Virus record (IMG/VR): IMGVR_UViG_3300047202_000021
Coordinates: 1 to 43,713 of that record
Length of the DNA stretch: 43,713 nucleotides
Reading direction: 5' to 3' (one strand)
Origin: a virus
Shown here: piece after piece, positions 1 through 43,713 of the stretch
How positions within the stretch are numbered: position 1 is the stretch's first letter
Layout: the number at the start of each line of letters is the position of its first letter
Position numbers and translations under genes: made by a program
Notes under the pieces: generated by a model
Database searches by the model: none
What the model saw: only the letters and a program-made list of their open reading frames with translations
What the model was told of the DNA's origin: nothing

Positions 1-621
1 TGCAGTATTAGTATCGCAGGTAATTCGCCCTACAGTTGAGGCATCCTTGATTATCCTCTCAATCTTAGAGAATGATTTAGAACCTGAAACTGCCGTAGTC
101 CCATCAGAAGCGTTGGTCGTAATAGTTTCTTGGTCGGGGTATCCAGAAACTATCCCGTACACAATCACATCCTTCGCTGTATCAGAAGCCGATGAACTTG
201 CTATACGGACAACTGAGGCGGCATTTGGCTGTCTAAGCACCATATCCTCTGTCCAAGTCCAGTAGTCAGTAGGAGTACCTTCATTAGTCAGTTGCGTTCC
301 CCACCCAAGGAAATCAAAGGATGGATGATAGTTTAAGACACACGGAGAGCCAAAATATTCATGCCAAAGGAAGGCGACTTTTCCTACTTGGGCAGGGAGA
401 TTGTACTCATCACGCCCGTAGATTTTATAGGATTGGACAGCGGATGAGGTTCCGTCGTATTTAATGTCAGTGGTTAAGGTTGTTTCTCCTGTAATCGTAT
501 CCACATTGTACCGCAAACTTGACCCGCCTAAGTCCAGGCGTCGCCCAACCTGGATTCCATCGGTAAGAAGTGTAGCTCCCGTAATTGTGACGGATTTGGA
601 GTCGTTGGTTACCGTTACAGC
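1..621. repeat. Terminal direct repeat, left copy
   Basis: These 621 bases recur at 43093-43713. I found one difference when aligning them by eye: C at 561 against T at 43653, which changes Asp to Asn in the encoded adaptor protein. The reading frame runs cleanly from one copy into the other when the ends are joined. This supports a circular map or circular permutation with a unit length of 43,092 bp. Confidence 0.95.
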
Positions 622-816
622 TCCTGTACCCGTGGTGTATTCAGCCTCAGTCTCAAAGGTGGCGGTTCGCCTTAACACTTTCCAATTAGCTTCTCTAACT
701 ATACGAAAGAGGGAGTTGTTGATTGTATTCTTAATTGACGTATCAAATTCCGTTCCACCCTCGGATTTGATACCTCTGGATTTAATTTCAGTAACTATAT
801 CGGCAAAAGTAAGCAC
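1..816 (-). CDS. Head-tail adaptor protein, N-terminal part (continues at 43092)
   Basis: This is the 5' part of a gene that starts with GTG at 816, four bases after a perfect AGGAGG site. It stays open to the window edge and, on the circular map, continues at 43092 to a stop at 42679. The joined product is 409 aa. The N-terminus (LTFADIVTEIKSRG, then a helical stretch ending REANWKVL) resembles podoviral adaptor or head-completion proteins that sit under the portal. Position supports this: the nozzle protein is directly downstream. The family assignment is from general pattern and gene order, not a search. Confidence 0.75.
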   Translation of the reverse strand, partial: MLTFADIVTEIKSRGIKSEGGTEFDTSIKNTINNSLFRIVREANWKVLRRTATFETEAEYTTGTGAVTVTNDSKSVTITGATLLTDGIQVGRRLDLGGSSLRYNVDTITGETTLTTDIKYDGTSSAVQSYKIYGRDEYNLPAQVGKVAFLWHEYFGSPCVLNYHPSFDFLGWGTQLTNEGTPTDYWTWTEDMVLRQPNAASVVRIASSSASDTAKDVIVYGIVSGYPDQETITTNASDGTTAVSGSKSFSKIERIIKDASTVGRITCDTNTA

Positions 817-824
817 TTATCCTC

Positions 825-1106
825 CTAAGAATTTATCTGAATCAACCCTCCGAATAACTGCCATGACTTCTTCTCTCTGTTTGAAGTATCAGTCTGGTTA
901 GTAACTGTACCTGAGTTAGTCCCTATAGAAGAAGTAGGAATGACTGGTTTCGGCTTAGCGTATCTCATCACAGTAGAATAGACAGAGAACCCTATCACGA
1001 TAATGACCATCATGCAGAACATCATCACCAGAGCCTTTGCATAGTTCTTCCCGACAAAGAACCCCTTAAAGAACTTCTTCCAACTCCAGATTTCTTCTTG
1101 AGACAC
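825..1106 (-). CDS. Small membrane protein, possible lysis accessory
   Basis: The 93-aa product starts with GTG at 1106, overlapping the stop of the upstream 44-aa ORF (TAGTG). It has a basic, Trp-rich N-terminus (WSWKKFFKGFF), one hydrophobic segment at about residues 26-45, and a polar Pro/Ser/Thr-rich tail. One membrane span with a polar tail, between a holin-like gene and the adaptor, would fit a spanin or another lysis accessory. No family is recognised. Confidence 0.6.
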   Translation of the reverse strand: MSQEEIWSWKKFFKGFFVGKNYAKALVMMFCMMVIIVIGFSVYSTVMRYAKPKPVIPTSSIGTNSGTVTNQTDTSNREKKSWQLFGGLIQINS

Positions 1107-1240
1107 TAGACTATACCTTGAATGTTAGAAACGACACAGGTAACAAACTGCCCAACAGCTAGAACTACGTCTTTTCCTAGATTTACTGCACAGTTCACTG
1201 GTGAAGTCACTGAGACTACTAGGTGATGTAAGAACTCCAT
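1106..1240 (-). CDS. 44-aa small hypothetical protein
   Basis: This short ORF begins MEFLHHLVVSV at 1240 after AAGGAG and ends in TAG at 1106. That stop overlaps the GTG start of the next gene, which is good evidence for translation coupling. It is hydrophobic overall, with two Cys. I do not recognise it. It lies in the small membrane-protein cluster next to the holin candidate. Confidence 0.55.
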   Translation of the reverse strand: MEFLHHLVVSVTSPVNCAVNLGKDVVLAVGQFVTCVVSNIQGIV

Positions 1241-1250
1241 GAGATTCTCC

Positions 1251-1340
1251 TTATGATTTCTTGCCTATTCTGATTATGTTGAGTGACACTAAAACATACA
1301 CAGCTCCAGCCCCGATTATTACGCCTATTATGAACGCCAT
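1251..1340 (-). CDS. 29-aa single-span membrane peptide
   Basis: The ORF starts at 1340 with AGGAGG eight bases upstream. It encodes MAFIIGVIIGAGAVYVLVSL followed by a short basic tail (IIRIGKKS): one transmembrane helix and a positive end. Such peptides are common beside phage holins. The strong Shine-Dalgarno site and tight spacing to its neighbours are the evidence. Confidence 0.55.
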   Translation of the reverse strand: MAFIIGVIIGAGAVYVLVSLNIIRIGKKS

Positions 1341-1351
1341 ATATCCTCCTG

Positions 1352-1645
1352 TTACTTTATTGTGTTATTATCCATCACAGCAATTATCTTGATAGTTTCA
1401 AGTTTTGCCATGAGTCTGTCTAAGTTTCGTGTATTCTCTCTAGTGCTTAGGGTCATTTCTCCCCAGATGTAATCAGAGTTCTTGGCTACTGTATTTGTAA
1501 GACCTCCCCAGAGGTACAGGAAAGTTCCAACTTGCAGAATAATAGCTACTACCACACCAGCTAAAACAGTTCTCACACCTTTGTAGTTGTGCATAAACTC
1601 TTTGAACATTCCAATGTCTTCTTCTTTTGTGCAGGGGTCAGTCAT
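1352..1645 (-). CDS. Putative holin or holin-like membrane protein
   Basis: The 97-aa product has a charged N-terminus, one strong hydrophobic span at about residues 25-48 (VRTVLAGVVVAIILQVGTFL) and an amphipathic C-terminal helix (about 65-90). This is the architecture of small phage membrane proteins of the holin or XhlA type. The start at 1645 overlaps the stop of the preceding 34-aa ORF (ATGA). Its place in a cluster of tiny membrane proteins supports a lysis role. No endolysin is adjacent; the best cell-wall enzyme candidate is at 22546. Confidence 0.55.
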   Translation of the reverse strand: MTDPCTKEEDIGMFKEFMHNYKGVRTVLAGVVVAIILQVGTFLYLWGGLTNTVAKNSDYIWGEMTLSTRENTRNLDRLMAKLETIKIIAVMDNNTIK

Positions 1646-1746
1646 TTTACTCCACTTTTGGCTTCTCTATCACAGTTTGAGTCATTGGCTATTTCTTGAG
1701 CAATCCCTAGTAGTTCCTCAACATTATATAGAGGGACGTATGCCAT
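1642..1746 (-). CDS. 34-aa small hypothetical protein
   Basis: This ORF begins MAYVPLYNVEELLGIAQEIA. It starts inside the 3' end of the upstream coiled-coil gene and ends in an ATGA overlap with the holin-like gene. Composition is protein-like, with a predicted acidic helix. Only a weak purine-rich ribosome site precedes it, so expression by coupling is an inference. Confidence 0.45.
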   Translation of the reverse strand: MAYVPLYNVEELLGIAQEIANDSNCDREAKSGVK

Positions 1747-1873
1747 ATTTTTCTTCATTGGCAAGCATGTGTTCTCTACCTATCTCTTGATTCAACTGAC
1801 GTAACTTAAGTTGTAACTTCTCAATTTGAGCCAGTATGTCGTAAGCCTCTGCCTTCAGTTCTTGAAGTGTCAT
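1724..1873 (-). CDS. 49-aa coiled-coil protein
   Basis: The ORF starts at 1873 after a GGAG site. It encodes a Leu/Gln/Lys-rich helix (MTLQELKAEAYDILAQIEKL and onward) with a heptad-like pattern over about residues 3-35. It lies between the tail fibre gene and the holin-like gene. It is not recognised as a named family and may be a small virion or lysis-module protein. Confidence 0.6.
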   Translation of the reverse strand: MTLQELKAEAYDILAQIEKLQLKLRQLNQEIGREHMLANEEKYGIRPSI

Positions 1874-1933
1874 ATATTCTCCTATGTCTGGAATGGTGAA
1901 CCTACTGCTCCGTCTTGTAGAATATAAGTCATA

Positions 1934-3475
1934 TTACTTTTCATAAACCACAAACCAAGTCAATACTCTGCCTGCTACAAAATCTGCCCATGAGTTGATT
2001 GCAATAAGACCAACTCCATCTAAAAAATAAGCCACATCCAAAGAACGGGCATTTGTTTTTGGAGAAGCAGCCGGGTCGTAGATGTTTAGATTTATCGAAG
2101 CAATCTTTTCGACGGTCGTTTTTGTCCATGCCTCAGAGGCAAAGGTATTAGTAACGTCCGTTGCCGTAATGGTGTGTTTGACTATATCGTAGGCAAGCTG
2201 TTCATTCCCATCGGTAGCGATAGTGCTCGAAAAAGCTGGAGTCGTGTCATAAACAATCTTTCCGGTTCCAGTTGCTCCTGTGGACGTAACACCCTCGAAA
2301 GTAGTGTGGCCTGTAACATTGATTGTTCCTGCGGCAGTCACATTTCCAGCAGAAGAAACCTTGAATTTGTTTACTGTTGCATTGTCAAAATTGATGAAGT
2401 TTCCGGTGAACGCCCCAAGAACAGAATCGTCTTGGTACTTTTGAGCCGCTTTAATGTCGATAAGATTCTGAGTTGCACTTCCGTTTGCTGATGAGGTATA
2501 AATCTTTAGTGGAATATTTGTACTATTAGTATCATCAGTAACAATAACCATACCAATTCCATTTGTTCCATGAAGTCCTGCGGTGTAAGCCCACGAATGG
2601 TCTGATGTCGATTGAATATTTACATGAGTTCCATTATTATAATCTCCAGAAATATCCTGAAACAATCCGTTTTCTGAAAGAATAGCTGATTGGTCTTTTG
2701 CCATGCTCTGCCAGAACATTGAAAAGTTACCAGCTCCTAATGCGGATGTCGCCCCCTGAAAAAACCAAAATGCCAATGGAGCAGAACCATCCGAGGTTGG
2801 GTTACTTTGAGAAAAATAGTTGAAGGGGCCAATATATAATGGCTGTGTTGGTGGTGCAGAAAGCACTAAAGCCCCGGAGGAAGAAAATATATTCCCATTG
2901 GTATTGTCATGGTAAATTTGTACTTGTCCACTAGAACCATCAGTTGATTGGACTAAAAGTCTCTTTGTTGCATCCGCCGCCACACCCACGCCAAGACGGG
3001 TAGCCGTCGCCACTCCGAGGGTGGGGGTGACGAGGACGGGAGAGGTGTCAAAGACGAATCGCCCAGTTCCAGTGGCCCCCGTAGAGGTGACCCCCTCAAT
3101 AGTCATGTGACCGTCTACCCCAAAGCCAATAACCGAAACCCCAGTTAAGCTCTTTACCTCAATATCCTGAGTAACTGAATTAAAGTACAAGCCAGCATCT
3201 TCGTCTAGGGAATATCGAAATGCGTACTTGTCTGGACCTACAAGGTAATCTGCGGTTCCATTGAAAGTTAGGTCTCCGTCGGAATCGAATGTGGCGTTAT
3301 CAGTAGCCCCACCATTTACTGTACCACCAGTGATGGTTAGAACATCAGTGGTTTTATTATAAGTTAATCCTGCATCCCCAGCTATAGAACCACCATCGTT
3401 GAATAGAACTTGGGTATTGGAACCTGCTGTAAGGCCCTTAGCTGTATCTGGCTTATCTATCCTAAAATCACTCAT
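1934..3475 (-). CDS. Tail fibre protein
   Basis: The 513-aa product is rich in Gly, Thr, Ser, Asp and Asn with beta-strand periodicity, as in phage tail fibres. A motif reading EGVTSTGATGTG and then K/R-x-V-x-DT-x-P occurs twice, near residues 129 and 392, bracketing a receptor-domain-like middle. The N-terminal region (about 15-100) has the LFNDGGSIAGDAGLTYN style seen in fibres carrying genome-like shaft repeats. It overlaps the next gene upstream by four bases. It should act in host recognition. The assignment rests on composition, repeats and place in the late operon. Confidence 0.75.
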   Translation of the reverse strand: MSDFRIDKPDTAKGLTAGSNTQVLFNDGGSIAGDAGLTYNKTTDVLTITGGTVNGGATDNATFDSDGDLTFNGTADYLVGPDKYAFRYSLDEDAGLYFNSVTQDIEVKSLTGVSVIGFGVDGHMTIEGVTSTGATGTGRFVFDTSPVLVTPTLGVATATRLGVGVAADATKRLLVQSTDGSSGQVQIYHDNTNGNIFSSSGALVLSAPPTQPLYIGPFNYFSQSNPTSDGSAPLAFWFFQGATSALGAGNFSMFWQSMAKDQSAILSENGLFQDISGDYNNGTHVNIQSTSDHSWAYTAGLHGTNGIGMVIVTDDTNSTNIPLKIYTSSANGSATQNLIDIKAAQKYQDDSVLGAFTGNFINFDNATVNKFKVSSAGNVTAAGTINVTGHTTFEGVTSTGATGTGKIVYDTTPAFSSTIATDGNEQLAYDIVKHTITATDVTNTFASEAWTKTTVEKIASINLNIYDPAASPKTNARSLDVAYFLDGVGLIAINSWADFVAGRVLTWFVVYEK

Positions 3476-3735
3476 GTTCCAAGACTCAGCTTAGAATACT
3501 TAGCTGTGATGTTACCCGACGATGAAATACCATTGATAGCGCATTTACATCGGGGTTCATCTATGGTCATGTTACCGCCTGGAGCTATGTAAGCATCATT
3601 AGTGGTAGCCGCTACACCGAAAGCTATATGAATATTAGCTGAGGCATCAGCATTGGCAACCACTACCAATGTCCTTGCATAATCTTCAGGTACTATCTCA
3701 GTAGAAGATGCCGCTAAAACCGTTACTGCTGGCAT
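3472..3735 (-). CDS. Hypothetical virion-associated protein (87 aa)
   Basis: This small beta-rich protein reads MPAVTVLAASSTEIVPEDYA at its start and continues with alternating hydrophobic residues. It ends in an ATGA overlap with the tail fibre gene, so the two are probably co-translated. Its length and style fit a small fibre-attachment or decoration protein. No specific family is recognised. Confidence 0.6.
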   Translation of the reverse strand: MPAVTVLAASSTEIVPEDYARTLVVVANADASANIHIAFGVAATTNDAYIAPGGNMTIDEPRCKCAINGISSSGNITAKYSKLSLGT

Positions 3736-3738
3736 AGA

Positions 3739-4149
3739 TTACCCCTTTCTTGGACGACCCCGCTTCTTAGCTTCGTAAGCATCAATAGGGGATACATCAG
3801 CATCATTAAACCCACCGAGCGTGGAAGTTTCAACCTCTGGCTTTGGGTCTTGATCTCTATGTGTCACCACCTTAGCGTCGGCTTCCACCTTGGCCTTAAC
3901 CTGGGCATCAGATGGCTTATTACGCTCCATCCATTGTTCCACGGTTAAACCATGCTGACGAGCGACTTCCATGATTTGCGGGTCTTCTGTAGCCTTCATT
4001 CCTATGTTATCTGAAAGTCCGCCTGTCTCTTGTTTAATGAACGCAGACGCTTCACGGTCAGGCCCTTTATAAACCTCGCCTGTTTCCCTATCGACATGAA
4101 CTTCATCTGCCGCAAACCACACTCCACCTATACTCTTATATGACGGCAT
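3739..4149 (-). CDS. Hypothetical protein with AT-hook-like C-terminus (136 aa)
   Basis: The N-terminus is compact (MPSYKSIGGVWFAADEVHVD), followed by an acidic helical middle and a C-terminal KKRGRPRKG. That is close to the AT-hook core (RGRP flanked by basic residues), which binds the minor groove of AT-rich DNA. The motif can also occur by chance in basic tails. It lies between two small head-protein-like genes and the fibre module. Confidence 0.6.
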   Translation of the reverse strand: MPSYKSIGGVWFAADEVHVDRETGEVYKGPDREASAFIKQETGGLSDNIGMKATEDPQIMEVARQHGLTVEQWMERNKPSDAQVKAKVEADAKVVTHRDQDPKPEVETSTLGGFNDADVSPIDAYEAKKRGRPRKG

Positions 4150-4171
4150 AACATTCTCCTTTTAGAGTGAA

Positions 4172-4465
4172 TCAATTTTCTTGCTCATGAGAGACAAGAG
4201 TTGATGTTACGTTAGCATCTACAACTTCTTCATAGTAACAACCGCTAGGGAATAAGATGCCGTTATCCCCGTAGTCAAATTCGTTTCCCGTGCTTACCGT
4301 TCCACAGACTTCATGAACATACAAAGTACCACCATTGGTAGTTCCATTGTAAAGTTTAACCGCACCCGCTGCTGCACCTGAAAGCACATGAAGACCGTAG
4401 ATTCTGACAGGTTTACCTGATACACCAATAACTCCATCAGCGACTAAAAGTGTTGAGCCAGCCAT
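4172..4465 (-). CDS. Small head protein, tandem paralogue B
   Basis: This 97-aa protein is clearly related to the product directly upstream (4466-4762). Both carry G-x-P-[VI]-R-[IV]-[YF], then HxxSGA, then a GT-rich strand, then G-x-LF-x-SGC, and both end in an Ala/Thr-Ser-x-LV strand. They look like single beta-domain decoration or head-fibre subunits. The start at 4465 directly follows the stop of the paralogue. Confidence 0.65.
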   Translation of the reverse strand: MAGSTLLVADGVIGVSGKPVRIYGLHVLSGAAAGAVKLYNGTTNGGTLYVHEVCGTVSTGNEFDYGDNGILFPSGCYYEEVVDANVTSTLVSHEQEN

Positions 4466-4762
4466 TTAAGCCTCCTTGATGAAGGTTACTAATGCACTGG
4501 TAGTATTAGCGTCCACATCACAGAAACAACCTGATTCAAATAGGTATCCATACTTCCCATAGGTGAAAGTTTTGCCTTGGGAAGCGGTTCCTGTTTCCTT
4601 AATTCTAATTGTATCACCAACAGCTGTCCCTGAGCGGAGGTTTACAATAGCTCCACCTCCCGCACCCGAAATAATGTGCATGGAGAAAACTCTGATTGGG
4701 GCTCCTGATGTACCTACAGCTAAATCCGCAGTTACAAGTTGATCTCCCGCTACACCTTGCAT
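4466..4762 (-). CDS. Small head protein, tandem paralogue A
   Basis: The 98-aa product is the upstream member of a duplicated pair with 4172-4465. Shared landmarks include GAPIRVFSMHIISGAGGGA here against GKPVRIYGLHVLSGAAAGA in the other copy, and LFESGC against LFPSGC near residue 75. It overlaps the end of the glycosyltransferase gene by 13 bases. A decoration or head-fibre role is inferred from size, beta character and position in the head module. Confidence 0.65.
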   Translation of the reverse strand: MQGVAGDQLVTADLAVGTSGAPIRVFSMHIISGAGGGAIVNLRSGTAVGDTIRIKETGTASQGKTFTYGKYGYLFESGCFCDVDANTTSALVTFIKEA

Positions 4763-5478
4763 AGAATCTCCTTATACTTTTTGTTCTCTGTCATCATTGA
4801 GTGAAGCCTTGTGAACATGGAATGACGGGCTAAAATTCCATCAACCAGCATCTCTTTGTACACCGATTCTTCCAAGTCCCTATGAGGGAGAATGTAGTCA
4901 TAACATCCTATAATCTTTCCTCCTGCCTCTTGAAGCCTATTGCAGAAATCTATGTCAGTGGCACGGGGGCCAGCACTATCATAGTTGTCTATGTTGAGGC
5001 GAAACACAGGCTTCTCTAGCCGAGTGAACACATCCTTACGGATTAGAGTAAAGCCAAACCCTGACAAATCCGCCTCATGAAATCCTTCTACATGATTAGA
5101 ACCAAAAAACTTCTTGGAGCGAATTTCAGGTGTAGATGAACCGTGCATTGGAATCTTGTAGAAGGGGAAATGTCGAGAACGATAGGATATGGAGACTACC
5201 TCTGCGTCTTGAGATAACAAGGCTTTAAGCATATCGGCATTGAACCCGTGGTGGTCATCTTCGATGGTAAGTAGATAGTTGAAATCCTCAGACAACATCT
5301 TCTCAGCAAACTCGTTCTGAGCGTCTACCAAAGGCTTATTCCATACCCAAAAGAACGTGAGGTCAGCTATCCCCCGTTCCGAAACTTGTTTAGCAAACAA
5401 AGGGAGAGACTCAAAGAACCTTCGGTCTGGTAAAGGCCCCATAGCAAGACCCACCAAGATTCTAGGAATCTCTCCCAT
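4750..5478 (-). CDS. Glycosyltransferase, GT-A (family 2-like)
   Basis: The 242-aa protein opens with a Rossmann-like strand (PRILVGLAMG) and carries YLLTIEDDH at about residues 68-76, which fits the acidic metal- and nucleotide-sugar-binding motif of GT-A enzymes. A later DIDFCNRLQEAGGKI segment (about residues 177-191) resembles the acceptor-side region of family 2 glycosyltransferases. It probably transfers a sugar from an activated donor. Its place among head genes, away from the larger sugar cassette, suggests glycosylation of a virion protein or of host glycan late in infection. Acceptor unknown. Confidence 0.75.
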   Translation of the reverse strand: MGEIPRILVGLAMGPLPDRRFFESLPLFAKQVSERGIADLTFFWVWNKPLVDAQNEFAEKMLSEDFNYLLTIEDDHHGFNADMLKALLSQDAEVVSISYRSRHFPFYKIPMHGSSTPEIRSKKFFGSNHVEGFHEADLSGFGFTLIRKDVFTRLEKPVFRLNIDNYDSAGPRATDIDFCNRLQEAGGKIIGCYDYILPHRDLEESVYKEMLVDGILARHSMFTRLHSMMTENKKYKEILCKV

Positions 5479-5495
5479 TGTTTTAACCTATCTTC

Positions 5496-6329
5496 CTATT
5501 CGCACTGCAAGAAGATAGAGGCTTGACCTGCCGCATCACCTTGGTCGAGGGAATAACCAACGATTCGGATACGGAAGTCTGCGATAACGGAGACCGTGCC
5601 GATAGTCCCGCCGACATAAGCACAAACTGCACCGGCAGTCAGGGTTGAAAGTGCCATCATAGCACCGTCGATTGCAGGGACTGTTGAGGCATCAAGCAAC
5701 ACACCGCATACGCCACGTGTCTGGGTAAAGGCGTATGGATTTGCTACTGCTATTGTGACCTTAGAAACTCCGACCACGGTTGCGTCAGTAGTCGTTGCGA
5801 TCTCAAGGTTGTAATACTGGCAACCGATAATTGCATAGTCGGTTGTCGAATCAATAGCAATCTGAAGCGGTTCGTACAGTTCCATGCGATAAGCGGTTGT
5901 AGACGAACCAACCCCTGAACCCGTCGCCGTGTTACCTTTGATACGATAGGTATAACCAATTCCCGTACCATCAGTGGTAATAAGGTAGCCGCCCTTGAAC
6001 TGGTCAGCTACAATACCCGCCATTGTGATTTGGATAAATCGGCTATAAATCGTACCATCCGTGGTGTCATTCGCAGATGCGGGGGCAACCATGCCATTAT
6101 CCGTATCAGGAATGTTTAGCTCGTTAATATCAGGCGAAACTAGCACACCACGATTGCAAGTAGCACCATAATGGCTGTACCTGAAAATAGAGCCATCGGA
6201 ACGGCTTACCTTAAATCCCACAGGATACTTAGGTGAGGCAATCGCATCTGCCCTGAAGATATTGCCGTCAAAAAGGACATTATCCCCAGGATAGGCGTTA
6301 CTGAAATAACTTGTTGCATTTGTTGACAT
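5496..6329 (-). CDS. Putative structural (capsid-associated) protein (277 aa)
   Basis: The protein is rich in small residues and beta-strand patterns, with almost no charged clusters. It starts at 6329 after a GGAG-containing leader just past a strong hairpin (6353-6379). Its location two genes after the major capsid protein, and its composition, suggest an abundant virion protein such as a decoration or tail-associated protein. I do not recognise a named family. Confidence 0.6.
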   Translation of the reverse strand: MSTNATSYFSNAYPGDNVLFDGNIFRADAIASPKYPVGFKVSRSDGSIFRYSHYGATCNRGVLVSPDINELNIPDTDNGMVAPASANDTTDGTIYSRFIQITMAGIVADQFKGGYLITTDGTGIGYTYRIKGNTATGSGVGSSTTAYRMELYEPLQIAIDSTTDYAIIGCQYYNLEIATTTDATVVGVSKVTIAVANPYAFTQTRGVCGVLLDASTVPAIDGAMMALSTLTAGAVCAYVGGTIGTVSVIADFRIRIVGYSLDQGDAAGQASIFLQCE

Positions 6330-6352
6330 TTTATTTCTCCTTTTACCTTGCC

Positions 6353-6379
6353 CCCCTAGGTCAATTTCAGACCTAGGGG
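6353..6379. terminator. Strong intergenic hairpin, possible attenuator
   Basis: A perfect 10-bp inverted repeat (CCCCTAGGTC and GACCTAGGGG) encloses a 7-base loop between the 83-aa and 277-aa genes. No run of T follows it on the minus strand. It may therefore act as an attenuator, RNA processing site or mRNA stabiliser rather than a full intrinsic terminator. It separates capsid-gene transcription from the genes downstream. Confidence 0.6.
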
Positions 6380-6385
6380 TATCTT

Positions 6386-6637
6386 CTACAACGTAACAGC
6401 TTGGTTATCCTCATCGGGACTAAACGTAAAAGTATCACTCGACTCCGAAACTGCTACACCTGAGTTAGTCTGAGTTCCGGGAACATCCGTAGCTACAGCC
6501 CAATGAGCTACAATTCCCGGAATACCAGAATCCCAAGTATCACCAGTATCGAGAGTATTGGCGAACTTTGCGATGATGAGAGTTAAAGAACCAAGCGATT
6601 CCCTATAGGTCGTACTAGGCGTAATTGCTGCTGCCAT
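6386..6637 (-). CDS. Small hypothetical head protein (83 aa)
   Basis: The product is Thr/Ser/Ala-rich and beta-like, beginning MAAAITPSTTYRESLGSLTL. It directly follows the major capsid gene and precedes the hairpin at 6353-6379. Position and composition suggest a small capsid decoration protein. No family is recognised. Confidence 0.6.
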   Translation of the reverse strand: MAAAITPSTTYRESLGSLTLIIAKFANTLDTGDTWDSGIPGIVAHWAVATDVPGTQTNSGVAVSESSDTFTFSPDEDNQAVTL

Positions 6638-6655
6638 TTTATTTAGTCCTCCCTA

Positions 6656-7518
6656 TTAAGAAATCGTGTTGAGCTTGCCAAATCGCCGTCTGTTATTCGT
6701 CGTTTGGTTTCCTCTCCAGAGGATAAATGCCACCTTAACCATTTGGTTCGCAGGACGAATGAACTCAGTCGTCACAAAATCTACACGTGAGTGAACTACC
6801 AGATTCCAGTAGTTCGCATTGCACATATAGAGGACACCTGAATCAATGTACTGACTCCAAATGACAGGTACACCCTTGAAGGTTAAATTCGTGAATCCAG
6901 CAGCTCCAGTTGAGGTATTCATCAAACGCTCTAGAGGAAGCCTTGTCTGCTCATATTTGTTGTAGACAGTCCGAGTCGTGAGAATGTGAGTCGGAGTATC
7001 TGTCGTGGATGAGGATGATAAGACACCATAGAGGGTTTGCATATCCGTCAAACCCTGAGTGGCAAAAGCACCAGAGGTCGTATTCGTCGCCTGCCAGAAC
7101 GTATCCGTTCCGCCTGCGATTGTTCCGAGAGTTCCAGTTGCAACTAAGGTAGATAGAGGGATAAGGTTGTTGGCTCCAGCGACTGAAGTAACCAATGCCT
7201 GCCCCATCCTATCTTTTAGTGCCATTTCTGCCTGTTGCATGCGAATACCCGCTAGGTCGAGGAGCTTCTCATTATCCGAGTTGTTATCCATCTCATCATC
7301 AAAGGTGATTTGGATAGGCTCGTAAGCGTTCTGCCAGCGAAATTCGCAAAGCATGGTGTTGTCGCCTTGGGACGTATTTAAAGGGTCTTTCCCCAAGAAG
7401 AAACCGCCATCGGTCTGCTTTTTGTGTAACAAATGTTCTACGATACTGACGCCTCCGCCTATTGTGCGTTTGCGTCCGTTCTCGTTTAAGATTCGGAAAA
7501 CGGGGACATCATTATCAG
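6656..7518 (-). CDS. Major capsid protein, exon 2
   Basis: This exon carries residues 34-320 of the capsid protein. The sequence immediately 3' of the intron reads DNDVPVFRILNENGRKRTIG, then GGVSIVEHLLHKKQ. It joins exon 1 (ending KTLVDNI) to give the KTLVDNIS...GGxSIVE signature of a known podoviral/siphoviral capsid family with an HK97-like fold. The ATG at 7432 is an internal methionine, not the true start. The exon ends at 6656. Exon 1 plus exon 2 total 963 nt, giving 320 aa. Splice points are inferred from protein continuity and from the intron ending in G. Confidence 0.85.
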
Positions 7519-8161
7519 CTTGTTAATCTCCGAGTTTCCTCGGAGTGCCGGACTATATCATCCCTTTCGGGGGTTGCACATTAGTCTCTACGCACGCCAG
7601 AGGAATAGTTCCCTCAGCTTGGTTCGGGGTTACCTCGCTACAAAGCAGGGGCTTCTCCGAGTTCGCAACCTTGTCAGTAGTGCTACGTCCTTTACGATTA
7701 AGGTCGTGCATAAGGCTCTTTAAACTCATACGTTTTTCAATGAATGAGTTAGGAAGTCCATTACACCCAAACTGATTCTCTTTAATATCAAGAAATGTCT
7801 TTTGCATTTCAATAGCAACTTCAGCTTGACGCTTCTTTATAATCAGGTGATCTTTTACGATACCAAGAAGTTCAAAAGCATTTTGGCACGTAACTGACCA
7901 TGTGTAAGAGTCCTTCCAGTTTTTAAGACCCATTGACCTGTCTCGATGATTTACATGACCACAACCAATAACTGACATGATGTAATTCATCACATCCTTA
8001 TTGCAATTATGGATAGATACACGAACCTGAAATTGATAGCGTCCATTCTTTTTTTGGAAGCTAGTTATTCCTATACTTCCTTTACCGTCAATTAATCCTG
8101 CTATGTATCCAAGTTGTAAATCACTAAGTCGTATCATTACCGCTCCATAACCTTTCGGTCT
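7519..8161 (-). mobile_element. Group I intron in the major capsid gene
   Basis: About 643 nt interrupt the capsid gene after codon 33. Visible core elements on the minus strand are the P7 pair (GACTA at 7586-7582 with TAGTC at 7555-7551), a P8 hairpin between them (CCC/GGG with a GAAA loop), and a P9 hairpin (7-bp CTCCGAG/CTCGGAG with a GAAA loop, 7528-7545). The last intron base would be G at 7519. Exon 1 would end in T at 8162, which can pair with G in a P1 helix just downstream. Removing the segment restores an uninterrupted capsid reading frame, and exon 1 otherwise meets TAG at the splice site. Confidence 0.88.
7553..8137 (-). CDS. Intron-encoded LAGLIDADG homing endonuclease
   Basis: The 194-aa ORF begins MIRLSDLQLGYIAGLIDGKG at 8137 after a GGAG site. 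The motif GYIAGLIDGKGSIGI is a LAGLIDADG helix whose Asp is the expected metal ligand. One clear motif is visible, so the enzyme would work as a homodimer. A longer frame opens at 8227 but reads through exon 1 out of frame, so I use 8137. The 3' end overlaps the intron catalytic core (P7), an economical arrangement common in phage introns. It should cut intronless alleles of the capsid gene and drive intron spread. Confidence 0.85.
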   Translation of the reverse strand: MIRLSDLQLGYIAGLIDGKGSIGITSFQKKNGRYQFQVRVSIHNCNKDVMNYIMSVIGCGHVNHRDRSMGLKNWKDSYTWSVTCQNAFELLGIVKDHLIIKKRQAEVAIEMQKTFLDIKENQFGCNGLPNSFIEKRMSLKSLMHDLNRKGRSTTDKVANSEKPLLCSEVTPNQAEGTIPLACVETNVQPPKGMI

Positions 8162-8261
8162 AGATATTGTCAACCAACGTCTTCCGATAATTCGCAATCG
8201 TGGTAGTGAGAAGTAAATTCCCATCACCCGTCATGCTTGGAATAAATAGTTCGTTAGACAT
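8162..8261 (-). CDS. Major capsid protein, exon 1
   Basis: The exon starts with ATG at 8261 after GGGAG. It encodes 33 codons plus one base: MSNELFIPSMTGDGN, then LLLTTTIANYRKTLVDNI. Read without splicing, the next codon is TAG. Joined to C at 7518 the split codon becomes TCT (Ser) and the frame continues into DNDVPVFRIL. The scaffold gene is directly upstream, as usual for capsid genes. Confidence 0.85.
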
Positions 8262-8277
8262 TAAAATCTCCCATTGT

Positions 8278-9180
8278 TTACCTTTGGCCTACCTTGGCTT
8301 TGGCAGATTCAACGATACGCTTCCAGTGGTCTTGAAATGACTCACCTTTTTGCCGAATGGGGACATCAGCGTCTATCTTCTGTGTCGTAATCCCACTGAC
8401 TTGTGTAGAGGCGTTTCGCTTCTCTGCAATTCCGTTTCGTTCATCCTCACGACCCATTTGATACGCCGTCTTGACATTGTCATCATGGTAAACCGCCTTG
8501 TACAAATGCTCACGTGTGGCGGTCAGTTTCCCAGACATCATGTCTTGATAGGTTTGATTGATTACGTTAGGGTCGTAGTTCTTATAGCGACCAGAGAGGT
8601 CTAAATCCTCTTTCTGAGTACGCATGGACAGAAGCTCATTGCTCAGATTGGAAAACATAGTCTGGGTTTCAGCCTGCATCTTCTTCTGGCTTAGGTAGAG
8701 TTTCTGTTGCTCAGGTGCAAGGTATGAAAATTCTTCATCAGTAAGTTCTCCAGAACCGTTTTGGGAAGTGGAGATTTGCTTACGGGAAGCATCATATTCT
8801 CTCGCCGCTTGGACGAAGGATGGATTATTTAACAGTTGCTCGATTTTCTGGGGTGAAAATTTCCCAGAGTCTTCTAACTGTGCCTTGAGAGATTCCATCT
8901 GTTTTCTCTCTGACGCCAGGCTTTGAGTTTTACGAGTATAGTCAGCCTGCATTGACTTGTAGGCGTCTTCAGCAAGTTTACGGGCGGCTGGGTCTTGGAT
9001 TTTCTCAAAATCCTTGACGTTGAAAGATATAGCATCCGCAGGGGAAGTTGCCTCTCCCTCTTTCGGTTGTGCTTTGAAAGCTGAGACACGTGAGACAATG
9101 TCGTCAACCTTTGTAACTTCGGTTGCTTGGACAGCGGGTTTAGTTTCGGGTGCTGTCTGCGTTACAATTTGTTCTGCCAT
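8278..9180 (-). CDS. Capsid scaffolding protein
   Basis: The 300-aa protein is highly charged and helical, with almost no Cys or Trp. It has a disordered Pro/Thr/Glu-rich start, a long coiled-coil-like region at about residues 75-125 and 155-205, and a basic C-terminus (HWKRIVESAKAKVGQR) of the kind that contacts the coat. It lies immediately upstream of the major capsid gene. It should direct procapsid assembly and be absent or degraded in mature virions. Assigned from composition and gene order. Confidence 0.8.
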   Translation of the reverse strand: MAEQIVTQTAPETKPAVQATEVTKVDDIVSRVSAFKAQPKEGEATSPADAISFNVKDFEKIQDPAARKLAEDAYKSMQADYTRKTQSLASERKQMESLKAQLEDSGKFSPQKIEQLLNNPSFVQAAREYDASRKQISTSQNGSGELTDEEFSYLAPEQQKLYLSQKKMQAETQTMFSNLSNELLSMRTQKEDLDLSGRYKNYDPNVINQTYQDMMSGKLTATREHLYKAVYHDDNVKTAYQMGREDERNGIAEKRNASTQVSGITTQKIDADVPIRQKGESFQDHWKRIVESAKAKVGQR

Positions 9181-9204
9181 AACGACTCCTTATAGGTTGG
9201 TCAG

Positions 9205-9417
9205 TTAATCTACAGGCTCCACGTGCATATCACGCATAACCTCTGATGGGTGGCGTTTTGACTTGACCTTGCCCACATCAAACTTTGATACTTCAAATTT
9301 TAGGAAAGAGCCCTCATCGTTCCTAACTGTAGCTTCTATAAAAAGAGTTACCCTATCTCCATTTCCTAACTTAGGAAATATAGGGTGAGAATTTTTAGAG
9401 AATGAAAAAACGCTCAT
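9205..9417 (-). CDS. Hypothetical protein (70 aa)
   Basis: A small mixed alpha/beta protein beginning MSVFSFSKNSHPIFPKLGNG. The middle is a beta-rich stretch (RVTLFIEATV) and the end is acidic. The start overlaps the stop of the 60-aa gene upstream (ATGA), so the pair is translationally coupled. It is common to find small unknown genes between portal and scaffold. No family is recognised. Confidence 0.6.
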   Translation of the reverse strand: MSVFSFSKNSHPIFPKLGNGDRVTLFIEATVRNDEGSFLKFEVSKFDVGKVKSKRHPSEVMRDMHVEPVD

Positions 9418-9596
9418 TTTTGTCCCTTACCAGTTATGGGAGCCTTTCCAGGGACATTGGATTCCCAAGTAGAACTTCCAAGCTGGCTTATCTGACGTGG
9501 GGGATTCTTTACAATGTCACGCTTGGACGGACGACCCCCAGTATTCCAGGAAACGGGGGATGTTGACAATCCCTCTACTACAGTTTTAATAGCCAC
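9414..9596 (-). CDS. Hypothetical basic protein (60 aa)
   Basis: The product is short, basic and rich in Pro, Gly and Ser (GGRPSKRDIVKNPPRQISQL), and probably disordered. It starts at 9596 after GGAGGA and ends in an ATGA overlap with the following gene. Position between portal and scaffold suggests a minor head protein, but nothing in the sequence fixes a role. Confidence 0.55.
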   Translation of the reverse strand: MAIKTVVEGLSTSPVSWNTGGRPSKRDIVKNPPRQISQLGSSTWESNVPGKAPITGKGQK

Positions 9597-9610
9597 AGGT
9601 TCCTCCTTTT

Positions 9611-9961
9611 CTACCTTTCTTCTTCTTGTTCATTTTTAAATCCTCCTACCAATGATTCCGCATCACTTATCCACTTGGGTTTACTTGAAACTCCAAGACT
9701 GTTTAGAGCCGTAACGAAACGGGAGCCTGGTTTCTCCTTGCGTCTGTCATACTCCCCTGCCTGTCTTATCATCTGGCGAGAATCAGGAGATAACTCATAG
9801 GGCTTAGACTTGGGTTCCTCGATTTGCTTATAAGGCTCAAGACTATGCTTCTTCAAATCCCCCAGGTAATCTTCCTTGGTATGATAGAACTTTTGCATGG
9901 AGCTATTCCAATGGGGTCGGAACATGGAGTGAGAGGCATGTTTCTTGACTATGACGTACAT
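9611..9961 (-). CDS. Hypothetical protein downstream of portal (116 aa)
   Basis: The protein starts at 9961, overlapping the last base of the portal stop (TAATG), so coupling to the portal gene is likely. It is charged, with a His-rich start (MYVIVKKHASHSMF) and helical Lys/Glu stretches. No family is recognised. Confidence 0.6.
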   Translation of the reverse strand: MYVIVKKHASHSMFRPHWNSSMQKFYHTKEDYLGDLKKHSLEPYKQIEEPKSKPYELSPDSRQMIRQAGEYDRRKEKPGSRFVTALNSLGVSSKPKWISDAESLVGGFKNEQEEER

Positions 9962-12030
9962 TAAGAGAGAGCTCCTATTGGCTTGATTCCAAATTGTTTC
10001 GTATCCACTATTTTCCCTTCTCCCGCTTCCTTCTTCATAATCTCATCCAAGAGAGCCTGATGGATTTGGATAAGTTGCTGTAACATTTGGCTAGCGGCGG
10101 TATCTCCAAGTTCCTGAATTACACCTAAGATACTTGTGTAAATCTCGATCCGTGCGACATGGTCTTGATTAGGAGCTGGAGGGGATGGTACTTGAGGGGA
10201 GCCAGCTAAGACCGCCTGAACATTTGATTCTGCCGCACGGATTTCTGAGACAGAGACAAAACCCTGGGACTCTTCGGGTTTAATGCGTCTGAATACATCG
10301 GGGTTGCGTATCTTGAGTCGCATGAGGACTTGTTCGATAAGGGGAGCGAGTCCAAAGGTGTAACCCTCTTGAGCCAACTTCTGCATAGTTTGAGGGGCTT
10401 GCATGGCTTGGAAGGCTAGGGCTAAGGCGGTGTTTAACTCCTTTAGCTCCTGTTCGGGATTCTCAGGAAGCATGGAGTAGACATCTATTTCAACATCAGT
10501 ATCAGCCTGAATTTCTTCCTTTGTGGGGTTACTAGACCATTGAATATCGAGGGAACCGATGATACGGACAGCTTCCTCTATTGTCATGAACTGCTTGTTG
10601 TACTGATTGAGTTTATGGATAGATGCCTTGAGGAAGTCTGACATAATGTCCTGGCGATAAGCGGGGCGGGCAGAACCCCCAGCCGCACGGAGTTGAACAG
10701 AGGTTGCGGATTCTTCTCCTGATTGCAAGAAACCACGCTTCAAGTCCGTGACACCGGATATGTCCTGCAACTTCTTCTGAATATACTGAGTCGATTGCCA
10801 GAGTTCCGTGGAGTTCCCGCCAGCGGCTGAAACCACAGCCATTTTGCCTTGAACACTTTCAGAGTCGTATAGGACTATCTTGTTCCTGCCATCTCTCATC
10901 TTCCCCTGGTCTTCCTCATTGGCAAGACCTTCCTTAGAAGCGGCAATCATGGAGAGGTTGGTCTGTTTGGCATTGGCGATTTGTTGGTTGGTGAGAATAT
11001 TACTCTGCTCCTCCAATGGAGCATAGGTTGAGAAATCATCAAGACCCAGCATGGAATCCTGTACCTCATTGAATTGGAGGATTTCAACGGGGAACCCCTC
11101 TGCTTTATAGGGCCACTTGGATACCCGAAGGGGCTTCTCTTGCTCATCGGTAAGGAGCCAAACTTTACCCTTCTCACCACCACGGGATTCTTTGGGCGAG
11201 GGGAGTTGAAATATCTCATAGACCGTCACAAAACGGGAACCATTGGAAGATTTGAACTTATCAGAAGTAAAGTCGGCTAGGACACGGTTAACGATAGGAG
11301 TAGTTTCAACAAAGTCAGTACCATTTTGTTTGAGCTCCCGTACCTTCTGTCCATAACCGACTTTTCCTTTTAGGACTTTCCTGTCAATGTCCAAAGTTTC
11401 ATCTTCTAAGATGTCTTGGAGAGGGATGTCAAAAGAGCGACCCACCCATCGGGCTTCATCAAGATTTGCGATGGTTACAGCTGGGTCGAAGACGAAACGT
11501 AGGGGTGAAATTCTCTTCACAAATAGAGATTGCTTACGGATAAAGATTGAGCGTTCATCTGTCATTCCAAACTCACCCTTGTACCCATGCCACATGACAC
11601 CGTAAGGGGAGGCTACGAGGGCGTCGAATAAGACACGCCTACCCTCTCTCTTGTACTTGATTTCAGACATGATGTAGTTGATGAGAGATTCTTGGGTCTT
11701 GGCGGATTTGGTCGAATCCATCTGTTGCTCAACCATTTCACCTGTGATGGGGTCACGGACTTTGACAATGAATGTCTTGTTGCGTGGCTTTAAGAAAGCA
11801 CGGGGGTTTCGGAAGAAAATGGAGGGAAGATTGTATTGGACGATAGGGTAATACTCATTGATTATTACATCATAGTTATCTACTATCTGGTCAGGAACAT
11901 AGAAGCCCGTGTACTTCTCAAGATTACGCTGAACGAGGGGTTTGAGTTCACACTCTATCAGTTTCTCCGACATCTTAACTTCCTCACGAATTTTGAGGAG
12001 GTCATCTTCTTTATATTTTAGGTCTGCCAT
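9961..12030 (-). CDS. Portal protein, P22-like
   Basis: The 689-aa product has the length and layout of P22-type podoviral portals: a helical N-terminus, a mixed clip/wing region, an aromatic FVFDPAVTIANLDEARW segment near residues 180-196, and the helical stem/wing signature ISGVTDLKRGFLQSG...SATSVQLRAAGG at about residues 424-452. A long coiled, Gln-rich C-terminal region follows from about 530. It forms the dodecameric DNA entry ring to which terminase and adaptor dock. It starts at 12030 after GGAGGG, directly beyond the terminator at 12049-12075. The adaptor and nozzle lie further along the same operon. Confidence 0.88.
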   Translation of the reverse strand: MADLKYKEDDLLKIREEVKMSEKLIECELKPLVQRNLEKYTGFYVPDQIVDNYDVIINEYYPIVQYNLPSIFFRNPRAFLKPRNKTFIVKVRDPITGEMVEQQMDSTKSAKTQESLINYIMSEIKYKREGRRVLFDALVASPYGVMWHGYKGEFGMTDERSIFIRKQSLFVKRISPLRFVFDPAVTIANLDEARWVGRSFDIPLQDILEDETLDIDRKVLKGKVGYGQKVRELKQNGTDFVETTPIVNRVLADFTSDKFKSSNGSRFVTVYEIFQLPSPKESRGGEKGKVWLLTDEQEKPLRVSKWPYKAEGFPVEILQFNEVQDSMLGLDDFSTYAPLEEQSNILTNQQIANAKQTNLSMIAASKEGLANEEDQGKMRDGRNKIVLYDSESVQGKMAVVSAAGGNSTELWQSTQYIQKKLQDISGVTDLKRGFLQSGEESATSVQLRAAGGSARPAYRQDIMSDFLKASIHKLNQYNKQFMTIEEAVRIIGSLDIQWSSNPTKEEIQADTDVEIDVYSMLPENPEQELKELNTALALAFQAMQAPQTMQKLAQEGYTFGLAPLIEQVLMRLKIRNPDVFRRIKPEESQGFVSVSEIRAAESNVQAVLAGSPQVPSPPAPNQDHVARIEIYTSILGVIQELGDTAASQMLQQLIQIHQALLDEIMKKEAGEGKIVDTKQFGIKPIGALS

Positions 12031-12038
12031 AACCCTCC

Positions 12039-12075
12039 AAAAAAAATACCCAAGTCAGGTTTTACCCCAACTTGG
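12039..12075 (-). terminator. Intrinsic terminator upstream of portal
   Basis: On the minus strand a 7-bp stem (CCCAAGT and ACTTGGG, arms at 12069-12075 and 12049-12055) with a 13-base loop is followed by TATTTTTTTT at 12039-12048. This is a standard rho-independent terminator. It ends only 9 bases before the portal start, so the structural operon needs read-through, antitermination or regulated attenuation. Confidence 0.8.
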
Positions 12076-12239
12076 GCTTGATATCCCACGTAGTTTAAGA
12101 GAGATTAAGCTCTACACTAAATTATCAGTAGTCACGCAAACACTTTAGGACTTCACTCTTTATCCCTAAAGCATGGATAAGACCGACTATTAAACGAATG
12201 ATAGTCTGCCTATCCAGATTCTTAAAAAGTTCAGTCCTT
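12040..12239 (-). ncRNA. Candidate structured RNA or attenuator leader, about 200 nt
   Basis: This stretch has no credible ORF on the minus strand. It is bounded by a promoter (12246-12275) and the terminator. In RNA sense, an outer helix (AGGACT 12238-12233 with AGTCCT 12152-12147) encloses two hairpins. One is long: TGGATA/TATCCA (12216-12211 with 12179-12174), then an internal loop, then GACTAT/ATAGTC (12206-12201 with 12190-12185). The other is CTTTA/TAAAG with a GGGA loop (12071+100 to 12158, i.e. 12171-12158). Nested helices plus promoter and terminator support an RNA gene or regulatory leader. Function is not known. Confidence 0.6.
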
Positions 12240-12245
12240 ACAGTT

Positions 12246-12275
12246 ATTATGGGCACAAAATTTATCCTCAGTCAA
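12246..12275 (-). promoter_or_regulatory. Sigma-70-like promoter
   Basis: On the minus strand TTGACT (12275-12270) and CATAAT (12251-12246) are separated by 18 bases. Each box matches five of six consensus bases. Transcription would start near 12239. It would make the structured RNA at 12040-12239 and, if the terminator is passed, the portal operon. Confidence 0.65.
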
Positions 12276-12276
12276 G

Positions 12277-12471
12277 CTATTTTTTTGACTCATCAAGATT
12301 CTTCTTATCCTGGTACTCATATTTTTGCTTATAAAGCCATAGACCGGACTCTATATCTCGGTGCATTTTGCGACCTAGTTTAGAGGCGGCTTGGTCTACC
12401 CTAATGGGTATCTTGACCAGGCGACCATCAGGTAACTTACCCCAAGCGTAGAGGCGTTGTTCCTTGCTCAT
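12277..12471 (-). CDS. Hypothetical basic protein (64 aa)
   Basis: A small protein beginning MSKEQRLYAWGKLPDGRLVK, with a predicted short beta hairpin and then a Lys-rich helix. It overlaps the zinc-ribbon gene upstream by 35 bases. It is the last gene before the RNA-like intergenic region. No family is recognised. Confidence 0.6.
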   Translation of the reverse strand: MSKEQRLYAWGKLPDGRLVKIPIRVDQAASKLGRKMHRDIESGLWLYKQKYEYQDKKNLDESKK

Positions 12472-12598
12472 CTCGGTTCCTCTTGTCTGAAACTACGTAG
12501 AATATCATACCGCACTTGGGACAGCATATTCTGATGTCCTGCTTAATCACGGTACGCTTTTCATCGACATACTTTTGGCATCGGTTACAAAATCTCAT
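12437..12598 (-). CDS. Zinc-ribbon protein (53 aa)
   Basis: I place the start at 12598, where ATGA overlaps the stop of the preceding 53-aa ORF. A frame open further upstream to 12646 would run through that ORF. The product begins MRFCNRCQKYV and later has CCPKCG, giving the two CxxC knuckles of a zinc ribbon about 20 residues apart. Such proteins bind nucleic acid or mediate protein contacts. The role here is unknown. Confidence 0.6.
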   Translation of the reverse strand: MRFCNRCQKYVDEKRTVIKQDIRICCPKCGMIFYVVSDKRNRDEQGTTPLRLG

Positions 12599-12756
12599 TT
12601 TGTGTTTAACCGAATGTAGAGGGGGATGAATTTGAACAGGAACCACCCGTCACAGGTGACCTGTTCTCGTATCACCCTAACCTCGCTTAAACCACTGGAC
12701 AATTTGACCAACTTATTGAAACTCATAACTCCATACCAACGCTTATACTGAAACAT
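12595..12756 (-). CDS. Hypothetical protein (53 aa)
   Basis: The ORF starts at 12756 with AAGGAGG seven bases upstream, a near-perfect ribosome site. It begins MFQYKRWYGVMSFNKLVKLS. It overlaps the 3' end of the gene upstream by 14 bases and ends in an ATGA overlap with the zinc-ribbon gene. It is rich in aromatic and basic residues and not recognised. The signals at both ends make it credible despite its size. Confidence 0.6.
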   Translation of the reverse strand: MFQYKRWYGVMSFNKLVKLSSGLSEVRVIREQVTCDGWFLFKFIPLYIRLNTK

Positions 12757-13399
12757 TTAGAGCCTCCTTTATTTTAGGATGGGGAAGATAGGTTGATGAG
12801 AGAGAGGAGTAGGATAGATTGAATCTACCTATTGACCTGGATATACCCTCCCATTGGAGATCAAAACCACGGGGGTCTGATGGGCCGTGGTCGGAAAATT
12901 CTTCCGAGCGGATTGTCCCCCCGTCTATTCCGAGAGTCCTAATCTCTTTAACTCCTAAATTAGCTAAGAGGTTCACAGCGGATTCGGCGGAGAAGAACTT
13001 GGCTTTGACCCAGGGGGAGTCACCTACTTGGAGGGGGTAGACCGTGGATAGGTTGTAGCAGAGGAGGCGGTCTTCCTCACTAAGTTTCCTCATGAATGGG
13101 TAGAGTTCGATTAGTTTCTCAACTGTAACTTCGGGGAATGGGCGACAGAAGAAGTGGGGGTAGTAGGGGACAACCAGATAGTCACAGTTCCTAAGAATAT
13201 CCTCCTGATACTTCTCCGCTATGTAGAAGTCGATGATTTGGCAGAGGTTCACACGAATCTTTGTTACGACCCTGTTGATTCCCAGGGTAGCATATTGGGT
13301 GAGGTCAAATTTGTTCCGCTCGGAGAAGGTCGGCCCCATGCCAAGGATTAGGTATGGGAGAGATTCCTTCTTGTAGGAGTGGAAGAAGTCTTTGAGCAT
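12743..13399 (-). CDS. Unknown Rossmann-like protein, possibly glycosyltransferase or DUF115-like
   Basis: The 218-aa protein has a nucleotide-binding-like strand and loop near residues 15-22 (YLILGMGPTFSE) and a second strand and Gly-rich turn near 153-163 (VKEIRTLGIDGG). This pair recalls DUF115/MptE-like and GT42-like sugar-transfer proteins, which have a GxGPS-type loop and a later GxDGG-type loop. It closes the sugar cassette and overlaps the HNH gene by one base (TAATG). Assignment is tentative and based on motif resemblance only. Confidence 0.45.
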   Translation of the reverse strand: MLKDFFHSYKKESLPYLILGMGPTFSERNKFDLTQYATLGINRVVTKIRVNLCQIIDFYIAEKYQEDILRNCDYLVVPYYPHFFCRPFPEVTVEKLIELYPFMRKLSEEDRLLCYNLSTVYPLQVGDSPWVKAKFFSAESAVNLLANLGVKEIRTLGIDGGTIRSEEFSDHGPSDPRGFDLQWEGISRSIGRFNLSYSSLSSTYLPHPKIKEALNVSV

Positions 13400-13992
13400 T
13401 AAGCGGTTCCTGCTATACAGTGTTCACAGGCGGTTCCAGAAATTATTTTAACTTTTCTCGCAATTTTACTACACATATCCAAAAAATATTGCTGTGGAAA
13501 TCTATTTTTCATCATGTTTATATGTTTATGAACAAATTGAACATTTTCCACTGTATATCCGATTCCAGAATCTATTCTATCTAAAGAAGCTGTGCACTGG
13601 TTTTTATTTGCACAAATCTTTAATTTAATTCCAGATAAAGCACATATTCCATCTTGGATTTCCCATAAATCTTGTAATTGCTCTATATTGAGTTGAAATG
13701 GTATATCTCTTATAATAGCTCCAGCCTCAATAATCCTAAAAAAATTCATAGGAATATCTTTATAACCACGCCAAGATGGATTTCCATTTCCAATAAATTT
13801 AATTTTAGTGCACTTACGACAACCCTTTGTTTTTAAAGATAATAAATTTCCAGTATCAACACTAGCAAATTCTCCACAATCACACCTACAATGAACTGAT
13901 GGATGCCTATCACTATTTAGATTTATAGAATTTACAACTGTCCATCTATTAAATTTTTGTCCAATTAAATAATCTCTATCTATTTTTTTCAT
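13399..13992 (-). CDS. HNH-type homing endonuclease 1, in the radical-SAM gene tail
   Basis: The 197-aa protein starts MKKIDRDYLIGQKFNRWTVV (ATGA overlap with the radical-SAM stop). The N-terminal part has zinc-knuckle Cys pairs (CRCDCGEF and GCRKC, about residues 37-64), typical of phage HNH proteins. The C-terminal half has CALSG, a SLDRIDSGIGYTVENVQFVH stretch (about residues 136-155) and a following helix with MKNRF. D-R-I-D-x-G-x-G-Y-x-x-x-N-V is the known HNH variant in which the catalytic segment supplies Asp and Asn. It ends GTACEHCIAGTA, which resembles the expected Cys-rich tail of the radical-SAM protein. Confidence 0.8.
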   Translation of the reverse strand: MKKIDRDYLIGQKFNRWTVVNSINLNSDRHPSVHCRCDCGEFASVDTGNLLSLKTKGCRKCTKIKFIGNGNPSWRGYKDIPMNFFRIIEAGAIIRDIPFQLNIEQLQDLWEIQDGICALSGIKLKICANKNQCTASLDRIDSGIGYTVENVQFVHKHINMMKNRFPQQYFLDMCSKIARKVKIISGTACEHCIAGTA

Positions 13993-14936
13993 CTTACACA
14001 ACTCCCGCAAGCAGTTTTATCTACATTTTTTGCTAAGTGAGCTTTTCTTAATTCTTGAAATTTAATTGAATTCCATCCAGTCATGAAATCAACATCATTC
14101 AAGTCAGCCATAATAAGTCCATCACTATCTATACCTTTTCCGAAACAACAAGCTGAAAGTTTTCCATCAACCATTATATGTCCTTCTGTAAAACAACTCC
14201 AACATGGTAGCGGTGGAACCATATTATCTAAACGACCTGGATTTCCCTGGCTAGGTTTCATTCCAGCATTATCACTAGCACCTCCCATTGAATATAACGG
14301 AAGAAAATAAAACTCATCCACAAAGGGTCTGATAAACTCATCAACAATCACCTTCATCTTCTCACCCTGATCTCCGTCAAAGGCGATTGAGGAGGCGTAG
14401 AGTCCGCAGTCATAGTTTCCTGTGTCCCGTACCTCACGGGCAAGTTTGAGGTTCTTAAAAACTGTAGGGTAGAGGTGTTCGGAAACATTGGCTATCTTAA
14501 CAAATTGGGATAAGTTGAAGAAGTTGACTGAGAACTTGAGACTGTTTAAACCCGCTTCCATGCAAGCTCTGACTTTTCTTGGAGTAGCGATGCTTCCATT
14601 GGTGGTGAGGAAGATGTAATCAATGCCTATGAGTCTTGCCTCTGCTATTGCCTGAGGAAGCCAGTCACAGGTGAATGGTTCGTTGATGTAGAAGAGTCCT
14701 ATCTCATTGATACCGGAGTTCTTGAACTCTCCGAGAAGTCTTGAGTAGAGTTTCCTGTCCATATCTTGTGAATCATTCTTGCGGATAGAGCGCACACAGA
14801 AGCTACACCTGTAGTTACAGCGAGAGTTGAGTTCTATCTTTACTGATTTGGGGGCGGGAAGAATCTCCCCACGGTAATATCCAGGGATACCCGTAACAGC
14901 ATCAATCCGCTTGCTTATCCGCCTCTCTGACAACAT
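13989..14936 (-). CDS. Radical-SAM enzyme with SPASM-like C-terminus
   Basis: The 315-aa product has the radical-SAM motif CNYRCSFC (CxxxCxxC, about residues 40-47) in a strand-loop reading VKIELNSRC. C-terminal Cys clusters (CWSC, ACCF and ACGSC) fit a SPASM or twitch domain holding auxiliary Fe-S. It should use S-adenosylmethionine to make a 5'-deoxyadenosyl radical. It lies directly after a DegT-type sugar aminotransferase, as DesII and BtrN do in amino-sugar pathways, so action on an amino sugar is plausible. ATG at 14936 is preferred; TTG at 14942 is closer to GGAG. The last 340 bases are AT-rich and may have been replaced during HNH insertion. Confidence 0.82.
   Translation of the reverse strand: MLSERRISKRIDAVTGIPGYYRGEILPAPKSVKIELNSRCNYRCSFCVRSIRKNDSQDMDRKLYSRLLGEFKNSGINEIGLFYINEPFTCDWLPQAIAEARLIGIDYIFLTTNGSIATPRKVRACMEAGLNSLKFSVNFFNLSQFVKIANVSEHLYPTVFKNLKLAREVRDTGNYDCGLYASSIAFDGDQGEKMKVIVDEFIRPFVDEFYFLPLYSMGGASDNAGMKPSQGNPGRLDNMVPPLPCWSCFTEGHIMVDGKLSACCFGKGIDSDGLIMADLNDVDFMTGWNSIKFQELRKAHLAKNVDKTACGSCVR
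13992..14330. other. AT-rich tract at the 3' end of the radical-SAM gene
   Basis: The final roughly 340 bases of the radical-SAM gene are visibly more AT-rich than the upstream part of the same gene and than its neighbours. The tract abuts HNH gene 1, which is also AT-rich. This is what co-conversion of flanking DNA during homing from a diverged relative would leave. The left boundary is approximate. Confidence 0.5.
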
Positions 14937-15888
14937 ATTCAAGGTTCTCCTTGGTTAGCTTAGTAGAACATGGAAGGACTATTGTATTGTCCCCTATAAA
15001 CCCAGGTCTTGTTTCAATGCCACTTTGTAAAAGGTTCGTCTTGACTTTCTCACAAGCAACCCCAGTAGTAAGGTGATAAGCATTAGCCCAATGGACTACG
15101 AAGCTGTGGGGGGTATCCTCCTGACGGATAAACTTGTCAGAGAGATTCTCATTGTAGAACTTGGTTGCCTCACGCTTCTTGTCAATGAACTCGTCTATGC
15201 GTTCAAGTTGGGCTAGACCCATGGCAGCCTGGAGATTGGTCATGCGATAGTTGAAGCCTAGCCCCCTGTGTTTATAAGGTTCTATCATGGCTTGGTTCTT
15301 GAGTAGGCGAACCATGTCTGCTATTGACTTGAAATTGGTGCAGACCATACCCCCCTCACCCGTGGTTATCATCTTTGCGGAGTGGAAGGAGAAAGTTGAG
15401 GCGATACCATGAGCTCCGCACTTCTTCCAGCGGTGGCGAGAGCCAAGGGATTGAGCGCAGTCCTCGATGAGCTTGAAAGGGGAACGATAGAGTTGTCCAC
15501 AGTCTATGGGATTACCATACAGATGAACCCCCACGACATAGTCTGTAGTTAGCCCCTTTAGCCTGATGTTCCAGGTATCGGAGTCCCCATCAATCTCATG
15601 AACATTGGGGGTGAGAAGGACTGCCATGTTCTTCGTGGCGATGAAGGTGTCTTTAGGAACTGTAACTGTCCTATTTTGCATCCCACAGGCAAGGTAGGCA
15701 AGTTGGAGAGCGGTTGTGCCAGAGGAACAGGTTACAGCGTAATCTACCCCGATATACTTGGCGAACTTTTCCTCAAACTTGTCTATAAAATCGCCCTTAG
15801 ACCCGACCCAACCCGAATCTAACGCCTTCTTAACGTACTCTTTTTCTAAATCTCCGATGTTTGGTTCGGAGAAAGGTATTCGCTCCAT
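14902..15888 (-). CDS. DegT/DnrJ/EryC1-family sugar aminotransferase
   Basis: The 328-aa protein has family landmarks in order: the PLP phosphate loop SSGTTALQ (about 55-62), LIEDCAQSLG with Asp143 contacting the PLP ring nitrogen, and SFHSAKMITTGEGGMV with Lys172 as the Schiff-base lysine. A substrate-side RGLGFNYRMTNLQAAMGLAQ follows near 215. It is slightly shorter than typical members (360-400 aa). The family moves an amino group from glutamate to a keto nucleotide sugar, as in perosamine or desosamine synthesis. It overlaps the GT4 gene upstream and the radical-SAM gene downstream, indicating one coupled pathway. Confidence 0.9.
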   Translation of the reverse strand: MERIPFSEPNIGDLEKEYVKKALDSGWVGSKGDFIDKFEEKFAKYIGVDYAVTCSSGTTALQLAYLACGMQNRTVTVPKDTFIATKNMAVLLTPNVHEIDGDSDTWNIRLKGLTTDYVVGVHLYGNPIDCGQLYRSPFKLIEDCAQSLGSRHRWKKCGAHGIASTFSFHSAKMITTGEGGMVCTNFKSIADMVRLLKNQAMIEPYKHRGLGFNYRMTNLQAAMGLAQLERIDEFIDKKREATKFYNENLSDKFIRQEDTPHSFVVHWANAYHLTTGVACEKVKTNLLQSGIETRPGFIGDNTIVLPCSTKLTKENLEYVVREADKQAD

Positions 15889-16733
15889 TGGACTCCATAG
15901 TTATGCCAGGTTAAGTGGGTTACCGTTTGAAAGACATCAACAAATGGGAACTTCTTCTTGTGATCGAATTCATAAGCCCGTTCTATAAGCCCGACTACAT
16001 ACTCAGGTTTAGAATCCAAGGGAAAGATGTACCCGTTGAAGCCGTGGACTATGTAGTCACGTGCGTTACCCGTATCGGAGACTACGGGGATTAGGTTGGA
16101 GTGCATGGATTCAATGAGAGAGTTGGGGCCTCCACCCTCTAACTTAGAGCAGGACAAGTAGACACTACATCTATCATGGACTTCGGGATAGGATAGATAG
16201 ACTCGCTCCAGAACTTCTGTATTACTTCCAAAACCATTCTTCCACCCTTCTCCCAGGAGAATGAATTTCCTGTTCGGGAGGAGCTTTGAGACAGCATGGA
16301 TCATACCTGGGTTCTTACGCTTATCAGGATAATTTGTTCCGCAGACCAGGATAGCCCCGTCTTCTTTTCTGTCATGCGGTCTGAAGATTTCGCTGTCTCC
16401 ACACTCAGGAATGTAGACAAGTTTGGATTCGTCTACCCCTTTTGATTTGAGGAGAAGTTTATTGAACTCGTTCTCGCAGATAATCCAGGCGCATTGGTTC
16501 AGAATTGAGGCATCAATAGGAACAGACTCATGGGTGAAGAAACAGACCACTCGGCGTCCTGGCATAACGATATGAGGTAGCAGACTATAATGAGTTACAA
16601 CATAGGTATCAGCTTGAGGGATAGGGCAAGGGAAGTAGATTATGTCGCCGCCACTCACCTGTTGGATTTCCCTGGCGATACGCTCAAGGATTGTTCCACT
16701 ATTCTGCTGTGCTACTACATAAACTATACTCAT
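15846..16733 (-). CDS. Glycosyltransferase, family 4 (GT-B)
   Basis: The 295-aa product is a compact GT-B enzyme. The C-terminal donor domain shows a strand and loop AILVCGTNYPDKRKNPGM (about 127-144) and the E-x7-E element KLEGGGPNSLIESMHSNLIP (about 197-216), followed by VVSDTGNARDYI, characteristic of family 4 retaining transferases. Its N-terminal acceptor domain is short. It overlaps the preceding gene by four bases (ATGA) and the aminotransferase gene by 43. It probably transfers a sugar, perhaps the one made by the aminotransferase and radical-SAM pair. Confidence 0.85.
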   Translation of the reverse strand: MSIVYVVAQQNSGTILERIAREIQQVSGGDIIYFPCPIPQADTYVVTHYSLLPHIVMPGRRVVCFFTHESVPIDASILNQCAWIICENEFNKLLLKSKGVDESKLVYIPECGDSEIFRPHDRKEDGAILVCGTNYPDKRKNPGMIHAVSKLLPNRKFILLGEGWKNGFGSNTEVLERVYLSYPEVHDRCSVYLSCSKLEGGGPNSLIESMHSNLIPVVSDTGNARDYIVHGFNGYIFPLDSKPEYVVGLIERAYEFDHKKKFPFVDVFQTVTHLTWHNYGVQWSEYLSPNQTSEI

Positions 16734-17722
16734 ATTAAGACTCCTTTGATGTAAGCGGTTAGTCTATCCTTCATCCTTGGGTCACGAAGCCAGTAAGCGT
16801 GACGATGATAATACCAGAATACGAACTTGTAAGCTATGCGCCTAAATTCTTCCTTGTATGAGTATAACGCAGTGCGAGCCTCATCAAGTCTCCTGATGTC
16901 AGCGTTGAATGTGGCTCTACTATAATCACAAGCACCGAAGGTGGCGACAGGTTTTCCATGTATAAGAGCCTCGAATCCGGTTCCAGAATTGATAACAAAC
17001 AAGCCACTGCTTCGTTTGATGAGTTCATGAATATTTCCTTTCACTTTGTGGACATATCGGCTTCCTGCAATGGCATCATCAATGGATTGGTGGAGGTCTA
17101 TATCACCCGTGTTGTGAGGGTGCATCTTGAAGCAGACATGATATTTGTTCTCGACAGCCCAGGCTTGGATTGAGTCGATGAAGTAGCGGACAGTAACTGG
17201 GCTATGCCACTTGATTGTGTAGTCACGGGGGATTTGGACAGGGACTAGGATAAAGTTGTCAGGGGTCTTGTCTGTAATCTCATCCTGTACGCACTTAGAA
17301 AGACCAGAGGCATGCAACTTATCCGACATCTCCTCGCAGAATTGAATGGAGTCTACCTCATCCTCATGGGGAAAGAATTGGATACAGTCTTTGATTCCGC
17401 TATGGTCTTCACCCCAACCAGTGGTGTCCACTGTATACAACTCTCTTAAATGCATATTCATCCAAAACAAGTCACCTTCTGGCTTATCTTTTTTAGTTTT
17501 ATGAACATAAATTTTTCTATCTACGCCTATAGGACTAACATCATCTGGTAAAAGAGGATTTTCTTTTTGAATTAATAGTTGATGGCCTAAATCTTTTAAA
17601 ATTTCAATAAATAAATTCTGAAATTCAATCCAATCTGGATTTCCTCGCTTCTGACCATTCGGTAATTTCGCTCCAGTTTTTGAATTAATATCATCAGAAA
17701 AACTTCTAAATAATATTCGCAA
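16730..17722 (-). CDS. KpsC/KpsS-like glycosyltransferase (capsule synthesis family)
   Basis: The C-terminal half shows features of the Capsule_synth family (beta-Kdo-type transferases): FILVPVQIPRDYTI (about 157-170), VCFKMHPHN (about 196-204) and SSGLFVINSGTGFEALIHGK (about 235-254). The last two match the KxHP and S-x-G-x-EAL..GkPV patterns. The start is TTG at 17722, inside the end of HNH gene 2, after AGGAG. The N-terminus MRILFRSFSDDI mirrors that of HNH gene 2. The first roughly 260 bases are AT-rich unlike the rest, suggesting replacement during endonuclease insertion. Confidence 0.75.
   Translation of the reverse strand: MRILFRSFSDDINSKTGAKLPNGQKRGNPDWIEFQNLFIEILKDLGHQLLIQKENPLLPDDVSPIGVDRKIYVHKTKKDKPEGDLFWMNMHLRELYTVDTTGWGEDHSGIKDCIQFFPHEDEVDSIQFCEEMSDKLHASGLSKCVQDEITDKTPDNFILVPVQIPRDYTIKWHSPVTVRYFIDSIQAWAVENKYHVCFKMHPHNTGDIDLHQSIDDAIAGSRYVHKVKGNIHELIKRSSGLFVINSGTGFEALIHGKPVATFGACDYSRATFNADIRRLDEARTALYSYKEEFRRIAYKFVFWYYHRHAYWLRDPRMKDRLTAYIKGVLI
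17460..17722. other. AT-rich tract at the 5' end of the KpsC/S-like gene
   Basis: About 260 bases at the start of the glycosyltransferase gene are markedly AT-rich compared with the remaining 730 bases. They directly adjoin AT-rich HNH gene 2. This fits a co-converted flank brought in with the endonuclease gene. The boundary near 17460 is by eye. Confidence 0.5.
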
Positions 17723-18224
17723 CTTTTTTTCTCCTATAATCTTTCATATAATTTCTGTGATATTCTCTAACCTTTTCTCCATTTAAAATTCTGTTTTTGA
17801 TAGAAAACTCTCTGCTTATTTTTCTTTTACAAATTAAACATTTTCTTGAACCATTGTTCTGAATTTTAGTGTTCTCATTCGTAAACTCATGACCATTAAC
17901 ACATGTTTTTTTTCTAAAATTTATTCCAGAAAATCCATTTCCGCGACGAAGATTTTCTGCCATAGAAACAGCTTCTAAATGAATTGGATTTACACATCTT
18001 CTATTCCGACACAAATGGTCAATTGTTAAACCATCTGGAATCTTCTTAACATTAATTTCATAAGATACTCTATGGGCATAACAGCATTTTCTTTTAATCA
18101 TAAAATGCCCATATCCATTTCTTTTGATTGCGCCTTTCCAAATCCAACATTTATCTGTTTTCTCAACCTTAGACCAGAATCTATCTTCAATCTTATCATT
18201 AAATGTTCTAAGAAATATCCTCAT
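17706..18224 (-). CDS. HNH homing endonuclease 2, fused to a captured gene start
   Basis: The 172-aa protein has a zinc-finger HNH layout: CWIWKGAIKRNGYGHFMI (about 27-44), AHRVSYEI, then the catalytic TIDHLCRNRRCVNPIHLEAV (about 67-86), where DHLCRNRxCxNPxHLE is the HNH_3 signature. C-terminal Cys pairs (CVNGH and CLICK) form a further knuckle. Its first 12 residues (MRIFLRTFNDKI) closely resemble the start of the glycosyltransferase just downstream (MRILFRSFSDDI). The ATG overlaps the upstream methyltransferase stop (ATGA). The ORF apparently took over the native glycosyltransferase start. Confidence 0.88.
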   Translation of the reverse strand: MRIFLRTFNDKIEDRFWSKVEKTDKCWIWKGAIKRNGYGHFMIKRKCCYAHRVSYEINVKKIPDGLTIDHLCRNRRCVNPIHLEAVSMAENLRRGNGFSGINFRKKTCVNGHEFTNENTKIQNNGSRKCLICKRKISREFSIKNRILNGEKVREYHRNYMKDYRRKKVANII

Positions 18225-18805
18225 AGTTTCCTACTTGCTACATACCATTGGTTATTGTAATCACTGGTGGTTCCCCCGAACGCAATCAACTCCTGATAGG
18301 GCTTGAGAAGTTCCGCAACAAACTCTTTCCCATATACAGTTCTCATGGAACCTTCTGAGCCGATGTTGGGAGGGAACAGGAACCAGGATGTCCATAGGAG
18401 TCCCCCCGGTTTCAATATCCTCCATATCTCACTCATGTAGTGAGTGGCAACTTTCTCAGAATCAAGATGGGTAAAGAGGGAGTGGCAGATTATTGAGTCC
18501 GCATGGGAATTGCCTGTGGACAGCACAACATCCTCTGGAAGAATCTTTCCACCCTTATTGTAGACAGAGTTAAACACATCGAGATATTTGAACACGAAGT
18601 TTTCCGGAAGCTGGAACTTTCCACAGGTGTCAATGCAAGCTCGCCTAACATCAAGTCCTAAATAGTTAATGTTCCTCCCATGACCATAGCACCAGAGGGC
18701 TTCAAAGCCCGTCCCACAACCCAGGTCTACTACATTGAATCCCTCTTGAAAGAATCCTAAGCTGTCGAGAAGCTCAGGTGTATCCTTATCTACCTCTTTA
18801 TGCAT
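18221..18805 (-). CDS. Class I SAM-dependent methyltransferase B
   Basis: The 194-aa enzyme has motif I NVVDLGCGTGFEALW (about 25-39), a post-I acidic strand YLGLDV, and later IWRILKPGGLLWTSWF, the typical motif III region of small-molecule methyltransferases. It overlaps the gene upstream by 16 bases and HNH gene 2 by four. The position in a glycan cassette suggests O- or N-methylation of a sugar, but the substrate cannot be read from the sequence. Confidence 0.82.
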   Translation of the reverse strand: MHKEVDKDTPELLDSLGFFQEGFNVVDLGCGTGFEALWCYGHGRNINYLGLDVRRACIDTCGKFQLPENFVFKYLDVFNSVYNKGGKILPEDVVLSTGNSHADSIICHSLFTHLDSEKVATHYMSEIWRILKPGGLLWTSWFLFPPNIGSEGSMRTVYGKEFVAELLKPYQELIAFGGTTSDYNNQWYVASRKL

Positions 18806-19386
18806 ATGAGTATCAGATATTGACCCTCTGACCCTTCTTTTATGGAAACATTACATCTATCAGGTTGGGAATAGACCTTCTTAATGGTCAACTCATTCTG
18901 AAAAAGCAGGTTATCCAACTCCCCTATTGTGAAGTGCTTGACATGTTCGGGATAAAGTTGCTTATCAAAGGGCATGAGTAAGTTGTTGGGGGTGGATAGG
19001 ATTAGGTTTCCATCGGCAGAAAGGGATTGAGAGAGTTTCATCAAGAGTTTGTTGGGGTTCTCAACATGCTCAATGGCTTCAAAGCAAGTGATAAGGTCGT
19101 AGAAACTTGGGATGAGGGATATATTCTCGAAGGACTCGCAGACATAGTTGATGCGTGGGTCATAGTAATTTGCCTTAGCAATTTCTATAGCCTCTCCTGA
19201 GCGGTCAAATGCGTCAATCCTTGAGGGTTCGGATGATAAGGACATGAGATAGGAGCCGTATCCTACTCCGCAACAAGCATCGAGGATGTTGTAGCCAGAC
19301 TCAATGAATCCAGAGGCGAACATGTAGCGGATTCGATGAGACAAGTTTATGGCTTGGAGAACCTTTCCCGTTTGACGCTCACTCAC
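18790..19386 (-). CDS. Class I SAM-dependent methyltransferase A
   Basis: The 198-aa product carries motif I NILDACCGVGYGSYL (about 34-48), the acidic IDAFDRSGEAIEIAKANY stretch, motif II DLITCFEAIEHVENP and motif III LSADGNLILSTPNN. This is the UbiE/Ubie-like 'methyltransferase 11' pattern. It begins within the end of the terminase gene (four-base overlap), so it is co-transcribed with packaging genes. A sugar or capping methylation role is inferred from the neighbours. Confidence 0.85.
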   Translation of the reverse strand: MSERQTGKVLQAINLSHRIRYMFASGFIESGYNILDACCGVGYGSYLMSLSSEPSRIDAFDRSGEAIEIAKANYYDPRINYVCESFENISLIPSFYDLITCFEAIEHVENPNKLLMKLSQSLSADGNLILSTPNNLLMPFDKQLYPEHVKHFTIGELDNLLFQNELTIKKVYSQPDRCNVSIKEGSEGQYLILICIKR

Positions 19387-20966
19387 CAGAGGGACTCCTT
19401 ATAAGGAATCTCATTCTTACGGACATGAGGGGAACTCTTTTTGTTGAGGACAAGTTTGTTGATGAGAACCTCAAGCATGTCATCATCCTTCCTGACACCC
19501 ATTTTGGATGCCTTAATCATTGATGTACGCAGGCAGAAGCTCTGTACATCACACAGATCATCCTTATCACATTTGGGGAACATCCACATTTCTCTCCTAA
19601 GCACATCTACCATGTCATACTCTCTATTGTGATACTTTGAGAAATACTTGTAACGGCGGGGCCAATGGACTTTCCCCTGCTCATAGAGGTATTGGAGCCC
19701 ACGAATCCTGTCCTCCTTAGACTGCTTGCTCGCCTTGATTTCATTGACGCTGATAGACCAGTCGGCTTGGCTACCCATCTCCTTGATAGACTTCACATCA
19801 GAGGATTGGAAGCCGACTGATTCGTAGTTGACCCTGTGAATCTCATTCTGTTGCAGAATCTTAAGGACAAGTTTGGCTCTCTGGTCAAGGGTTAACTTAT
19901 CCCTTATGATGTCTATGAGCCACCAATCGCCCACATCATCAATTCCAATGGTCATGAGAGCGGTGTAATCCGACTCCTTCCTCTGCTTGTTCGCTGGGTC
20001 AACAAAGACCCCGACTTTTAGATTGCCAGGCAACTTGTCATAGTAGAACCCAGGCATCTTCCAATACTCAGGGCGGAATGTTTGGTCTTCCTCAGGAACA
20101 GGATTCATCTCGAATTGACTGGAGAACTGGAAACTTGTCATGCTGGGGTGATTCTTAATCGCCTCAATCCCCTTTGTGGTGTAACGCTCAGGAACCATGG
20201 GGATATGCTCCTTGTCCCACACGGGCAGGATGAACTTGGTGATTTGGTCTGAGTCACGGAGAGAACTGTAGAGGTCAGCGAAGTGGTAGCAAGTGCCTGA
20301 GTAGTCAGCCACTCCCCACTCAGGCTGGTCAAAGAGAAAGGTGAGGAGAGCGTTGAACTCCTCCGTCTTCTCCAGCATGGATTCATTTGTTACAGATTCT
20401 CTGGTAACAATGTCGTCAATCTTCAGGTAGTTGTAGTGGCGACCTGTGACATCAGTGGTGTTCCCCGCTATCTCAATGGTTGCCTCAGGATAGATGGCGT
20501 TAGAGGAACGATTGGGTAACGTCACCTGCTCCGATGTCCCCCACTCAAGTTGCCCCGCCTGATTCGGCTTGGGGCAGTATTCGGGGAACAGCGCACGAAA
20601 TCGCTCGTTGCGCATGAAGTGGTCTTTGATTGATGAGAGAAACTTCTGCGACCCCCCTTCCTTCTTATGCGAGGCAATAAGAATGCGGATGTCGGGCCAT
20701 ATGAGCATGAGCTGAATCGTATGAGCAATGGTGATGATGGTGGACTTGAACGCCCCACGGAATAGCAGGAAGAGTCTGGTGCGTGCCTCTGGAACAAATT
20801 GCAAAACCTTTTCCGAAGTCCCAGGCACATCCATGTGTCTCAGCTTGTTAATAGAATCAATGTTAGGAAGGGTGAAATTTTCTATGAAATTTTGTTTAGG
20901 GGTTAGCGCCCTCACACCCTCCCCCCCCCCACCCCCCGACTGACTTTTGACTCTCATAACTCCCAC
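19383..20966 (-). CDS. terL: Terminase large subunit, ATPase and nuclease part
   Basis: The 527-aa frame contains Walker A FRGAFKST (about 69-76), Walker B LKIDDIV (about 181-187) and an RNase H-like nuclease domain opening VGVFVDPANKQRKESDY (Asp near 323), as in phage packaging motors. The frame opens at a GTG at 20966 in a low-complexity Gly run and lacks the usual N-terminal segment. That segment (CKSDLFYLANSILNY) is in the upstream ORF, in a different frame. The two frames would fuse if the ten-G run at 20921-20930 were nine. This may be a homopolymer error, natural phase variation or programmed slippage. Confidence 0.9.
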   Translation of the reverse strand: MGVMRVKSQSGGGGGEGVRALTPKQNFIENFTLPNIDSINKLRHMDVPGTSEKVLQFVPEARTRLFLLFRGAFKSTIITIAHTIQLMLIWPDIRILIASHKKEGGSQKFLSSIKDHFMRNERFRALFPEYCPKPNQAGQLEWGTSEQVTLPNRSSNAIYPEATIEIAGNTTDVTGRHYNYLKIDDIVTRESVTNESMLEKTEEFNALLTFLFDQPEWGVADYSGTCYHFADLYSSLRDSDQITKFILPVWDKEHIPMVPERYTTKGIEAIKNHPSMTSFQFSSQFEMNPVPEEDQTFRPEYWKMPGFYYDKLPGNLKVGVFVDPANKQRKESDYTALMTIGIDDVGDWWLIDIIRDKLTLDQRAKLVLKILQQNEIHRVNYESVGFQSSDVKSIKEMGSQADWSISVNEIKASKQSKEDRIRGLQYLYEQGKVHWPRRYKYFSKYHNREYDMVDVLRREMWMFPKCDKDDLCDVQSFCLRTSMIKASKMGVRKDDDMLEVLINKLVLNKKSSPHVRKNEIPYKESLW

Positions 20967-21252
20967 TACTGCCTATACTTGGGTCTATTAACGTACTCTT
21001 AGGACTATTAACAGATGCCCTACTTGCTAACCGTTCTATTAACGGATTAACAGACTGTGTTAGTAGACACAATGCTCGGTGTATGTCGTTGTCAATGTCA
21101 TGGTAGTTAAGTATACTGTTAGCTAGGTAGAAGAGGTCAGACTTGCAACGTTCCCTTTCAATAGTGTTTACAAGTAGCTGTAGTTCAACATCGTTGATGA
21201 TATGATCTTGATGAGCCTGCTGTATGAGTTCAGGACTTATGGTCTGTATCAT
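20896..21252 (-). CDS. N-terminal part of terminase large subunit, frameshifted
   Basis: The 118-aa ORF contains CKSDLFYLANSILNYHDIDN and HRALCLL (about residues 36-64). This matches the first helices of phage large terminases, where a CxxDLxFLxxxILGY...HxxLC element precedes Walker A. It ends in a Ser/Gly-rich linker at the ten-G run. Losing one G gives WGG-EGVRALTPKQN and continues into the main terL frame. It is less likely to be a small terminase. The start overlaps the preceding gene (21230-21505). Confidence 0.65.
   Translation of the reverse strand: MIQTISPELIQQAHQDHIINDVELQLLVNTIERERCKSDLFYLANSILNYHDIDNDIHRALCLLTQSVNPLIERLASRASVNSPKSTLIDPSIGSSGSYESQKSVGGWGGGGCEGANP
20921..20930. repeat. 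Ten-base homopolymer (G on the coding strand) at the terL frame break
   Basis: The plus strand has C x10 here, then A, then C x6. The coding strand therefore reads six G, T, ten G. It sits exactly where the two terminase frames meet. Nine G gives one continuous ORF; eleven gives an early stop. Confidence 0.9.
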
Positions 21253-21505
21253 TAGGTAGATAGTGCTGAGTTATTCGTTGATAGAGTTGTTCAATCTGTT
21301 GCTGATTTAGTGTATGTTCAATCTGTAATTCGATTCTTTCCCCGACTTTTTTTGCCAAATATCTCGAGGCATATTCCACTTTCTTTTCATCTGAAATAGA
21401 AGGATCATCAAAAAATCTTAACTGAATCACAAGACTTTTTTTGATTAGTTCCTCAAAATCAATATGGTCTAATCTAGCGAAATTTCCTGAACCATGACCG
21501 CCCAT
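21230..21505 (-). CDS. Putative terminase small subunit (91 aa)
   Basis: The protein starts MGGHGSGNFARLDHIDFEEL and is helical, with a Gln-rich amphipathic end (about 65-82). It is the first gene of the late operon, directly upstream of the terminase large subunit and downstream of a promoter at 21538-21566. Position and small helical character fit a DNA-recognition subunit of terminase. No clear HTH motif is visible, so this is inferred mainly from order. Confidence 0.5.
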   Translation of the reverse strand: MGGHGSGNFARLDHIDFEELIKKSLVIQLRFFDDPSISDEKKVEYASRYLAKKVGERIELQIEHTLNQQQIEQLYQRITQHYLPNDTDHKS

Positions 21506-21537
21506 TTTTTCAATCCTTTATGTAGTTGATAGGGTTA

Positions 21538-21566
21538 ATGTTATGGAATAGATTTTTGAGAGTCAA
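21538..21566 (-). promoter_or_regulatory. Late-operon promoter
   Basis: On the minus strand TTGACT (21566-21561) and TAACAT (21543-21538) are 17 bases apart. They lie about 35 bases upstream of the first late gene at 21505. The -10 box is weak (four of six), which could mean dependence on an activator. It is the only promoter-like site I see ahead of the terminase genes. Confidence 0.5.
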
Positions 21567-21640
21567 GCACTATTTTAATAAATTGAGATTTAATCATATT
21601 GTTATGATGATTAGTAATGTATTGTTAGTAGAATAATATC

Positions 21641-21681
21641 TACATAATAATGTTGACATGAGATACATTATATTGTAGACT
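21641..21681 (+). promoter_or_regulatory. Early promoter with inverted-repeat operator
   Basis: TTGACA (21653-21658) and TAGACT (21676-21681) are separated by 17 bases. Two 13-base arms (21641-21653 and 21665-21677) form an inverted repeat matching at 11 of 13 positions. One arm touches the -35 box and the other overlaps the -10 box. This is a classic operator layout for a dimeric repressor over the first early promoter. The rest of the 21506-21712 gap is AT-rich with no ORF. Confidence 0.6.
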
Positions 21682-21712
21682 ATGAGCATGGATAGAGTGA
21701 ATATGAGAGGGG

Positions 21713-21916
21713 GTGATTAGATTGAAAACTCTGCACGAACGGCTAAGAGAGATTATGAAACCAGGACAGGGATACACTTGGGGAATGATAATGAAATCTC
21801 TTGGAGGAAACTCTAGCATGACAGAGAGATTAATAACCGACGCAAACGTGTGCGGATATATTCAGGAAATAAAACCTATTGATGGGATTAATAGGTCTTT
21901 TAGGATTAACCAATAA
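21713..21916 (+). CDS. Small winged-helix-like early protein (up to 67 aa)
   Basis: This is the first early gene. It could start with GTG at 21713 or TTG at 21722; the purine-rich GAGAGGGGG lies better placed for the TTG. The product has a helical start (LKTLHERLREIMK), a middle like a short HTH (GYTWGMIMKSLGGNSSMTER) and a beta hairpin near the end (CGYIQEIKPIDGINRSFRI). A DNA-binding regulator is plausible but not shown. Confidence 0.55.
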   Translation: MIRLKTLHERLREIMKPGQGYTWGMIMKSLGGNSSMTERLITDANVCGYIQEIKPIDGINRSFRINQ

Positions 21917-21940
21917 ACCAACACCAATAAGGAGGGGAGC

Positions 21941-22243
21941 ATGACAAATAACCTAGAGAAAATAAAACGGGTGAAGTATGTTCTGGAATCGCTTGCACCA
22001 ATATCAAGGCGATTGAATGCGATTGATTGCCGGTCTTGTAATGGATATGCTGATACGGATTGGGGCAGAGCACAAGAAAAACGAGACAATGGTAAAGAGG
22101 TAAGACTTGAAAAAGAAGGCCGAGAGCTAGCACAGTCAATCGGTCTTAAATTCTATCATCAGACAGACCCTAGGGGATGTTCGGTCTATTTGATTGATAG
22201 CACGATGAATGATAGCAATTATTCAAGTGGGATTGCTATTTAA
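21941..22243 (+). CDS. Conserved-looking early hypothetical protein (100 aa)
   Basis: The gene starts at 21941 after AAGGAGGGG. The N-terminal half is a charged helix with DCRSCNG, and the C-terminal half reads LKFYHQTDPRGCSVYLIDST followed by NYSSGIAI. That last element is a type of small-phage protein often seen in early regions, of unknown function. There is no enzyme motif. Confidence 0.65.
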   Translation: MTNNLEKIKRVKYVLESLAPISRRLNAIDCRSCNGYADTDWGRAQEKRDNGKEVRLEKEGRELAQSIGLKFYHQTDPRGCSVYLIDSTMNDSNYSSGIAI

Positions 22244-22281
22244 GGGAAGAATGGCGGGAAGGTGAAATAAAGGGGGATAAT

Positions 22282-22479
22282 ATGAGAACATACGCATTTT
22301 TGACAAGTAAGTCTTGGAGAGTAGAGGCAACAGCTCCAACAGCTCGAAAGGCGTTTACCGTTGCAAAGGACAAGCTGGATAATGAGGACACGGGCTTTTA
22401 TGGGTCGATTACAAAGTCATATATCACATATGACAAAGACGGCCTGGCCAGCTTGTCATCATGGAGGAAGTTAAGATAA
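22282..22479 (+). CDS. Early hypothetical protein (65 aa)
   Basis: A small alpha/beta protein beginning MRTYAFLTSKSWRVEATAPT, preceded by AGGGGG. The strand-strand-helix order (TYAFLTS, WRVEATAPTARKAFTVAK) resembles tiny early-region proteins but matches no family I can name. Confidence 0.55.
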   Translation: MRTYAFLTSKSWRVEATAPTARKAFTVAKDKLDNEDTGFYGSITKSYITYDKDGLASLSSWRKLR

Positions 22480-22545
22480 GTAAACGGAATACGAAAAGGC
22501 GAGAGGATAAAGGGATAATAAGAGAGAGTATAACAGGGAGGTCTT

Positions 22546-22962
22546 ATGTTCATCAGACCAAAAGAGGATTGGATTGCGCTTGGAATTGTCACGGTGATAG
22601 TCTATCTCATAGCTTCTCTAGTCTCTTGTACACCGGCGAGAGCAGAGGGGATAGATAATCTCGGAGTATTCAAGGTGACGGCATATTGTAGCTGTGCAAT
22701 TTGCTGTATCCATGAAACGGGGATAACAGCAAGCGGGCATAAGGTCAGGCAAGGTGCTATCGCTTGTAATTGGCTACCGTTTCATACTAAGCTAATAATA
22801 CAGGGTTTTAAAGCTCCCTACGAGGTTTTAGACAGAGGGGCTAAGTCTCTATTTGGGTCAAAGTCTAACCACATTAAGCACATAGACTTATGGATGGCTT
22901 CTCATAGAGAGGCGCAGAAATGGGGAGTACAGTATCTAAAAGTAGGGGTAATAGCGTCTTAA
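22546..22962 (+). CDS. 3D-domain peptidoglycan hydrolase, membrane-anchored (endolysin candidate)
   Basis: The 138-aa product has an N-terminal hydrophobic segment (about 10-27) ending LVSC|TPARA, which could be a signal anchor, a lipobox or a cleavage site. A 3D domain then begins FKVTAYCSCAICC (about 42-54). Family members are MltA/RlpA-like double-psi barrels named for three Asp residues. Here the second (VLDRGA, D96) and third (HIDLWM, D114) are present, but the first position reads IACNW. It would cut glycan strands in the periplasm. It is the only clear cell-wall enzyme in the window, although it lies in the early unit. Confidence 0.75.
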   Translation: MFIRPKEDWIALGIVTVIVYLIASLVSCTPARAEGIDNLGVFKVTAYCSCAICCIHETGITASGHKVRQGAIACNWLPFHTKLIIQGFKAPYEVLDRGAKSLFGSKSNHIKHIDLWMASHREAQKWGVQYLKVGVIAS

Positions 22963-23029
22963 ATCGCTTCTAATAGCAAATTAGACATATGTGGTCATAG
23001 TATCACTAAGTCGAGAGGAGTTTAAGGGC

Positions 23030-23209
23030 ATGGTAAACACCTTCAGGCAGTTTCATCGGTATTATGTACCGCACTCCAAGCCTGAACTCATCAAGGCATT
23101 GGAGCGGTTATCAGGATTTACAGGACTGGCACGATTCAGGATAGACCAGCTAACAGCGATCTATCATAAGGAGCGGGGAAAACTAACGCATAACCAAAAG
23201 GAGGGATAA
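23030..23209 (+). CDS. Early hypothetical protein (59 aa)
   Basis: I choose ATG at 23030 after GAGGAG; an upstream GTG at 22991 in the same frame lacks a ribosome site. The product begins MVNTFRQFHRYYVPHSKPEL and continues as basic helices (RFRIDQLTAIYHKERGK). It ends just before the AGGAGGG of the next gene. Not recognised. Confidence 0.55.
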   Translation: MVNTFRQFHRYYVPHSKPELIKALERLSGFTGLARFRIDQLTAIYHKERGKLTHNQKEG

Positions 23210-23461
23210 ATGAGCATAGCAATAAGAGGAGTAAGATTAAAGTCCTTATCAATTTCTAGGAATGATAAGGGAGAAGAGGAAATAACTGGAGATTATGAGC
23301 TAATCTCTACTGCTGACAAAGTTCTAGCCAAACAGGGATTTAATGGCTATAACGAGATAAAAGTATCTTTTTCAGCAGAAACTATGAAGGCTTTTAATGC
23401 CTTCACAAACGGGGTCAAAGAGGACGTTAATAGCGTTCTCGGATTAACAGAGGAGAAATAG
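23210..23461 (+). CDS. Early hypothetical beta protein (83 aa)
   Basis: The gene starts after AAAGGAGGG. The product reads MSIAIRGVRLKSLSISRNDK, followed by a GDYELIST strand and an amphipathic helix at the end. It sits in a run of small co-directional genes with tight spacing. No family is recognised. Confidence 0.6.
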   Translation: MSIAIRGVRLKSLSISRNDKGEEEITGDYELISTADKVLAKQGFNGYNEIKVSFSAETMKAFNAFTNGVKEDVNSVLGLTEEK

Positions 23462-23665
23462 ATGCGAACAGTCGAAGAGTTAAACAAGGAGGTTCTGTCT
23501 GATTTACAATGTGAGGCAGAGCAGAAAGCAAAGTCTGAGATTAAAAGTGCTATTCAAGCAATTATCTCAGAGCAGAAAAGAATCGCTGAATCAGCGGAAA
23601 GGATTAGCAAGCTCCAAGCTAGTCTTAAGGCTATTCAAGTAGAGGTTATTTCTGTAGCACTATAA
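23462..23665 (+). CDS. Coiled-coil early protein (67 aa)
   Basis: The start immediately follows the stop of the preceding gene. Most of the protein is one Glu/Lys/Ala/Ser-rich helix (residues about 5-58) with heptad spacing, and it contains one Cys. Likely a small dimerising protein of unknown role. Confidence 0.6.
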   Translation: MRTVEELNKEVLSDLQCEAEQKAKSEIKSAIQAIISEQKRIAESAERISKLQASLKAIQVEVISVAL

Positions 23666-23725
23666 CAACCAATTACAGCTAGACGGATAAGCTGTTTAAA
23701 CACCGTCATAAAGAGAGGGAACACC

Positions 23726-23884
23726 ATGAGCGAAGAGCATATCAAGCGGTATAGAATGTCACTAGGAACATTCGTTGTTGAGACAGACAGCGAGCTTGAT
23801 GCATTGGAGCAGTTTTGGGAGTGGGTTAGGAATGTAGCCGGTGACAACGATGTCACTATCAAGGAGGAGACTATCTATGAGTAA
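23726..23884 (+). CDS. Early hypothetical acidic protein (52 aa)
   Basis: The ORF begins MSEEHIKRYRMSLGTFVVET at 23726 after AGAGGGA. It is acidic, with a DALEQFWEWV helix. It overlaps the next gene, whose ATG at 23877 lies within its last codons. Not recognised. Confidence 0.55.
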   Translation: MSEEHIKRYRMSLGTFVVETDSELDALEQFWEWVRNVAGDNDVTIKEETIYE

Positions 23885-24089
23885 ACAGAATATCATCCAC
23901 CTAAAGAACGAGGTAATAAACCAGCTCTCGGTTCTCTGTAACCGCCTTGCAGAGATTAACAACGCCATGCAGGAGCATTACGAGGACTTGCCCAACTATG
24001 TATGGCGAGAGCGACAGGAGCAAGTACAGGCAATATGGACTATTCTAGATCGGAGGTCTAAGCATGGGAAACAAAGCGATTCAAGATGA
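23877..24089 (+). CDS. Early hypothetical helical protein (70 aa)
   Basis: I choose ATG at 23877, preceded by AAGGAGGAG, over the longer frame from 23841, which lacks a site. The product (MSKQNIIHLKNEVINQLSVL and on) is helical throughout. The end overlaps the next gene. Not recognised. Confidence 0.6.
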   Translation: MSKQNIIHLKNEVINQLSVLCNRLAEINNAMQEHYEDLPNYVWRERQEQVQAIWTILDRRSKHGKQSDSR

Positions 24090-24261
24090 GTTTACAGGGC
24101 AAGGGACTGCTATCTGGCGTTGGCAACAGAGACAGAAGAAGAAGGGATTATGTCAGAGGGATACAAACAAGGTGACCCCTGGGTCTAACTACTGTCTAAG
24201 CTGTCAACAGTATTACAGGGAGTACGCAAGAAAGAAGAGGAAAGCCCATGCGGTGTCCTGA
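24064..24261 (+). CDS. Early basic protein with one Cys pair (65 aa)
   Basis: It begins MGNKAIQDEFTGQGTAIWRW and continues with a basic RQKKKGLC, then YCLSCQQYY, ending in KKRKAHAVS. Single Cys plus a CxxC suggest a degenerate zinc-binding site. It overlaps genes on both sides by short stretches. Confidence 0.55.
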   Translation: MGNKAIQDEFTGQGTAIWRWQQRQKKKGLCQRDTNKVTPGSNYCLSCQQYYREYARKKRKAHAVS

Positions 24262-24367
24262 GTGTGGCGAAGAGTTAGAGGAATGCGTTGTGCTTGACCA
24301 TGAGCATGACAAGGCGCATGACGGGGTAAGGTGTCCTAATGGGTGTAATATTGCAGGAGGTTATTAA
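24248..24367 (+). CDS. 39-aa zinc-ribbon peptide
   Basis: The ORF overlaps the end of the previous gene. It reads MRCPECGEELEECV, then a His/Asp-rich middle, then CPNGC, giving two Cys knuckles. It is the last plus-strand gene before the convergent ATPase gene. Its short length and overlap keep confidence moderate. Confidence 0.5.
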   Translation: MRCPECGEELEECVVLDHEHDKAHDGVRCPNGCNIAGGY

Positions 24368-24379
24368 ATCAATAAATAC

Positions 24380-24580
24380 CTACCCCCCTGAGGGGGGTGT
24401 CTAGTTACTTATATCTATATATATATGAAAAAATAAGGACACCCCCCCTAAATCTGACCTGAAACACTATATAATGTATTGCTACCTATGGACTTACGCT
24501 TGTGGATAACTTCGCAAAAGGGGGGTGTATTTAATAGGCTCCTAAGCCAAGAAGTAGACACCCCCACTAGACACCCTTCT
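24380..24580. other. Candidate replication origin or convergent terminator region
   Basis: An AT-rich tract (about 24404-24436) lies between inverted G/C-rich arms, AGGGGGGTGTC at 24391-24401 and GACACCCCCCCT at 24438-24449. The 9-mer TAGACACCC occurs at 24555-24563 and 24568-24576 and in reverse at 24395-24403. A perfect DnaA box (TTATCCACA, minus strand) is at 24501-24509. Repeats, unwinding tract and DnaA box beside a RepA/DnaB-like ATPase fit an origin. The hairpin ACCCCCC-TGA-GGGGGGT (24382-24398) between convergent genes could equally help stop transcription. Confidence 0.45.
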
Positions 24581-25464
24581 AATTGACGAAAAGTAAACTC
24601 TTTATTATGTTGTGCATACTGCCGAAGGGCTATCTTTAAGCGGTCAGAAGCGGCAAGTCCAACCTGAGCATCTTTCATGAAAGAGGTATAGCTTTCAGGC
24701 TCATAGTTGAGGATAATTTTCTTTAAGGATAGCTGGAGATTATCCTTCTTTCGGATTAGGATAGTTCCATCAGTTTCTTTATTCTCTTTAAGATAGTAAG
24801 ATACCGTACAGTGATTCTTAAGGAAAGAGGAACCATAATAAGGGTCTTCCTTTTCAATAGGATTACCCGTAACTGAGTAAGTCTGCTTACCTGTATGATG
24901 ATTGAGCCAAGTAGCACAGCCGAACATTCGCATGAGACGGACATTGAAGCGTACGAAAACAGATACCTTGTCTTCATTGGAAAGGCCACCAGATACAGCC
25001 ATATAAATAGGGTCATAGAAAACTATGTCAGGTTTTCGATCTCCGCAATCTTTTCCTATAGATTCAAGGAGAAAGTCTTGGTCTTCATCCTTATAAAGGT
25101 TGGGGATTGGAAAGGAATCGTTCTCAAAGATACGGATATTATCGGAGTTATAGTTAATAACCTTTTTGATGTGCTTGAGACGTTCCCTGATTTCTTCCGA
25201 GCCTCTCTCAAAGGGAATATAGTAGGAAAGTAAGGGGGAAGGTACATGAAGGGAATTGAAGACTGGAAGACCTATGGAAGCTTGAGCGATTACATTAGCG
25301 GCAATCGTTGACTTTCCAGTACCTCCATCTGCTGAGATTAGGATAACGGAGCGTTCGTATACGAGACCTTCAATTAAGGCACAACGAACATCAGAGGTTA
25401 ATTCGACAGCTTCGTCAAGAGCTTTACCACCGAGTGCTGGCTTATAGGAATATTTGCTAGACAT
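24448..25464 (-). CDS. RepA/DnaB-like (AAA_25) replication ATPase
   Basis: The 338-aa protein has Walker A SADGGTGKST (about 45-53), Walker B PDIVFYDPIY (about 145-154) and a WLNHHTGK sensor-like loop (about 186-193), as in RecA-fold hexameric helicases of the RepA type. A C-terminal winged-helix-like segment (FTFRQLEGCLVGVSTSWLRS) follows. It probably unwinds or loads at the origin. It is the only minus-strand gene in the early region and is transcribed from a near-consensus promoter (25477-25504) that leaves about six bases of leader and no ribosome site. The candidate origin lies at its 3' end. Confidence 0.82.
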   Translation of the reverse strand: MSSKYSYKPALGGKALDEAVELTSDVRCALIEGLVYERSVILISADGGTGKSTIAANVIAQASIGLPVFNSLHVPSPLLSYYIPFERGSEEIRERLKHIKKVINYNSDNIRIFENDSFPIPNLYKDEDQDFLLESIGKDCGDRKPDIVFYDPIYMAVSGGLSNEDKVSVFVRFNVRLMRMFGCATWLNHHTGKQTYSVTGNPIEKEDPYYGSSFLKNHCTVSYYLKENKETDGTILIRKKDNLQLSLKKIILNYEPESYTSFMKDAQVGLAASDRLKIALRQYAQHNKEFTFRQLEGCLVGVSTSWLRSLLNTPPFCEVIHKRKSIGSNTLYSVSGQI

Positions 25465-25476
25465 TTGGGTGCTTAG

Positions 25477-25504
25477 ATTATAGCAAAGGGAAAATGAGTG
25501 TCAA
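25477..25504 (-). promoter_or_regulatory. Near-perfect sigma-70 promoter for a leaderless mRNA
   Basis: On the minus strand TTGACA (25504-25499) and TATAAT (25482-25477) are both perfect, 16 bases apart. Transcription should start near 25470, and the ATPase ATG begins at 25464. The expected leader is about six bases with no Shine-Dalgarno sequence, as for lambda cI made from its maintenance promoter. Confidence 0.75.
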
Positions 25505-25534
25505 GAGGTAGTTTAACATTTCTGTAAATAATGC

Positions 25535-25563
25535 TTGACAAAGGAAACGCCTTCCTTTATACT
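25535..25563 (+). promoter_or_regulatory. Divergent early promoter with operator in the spacer
   Basis: TTGACA (25535-25540) and TATACT (25558-25563) are 17 bases apart. The spacer is almost entirely a perfect inverted repeat: AAAGGAA (25540-25546), five bases, TTCCTTT (25552-25558). A dimeric HTH protein bound here would block the promoter. The Cro-like gene directly downstream is the obvious candidate for autoregulation. Confidence 0.72.
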
Positions 25564-25588
25564 TGGCATGTCAAAGGAGAAATATACC

Positions 25589-25792
25589 ATGATTCTAGCA
25601 AGCCCAAATTTGAAGAAGTACCTTGAGATAGCGAATATATCCCATGTGGATTTTGCCGAGAGGATAGGATTTGATGCACCGACGGTAAGTCAAGTATTGA
25701 ATCGTAAGGAAGAGCCATCCAAAAAGTTTATTGAGCAGGTGCTACTTAAGACCGATATGAGATTTGACTCGGCATTTGAGGTAAAGGAATAG
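25589..25792 (+). CDS. Cro/XRE-type HTH regulator (67 aa)
   Basis: I place the start at ATG 25589 (after AAAGGAG), because the longer frame starts within its own promoter. The product has an XRE HTH: YLEIANISHVDFAERIGFDA followed by TVSQVLNRKEEPSKKFIEQV (about residues 9-50), with VDFAERIG as helix 2 and PTVSQVLN as the recognition helix. It should bind DNA as a dimer. The inverted repeat at 25540-25558 in its own promoter and the divergent ATPase promoter are likely targets. Confidence 0.8.
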   Translation: MILASPNLKKYLEIANISHVDFAERIGFDAPTVSQVLNRKEEPSKKFIEQVLLKTDMRFDSAFEVKE

Positions 25793-25801
25793 GAGGATTG
25801 T

Positions 25802-26308
25802 ATGAAATTAAAAAAAGCAATTAAAGTTTATTTTGCCCATAATCCAAAGGGGCAATTATATTTGAAACGTATTCTGACTTACAATCCCAAATTATCGTAT
25901 TCACAACAAGCAACATTATGGAAATGCGGTATCAGTAACGCCCATTCTCTTATTACAAAATTTGATTTACCTTCTCTTGCAGGAGAATCAAGAATAAAAA
26001 GAGCTGAACTACTCAGAAAAAGTTGGGAAACAAGAAACTTACACAGGATTAAGAAATGGAATCCAAACCTTACGATTAGGCAAAACTGCTTACGCATTGG
26101 TATAAGTTACTACACTGGAATGCATTGGGTAAGAAGATATGGATTAAAATATTGTCATCACTCTCAAATCAAGCCAGCAAAAGTAAGAAGAATAAAAAGA
26201 ATAATGACATTGAGTAAGAAAGGATTAAATGATGCTGAAATCGGAAGATTTTTCGGTTATTCACGTGAATATGTGAGACAAATTAAGCATGAGGCAAAGT
26301 TTCTATGA
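25802..26308 (+). CDS. Protein with three HTH-like repeats (168 aa)
   Basis: The protein is very basic and contains three HTH-like units: NPKLSYSQQATLWKCGISNA (about 28-47), NPNLTIRQNCLRIGISYYTG (about 84-103) and KKGLNDAEIGRFFGYSREYV (about 138-157). The first two share N-P-x-L-[ST], then a Q-x5-GIS core about 56 residues apart, indicating internal duplication. It follows the Cro-like gene by nine bases after AGGAGG-type spacing. Its AT-rich coding sequence differs from its neighbours. It may be a regulator or an endonuclease-derived DNA-binding protein. Confidence 0.65.
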   Translation: MKLKKAIKVYFAHNPKGQLYLKRILTYNPKLSYSQQATLWKCGISNAHSLITKFDLPSLAGESRIKRAELLRKSWETRNLHRIKKWNPNLTIRQNCLRIGISYYTGMHWVRRYGLKYCHHSQIKPAKVRRIKRIMTLSKKGLNDAEIGRFFGYSREYVRQIKHEAKFL

Positions 26309-26502
26309 ACCTCTTTTATCACGAACAGTTTCAATGCGAGTGCGGGGAGCTGTTCGTCCTGCATATCCCTCATGATTGGGTTCGCTCTCATAGAGTTGAC
26401 TTTCTTAACTTGATAGAAGAGATGTCGAACACAAAGCGTAACCACTTCTGGTGTGGTGAGAAGGCGAGAATACAAGCGTTTATGGAGGCATTCAACTCAT
26501 GA
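26305..26502 (+). CDS. Early hypothetical protein (65 aa)
   Basis: The ATG overlaps the stop of the three-HTH gene (ATGA) and its own stop overlaps the next start. The product reads MNLFYHEQFQCECGELFVLH and later FWCGEKARIQAFM, so it has three Cys that could bind a metal. Not recognised. Confidence 0.6.
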   Translation: MNLFYHEQFQCECGELFVLHIPHDWVRSHRVDFLNLIEEMSNTKRNHFWCGEKARIQAFMEAFNS

Positions 26503-26672
26503 AGACTCTTAGAGAATGTCAGATTGAATCAATTACTTCCTATCTATCCTCTATTGATATATACCCTAACAATGCTGAGAAAGTAGCGGAGAAGGTACTG
26601 CATATCATAGAGGAAGAGGAGTTGAGGTATGTGCTTAGAAGACAAGAAGCGGATGAGTTGACACATGATTAG
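26499..26672 (+). CDS. Early hypothetical acidic helical protein (57 aa)
   Basis: The ORF starts MKTLRECQIESITSYLSSID at an ATGA overlap. It contains an EKVAEKVLHIIEEEELRYVL helix and overlaps the nuclease gene start by eight bases. Coupled on both sides, so it is likely translated. Not recognised. Confidence 0.6.
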   Translation: MKTLRECQIESITSYLSSIDIYPNNAEKVAEKVLHIIEEEELRYVLRRQEADELTHD

Positions 26673-27270
26673 GGTCACCGAGTCTATCGACTTCTTCAAA
26701 CCCGAATGGTATGCGGATTGGTTATTAAAGGTAGGGAGGCGTGAGGCCAATGCGGTGTCTAAGAAGGCACAGAAGATAGGGCATAGGATTGATGAAATCA
26801 TAAGGAGCGGGGTTTATGAGGCGCAGAAGAAAGATACTCAAGAGGTCAAGCAGTCGCTCAAGAACTTCATTGCGTGGAAGGAAAGATACAATATCCAAGT
26901 TATCGAACCTCTTGAAAGAAGAAATGCTGAAACAATCGATCTTACGGGTCAAGCTGATTTCTACCTGCCTGAGATTGAAACACTCATTGATTTTAAAAGC
27001 AGTAAAAGAATCTACCCAGAATACTTTTTCCAACTTGGAGGCTACAAGCGACTCGGATTCGTGGGGAAAAAACTTGCCGTTCTCCGATGCGACAAAGATT
27101 TAGATGAGTTTGAGTTCAAGACGAATGAGGACTTGGGGCTGACATTGGAACAGTGTGTTGATGCATTCGAGTCCGCATTTAAGCACTACAAATATTACAC
27201 ATATATCCACACACAACTGGAGGGGGAAGATGAGCGAAATAACACAGATGGGCAAGGGGTTATCCCTTGA
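26665..27270 (+). CDS. PD-(D/E)XK nuclease (Cas4/RecB-like)
   Basis: The 201-aa product carries the nuclease core GQADFYLPEIETLIDFKSSK (about 95-114). D98, D109 and K111 form the D...(D/E)xK active site, and a downstream YFFQLGGYKRLG supplies the conserved Gln-Tyr helix of the RecB/Cas4/PDDEXK_1 group. It likely trims DNA ends in recombination or degrades host DNA. It is directly followed by a Sak4-like ATPase gene that starts inside its 3' end, the usual grouping of phage recombination genes. Confidence 0.82.
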   Translation: MIRVTESIDFFKPEWYADWLLKVGRREANAVSKKAQKIGHRIDEIIRSGVYEAQKKDTQEVKQSLKNFIAWKERYNIQVIEPLERRNAETIDLTGQADFYLPEIETLIDFKSSKRIYPEYFFQLGGYKRLGFVGKKLAVLRCDKDLDEFEFKTNEDLGLTLEQCVDAFESAFKHYKYYTYIHTQLEGEDERNNTDGQGVIP

Positions 27271-28018
27271 GCAGATAGGCATTACACTAGTTCCGCAAGA
27301 ACCGTCTAATCGTTGGGTAGATCAGAAGACAATCCTGGCAGGGCCTCCAAAGGTCGGGAAGTCCACATTCCTTGCACAAGCTGGCAAGTCCATCTACTTC
27401 CTTAGATTAGCAAGGGAGTTCAACAATATCCAGACCTATGGGGTAGATTGCCGAGACCTTGATGAGCTTAGGCGTGAGGTTGAGAAGTTGCACAAGGTTC
27501 ACCAGTCGGGTATCTGGGGAAGTGAGCAGTTCCCTGTTGAATCGCTTGCGTTTGACCCAGGCGACAAACTGTTACAGTTTATCTCAGATAAGGTATGTGA
27601 CGATGCCAAGGCAGACTCTATCTATGAGGCGGGCGGTTATGGCGTGGGCCAGAATAAGTACAAGCGCATTCTCAAGTCCTTCCTGAGCGATATTGAGCCG
27701 CTTCCTGCCCACAAGTTCTTCTGTTTCCATACGAAGTACCAGGAGCTCTCCGAGCCTAACAATGAGACCAAGAAGTATCACCGATGGATACTGGACATAT
27801 CGGAGAAGATGGATGCGGAGTTCCCTAAGAGAGTGGATAATACTCTCAACATCATGGTCGGCTATGTCGGGGCTATGCAAGCAAGGACTATGATTACACA
27901 GGGGACTAAGTATATCGAGGCAGGAGCTAAAGCCCCTGCACTTAAGAAAGTGACACAGATAGCTTGGGGCGTTGATGATGGGGAGAACTATAAGAAGTTT
28001 AGGGCACTTTTCACATAG
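27230..28018 (+). CDS. Sak4-like (AAA_24) recombination ATPase
   Basis: I use ATG 27230, preceded by GGAGGGGG, rather than the frame opening at 27155 inside the nuclease gene. The 262-aa product has Walker A LAGPPKVGKST (about 36-46), a SIYFLR strand, and Walker B-like FPVESLAFDPGDKL with a later KFFCFHTKYQ sensor strand. This is the pattern of phage Sak4 proteins: single-domain RecA-fold ATPases that promote single-strand annealing with the phage SSB. The next gene is an SSB candidate. Confidence 0.82.
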   Translation: MSEITQMGKGLSLEQIGITLVPQEPSNRWVDQKTILAGPPKVGKSTFLAQAGKSIYFLRLAREFNNIQTYGVDCRDLDELRREVEKLHKVHQSGIWGSEQFPVESLAFDPGDKLLQFISDKVCDDAKADSIYEAGGYGVGQNKYKRILKSFLSDIEPLPAHKFFCFHTKYQELSEPNNETKKYHRWILDISEKMDAEFPKRVDNTLNIMVGYVGAMQARTMITQGTKYIEAGAKAPALKKVTQIAWGVDDGENYKKFRALFT

Positions 28019-28045
28019 GCACACACATAAACAAAGGAGAACCAC

Positions 28046-28552
28046 ATGGGGTTACTAGATGTAAGGCAGTCGGGCTACGTGCCCAAGGAGAACCAAGAGT
28101 TCGGTAACAAGAAGAAGCTGATAGGTGATGCAGTCTGTCAGGTGTCGCTTGATAAGATAGTGTCGAAGAAGACTGGTAAGGAGTGGATAGTGCTTAGGGC
28201 GGAAGCCATCCATGTCATTCCTGATGAGAAGGGGCGGGAGACCACTGTGGAGCCTGGGGACTCCATTGATAAGCTCTATGACCCTGCGGATAACGAGGCA
28301 GTACAGGAACTCGCTGATGACCTGTTTACCGCAGGCATTGATTATGAGAGCGGAGCCGATGAGGACTCAACCTTCGCCAATGCCAAGGCCGCAACGGATG
28401 GGAAGCTCGTGTACTATCGTACATGGGCGAAAGACAAGAAGGCTAAGGACTTGGAGAAGTATCCCAACGGGCCGAGCTACTTCCAGAACATCAAGATTCT
28501 CAGCGTGAATAAGATTACACCTGAGAATAGTGTTCCACAATTGGCGTTTTAA
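28046..28552 (+). CDS. Putative ssDNA-binding protein (168 aa)
   Basis: The product starts MGLLDVRQSGYVPKENQEFG with a beta-rich first half (LIGDAVCQVSLDKIV and EWIVLRAEAIHVIP) and an acidic middle. It lies between the Sak4-like ATPase and the ERCC4 nuclease, where such phages normally encode an SSB or DUF669-type protein. Unlike classic SSBs, the C-terminus is not an acidic tail; it ends NSVPQLAF. Function is inferred from context and fold style. Confidence 0.6.
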   Translation: MGLLDVRQSGYVPKENQEFGNKKKLIGDAVCQVSLDKIVSKKTGKEWIVLRAEAIHVIPDEKGRETTVEPGDSIDKLYDPADNEAVQELADDLFTAGIDYESGADEDSTFANAKAATDGKLVYYRTWAKDKKAKDLEKYPNGPSYFQNIKILSVNKITPENSVPQLAF

Positions 28553-28562
28553 GGAGTATTAA

Positions 28563-29036
28563 TTGATTATCAAGGTCGACAGTAGGGAGCAATTACCATT
28601 GACATTTCCTTGCCAGGGGCTTGTGTCAAGAGTCCTTACTGTCGGCCTTCCATTCGGAGATTACTGGGCTTCTATTGAGGATAAGAAAGGTAATGAACTG
28701 AGCGAAGTTCCCATTATGTTCGAGCGTAAGACTATCGCTGACCTCTACAGCACGTTGACCAATGAGGATAATATTGAGCGTCATAAAGAGAAGATCCGCA
28801 AGGCTGAGGAAATGGACTGTAAGCTGTTCCTAATTGTCGAGGGTACGCTCTCCGATGTGGAGCAAGGTGTTCCGTACTCACAGACGGAGCCACAGAAGTT
28901 AGTACGCACAGTATTTACCTTCATGGTGAAGTACGGCTTCATTCCGATATTCTGCAATGATGATAAGGAGATGGTGCGCTTCATGTTGTACACATGGGAG
29001 GCATTCGGACGCAACTTTAAGAAGGGTAAGCAATGA
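28563..29036 (+). CDS. ERCC4-domain nuclease
   Basis: The gene starts with TTG at 28563 after AAGGAG. The 157-aa product has IIKVDSREQLPLTF (Asp-Ser-Arg-Glu near residues 5-9), GDYWASIE and MFERKTIADLYSTL, giving the D...GDY...ERK-x3-D nuclease signature of the XPF/MUS81 family. As a single-domain protein it may resolve branched recombination intermediates. It is followed by small membrane and hypothetical genes. Confidence 0.85.
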   Translation: MIIKVDSREQLPLTFPCQGLVSRVLTVGLPFGDYWASIEDKKGNELSEVPIMFERKTIADLYSTLTNEDNIERHKEKIRKAEEMDCKLFLIVEGTLSDVEQGVPYSQTEPQKLVRTVFTFMVKYGFIPIFCNDDKEMVRFMLYTWEAFGRNFKKGKQ

Positions 29037-29197
29037 AACCCGAACAGATTGTAGACTACGTGCTTATACTCATCGGAGCACTCCTAGTCTACTGGGCTAT
29101 AGACTCTTGGCAGTATGACCACGACCCCTTTTGGGAGAAGGATAAACAGGAAGCTATCAACGTATCAGAGAGGTTAATGGGGAGGGGAACAAAATGA
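29033..29197 (+). CDS. 54-aa single-span membrane protein
   Basis: The ORF begins MKPEQIVDYVLILIGALLVY at an overlap with the ERCC4 stop. One transmembrane helix spans about residues 8-23, followed by an acidic tail with WQYDHDPFWEKD. A 23-base stretch covering its last codons is repeated at 29488-29510. No family. Confidence 0.6.
   Translation: MKPEQIVDYVLILIGALLVYWAIDSWQYDHDPFWEKDKQEAINVSERLMGRGTK
29166..29188. repeat. 23-bp direct repeat, copy 1
   Basis: The sequence from CAGAGAGGTTAATGG through GGAGGGGA is identical at 29488-29510. Each copy supplies the ribosome site for the gene behind it. The repeats bracket the 92-aa gene, suggesting its insertion or duplication by recombination at this site. 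Confidence 0.85.
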
Positions 29198-29472
29198 TAG
29201 GGAATGAATCATGCCAAGTATCATCAGAATCTAAGATTAGTTCATCCGTGACTGTTTTAGAGAGAAACATAAAGCAGGTGGAGGAGGGTTTAGCGGCATT
29301 GTTTAAAAGACTTACACCGATTAGAAACGAAAGGTCATTACCCGAAAGCTGTTCAAAGGATGTTCCAGCACCGATTAAGTCACACATGGTAAATACTCTT
29401 GATGGATTTTCTGCAAGGTTAAATGCAATTCGTCAAGCAATAGAGATTGTTTTATCCGATATTGAAATTTAG
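29194..29472 (+). CDS. Early hypothetical protein (92 aa)
   Basis: The gene starts in an ATGA overlap after the GGAGGGG of repeat copy 1. The product is Ser/Glu-rich with two predicted helices (VTVLERNIKQVEEGLAALFK and LNAIRQAIEIVLSDIEI). It is bracketed by a 23-bp direct repeat. More AT-rich than the recombination genes before it. Not recognised. Confidence 0.55.
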   Translation: MIGNESCQVSSESKISSSVTVLERNIKQVEEGLAALFKRLTPIRNERSLPESCSKDVPAPIKSHMVNTLDGFSARLNAIRQAIEIVLSDIEI

Positions 29473-29487
29473 ACCGTATCTCTAATG

Positions 29488-29510
29488 CAGAGAGGTTAAT
29501 GGGGAGGGGA
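29488..29510. repeat. 23-bp direct repeat, copy 2
   Basis: Identical to 29166-29188. It provides the GGAGGGG ribosome site for the gene at 29516. Confidence 0.85.
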
Positions 29511-29515
29511 TAAAG

Positions 29516-29743
29516 ATGCCAATGGATTTTAAAGATTTAGAAAGTCTTGTTCGTGCGGCAAAATGTCACCATTTTCGAGATAAGAAAAAAGAAGAAACGG
29601 AAAAAGAATACAGGACGGCTTTGGCTGACCACGTTGCTCCTAGAGATTTTATTGAAAGTGAGGAAATTCGTAATGGAATTGGTTGGGACAAGTGGAACGA
29701 TACTCAGAAAGATTTTATGCTTTTAAGGAAGTTTTTGAGCTAA
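29516..29743 (+). CDS. Early hypothetical charged protein (75 aa)
   Basis: The gene follows repeat copy 2. The product (MPMDFKDLESLVRAAKCHHF and on) is rich in Lys and Glu, with CHHFRDKKKEETEKEY suggesting a long helix. It ends in a Leu-rich helix. No family recognised. Confidence 0.55.
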   Translation: MPMDFKDLESLVRAAKCHHFRDKKKEETEKEYRTALADHVAPRDFIESEEIRNGIGWDKWNDTQKDFMLLRKFLS

Positions 29744-29786
29744 GAAAATAATAAGCAGGAGTGCATCCAAAACGCCGAGAGGATAA

Positions 29787-29945
29787 ATGTCTAAATTCCT
29801 AATCATAGCGGGTATGTGGTGTATCACCGATGGATGGTTCTCCCTATCTCTCTATTGGAAGGACGGGAGGCAGACCTTTTGGCATGACCACTACATACGA
29901 GTAATCCGAATCTTGATGGGGATAGGGTTGGTGATTTGTGGATAA
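29787..29945 (+). CDS. 52-aa small membrane-associated protein
   Basis: The ORF begins MSKFLIIAGMWCITDGWFSL after GAGAGGA. Hydrophobic at both ends (MGIGLVICG at the end), with a His/Arg-rich middle, and overlapping the methyltransferase start by eight bases. A 19-bp stretch near its 5' end (29804-29822) recurs at 30476-30494 just past the methyltransferase gene. Confidence 0.5.
   Translation: MSKFLIIAGMWCITDGWFSLSLYWKDGRQTFWHDHYIRVIRILMGIGLVICG
29804..29822. repeat. 19-bp direct repeat, copy 1
   Basis: CATAGCGGGTATGTGGTGT occurs here and at 30476-30494. The two copies bracket the MT-A70 methyltransferase gene. The second copy encodes a truncated echo of the 52-aa ORF start (MSIAGMWC then stop). 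Confidence 0.85.
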
Positions 29946-30474
29946 GAAATATGATGTGATAGTGATAGATCCACCTTGGAAATTAACCAAGATAACTCAT
30001 AAGGAACGCCCAAATCAGGTCAATATGGACTATCCCATGATGTCCATGCAAGAGATTCAAACGCTGCCAATAAGCGACATAGCCAATGAAAACTGTTGGT
30101 GTTTTATGTGGACTATTCAGAAGTATTTGTATGAATCTCCTGCCATTTTAAAGGCATGGGGATTCAATTTATTACTGACTATGGTTTGGGAAAAGACCTA
30201 TGGGCGTTCAGCGGGTATGCCACTATACGGGTTTCGGTGGAACGGAGAATTTATACTTGTCGGATATAAGGCAAAACCTAGTATGTGGCCTAAAAGATCT
30301 TTAATTCCAGCCGTGTTTAGTGCAGAGAATATAAGGCATTCTCAAAAACCCGACAGATTCTATAAGATGATTGAACCTCTTGGCGATAATCGCATAGACA
30401 TCTTTGCAAGACAAAAACGAGAAGGTTGGGATGTGTGGGGTAACGAAGTGGAAAGCGATATTCAGTTGTTATGA
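29938..30474 (+). CDS. MT-A70-family adenine methyltransferase
   Basis: The gene starts with GTG at 29938. The 178-aa product has the catalytic DPPW motif in VIVIDPPWKL (residues 8-17), then MQEIQTLPISDIANENCWCF, a LTMVWEKTYGR strand, and KPDRFYKMIEPLGDNR near the end. This is the order of phage and bacterial MT-A70 enzymes that make N6-methyladenine in DNA. It likely protects phage DNA from restriction or regulates replication. It is bracketed by a 19-bp direct repeat and followed by a PAPS-reductase-family gene. Confidence 0.9.
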   Translation: MDKKYDVIVIDPPWKLTKITHKERPNQVNMDYPMMSMQEIQTLPISDIANENCWCFMWTIQKYLYESPAILKAWGFNLLLTMVWEKTYGRSAGMPLYGFRWNGEFILVGYKAKPSMWPKRSLIPAVFSAENIRHSQKPDRFYKMIEPLGDNRIDIFARQKREGWDVWGNEVESDIQLL

Positions 30475-30475
30475 G

Positions 30476-30494
30476 CATAGCGGGTATGTGGTGT
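30476..30494. repeat. 19-bp direct repeat, copy 2
   Basis: Identical to 29804-29822. It contains the GTG codons where the PAPS-reductase-family protein probably starts. Confidence 0.85.
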
Positions 30495-31270
30495 TAAAAG
30501 AAACTACTCTTTTTGGAATAGAGGATAAGGTTGCTCAGAGCGTTAGGATTATGAAAGAATTTGAGCCAAAAGAGGGGTATTACTTGGCTTTCTCTGGTGG
30601 GAAGGATTCTTGCGTATTAAAGGAAGTTGCTAACATGGGAGGGATTAAGTATGACGCTCATTATTCAGTCACAACCATTGACCCACCAGAACTTGTTAGG
30701 TTCATAAAGCAATATCATTCTGACGTTGCGTGGGAGTTCCCAGAAGAACCCTTGCTAAAACGCATGGTTCAGAAGGGTTTTTGGATGCGTCAGCATAGAT
30801 GGTGCTGTGGGGAATACAAAGAGCGTGGGGGAGATAAACGTGTGGTTTTGGTAGGAGTTAGGAAAGCCGAATCTGCTAAGAGAAAAGCCATGTCTGTTTG
30901 TTCACAATGGAAGGGTAAGAAGATGGTTAGACCTATTCTCTATTGGTCTGATCGTGATGTGTGGGAGTTTATAAGACAAGAGGGGTTGCCTTATTGCTCA
31001 CTTTATGACGAGGGGTTCAAACGTCTTGGGTGTTTGTTCTGCCCGATGGCGAGTAAGAAAATGAGAAAACATGAGGTAGATAGATACCCCAATTATGTCA
31101 GAACCTTCAAGATTTACTTTCAAAAGTTATGGGAGAACAAACAACACCTTGAGAGTTACCGCCGTTGGAGTTCTGGAGAGGACTTGTTTAACTGGTGGAT
31201 CTCTGGAAGGGGTGGGAAGTCCAAAGAAGATATTTGCTACTCAAAACAGGATTTATTTTACGGTGACTAA
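30488..31270 (+). CDS. PAPS-reductase/DndC-like PP-loop protein
   Basis: The frame opens at 30404, but the first 28 residues overlap the methyltransferase gene. GTG at 30488 or 30491 is more likely, giving about 260 aa. The PP-loop FSGGKDS binds ATP. Later features are HRWCCGEYKE, VGVRKAESAKR, LYWSDRDVWEFI and a Cys pair in LGCLFCPM, as in the phosphoadenosine phosphosulfate reductase family found in many phages. Classic reductases end with a catalytic ECGLH, absent here. The Cys set recalls DndC and other thiolation enzymes with Fe-S clusters. Position after a DNA methyltransferase makes nucleic-acid modification an option. Confidence 0.82.
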   Translation: MVLKETTLFGIEDKVAQSVRIMKEFEPKEGYYLAFSGGKDSCVLKEVANMGGIKYDAHYSVTTIDPPELVRFIKQYHSDVAWEFPEEPLLKRMVQKGFWMRQHRWCCGEYKERGGDKRVVLVGVRKAESAKRKAMSVCSQWKGKKMVRPILYWSDRDVWEFIRQEGLPYCSLYDEGFKRLGCLFCPMASKKMRKHEVDRYPNYVRTFKIYFQKLWENKQHLESYRRWSSGEDLFNWWISGRGGKSKEDICYSKQDLFYGD

Positions 31271-31416
31271 TGCGACTTTCTAGTGGGTGGATCATAACTT
31301 GCTATGTTCTCAACGCCGCCATTATTGTTTCGGGATTGATTGAGGGTGATTGGAAACGATCTATCTACTTTTTTGGTGCATTGTTGATTAATACTAGTTT
31401 GTTGCTGATGAAATAA
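31270..31416 (+). CDS. 48-aa membrane protein with two spans
   Basis: The start overlaps the preceding stop (TAATG). It encodes WIITCYVLNAAIIVSGLI and SIYFFGALLINTSLLLMK, two hydrophobic helices with a charged turn (EGDWKR) between them. The shape is like a small holin or immunity protein. Not recognised. Confidence 0.6.
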   Translation: MRLSSGWIITCYVLNAAIIVSGLIEGDWKRSIYFFGALLINTSLLLMK

Positions 31417-31441
31417 ATAACCTAACCCACAGGAGCTAATC

Positions 31442-31486
31442 ATGGAACTGTGGAGCAAGTTGAAGATTAAGAAGGAGAGGGAGTAG
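31442..31486 (+). CDS. 14-aa peptide ORF
   Basis: A very short ORF (MELWSKLKIKKERE) follows a good AGGAG site with six-base spacing. It may be a leader coupling translation to the gene at 31493, or chance. Confidence 0.3.
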   Translation: MELWSKLKIKKERE

Positions 31487-31492
31487 ATTGAT

Positions 31493-31852
31493 ATGGGCTG
31501 GTCAATAGGGTTTGATTCAAACTGGAACAGAGACATTGGCTATGGCGTTAAAGCCTATTGTGATTCTCCAAAGTGTAATAAAGTGATAGACAGAGGACTG
31601 GCTTATGTTTGTAGTGGGCAACCAAGAGGCGGAGAAAGAGGCTGTGGATTATACTTCTGCTCGGAGCATTTATTCTTTCACACCTTTCGTGATTGCCCAG
31701 AAGAAGGTCCATACTGTATCAGGTGTTGTACCTACAAAGACCCCTACAAGCCTAAGCCCGAACACCCTGATTGGATTAAGTGGAAGATGACCGATGACAG
31801 TTGGGCGAAATGGCGTGAAGAACAGAAGAAAGCACAACTTTTAGCTCTTTGA
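31493..31852 (+). CDS. Cys-rich zinc-binding early protein (119 aa)
   Basis: The product starts MGWSIGFDSNWNRDIGYGVK and then has nine Cys in pairs: YCDSPKC, VCSG, GCGLYFCSEH and YCIRCC. The His and Cys order resembles a treble-clef or RING-like zinc fold, followed by a basic/acidic helical tail. Proteins with this GYGVxAxCDxPxC opening occur in phage early regions with no known role. Confidence 0.65.
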   Translation: MGWSIGFDSNWNRDIGYGVKAYCDSPKCNKVIDRGLAYVCSGQPRGGERGCGLYFCSEHLFFHTFRDCPEEGPYCIRCCTYKDPYKPKPEHPDWIKWKMTDDSWAKWREEQKKAQLLAL

Positions 31853-32073
31853 ATTGTCCGCAAGGACAGTTGACCGACAAGGGTGTGGATATCCACTATC
31901 TTTCTCAATACTGTATACCCTGTGGTTTACAGCGTTGGGATAGGTCAAAATATTCCTCAGAAATGAGGATGAAGCCGTGCGTAATGGATAACAAACCATG
32001 CGAGTGCATCTTCGGTCTTCTAGACACCGAGGCTACTGCAAACGGGAGAATCTCGCCGCACGGTCAATTTTAA
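31849..32073 (+). CDS. Early Cys-rich protein (74 aa)
   Basis: A TTG start at 31849 overlaps the previous stop by four bases. The product has CPQGQLTD, YCIPCGLQRW and PCECIFGLL, suggesting a zinc knuckle. It is part of a run of small metal-binding-like genes. Moderate confidence because of the TTG start and lack of homology evidence. Confidence 0.45.
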   Translation: MNCPQGQLTDKGVDIHYLSQYCIPCGLQRWDRSKYSSEMRMKPCVMDNKPCECIFGLLDTEATANGRISPHGQF

Positions 32074-32139
32074 CGGAGATACAGCTAGCACCTGTATAAA
32101 ATACAGAATGATTCACCTAATCTATCAAGGACAAAGCCA

Positions 32140-32406
32140 ATGAGTAAGCCCAAGCCAAAGTGTTACTACGGCGTAATAGGTTGTAAGGTTAAACATAGGG
32201 AATATGTGGAGCGGAAGCCTAAGAGATATAATTCTGTGGCAATAATGGTCAATTCTCTTAGCGACAAAAAGTTTAGGAAGAAGTGGAAGAATAGGGAGAA
32301 GCATAGACACATCTACGACCATTGTCTCTACATGGGTAAGATTCTTGAACCATCACGTCATAGGGGTTGTGCTAAGGTGTGCAAATGTGGAAAGAGAGAA
32401 CATTGA
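32140..32406 (+). CDS. KPKPK-type Cys/His-rich early protein A (88 aa)
   Basis: It begins MSKPKPKCYYGVIGCKVKHR and is very basic. The C-terminal part reads HRHIYDHCLYMGK, then CAKVCKCGKREH. The product at 33399 carries a matching HIHVYNRWC..., then CRCGKRRR ending, so the two are paralogues. The Cys/His pattern suggests a small zinc fold. Confidence 0.6.
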   Translation: MSKPKPKCYYGVIGCKVKHREYVERKPKRYNSVAIMVNSLSDKKFRKKWKNREKHRHIYDHCLYMGKILEPSRHRGCAKVCKCGKREH

Positions 32407-32531
32407 CCAAGCCTAAGCCGAAGGGGAAGTGTGACGATAAGAATATGCGTGGGAACTTCAATCAGTTGCTTCAGCCCAAGCCATCATTCTTAATAGAACT
32501 CAAACCCCTCACCAAAAAGGAGAAGAAATGA
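32403..32531 (+). CDS. KPKPK-type basic peptide (42 aa)
   Basis: With TTG at 32403 the ORF reads LTKPKPKGKCDDKNMRGNFN and ends KKEKK. It overlaps its neighbours at both ends by four bases, which supports translation. The N-terminal KPKPK element is shared with the gene at 32140 and is also inside that at 33399. Confidence 0.4.
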   Translation: MTKPKPKGKCDDKNMRGNFNQLLQPKPSFLIELKPLTKKEKK

Positions 32532-32746
32532 GCGGCGACTTTAAGGTTGGAGAATACATAGAGTTCAAGAAGCCTATCGTAGCTATGCAGACTCTTGGTG
32601 GATTTTATAGGCGAAAAGAGAAGCTCTGGTATCCGCAGAGACTTATGGTGGCTACCCAAGAAGGTATCTACGAGATTATTCCCACAGACTTAACTGTTCC
32701 AATCCTGCCATCGAGAATAAGAAAGACCAAAAAGGAGAAGCGATGA
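32528..32746 (+). CDS. Early hypothetical beta protein (72 aa)
   Basis: The gene follows AAAAGGAG with a four-base overlap to the preceding ORF. The product reads MSGDFKVGEYIEFKKPIVAM with a YEIIPTDLTVPIL strand and a basic tail (RIRKTKKEKR). It overlaps HNH gene 3 by four bases. Not recognised. Confidence 0.6.
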   Translation: MSGDFKVGEYIEFKKPIVAMQTLGGFYRRKEKLWYPQRLMVATQEGIYEIIPTDLTVPILPSRIRKTKKEKR

Positions 32747-33156
32747 CCATCCCACCTGATTTAGTTGAGAGGGCCGACCACATTCTGAGAAAAGGTAGCT
32801 GTATTTTATGGCCTGGTTGTGGAAATGGTAGATATGGGCTTATAAATTTTAGTCGGTCTAGAAGATTTGTTGCTCACCGAATTATCTATAAAGGCGTTTT
32901 TGGTGAAATACCAAAAGGGTTGGTTGTAGACCACATTTGCCGAACAACAATGTGTGTGAATATAAGGCACTTGCGTCTTTTGACTAATAAAGAAAATATT
33001 TTGGTTGGAGAGGGTATTGCGGCCAAGAATAAAAGAAAGGTTGTTTGCAAGCGTGGGCACAAGTTTCAATTCAGAAAGAATGGTCAGAGAGAATGTGGCA
33101 TCTGTAAAAATATGTCATTAAGAAAATGTAGAGCCATAAGACAGGGGGATAAGTAG
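32743..33156 (+). CDS. HNH endonuclease 3
   Basis: The 137-aa protein has the HNH_3 layout: CILWPGCGNGRYGLINFSRS (about 20-39), VAHRIIYKGVFGEIP, then the catalytic VVDHICRTTMCVNIRHLRLL (about 61-80), where DHxCRxxxCxNxxHL is the zinc-tied core. C-terminal Cys residues (CKRGH and ECGIC) make a further knuckle. AT-rich relative to its neighbours. It is inserted in ATGA overlap with the gene before it, as a free-standing homing gene would be. Confidence 0.85.
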   Translation: MTIPPDLVERADHILRKGSCILWPGCGNGRYGLINFSRSRRFVAHRIIYKGVFGEIPKGLVVDHICRTTMCVNIRHLRLLTNKENILVGEGIAAKNKRKVVCKRGHKFQFRKNGQRECGICKNMSLRKCRAIRQGDK

Positions 33157-33402
33157 ATGAGTATAACTAGTGCGGGTGTAATGTGTGATGTTTGTGGTTG
33201 TTATTGCGTTACGGAAATGTTGCTCGGTGATGGTATCGAAGAATTTGGTATTAAGGGTATCCAGAATCGTATGCATTGTGACGATAAGTGCAAACAGCTT
33301 TTGATTGAGTGCGGAAACGACTGGAAGAAATTACCCGAAGGCCCGCTAAAAAAGGTATTTGCTGAACAGTCTGCTAAAGGATTAGTGAAAGAGCCAGCAT
33401 GA
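33157..33402 (+). CDS. Early Cys-rich protein (81 aa)
   Basis: The start directly follows the HNH gene stop. It reads MSITSAGVMCDVCGCYCVTE with a later MHCDDKCKQLLIEC. The C-x2-C-x-C-x-C and C-x3-C sets could bind zinc. The C-terminus is a Lys-rich helix (KVFAEQSAKGLVKEPA). It overlaps the next start (ATGA). Not recognised. Confidence 0.6.
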   Translation: MSITSAGVMCDVCGCYCVTEMLLGDGIEEFGIKGIQNRMHCDDKCKQLLIECGNDWKKLPEGPLKKVFAEQSAKGLVKEPA

Positions 33403-33692
33403 CCACCCGTAAGCCAAAGAGTCTGTGTGTTTGTGGGCATAGCAAAGAAGCTCACGGGAATATTGTAGATTTGAATGATAGGCAAAAACTTGGATGCCTT
33501 GTTACTGGAACTTTGTATGATTGTGAATGTGAGCTATACCGCCCCACTAAACCTAAGCCAAAGAGGAAGCATATTCATGTTTATAACAGGTGGTGTTGGC
33601 ATATGCCATTAAGAGGTGATGATATTTGTAGTAGGTGTATTAATGCTATGACAATGGCTTGTAGGTGTGGAAAAAGAAGGAGACCGGAATGA
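33399..33692 (+). CDS. KPKPK-type Cys/His-rich early protein B (97 aa)
   Basis: The product starts MTTRKPKSLCVCGHSKEAHG, with a CECELYRP stretch, then TKPKPKRKHIHVYNRWCWHM and CRCGKRRRPE. The C-terminal half matches that of the protein at 32140. Its first half has a CxCGHxxxxH pattern seen in small phage zinc proteins. It may bind nucleic acid. Confidence 0.6.
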   Translation: MTTRKPKSLCVCGHSKEAHGNIVDLNDRQKLGCLVTGTLYDCECELYRPTKPKPKRKHIHVYNRWCWHMPLRGDDICSRCINAMTMACRCGKRRRPE

Positions 33693-33735
33693 CCACAAAA
33701 GGCGAGAGGAAGCCTCAACTGAAAGAGGGGAAGGT

Positions 33736-33936
33736 ATGACCAACCTAGAGATAGAAAGACTCAAAGCCCAGGCGGGGCCAGAACACGATTTAATAGTTAA
33801 GCAGTTTCAAGAAAAAATAACCTCACTCACCGCCAAGCTGAAGATAGCGGAGGAAGGATTGAAAGAATTATTAGAAGCAAACGATTCATGGAGCAGAGAA
33901 CACGCTTTAACTGTCTTAGAGAGGATACGCAAATGA
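33736..33936 (+). CDS. Early coiled-coil protein (66 aa)
   Basis: I use ATG at 33736 after GAGGGGAAGG; the longer frame from 33667 runs through the preceding gene. The product (MTNLEIERLKAQAGPEHDLI and on) is a Leu/Glu/Lys coiled coil over about residues 15-50. Phages often carry such tail-less helical proteins of unknown use. It overlaps the next gene (ATGA). Confidence 0.55.
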   Translation: MTNLEIERLKAQAGPEHDLIVKQFQEKITSLTAKLKIAEEGLKELLEANDSWSREHALTVLERIRK

Positions 33937-34235
33937 CCCAACCCACTAAGGAAGCGATGAAAGAGGCGAGAGAGATAATTCAGAAATGCCCATCAGAACA
34001 TATTATAACAGGTCTGGAGTCTCATCAAATCGGGATACCAGACAACCCAATTTCAGGTGCAGGATGTGCCTGTGAGAATTGTATTGCTCTCGCCCTCACT
34101 CTCGCAGAACAAAAGGGCAGGGATAGGCAGAATGAGGACGACGCGAAGGTGGCTGATGAACTTGAAAACAACGCATTAGATATATGCCAACATGAGAATA
34201 TAGCCCAGGCCATCAGAAACTTAAGGAGAAAGTAG
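33933..34235 (+). CDS. Early hypothetical protein (100 aa)
   Basis: The start at 33933 is in an ATGA overlap with the coiled-coil gene; the earlier ATG at 33888 is inside that gene. The product has a helical start (MTQPTKEAMKEAREIIQKCP), a GAGCACENC Cys cluster in the middle (about 48-56), and an acidic C-terminal helix. Not recognised. Confidence 0.6.
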   Translation: MTQPTKEAMKEAREIIQKCPSEHIITGLESHQIGIPDNPISGAGCACENCIALALTLAEQKGRDRQNEDDAKVADELENNALDICQHENIAQAIRNLRRK

Positions 34236-34236
34236 G

Positions 34237-34362
34237 ATGAAGGGGTTTTATCTTCTCGTTTTTGCAATATGTATTGGGATTATTTCTCAAACCGAGAGTA
34301 AAGCTGTTGGGTTTTCATATCTTGCGATAGCGGTGTTTATGGGGTGGTTAATTTTAAAATAG
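34237..34362 (+). CDS. 41-aa membrane peptide
   Basis: The ORF follows AAGGAG within the preceding gene's end. It encodes two hydrophobic stretches, MKGFYLLVFAICIGIIS and FSYLAIAVFMGWLILK, with a short polar linker. Likely an inner-membrane peptide. Confidence 0.55.
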   Translation: MKGFYLLVFAICIGIISQTESKAVGFSYLAIAVFMGWLILK

Positions 34363-34381
34363 GAGAAAGTAGGAGGTGGGT

Positions 34382-34489
34382 ATGAACTGGTCACACATAG
34401 CAGAAATATCAACCGCCATTCTACTCGCCGCCTTTATCCTCGCTATGGTATCGGTGGTGGGGATGGTGATAGGGAAGATGAGAGAATGA
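34382..34489 (+). CDS. 35-aa single-span membrane peptide
   Basis: It begins MNWSHIAEISTAILLAAFIL after AGGAGGTGG. One transmembrane helix is followed by KMRE. Tight spacing with neighbouring tiny membrane genes. Confidence 0.5.
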   Translation: MNWSHIAEISTAILLAAFILAMVSVVGMVIGKMRE

Positions 34490-34611
34490 GAGTTACCCTA
34501 CAACAAGGGGAATTTCATAGTTTGTATGACAGCAAGCTATTAACTAATGAGTGAACTATGAGACATAGAGCTTTGTATGATAACGTACAAAACTATATAC
34601 GAAAGTATACA

Positions 34612-34758
34612 ATGAGAATACCCATAATTATCATTCTCGTCTATTCTCTATTCCTAGTCGGCTGTGCGACCTGTGAGAAGTGTAGGGCGTGTGAGACTTG
34701 GACAACCCGTAGTGACGAAGGGCTAGAATACAAATGCGTCTGCACAAACTGTCAGTAG
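34612..34758 (+). CDS. Small Cys-rich lipoprotein (48 aa)
   Basis: I prefer ATG at 34612, which places a clean signal peptide (MRIPIIIILVYSLFLVGC) at the N-terminus. LVGC is a lipobox, so the mature protein would start at that Cys. The mature part has three more Cys in ATCEKCRAC and two near the end (CVCTNC). An upstream ATG at 34558 would add 18 residues and hide the signal. It could be an outer-membrane lipoprotein, for example a spanin subunit or exclusion factor, though it lacks the Pro-rich character of Rz1. Confidence 0.6.
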   Translation: MRIPIIIILVYSLFLVGCATCEKCRACETWTTRSDEGLEYKCVCTNCQ

Positions 34759-34763
34759 AGCTT

Positions 34764-34910
34764 ATGGATGTAAAGTCTACGGCCTCTTATCTACAAGTCC
34801 ATCCCATGACTATCTATAGATGGATTAAAGAGGGTAAGATAAGAGTATTCTTCAAAGTAGGAGGGCGATGGAGATGCAGAAAAGAAAAGCTGGAAACGAT
34901 TCTAAAGTGA
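34764..34910 (+). CDS. Excisionase/MerR-like HTH protein (48 aa)
   Basis: The ORF encodes MDVKSTASYLQVHPMTIYRW, then IKEGKIRVFFKVGGRWRCRKEKL, which fits the HTH_17 (excisionase-type) pattern of a helix pair, YRWI-x-EGKI, and a wing ending GGRWRxRKExL. An in-frame ATG at 34734 is also possible. No integrase is visible, so it more likely regulates transcription than directs excision. Confidence 0.75.
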   Translation: MDVKSTASYLQVHPMTIYRWIKEGKIRVFFKVGGRWRCRKEKLETILK

Positions 34911-35038
34911 AAGTCCCAAGAGCTATGCGTTGGCAGTGTCCTCATTGTACATTTAAGACAGGGGATTACCATGAGTACGTTAAGCACAAGTGTAACTATT
35001 CCCACAAGCTGATGGAGAAAATGCGTGGAAAGACTTGA
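34868..35038 (+). CDS. Small C2HC zinc-finger-like protein (56 aa)
   Basis: The start at 34868 follows AGGAGGGCG within the HTH gene. The product reads MEMQKRKAGNDSKVKVPRAM, then CPHCTFKTGDYHEYVKHKCN, a CxxC...HxxxxC finger. It is very basic, consistent with binding nucleic acid. It overlaps both neighbours. Confidence 0.6.
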   Translation: MEMQKRKAGNDSKVKVPRAMRWQCPHCTFKTGDYHEYVKHKCNYSHKLMEKMRGKT

Positions 35039-35219
35039 AGAAGTTAGATGTCAAATCGCTGAAGAACGGCGTAAGCATGATATTAGGGTCACTCTTGAGA
35101 GAAGGAGACCGATAGAAGCTCCTCCTGAGTTAGAGGAGAAGCGGGTGCTTCTATTTGGGCAGTCGCAATCTAAAGTGCATTGTGTAAGAACAATTAAAAG
35201 GGAGCTGAGAGGAAGATGA
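35025..35219 (+). CDS. Early charged helical protein (64 aa)
   Basis: GTG start at 35025 overlaps the preceding stop. The product (MERLEEVRCQIAEERRKHDI and on) is Arg/Glu-rich and helical with a basic end. Not recognised. Confidence 0.5.
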   Translation: MERLEEVRCQIAEERRKHDIRVTLERRRPIEAPPELEEKRVLLFGQSQSKVHCVRTIKRELRGR

Positions 35220-35305
35220 TAACTTTCTTATGTATTATATTCCTAGTGTTGATAATCTCAGGCGGTATATCAGATTTCTTTAAGGATTCTGACCATTCTG
35301 ATTAG
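35216..35305 (+). CDS. 29-aa membrane peptide, last early gene
   Basis: The ORF starts in an ATGA overlap and encodes MITFLCIIFLVLIISGGI followed by an acidic tail. Its 3' end overlaps the 3' end of the convergent late ejection-protein gene by 26 bases. No terminator hairpin is visible between the two units. Confidence 0.5.
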   Translation: MITFLCIIFLVLIISGGISDFFKDSDHSD

Positions 35306-37475
35306 CAAGTCTGATTAGATTTGAAATGACTTGTTCTGAACCTCTTGGAACTCCACTTGGGATTGCGTTTGAAATCCCCTTTAACCCCGCCTGAAATCCA
35401 GGGGCAGACCCAACAGACCTCTTTAACACTTGTTGAAATAGCCTAGGGTCTTGTAGAATCAATCCAGCTCCGACACCGGCTACACCCGCAAGAGGATTTC
35501 CAGCAAGTAAAGCCCCTATCCCAATTCCACCTGCTAAGAATCTTGCTCTAAGGAGTGAAATAGCCGATCTATTCAAGGACTTCGCTACTGAATGGATTTT
35601 AGCCAAGTTCTCAATTTGAAGATGTTTCGGAAGCCCTGGGTCAATGACTCGGTTAATAAGCTGTTGAGCCCCTTTTTGAGAAGAACTTGTCCCAAATATA
35701 TTGTCCATAGATGAAGCCAGGCGTTCAGCTATTGCAGAACGGGCTACGGGTTGGTCAAATGGAAGAAGTTTCTGCACAGCATTAAAGTTTAGAATATCAT
35801 TTGAGAATGTCATGGACTTCTTTGGAAGCAAACCCTCGAACTCCCTCACTCCATTTTGAAGCACATTGGTATCGTCAAGGCTCATTAGGAAGTTATTGAA
35901 CCCGACCTTTGTGGCGGTCTTTTCCTCAATAGGTCTATAGAGACGCATAAAGTTTCCATAACGCTTGTTGGCTATATCCATCTTAGCTATCTTAGCCATG
36001 CGCCCCGTGACCTCATCAAAGTATTGAGCAAGAGGAAATGTGACCTTGGGTTCAAAGGCTTGAAATACATCCCTTGTAATCGAGTTTTTAAGCCGTTTCC
36101 AATCGTTTGATAGCTTGGATAGTTTGAATTGAGATTCAGGGATATACTGGGTAACTCTCTTACCGGAAATAGCTTCAGCTAGTTGTTCCCCCTTTAGTTT
36201 GGTTAAGTCTCTTTCACCCTTGGAGGCGAATTTCTCTAGGAAATCCTGATAGACCTTGCCAATAGATGTTCCGCTGAACTCAGGTGTGATTTCTCCGTCA
36301 AGATTCAAAACCCCTATTTTCTTGGCATTTTCTATGAATCGGGCGTTTATGTCTGTAAGCTGAACATCCCTGTTCCCATACTTTTTCATTGAACTATCAA
36401 GGACTTTTCCGAACCTTTCCATCTCAAAGTCTTTGGCGGAGGTTAGTTTCGATGAGACACCTTCTGCCAATTTATTGATAGTCGCTGGATTCTTATAGGC
36501 TATAGGAGTGCTATTCTTCATCAAGCGAGTGGTAATTTCCTCAGGAATACTTGCATATTCTTTCATCAATGCAGATACAGACTCAGGTTGTGCTGACTTA
36601 CCAAGAGAGTGGATATGGTCTACTATTGAACTCTCTTTTCCCCCGTATAAAACCTTTCTAGCATGGTCTAAAGCAAATGCTTCCTCTGCGAAAGTCTTAT
36701 CCAGAACTCTATTATCACCCTGCCTCAATGAGTTGATGGCGAACTGCGTTTTCTCAGGGTCAATGTCAGGGGCAATCTTTCCCAATACTTGCAGAGCTTT
36801 GTCAATTCGTTGAGTTTTAAACATATTCTCTGCGGCTTTAATAATTCCACGCTTGGTTTGACCGAGTGCGGTGTTGATTATCCTTCCACCTATCTCACCT
36901 GTAGCTCCAATTCCAGACTCAAGTGCGACCCGTCCCAATCTTGACTTAGCTGACCCCTGCTCAAATCCAAAGAGTTGTTTTCCTACTTCTTGGCGTACAG
37001 CCTCTCCAAATCCAGAGCCTACTGTTCCAGCGGCAATCCCTGAAGCTACCGCTCCTGGGCCGGTTGGTGCGGTAAGAGCCGCAGTTCCTAATCCAGCAAA
37101 GAGTTGCCCCAATGCTGGAAAAGCTGGGCCTACCATATCCAATACATCATTTGGCATATCAAGGAGATTCTGCATGTTGAAGCCGGTTGGTTCAAGGGGA
37201 GTGCCTTCTTCAACACCTAATGCCTGGCGTTGAGTATCTCTCCTGGTCTGTAAATCTTCAGGTGAGCGAAATCCACCGGAGAATCTCTCCTGTGAAGTAA
37301 GTTGACCTTTTTCTATCCCAAGGGATTCAGAAGTTTGGATAGATTCAGGTTGGGATACGTTCCCGTACTTTTGACTAAACATCTGGTCAAGTTCTTGTTC
37401 AGAGGGAACTGAACCATCAAGGGAACTAACAGTTAGACCTCTACCCTGTGGGTCGGTGAATGTTAGGTTAGGCAT
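35280..37475 (-). CDS. Internal virion (ejection) protein, large
   Basis: The 731-aa product has a Gln-rich start beginning MPNLTFTDPQGRGLTVSSLD. A Gly/Ala-rich hydrophobic segment at about 120-170 could insert in membranes. A long helical middle (about 215-560) follows, and a second hydrophobic region near 660-690 (LLRARFLAGGIGIGALLAGN). Large helical proteins with Gly-rich membrane segments at the end of a podoviral late operon are typically ejected with DNA to form a channel. It overlaps the next upstream gene by eight bases. No lytic-enzyme motif is seen. Confidence 0.7.
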   Translation of the reverse strand: MPNLTFTDPQGRGLTVSSLDGSVPSEQELDQMFSQKYGNVSQPESIQTSESLGIEKGQLTSQERFSGGFRSPEDLQTRRDTQRQALGVEEGTPLEPTGFNMQNLLDMPNDVLDMVGPAFPALGQLFAGLGTAALTAPTGPGAVASGIAAGTVGSGFGEAVRQEVGKQLFGFEQGSAKSRLGRVALESGIGATGEIGGRIINTALGQTKRGIIKAAENMFKTQRIDKALQVLGKIAPDIDPEKTQFAINSLRQGDNRVLDKTFAEEAFALDHARKVLYGGKESSIVDHIHSLGKSAQPESVSALMKEYASIPEEITTRLMKNSTPIAYKNPATINKLAEGVSSKLTSAKDFEMERFGKVLDSSMKKYGNRDVQLTDINARFIENAKKIGVLNLDGEITPEFSGTSIGKVYQDFLEKFASKGERDLTKLKGEQLAEAISGKRVTQYIPESQFKLSKLSNDWKRLKNSITRDVFQAFEPKVTFPLAQYFDEVTGRMAKIAKMDIANKRYGNFMRLYRPIEEKTATKVGFNNFLMSLDDTNVLQNGVREFEGLLPKKSMTFSNDILNFNAVQKLLPFDQPVARSAIAERLASSMDNIFGTSSSQKGAQQLINRVIDPGLPKHLQIENLAKIHSVAKSLNRSAISLLRARFLAGGIGIGALLAGNPLAGVAGVGAGLILQDPRLFQQVLKRSVGSAPGFQAGLKGISNAIPSGVPRGSEQVISNLIRLANQNGQNP

Positions 37476-38616
37476 AGGTATACTTTCCGACTCTATTTGG
37501 TTCGCTTTGAGTCTTACCCTGCTTTTTAGCCAAAGCCCTAAACTGCTTGGCGGTTCTAGGGAGTCCTTGTACCCCTCTCGAACTCATGAGATTAAGCAAG
37601 GCTTGAACCTTACCGTTAAATTTCTCTTCAGAATCAGTAATCTTAAATCCCGCTGTTTTCTCTACACGCTTAATATCAGCGTCACTTATCGCACGCCCTT
37701 CTTGTTTGGCGATAGAGGATGCCGCAGAATAAAGGAGTGCGTTTGATTGAGCCTCGAACTCAGCCACTTGTTCAGAACCGATATTCGCTCCTGCTAATGC
37801 TCCACCCAATCTTCCACCAAGCCCGAATGTTCCAGCTTTGATAGGAACTTTATCCCAAGCAGTTACAAGGTTAGATAAGTCACTTGTAAAGATTTGGTTT
37901 GCGGCTAAAGACTCATTTCCTTTTAACCCAGACTTTAGTTGTTCTAGCTTCGTGTCGTAATCAAACTTTAAGCCTTGCTTGGAGATGTCCTTCTCTAAGT
38001 CTATTTGCCCCTTGAATAATTCCATTTGTTTCTCACGTTCAAACTTTAGGGCTTCCTTTTTAGGTTCTTGTTGTAAAGATACCCTTTGTTGTCCAGCTAA
38101 GGCATTTGCACTTGATTCTTGAATAAGTCCTCCGAATGAAGTCCCAGGTTTGTAAACTCCATCTTGTGAGGAACTGGGTGTGGCTATGAAGCTAAGTAGA
38201 CGAGACAAAATGTTTCCTAACTGGGCTTTCTGTGACTCCGGTGGTGCTGGAATCTCACCAGGACTGACTTCCATAGTAGATGGATTTAATCCAGCACTTT
38301 CAGGAGCTTGGGGAGGCGATTGTGAAACCCCAGGACTTTCAGCTTTCGGTGCAACAAAACTAGCTAAAACTTCATCAGGAGTAGTTTCCGCATGAGCAGT
38401 AAGCCGCTTGGTTAAAGTCTTCTTAGCCACTTCACTCATGATGTTCTGCATGGGGTTCTGCCCAACCTCTGTTCCTAAAATTCCCGTGGCTGTGGATTGA
38501 CCTAAGTTAACAGGATTAACCTTTTGAACCAACTGGAGAAGTTGGGCTATAATATCGCCAGCTCCTTGTGTTCCTTGACCTATTGCCTGTCCAAATTTCT
38601 GTCCATAAGTAGCCAT
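37468..38616 (-). CDS. Internal virion (ejection) protein, medium
   Basis: The 382-aa protein opens with a Gly/Gln-rich MATYGQKFGQAIGQGTQGAG, has a long Pro/Ser-rich disordered stretch (about 85-130) and then charged helices (about 190-260). A Gly-rich segment GTFGLGGRLGGALAGANIG lies near 264-282. The style matches podoviral ejection proteins. Start and stop overlap the neighbouring ejection genes. Confidence 0.65.
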   Translation of the reverse strand: MATYGQKFGQAIGQGTQGAGDIIAQLLQLVQKVNPVNLGQSTATGILGTEVGQNPMQNIMSEVAKKTLTKRLTAHAETTPDEVLASFVAPKAESPGVSQSPPQAPESAGLNPSTMEVSPGEIPAPPESQKAQLGNILSRLLSFIATPSSSQDGVYKPGTSFGGLIQESSANALAGQQRVSLQQEPKKEALKFEREKQMELFKGQIDLEKDISKQGLKFDYDTKLEQLKSGLKGNESLAANQIFTSDLSNLVTAWDKVPIKAGTFGLGGRLGGALAGANIGSEQVAEFEAQSNALLYSAASSIAKQEGRAISDADIKRVEKTAGFKITDSEEKFNGKVQALLNLMSSRGVQGLPRTAKQFRALAKKQGKTQSEPNRVGKYTYA

Positions 38617-39233
38617 TAGAATCCAAAGCCTCCAAATGAAAATGATGGACTTCCTAATGTTTGCCCTGCGCTCTGCTGAAACGATTTCAAGAACGGATTC
38701 ATTCCAATAGTAGTTTGATTATTTGTCCCAGTTGAAGTCGTACTCCTAAGCCCCGCTAGTCGGCTGGAGTACAATGCTGCGTTCTGGTTAATGGGTTGTT
38801 GAATTTGTGCGGGGGAGCCAATGGATAGATTGAGGAGATTGAGAAGCTGACCTAGGTTAAATTCCTCTGCGTTCATCCTGATTTCCCCTGCTGTCCTAGC
38901 CCCTATGGACTGCGAAGCACCGGACTCAAGAAATGTCCCTGACCCCGACTTAGCCATTTGGGTGTTCAAGTCTCTAAGGGAGTTATTGACTATCCCCGTG
39001 GTTACATCGGGTGAAATCCCGCCAGGTAGACCCCCGAAGTAGCCAGGTAGAGATTGTCCCCGAAGAAAGGCGTTGGTTAAATCAAGGCTCGCCTGGTCTG
39101 AAGCCATGAGTCCGCTCTGGGAAGCCTGTCGCCTCTCCAAATCTAACTTATTAAGTGCTGTTTCCTCAGCAGTCGGAGTCGGAGTAGATGTTGCTTGAGT
39201 CGTGTTTTGAACTGTCGTTTTCTCGCCACCCAT
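38616..39233 (-). CDS. Internal virion (ejection) protein, small
   Basis: The 205-aa product is Gln/Ser/Thr/Gly-rich, with a Thr/Pro-rich N-terminus (TTQATSTPTPTAEETAL) and a helical core. It ends SPSFSFGGFGF. It is the first of three consecutive Gly/Gln-rich genes at the end of the late operon, the usual spot for ejection proteins. Assigned by composition and context. Confidence 0.6.
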   Translation of the reverse strand: MGGEKTTVQNTTQATSTPTPTAEETALNKLDLERRQASQSGLMASDQASLDLTNAFLRGQSLPGYFGGLPGGISPDVTTGIVNNSLRDLNTQMAKSGSGTFLESGASQSIGARTAGEIRMNAEEFNLGQLLNLLNLSIGSPAQIQQPINQNAALYSSRLAGLRSTTSTGTNNQTTIGMNPFLKSFQQSAGQTLGSPSFSFGGFGF

Positions 39234-39237
39234 AATT

Positions 39238-39579
39238 TTATCCTCTCATCTTAAACTCTATAATTCCACCATGTTTCTGCCGTTCTCCCAAGAATATTTT
39301 GCAATCCTTACATACCTCAAAGAGCCTCTTTTTCATCTGTTGAATAGCTCTGCCTAGCCTATAGTTTTCCCGTACCCATAGATTTTTAACATAGCAGACT
39401 CCGTGCGCTTTGAAAAACTCACAGTAGGATACGAGAATGTTGCCGTCACATACTGTGATGCAGTTCCCGTCTCGGATGATTTTGGAGTGGTATTCAACCG
39501 CTTCTTCATGGGAAAGTCTCTTTTTATGCCACCATTCTTCTTGTTCATAGACTTTTACAAGCTCCTCTACCAAATCCAT
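39238..39579 (-). CDS. GNAT-family acetyltransferase-like protein (113 aa)
   Basis: The protein has a GNAT-like core: VCDGNILVSYCEFFKAHGVC (central strands), then YVKNLWVRENYRLGRAIQQM, where R-x-x-[YF]-R-x-[GA]-x-[GA] resembles the acetyl-CoA pyrophosphate loop. It is short for the family (usually 140 or more). It lies between a membrane protein and ejection proteins, so it may acetylate a virion or host component. Confidence 0.7.
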   Translation of the reverse strand: MDLVEELVKVYEQEEWWHKKRLSHEEAVEYHSKIIRDGNCITVCDGNILVSYCEFFKAHGVCYVKNLWVRENYRLGRAIQQMKKRLFEVCKDCKIFLGERQKHGGIIEFKMRG

Positions 39580-39959
39580 ATTACTGTTAAGAATGGAATG
39601 ACTAATCCAGTGTAAATGACCCCTCTGGTTAGTATGTTCGATAATCGTACATTACCACCTGTAAGTTTCCAGAAGAATCTCCCAAGGGCTGAACCTTGGT
39701 CAGTTTTATCGGGAATTCCGTAGCCTAGGCATAGGAATCCGAATCCTATGGGAACCACCAAGAACGCCTGCCATCTCCATAGACAAATTGCCCAGACTAA
39801 AGGCACTCCCAACCTGCGCCATATCTTATCTTGCCCCTGCATACCTGAGAGAGCCCAAAGTAGGGGGCAGAGGACTAGAGCTGATAGTCCCATTACTCCC
39901 ATGAATGGAGTGAGACAAAGGGTAAGAAGGAGTCCTACTAAGAGTTCATTCCTATTCAT
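39567..39959 (-). CDS. Multi-span membrane protein (130 aa)
   Basis: The product has about four hydrophobic stretches: near 7-38, 50-62, 64-80 and 110-130, with Trp-rich helices (WAICLWRWQAFLVV). The start overlaps the preceding stop. Possibly a virion-associated or lysis-related inner-membrane protein. Not recognised. Confidence 0.65.
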   Translation of the reverse strand: MNRNELLVGLLLTLCLTPFMGVMGLSALVLCPLLWALSGMQGQDKIWRRLGVPLVWAICLWRWQAFLVVPIGFGFLCLGYGIPDKTDQGSALGRFFWKLTGGNVRLSNILTRGVIYTGLVIPFLTVIWIW

Positions 39960-40747
39960 TAGGCTTTAACCTCGTCTATCCTCATGGAGGAATAGCACAC
40001 ACCACCAAGATTTCTTACACCATCAACACCATTAAGGGTGACTACTGCTCCTAATACACCACCAATCCCCACCTTGTATGTATGAGCATTAGTGTCTACT
40101 GCTGATATAGAGAACTGCATGGTAAATGAGGTTGGCTGGTCACTCACAGCATTGTCAATATACCATCCGTTAGCACAGATAGCCGCCGTTCCAGCATCCA
40201 AAAAAACCGCCACAACCGTTTCACTGTTAGAAGCATCTTGAGACAGGTTAAGTGTAAGAGTTATGATTAAGGTATTCGTAGCTCCAGAAGCGGTAATGGC
40301 TGTATTGAGTGCGGCAATTACAGGACACTCGGTCAAGGTAGGAATTGTATCATCATAGATAGCCGTTCCAGTCGATTGAGCTACGGCAGAACTCTGAGTT
40401 AGAATACTCTGTAGTATCATCTTAGAGGTCGCTACGGGAACTGCAAGCGCACCATCATCCCTTAGAAACTTAGCCCCAGTAGGAGTTCCTGTAGCAAGGT
40501 TCGCTATAGGAATAACCCCTGCCGCACTCGGAAGCGAGGCAAGCCCTGTAATGGCAGTACCGCTTACTTTAGACGCTGTTGAGAGTTGAGCAAGCTGAGT
40601 ATCCACTATACCAGCGGTAGCAGATAGATTATCCTTGTCAAGGAGTCCATTGACCAGGTTATAGAGGGTGTCCAGGTTCGAGTTTGTATTAGCCGCAATG
40701 ATTACTCCCCCCGCCGCTGGAGTGTTTGGTTTGGATACTAAAGGCAT
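39959..40747 (-). CDS. Tail-fibre-like structural protein (262 aa)
   Basis: The N-terminal third is Ala/Gly/Thr/Leu-rich (NLDTLYNLVNGLLDKDNLSA and ASLPSAAGVIPIANLATGTP), typical of short-tail-fibre shafts. The rest is a beta-rich domain ending GGVCYSSMRIDEVKA. The order next to the nozzle protein suggests attachment at the tail tip. Assigned from composition. Confidence 0.6.
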   Translation of the reverse strand: MPLVSKPNTPAAGGVIIAANTNSNLDTLYNLVNGLLDKDNLSATAGIVDTQLAQLSTASKVSGTAITGLASLPSAAGVIPIANLATGTPTGAKFLRDDGALAVPVATSKMILQSILTQSSAVAQSTGTAIYDDTIPTLTECPVIAALNTAITASGATNTLIITLTLNLSQDASNSETVVAVFLDAGTAAICANGWYIDNAVSDQPTSFTMQFSISAVDTNAHTYKVGIGGVLGAVVTLNGVDGVRNLGGVCYSSMRIDEVKA

Positions 40748-40757
40748 TTTATTCTCC

Positions 40758-41150
40758 TTATGCTGTTATAGAACCTTTTTTAACCAGAAACAATGAAAAT
40801 GTCACACTTGCTACGGAGCACTTAAGGTAAATTGCACTCTTTGTCCAAGCAGTTCCTGTAGACGCCTGTTGATAAACCGAACCAGCTTTGTCTTGAGAGA
40901 GAACAATGTAGCCAAGGGGAATTGAGCCGATAGTGTGAGCGAGAGTGTCCTCTGTATTCGGAGTAGCATTGGAAACATAAGTCTGAAATTGTCCTGAGAT
41001 ATTCTGTCCATTTTCTCCGTCAACACCAGTTCCAAAAGAGATACGCCCTTGGGCTAAAGTATAGAGCTTGTTAAGCTGAGTCTGTAGTATTCTAATCTGC
41101 TCTTTTGAGTCTTGATTTTCGTTGAGTACAAGAGAGTTTCCTAGTCTCAT
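40758..41150 (-). CDS. Hypothetical tail-associated protein (130 aa)
   Basis: The product opens with a coiled helix (KEQIRILQTQLNKLYTLAQG) followed by a beta domain. This helix-then-strand design is typical of small trimeric tail proteins. The start overlaps the nozzle stop (ATGA). No family recognised. Confidence 0.6.
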   Translation of the reverse strand: MRLGNSLVLNENQDSKEQIRILQTQLNKLYTLAQGRISFGTGVDGENGQNISGQFQTYVSNATPNTEDTLAHTIGSIPLGYIVLSQDKAGSVYQQASTGTAWTKSAIYLKCSVASVTFSLFLVKKGSITA

Positions 41151-42679
41151 AGCCCTGTAAGGTGCGGAACAGCACCAAACCCGTCAATGGTGAATGTTTC
41201 TCCGATGATATTGTTCTTGAAGCCAACCCTGAACATACGCCCCTGACCCGTCAGGTTGCGTTTCTTGACAGCTCCACCAACGCCTGCATAGGTACTTGTG
41301 TCATAAATCGCTGTGCCATAGAGAGAATACCCTCCTGACATTGAAAATGCAGAGGAGTATTGATCTGCCGACTCAAGATTATAAGAGTACGCAAATGTTA
41401 GAGTGGAATTAGAATATTGATAATAAATAGCCATTTCAGGAACTGCTTTCTTAGATACCATATCTCCGTAGTCGAACCATTTGGAGTAGTAGTACCCATT
41501 GATAGCTGTAGCAGCGTTGGCGGGATAGTCTGTTAAGCCGTTATCCATGAGGTAGGTGTACCCAGAGTAGTCCCCAAAGATGATATACTCCTTACCTGAA
41601 ACAAATACTCTCTCAAAGCAGTTAGCGGCTATTCCAGTGTACGGACTCCAAGCATTGTTCATAGAGTTCCACACGACGTTTCGATTGTGAGAGGTTCCCC
41701 CTGATAATGTTTCAGAAGATATGTACATATTCTTATTCTGATAGTAGATGGATTGAACATCCTTGTAACGAGATGAGGCAAACTCGTCAAGGTTGGGGGT
41801 AATCTTGTCCGAAATCTTAAATGAGTTGTTTCCGTCAAAGTAGTAGTATCCATCATAGGAGCGGAATACCAGACCATTCTCTACCTCTTGAATCGACCAT
41901 CCTGCTATAGCTCCGACAGTGGAGCGGGCTTTCTCAAAGACAAAGGGAATATCAGAATCGCCTGTGAACGCACCGACCCAGATGTAACGGTTCTTGAACA
42001 CGATTAGGGATTCTCCCAAAACCGCTATCCCTGTGATTTCTTGCCCATCATTGATTCCAAGTCCACGAAAGTCCGCATCATCCCAGGTGGAGATTGAGTC
42101 AATAGCTGACCAATAAAGACGTGATTTATGAGCTGTAGCTGAGACTGTAACATTGGCTAGGATAGTGTAACCTTTAAACACTATGACAAACTTTGCCTTG
42201 GTTAATCCCGTCGGAACCGTCATAACATCTCCTGCGGAAGAACCCACGCACTTAAAGGGGACATCTACATTGTTCGTGCCAAGAACAGTATCAAGATGAA
42301 TAGCCCAGGAGACATGGTTATTGTTCCCTGCGGTAAGGGTTAAAGCACCCGTTCTATCTGTGAACGGAGTTGCAGTTTGAGAGATTGAGGTTGCGGAAAC
42401 TAGTTTATTTCCGCAGACACCTATTAGATATGAGTTTCCATCCGACTTCTCAAACCACTTGAGCCCGTTCCAAGTAGCACCTGAGTTATAAGCGGTGGTA
42501 TTGATTGCCGTATAACCCCCACGTTTCTTAACTGACCCAAACTTGTCAAAGTCCACATTAAGACACTCGGAAGATTCATTATCTTGGAGAGATGTGGGAG
42601 AACCAGCGGTGTTTAGACCCCCTCCATTGTTACGATAAGGGACACTAGCCGATGGACTTAAGAAATCAATTCCAGCCAC
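41147..42679 (-). CDS. Tail nozzle / stabilisation protein (P22 gp10 or T7 gp12-like)
   Basis: The 510-aa protein begins GIDFLSPSASVPYRNNGGGL with the DNESSECLNVDFDKFGSVKK element (about 32-51), typical of podoviral nozzle proteins. Repeated beta-propeller blades with aromatic turns (YYFDGNNSF, YIIFGDYSGYTYLMDNG) follow. It forms the hexameric nozzle that extends the short tail. It starts directly at the end of the adaptor gene, the usual order for these two. Named from motif style and order, not a search. Confidence 0.75.
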   Translation of the reverse strand: MAGIDFLSPSASVPYRNNGGGLNTAGSPTSLQDNESSECLNVDFDKFGSVKKRGGYTAINTTAYNSGATWNGLKWFEKSDGNSYLIGVCGNKLVSATSISQTATPFTDRTGALTLTAGNNNHVSWAIHLDTVLGTNNVDVPFKCVGSSAGDVMTVPTGLTKAKFVIVFKGYTILANVTVSATAHKSRLYWSAIDSISTWDDADFRGLGINDGQEITGIAVLGESLIVFKNRYIWVGAFTGDSDIPFVFEKARSTVGAIAGWSIQEVENGLVFRSYDGYYYFDGNNSFKISDKITPNLDEFASSRYKDVQSIYYQNKNMYISSETLSGGTSHNRNVVWNSMNNAWSPYTGIAANCFERVFVSGKEYIIFGDYSGYTYLMDNGLTDYPANAATAINGYYYSKWFDYGDMVSKKAVPEMAIYYQYSNSTLTFAYSYNLESADQYSSAFSMSGGYSLYGTAIYDTSTYAGVGGAVKKRNLTGQGRMFRVGFKNNIIGETFTIDGFGAVPHLTGL

Positions 42680-43713
42680 TAAAATGAACTCCTTCCATAT
42701 TGACTGCCTAGTTGCTGATAGCCGACTAGGGGATGCACACCCCCGTGATACCTGCCCGACTGCTCCCTACTTTTCATGGTGTTTAAGAAGTCTAGCTTAT
42801 CAGCGTTTACCTTTCGTAGACTCTTAATCTCATCGGTATAAAGAGAGAGAAATCTGTCCCCTTCCTTCTGGGACTGTTGGTAACGGAGTTTAGCTGTGGA
42901 TAAGAGAATCAATGCTTCGTCAAAATCTTGCCCCAACTCATGCACATCATCATCTCCGACCAAACGCCAGGGCATTTTGTAGTACCAGATGTTGACTGGG
43001 AATACCGCATCAGGGGTAGGCCACAGGCGAACCTTTTGGTAGCAGATTCCTGCCGTGCCGTCACCAGCAGGAAGGACAGCTACAATTACCTTTGCAGTAT
43101 TAGTATCGCAGGTAATTCGCCCTACAGTTGAGGCATCCTTGATTATCCTCTCAATCTTAGAGAATGATTTAGAACCTGAAACTGCCGTAGTCCCATCAGA
43201 AGCGTTGGTCGTAATAGTTTCTTGGTCGGGGTATCCAGAAACTATCCCGTACACAATCACATCCTTCGCTGTATCAGAAGCCGATGAACTTGCTATACGG
43301 ACAACTGAGGCGGCATTTGGCTGTCTAAGCACCATATCCTCTGTCCAAGTCCAGTAGTCAGTAGGAGTACCTTCATTAGTCAGTTGCGTTCCCCACCCAA
43401 GGAAATCAAAGGATGGATGATAGTTTAAGACACACGGAGAGCCAAAATATTCATGCCAAAGGAAGGCGACTTTTCCTACTTGGGCAGGGAGATTGTACTC
43501 ATCACGCCCGTAGATTTTATAGGATTGGACAGCGGATGAGGTTCCGTCGTATTTAATGTCAGTGGTTAAGGTTGTTTCTCCTGTAATCGTATCCACATTG
43601 TACCGCAAACTTGACCCGCCTAAGTCCAGGCGTCGCCCAACCTGGATTCCATTGGTAAGAAGTGTAGCTCCCGTAATTGTGACGGATTTGGAGTCGTTGG
43701 TTACCGTTACAGC
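42679..43713 (-). CDS. Head-tail adaptor protein, C-terminal part (open at window end)
   Basis: The frame stays open past the window end because the gene continues into the repeat copy at 1-816. The internal Met at 43608 is not the start; the true start is GTG 816 on the circular map. The C-terminal part has a helical KLRYQQSQKEGDRFLSLYTD segment (about residues 330-350 of the joined protein) and ends GSQYGRSSF. The joined 409-aa protein would connect portal and nozzle. Confidence 0.75.
   Translation of the reverse strand, partial: AVTVTNDSKSVTITGATLLTNGIQVGRRLDLGGSSLRYNVDTITGETTLTTDIKYDGTSSAVQSYKIYGRDEYNLPAQVGKVAFLWHEYFGSPCVLNYHPSFDFLGWGTQLTNEGTPTDYWTWTEDMVLRQPNAASVVRIASSSASDTAKDVIVYGIVSGYPDQETITTNASDGTTAVSGSKSFSKIERIIKDASTVGRITCDTNTAKVIVAVLPAGDGTAGICYQKVRLWPTPDAVFPVNIWYYKMPWRLVGDDDVHELGQDFDEALILLSTAKLRYQQSQKEGDRFLSLYTDEIKSLRKVNADKLDFLNTMKSREQSGRYHGGVHPLVGYQQLGSQYGRSSF
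43093..43713. repeat. Terminal direct repeat, right copy
   Basis: This matches 1-621 except T at 43653 where the left copy has C. See the left copy for interpretation. Confidence 0.95.

Follow-up and report, generated by a model that had tools for sequence, protein, structure and literature searches.

A group I intron with a LAGLIDADG reading frame in the major capsid gene of an uncultivated phage

Group I introns in the capsid genes of phages are already known. In LittleE, a mycobacteriophage of cluster J, splicing of a capsid intron was shown by RT-PCR and protein sequencing, and a capsid intron has also been described in Tuc2009 (PMC3706429). Likewise, capsid group I introns are found in crAss-like Delta and Zeta phages (PMC7886860). 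Proteins of the LAGLIDADG family are less usual in phage introns (PMC3984707), although they have been reported in introns of the polymerase gene of Bastillevirinae (PMC11878797). In the T4 introns, the Shine-Dalgarno (SD) sequences of the endonuclease genes are hidden in hairpins (PMC2988022). The locus presented here adds another example of a capsid-gene group I intron, with an altered catalytic residue.

The window (the whole stretch of DNA analysed, 43,713 nucleotides of IMG/VR record IMGVR_UViG_3300047202_000021) carries on its minus strand a major capsid gene interrupted by 643 nt (Table 1). An SD-like GGGAG lies upstream of the exon 1 start codon, and the unspliced exon 1 frame reads KTLVDNI before meeting a TAG that straddles the splice site as T/AG. 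Once the insert is removed, the split codon T/CT reads as Ser, exon 2 continues as (S)DNDVPVFRIL through to its stop, and the two exons fuse into a single 320-aa protein. The longest ORF that simple calling recovers from exon 2 is 258 aa long and starts at TTG 7432. Standard annotation therefore cuts 62 residues off the capsid protein, and our analysis corrects this gene model.

Table 1. Coordinates of the split capsid gene, the intron, its predicted helices and its reading frame in the window.
Feature	Coordinates	Strand	Details
Exon 1, major capsid gene	8162-8261	minus	33 codons + 1 nt, MSNELF...KTLVDNI; ATG at 8261
Exon 2, major capsid gene	6656-7518	minus	286 codons beyond the split Ser codon, plus stop
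Predicted spliced junction	8162/7518	minus	...AATATCT/CTGATAATG...
Group I intron, 643 nt	7519-8161	minus	after U8162, final base G7519; RF00028 match and junction score
P1	8144-8164	minus	exon U8164 C8163 U8162 + intron AGACC (8161-8157), GAAA loop, GGUU(A)UGGA (8152-8144)
P2 hairpin	7723-7750	minus	AACUCAU...AUGAGUU
P2.1-like hairpin	7685-7707	minus	ACGACCUU...AAGGACGU; sequence inspection
P3	7572-7670	minus	GGUUGC 7670-7665 / GCAACC 7577-7572
P4	7624-7660	minus	UCGG 7660-7657 / CCGA 7627-7624; encloses P5
P5	7632-7652	minus	inside P4
P6	7600-7615	minus	GAGG/CCUC
P7 (guanosine-binding helix)	7551-7586	minus	GACUA 7586-7582 / UAGUC 7555-7551
P8	7571-7569 / 7564-7562	minus	CCC / GGG; bases read from sequence
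P9 hairpin	7528-7545	minus	CUCCGAG-GAAA-CUCGGAG
Intron ORF, 194 aa	7553-8137	minus	ATG 8137; SD GGAG 8146-8143; stop UAG = P7 3' strand

Joined, the two exons gave a phrog_9953 (major head protein) match of 130.3 bits that covers profile positions 12-326 of 329; exon 2 alone scored 117.7 bits. This near-full-length match assigns the gene to the Mx8-type major capsid proteins, and the gene order, with a portal gene upstream at 9961-12030, fits the assignment. Between the terminase and portal genes, the phage carries a cassette (12743-19386, minus strand) with radical SAM/SPASM, DegT-type aminotransferase and glycosyltransferase genes and, by reading, methyltransferase-like genes, which is unusual for a 44-kb phage. 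It also encodes HNH_3 endonucleases at 17706-18224 (minus) and 32743-33156 (plus), and possibly a third HNH endonuclease at 13399-14010, which has no Pfam match.

The position of the junction is supported by homologues that have no insert. A search with the joined protein matched 11 phage records (E 5e-21 to 2e-5), and the six annotated matches that were aligned (Mx8, Mx9, BUCT555, ppBjS10J-1, 45A6 and MW202489) all have uninterrupted, similarly long capsid genes that continue across the junction, where DNVTKNN in the homologues faces DNISDND in the joined protein. All 31 aligned IMG/VR homologues carry S or T in the column of the split Ser, and the closest homologues found with exon 2 keep LLTTTLANYR..L.DN[VI] in a single frame. 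The most conserved peptide pattern, chosen by scan, spans the junction; it matched at least 600 stretches, with 560 confirmed relatives among the matches listed. When an HMM built from the 31 intronless homologues, with the window excluded, was applied to the 1343 in-frame junctions lying within 60 nt of both ends, the predicted junction obtained the top score. Furthermore, exon 1 added 19.5 bits to the score of exon 2 alone, a gain reached by none of 500 shuffles (best shuffle, 7.4 bits). The joined exons thus form a continuous conserved protein, as expected for a group I intron. The split of the capsid gene exceeds chance and is confirmed, and the 643-nt insert is a real, well-supported further example of the capsid group I introns. 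A nucleotide search of the phage collection turned up no near relative, and neither did scanning IMG/VR with single proteins (capsid, portal and endonuclease), so that no two close relatives were found of which one has the insert and the other lacks it.

The insert also has the RNA anatomy of a group I intron. The Rfam model RF00028 matched end to end at 7528-7752 (minus) with 33.5 bits, corresponding to an E value of 1.3e-6 in a local search of 901 bases against all Rfam and of 1.5e-8 when the whole record was searched with RF00028 only. The covariance search proposed by the first-pass annotation therefore returned the family, although the score lies under the curated gathering score of 50, and whole-window scans with all Rfam families (at gathering score and at E 0.5) did not list the intron. 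The conserved core P3-P9 is nevertheless present, and none of 200 dinucleotide shuffles folds as well as its 234 nt (z -3.3). The minimum-energy fold pairs U8162 with G8146 at the splice site, so that the U ending exon 1 faces a P1 G and the intron ends in G, as in group I introns; P1 includes only three exon pairs, and the fold energy of its region is ordinary (z -0.6). By inspection, P10 (between the internal guide sequence and exon 2) amounts to at most a weak four-pair UGAU/GUUA, and neither P7.1 nor P7.2 was found, so the intron is not a typical IA member. In a sibling intron (L161/L178), P3, P4, P8 and P9 differ in their bases but keep their pairing (P3 is CUUCC/GGAAG there), an apparent covariation between two sequences.

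All in all, the first-pass annotation, which had read a group I intron with a LAGLIDADG ORF into this capsid gene, described it accurately: the exon and intron boundaries were exact, the interrupted and resumed capsid frame, helices P7, P8 and P9, the final G, the overlap of the ORF with the catalytic core and the truncated 258-aa call were all recovered, and the alignment with intronless capsid proteins bore out the joined product. To its helices we add P1, P2, P2.1 and P3-P6.

The intron ORF matched Pfam LAGLIDADG_1 (PF00961) with 30.6 bits (cut-off 23.1) and phrog_5046 with an E value of 1.7e-25. PHROGs names the latter 'HNH endonuclease', whereas Pfam and the fold search indicate LAGLIDADG. 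The AlphaFold model (pLDDT 84) is mostly of high confidence over residues 1-150, and its low-confidence tail (151-194) is the portion encoded across the catalytic core. Foldseek retrieved I-CreI, I-CvuI and I-MsoI (E about 1e-9 to 1e-8), and the protein combines a LAGLIDADG motif with the alpha-beta fold of the I-CreI-like, single-motif type. On the other hand, its motif reads AGLIDGKGSI, and the metal-binding acid (D/E) expected at the motif end is replaced by Lys19. Glu occupies this catalytic position in 34 of 34 viral relatives (alignment of 35) and in six of six relatives from phage records. The I-CreI counterpart of Lys19 is Asp20, and there is a structure of an I-CreI D20N complex (1t9i).

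In coral introns, loss of the acid at the matching motif position has been read as loss of catalysis (PMC5344465). We place the intron ORF in the LAGLIDADG fold family without filing it as an active endonuclease. Judging from the motif, Lys in place of Glu, DNA cleavage has probably been lost, although the codon (AAA versus GAA) may also reflect a base error. Since Lys replaces the catalytic acid, mobility of the intron by its own enzyme is doubtful. The name 'endonuclease' that the first-pass annotation gave to the protein thus holds for family and fold but probably not for activity.

Considering these results, we are confident that the intron folds and self-splices in the capsid transcript, restoring the 320-aa protein, and that it originated by LAGLIDADG-borne homing, its endonuclease now being probably dead or dying. 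The anatomy and the junction can be seen in the sequence, whereas the two transesterifications follow from what is known of the family. The intron would fold P1-P9, bind guanosine in P7 and be cut after U8162 at the U.G pair of P1; U8162 would then be ligated to C7518, freeing the intron at G7519 and yielding the complete major capsid protein. The LAGLIDADG protein would bring, or would once have brought, the intron to this site by homing, and the enzyme encoded by the present copy is probably dead or dying as an endonuclease, if it has not been retained as a splicing helper.

This last proviso, a cleavage-dead protein kept as a maturase, refines the explanation just given and does not exclude it; we consider it unlikely. 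The ORF is intact, its fold is predicted with high confidence, and a catalytic acid has become Lys. Moreover, a LAGLIDADG maturase is known from an intron in the 23S gene of Thermotoga (PMC3984707), and there are monofunctional maturases that a change of one residue separates from nuclease activity (PMC3943268). However, a recent change of E to K, which needs one base (GAA to AAA), in an ORF that has not yet decayed would explain the data equally well. The Lys in the catalytic motif opens to experiment that stage of the homing cycle at which an endonuclease decays or serves as a maturase.

The arrangement of the ORF also bears on how splicing and translation would coexist. Its SD belongs to the guide strand of P1, which base-pairs at the 5' splice site, and its frame crosses P3-P8 before reaching its stop in P7. 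Ribosomes translating the ORF would be expected to keep P1 from forming and to open up the core, and P1, once folded, would conceal the SD. Therefore, translation of the ORF and splicing should compete, and translating the ORF should exclude splicing of that RNA molecule. Capsid ribosomes, for their part, would be kept out of the core, since the exon 1 frame ends at the splice site.

That the intron is instead a relic unable to splice, the contig belonging to a defective phage or a prophage with a broken capsid gene, appears very improbable to us. The Rfam score under threshold, the A.C mismatch in P4, the weak P10 and the Lys of the endonuclease motif would agree with decay. However, both exons are open and free of stops, every core helix pairs, the junction is exact and best scoring, and a dead intron in an essential gene would not persist in a virulent phage. 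We find even less credible a reading with no splicing at all, in which the capsid gene contains a free-standing endonuclease gene and yields a shorter protein that starts at TTG 7432. Automatic ORF calling does produce this start, but it has no clear SD, the protein would lose the conserved N-terminal arm together with a GG motif shared without exception by the aligned homologues, and both the exon 1 match and the group I core would be left unexplained. Finally, although the evidence comes from a single uncultivated contig, we give practically no weight to an assembly chimaera or another form of recoding, and rejected them: an intein is opposed by the in-frame stop at the boundary and the absence of an intein domain, translational bypass by the 643 nt, far beyond known bypass lengths, and a chimaera by the group I core, which, with the U before the intron and the G at its end, it would not have set exactly at the homologous junction. 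Self-splicing of a group I intron remains our explanation.

We also examined how relatives of the intron and of its host gene are distributed. Among the best 80 relatives of the endonuclease gene in IMG/VR (loci L096-L175), 28 have a P7/P7' signature no more than 1 kb away (8 in sense and 20 in antisense orientation); in 2.7 Mb of control loci the signature occurs once, at L311. An N4gp56-type capsid motif, recognised by its motif rather than by a profile, occurs in 14 of these 28. Profiles support capsid genes of phrog_1357 at six loci (L100, L125, L132, L137, L144 and L146), and of SU10_MCP, phrog_14242 and Phage_capsid_4 (Mu gpT) at L110, L149 and L161, respectively. At least 18 of the 28 loci have capsid-gene signatures. 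At L110, the LAGLIDADG ORF and its core are flanked by two segments which, read together, make up one capsid N-terminus. Separately, the 3' end of the Mu-like capsid gene at L161 (700-2000) has group I introns in tandem, which carry LAGLIDADG ORFs and have a very short exon-like stretch between them.

These relatives look like an intron family of phage capsid genes that is widespread but has gone unannotated, and capsid genes appear to be a favoured home for group I introns of this kind. Given such recurrence, annotation of viral metagenomes will often get capsid genes wrong. The first-pass annotation had regarded an essential late gene dependent on splicing as notable; it is less so than claimed, in view of the published phage capsid introns (PMC3706429, PMC7886860) and of the endonuclease relatives at several unrelated IMG/VR capsid genes. 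One may go further and imagine a LAGLIDADG group I intron lineage specialised for capsid genes of unrelated families, in which the copy at the present locus is no longer a nuclease, splicing is served by the protein or by the act of translating it, and the P1 guide strand acts as a ribosome-binding-site switch between capsid and intron protein; we regard this as speculative and rather improbable.

Within the capsid family of the window, nearly all sampled members are intronless. RF00028 was found in none of 117 viral records carrying the family, a sample biased against split genes, as these score lower and the best 80 were retained. Of the 144 loci found with exon 2, all but one, which lies at a contig edge, have an ORF that crosses the junction without a stop. 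This check alone is insufficient against introns, since it missed L311, where the frame stays open through the end of the intron. L311 (1922-3789) holds a second group I intron of the family, at a different site (46.7 bits), on a contig filed under an Omnitrophota MAG, and has an HNH-like ORF on the opposite strand (2140-2832).

Compared with these systems, the intron of the window resembles that of L311 in interrupting a homologue of the same capsid gene, but the insertion in L311 lies about 40 codons further on and its HNH-like gene is antisense. The IMG/VR relatives (L161/L178, the SU10-type L110 and L149) share the LAGLIDADG family, a downstream core overlapped by the ORF and the location at capsid genes, yet they have an intact Glu, about 25-30% protein identity, and unrelated capsid families and sites. 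The crAss-like Delta and Zeta introns likewise lie in major capsid genes of uncultivated phages and were annotated from intron endonuclease domains; they belong to another phage order and capsid family, with up to several introns per gene. In T4 td, nrdB and nrdD, an endonuclease ORF also lies within the intron, with its ribosome-binding site hidden by RNA structure, as we infer for the window. However, the T4 enzymes are of the GIY-YIG or HNH type and a dedicated hairpin hides the site, whereas in the window the P1 guide strand itself would do so. In LittleE, too, the major capsid gene contains a probable group I intron that carries a homing endonuclease gene, with exon 1 ending in U and the intron in G; this intron is 819 bp long, its endonuclease gene is of the HNH type and lies on the opposite strand, and it interrupts a different capsid gene, whereas that of the window carries a sense-strand LAGLIDADG ORF that overlaps the core.
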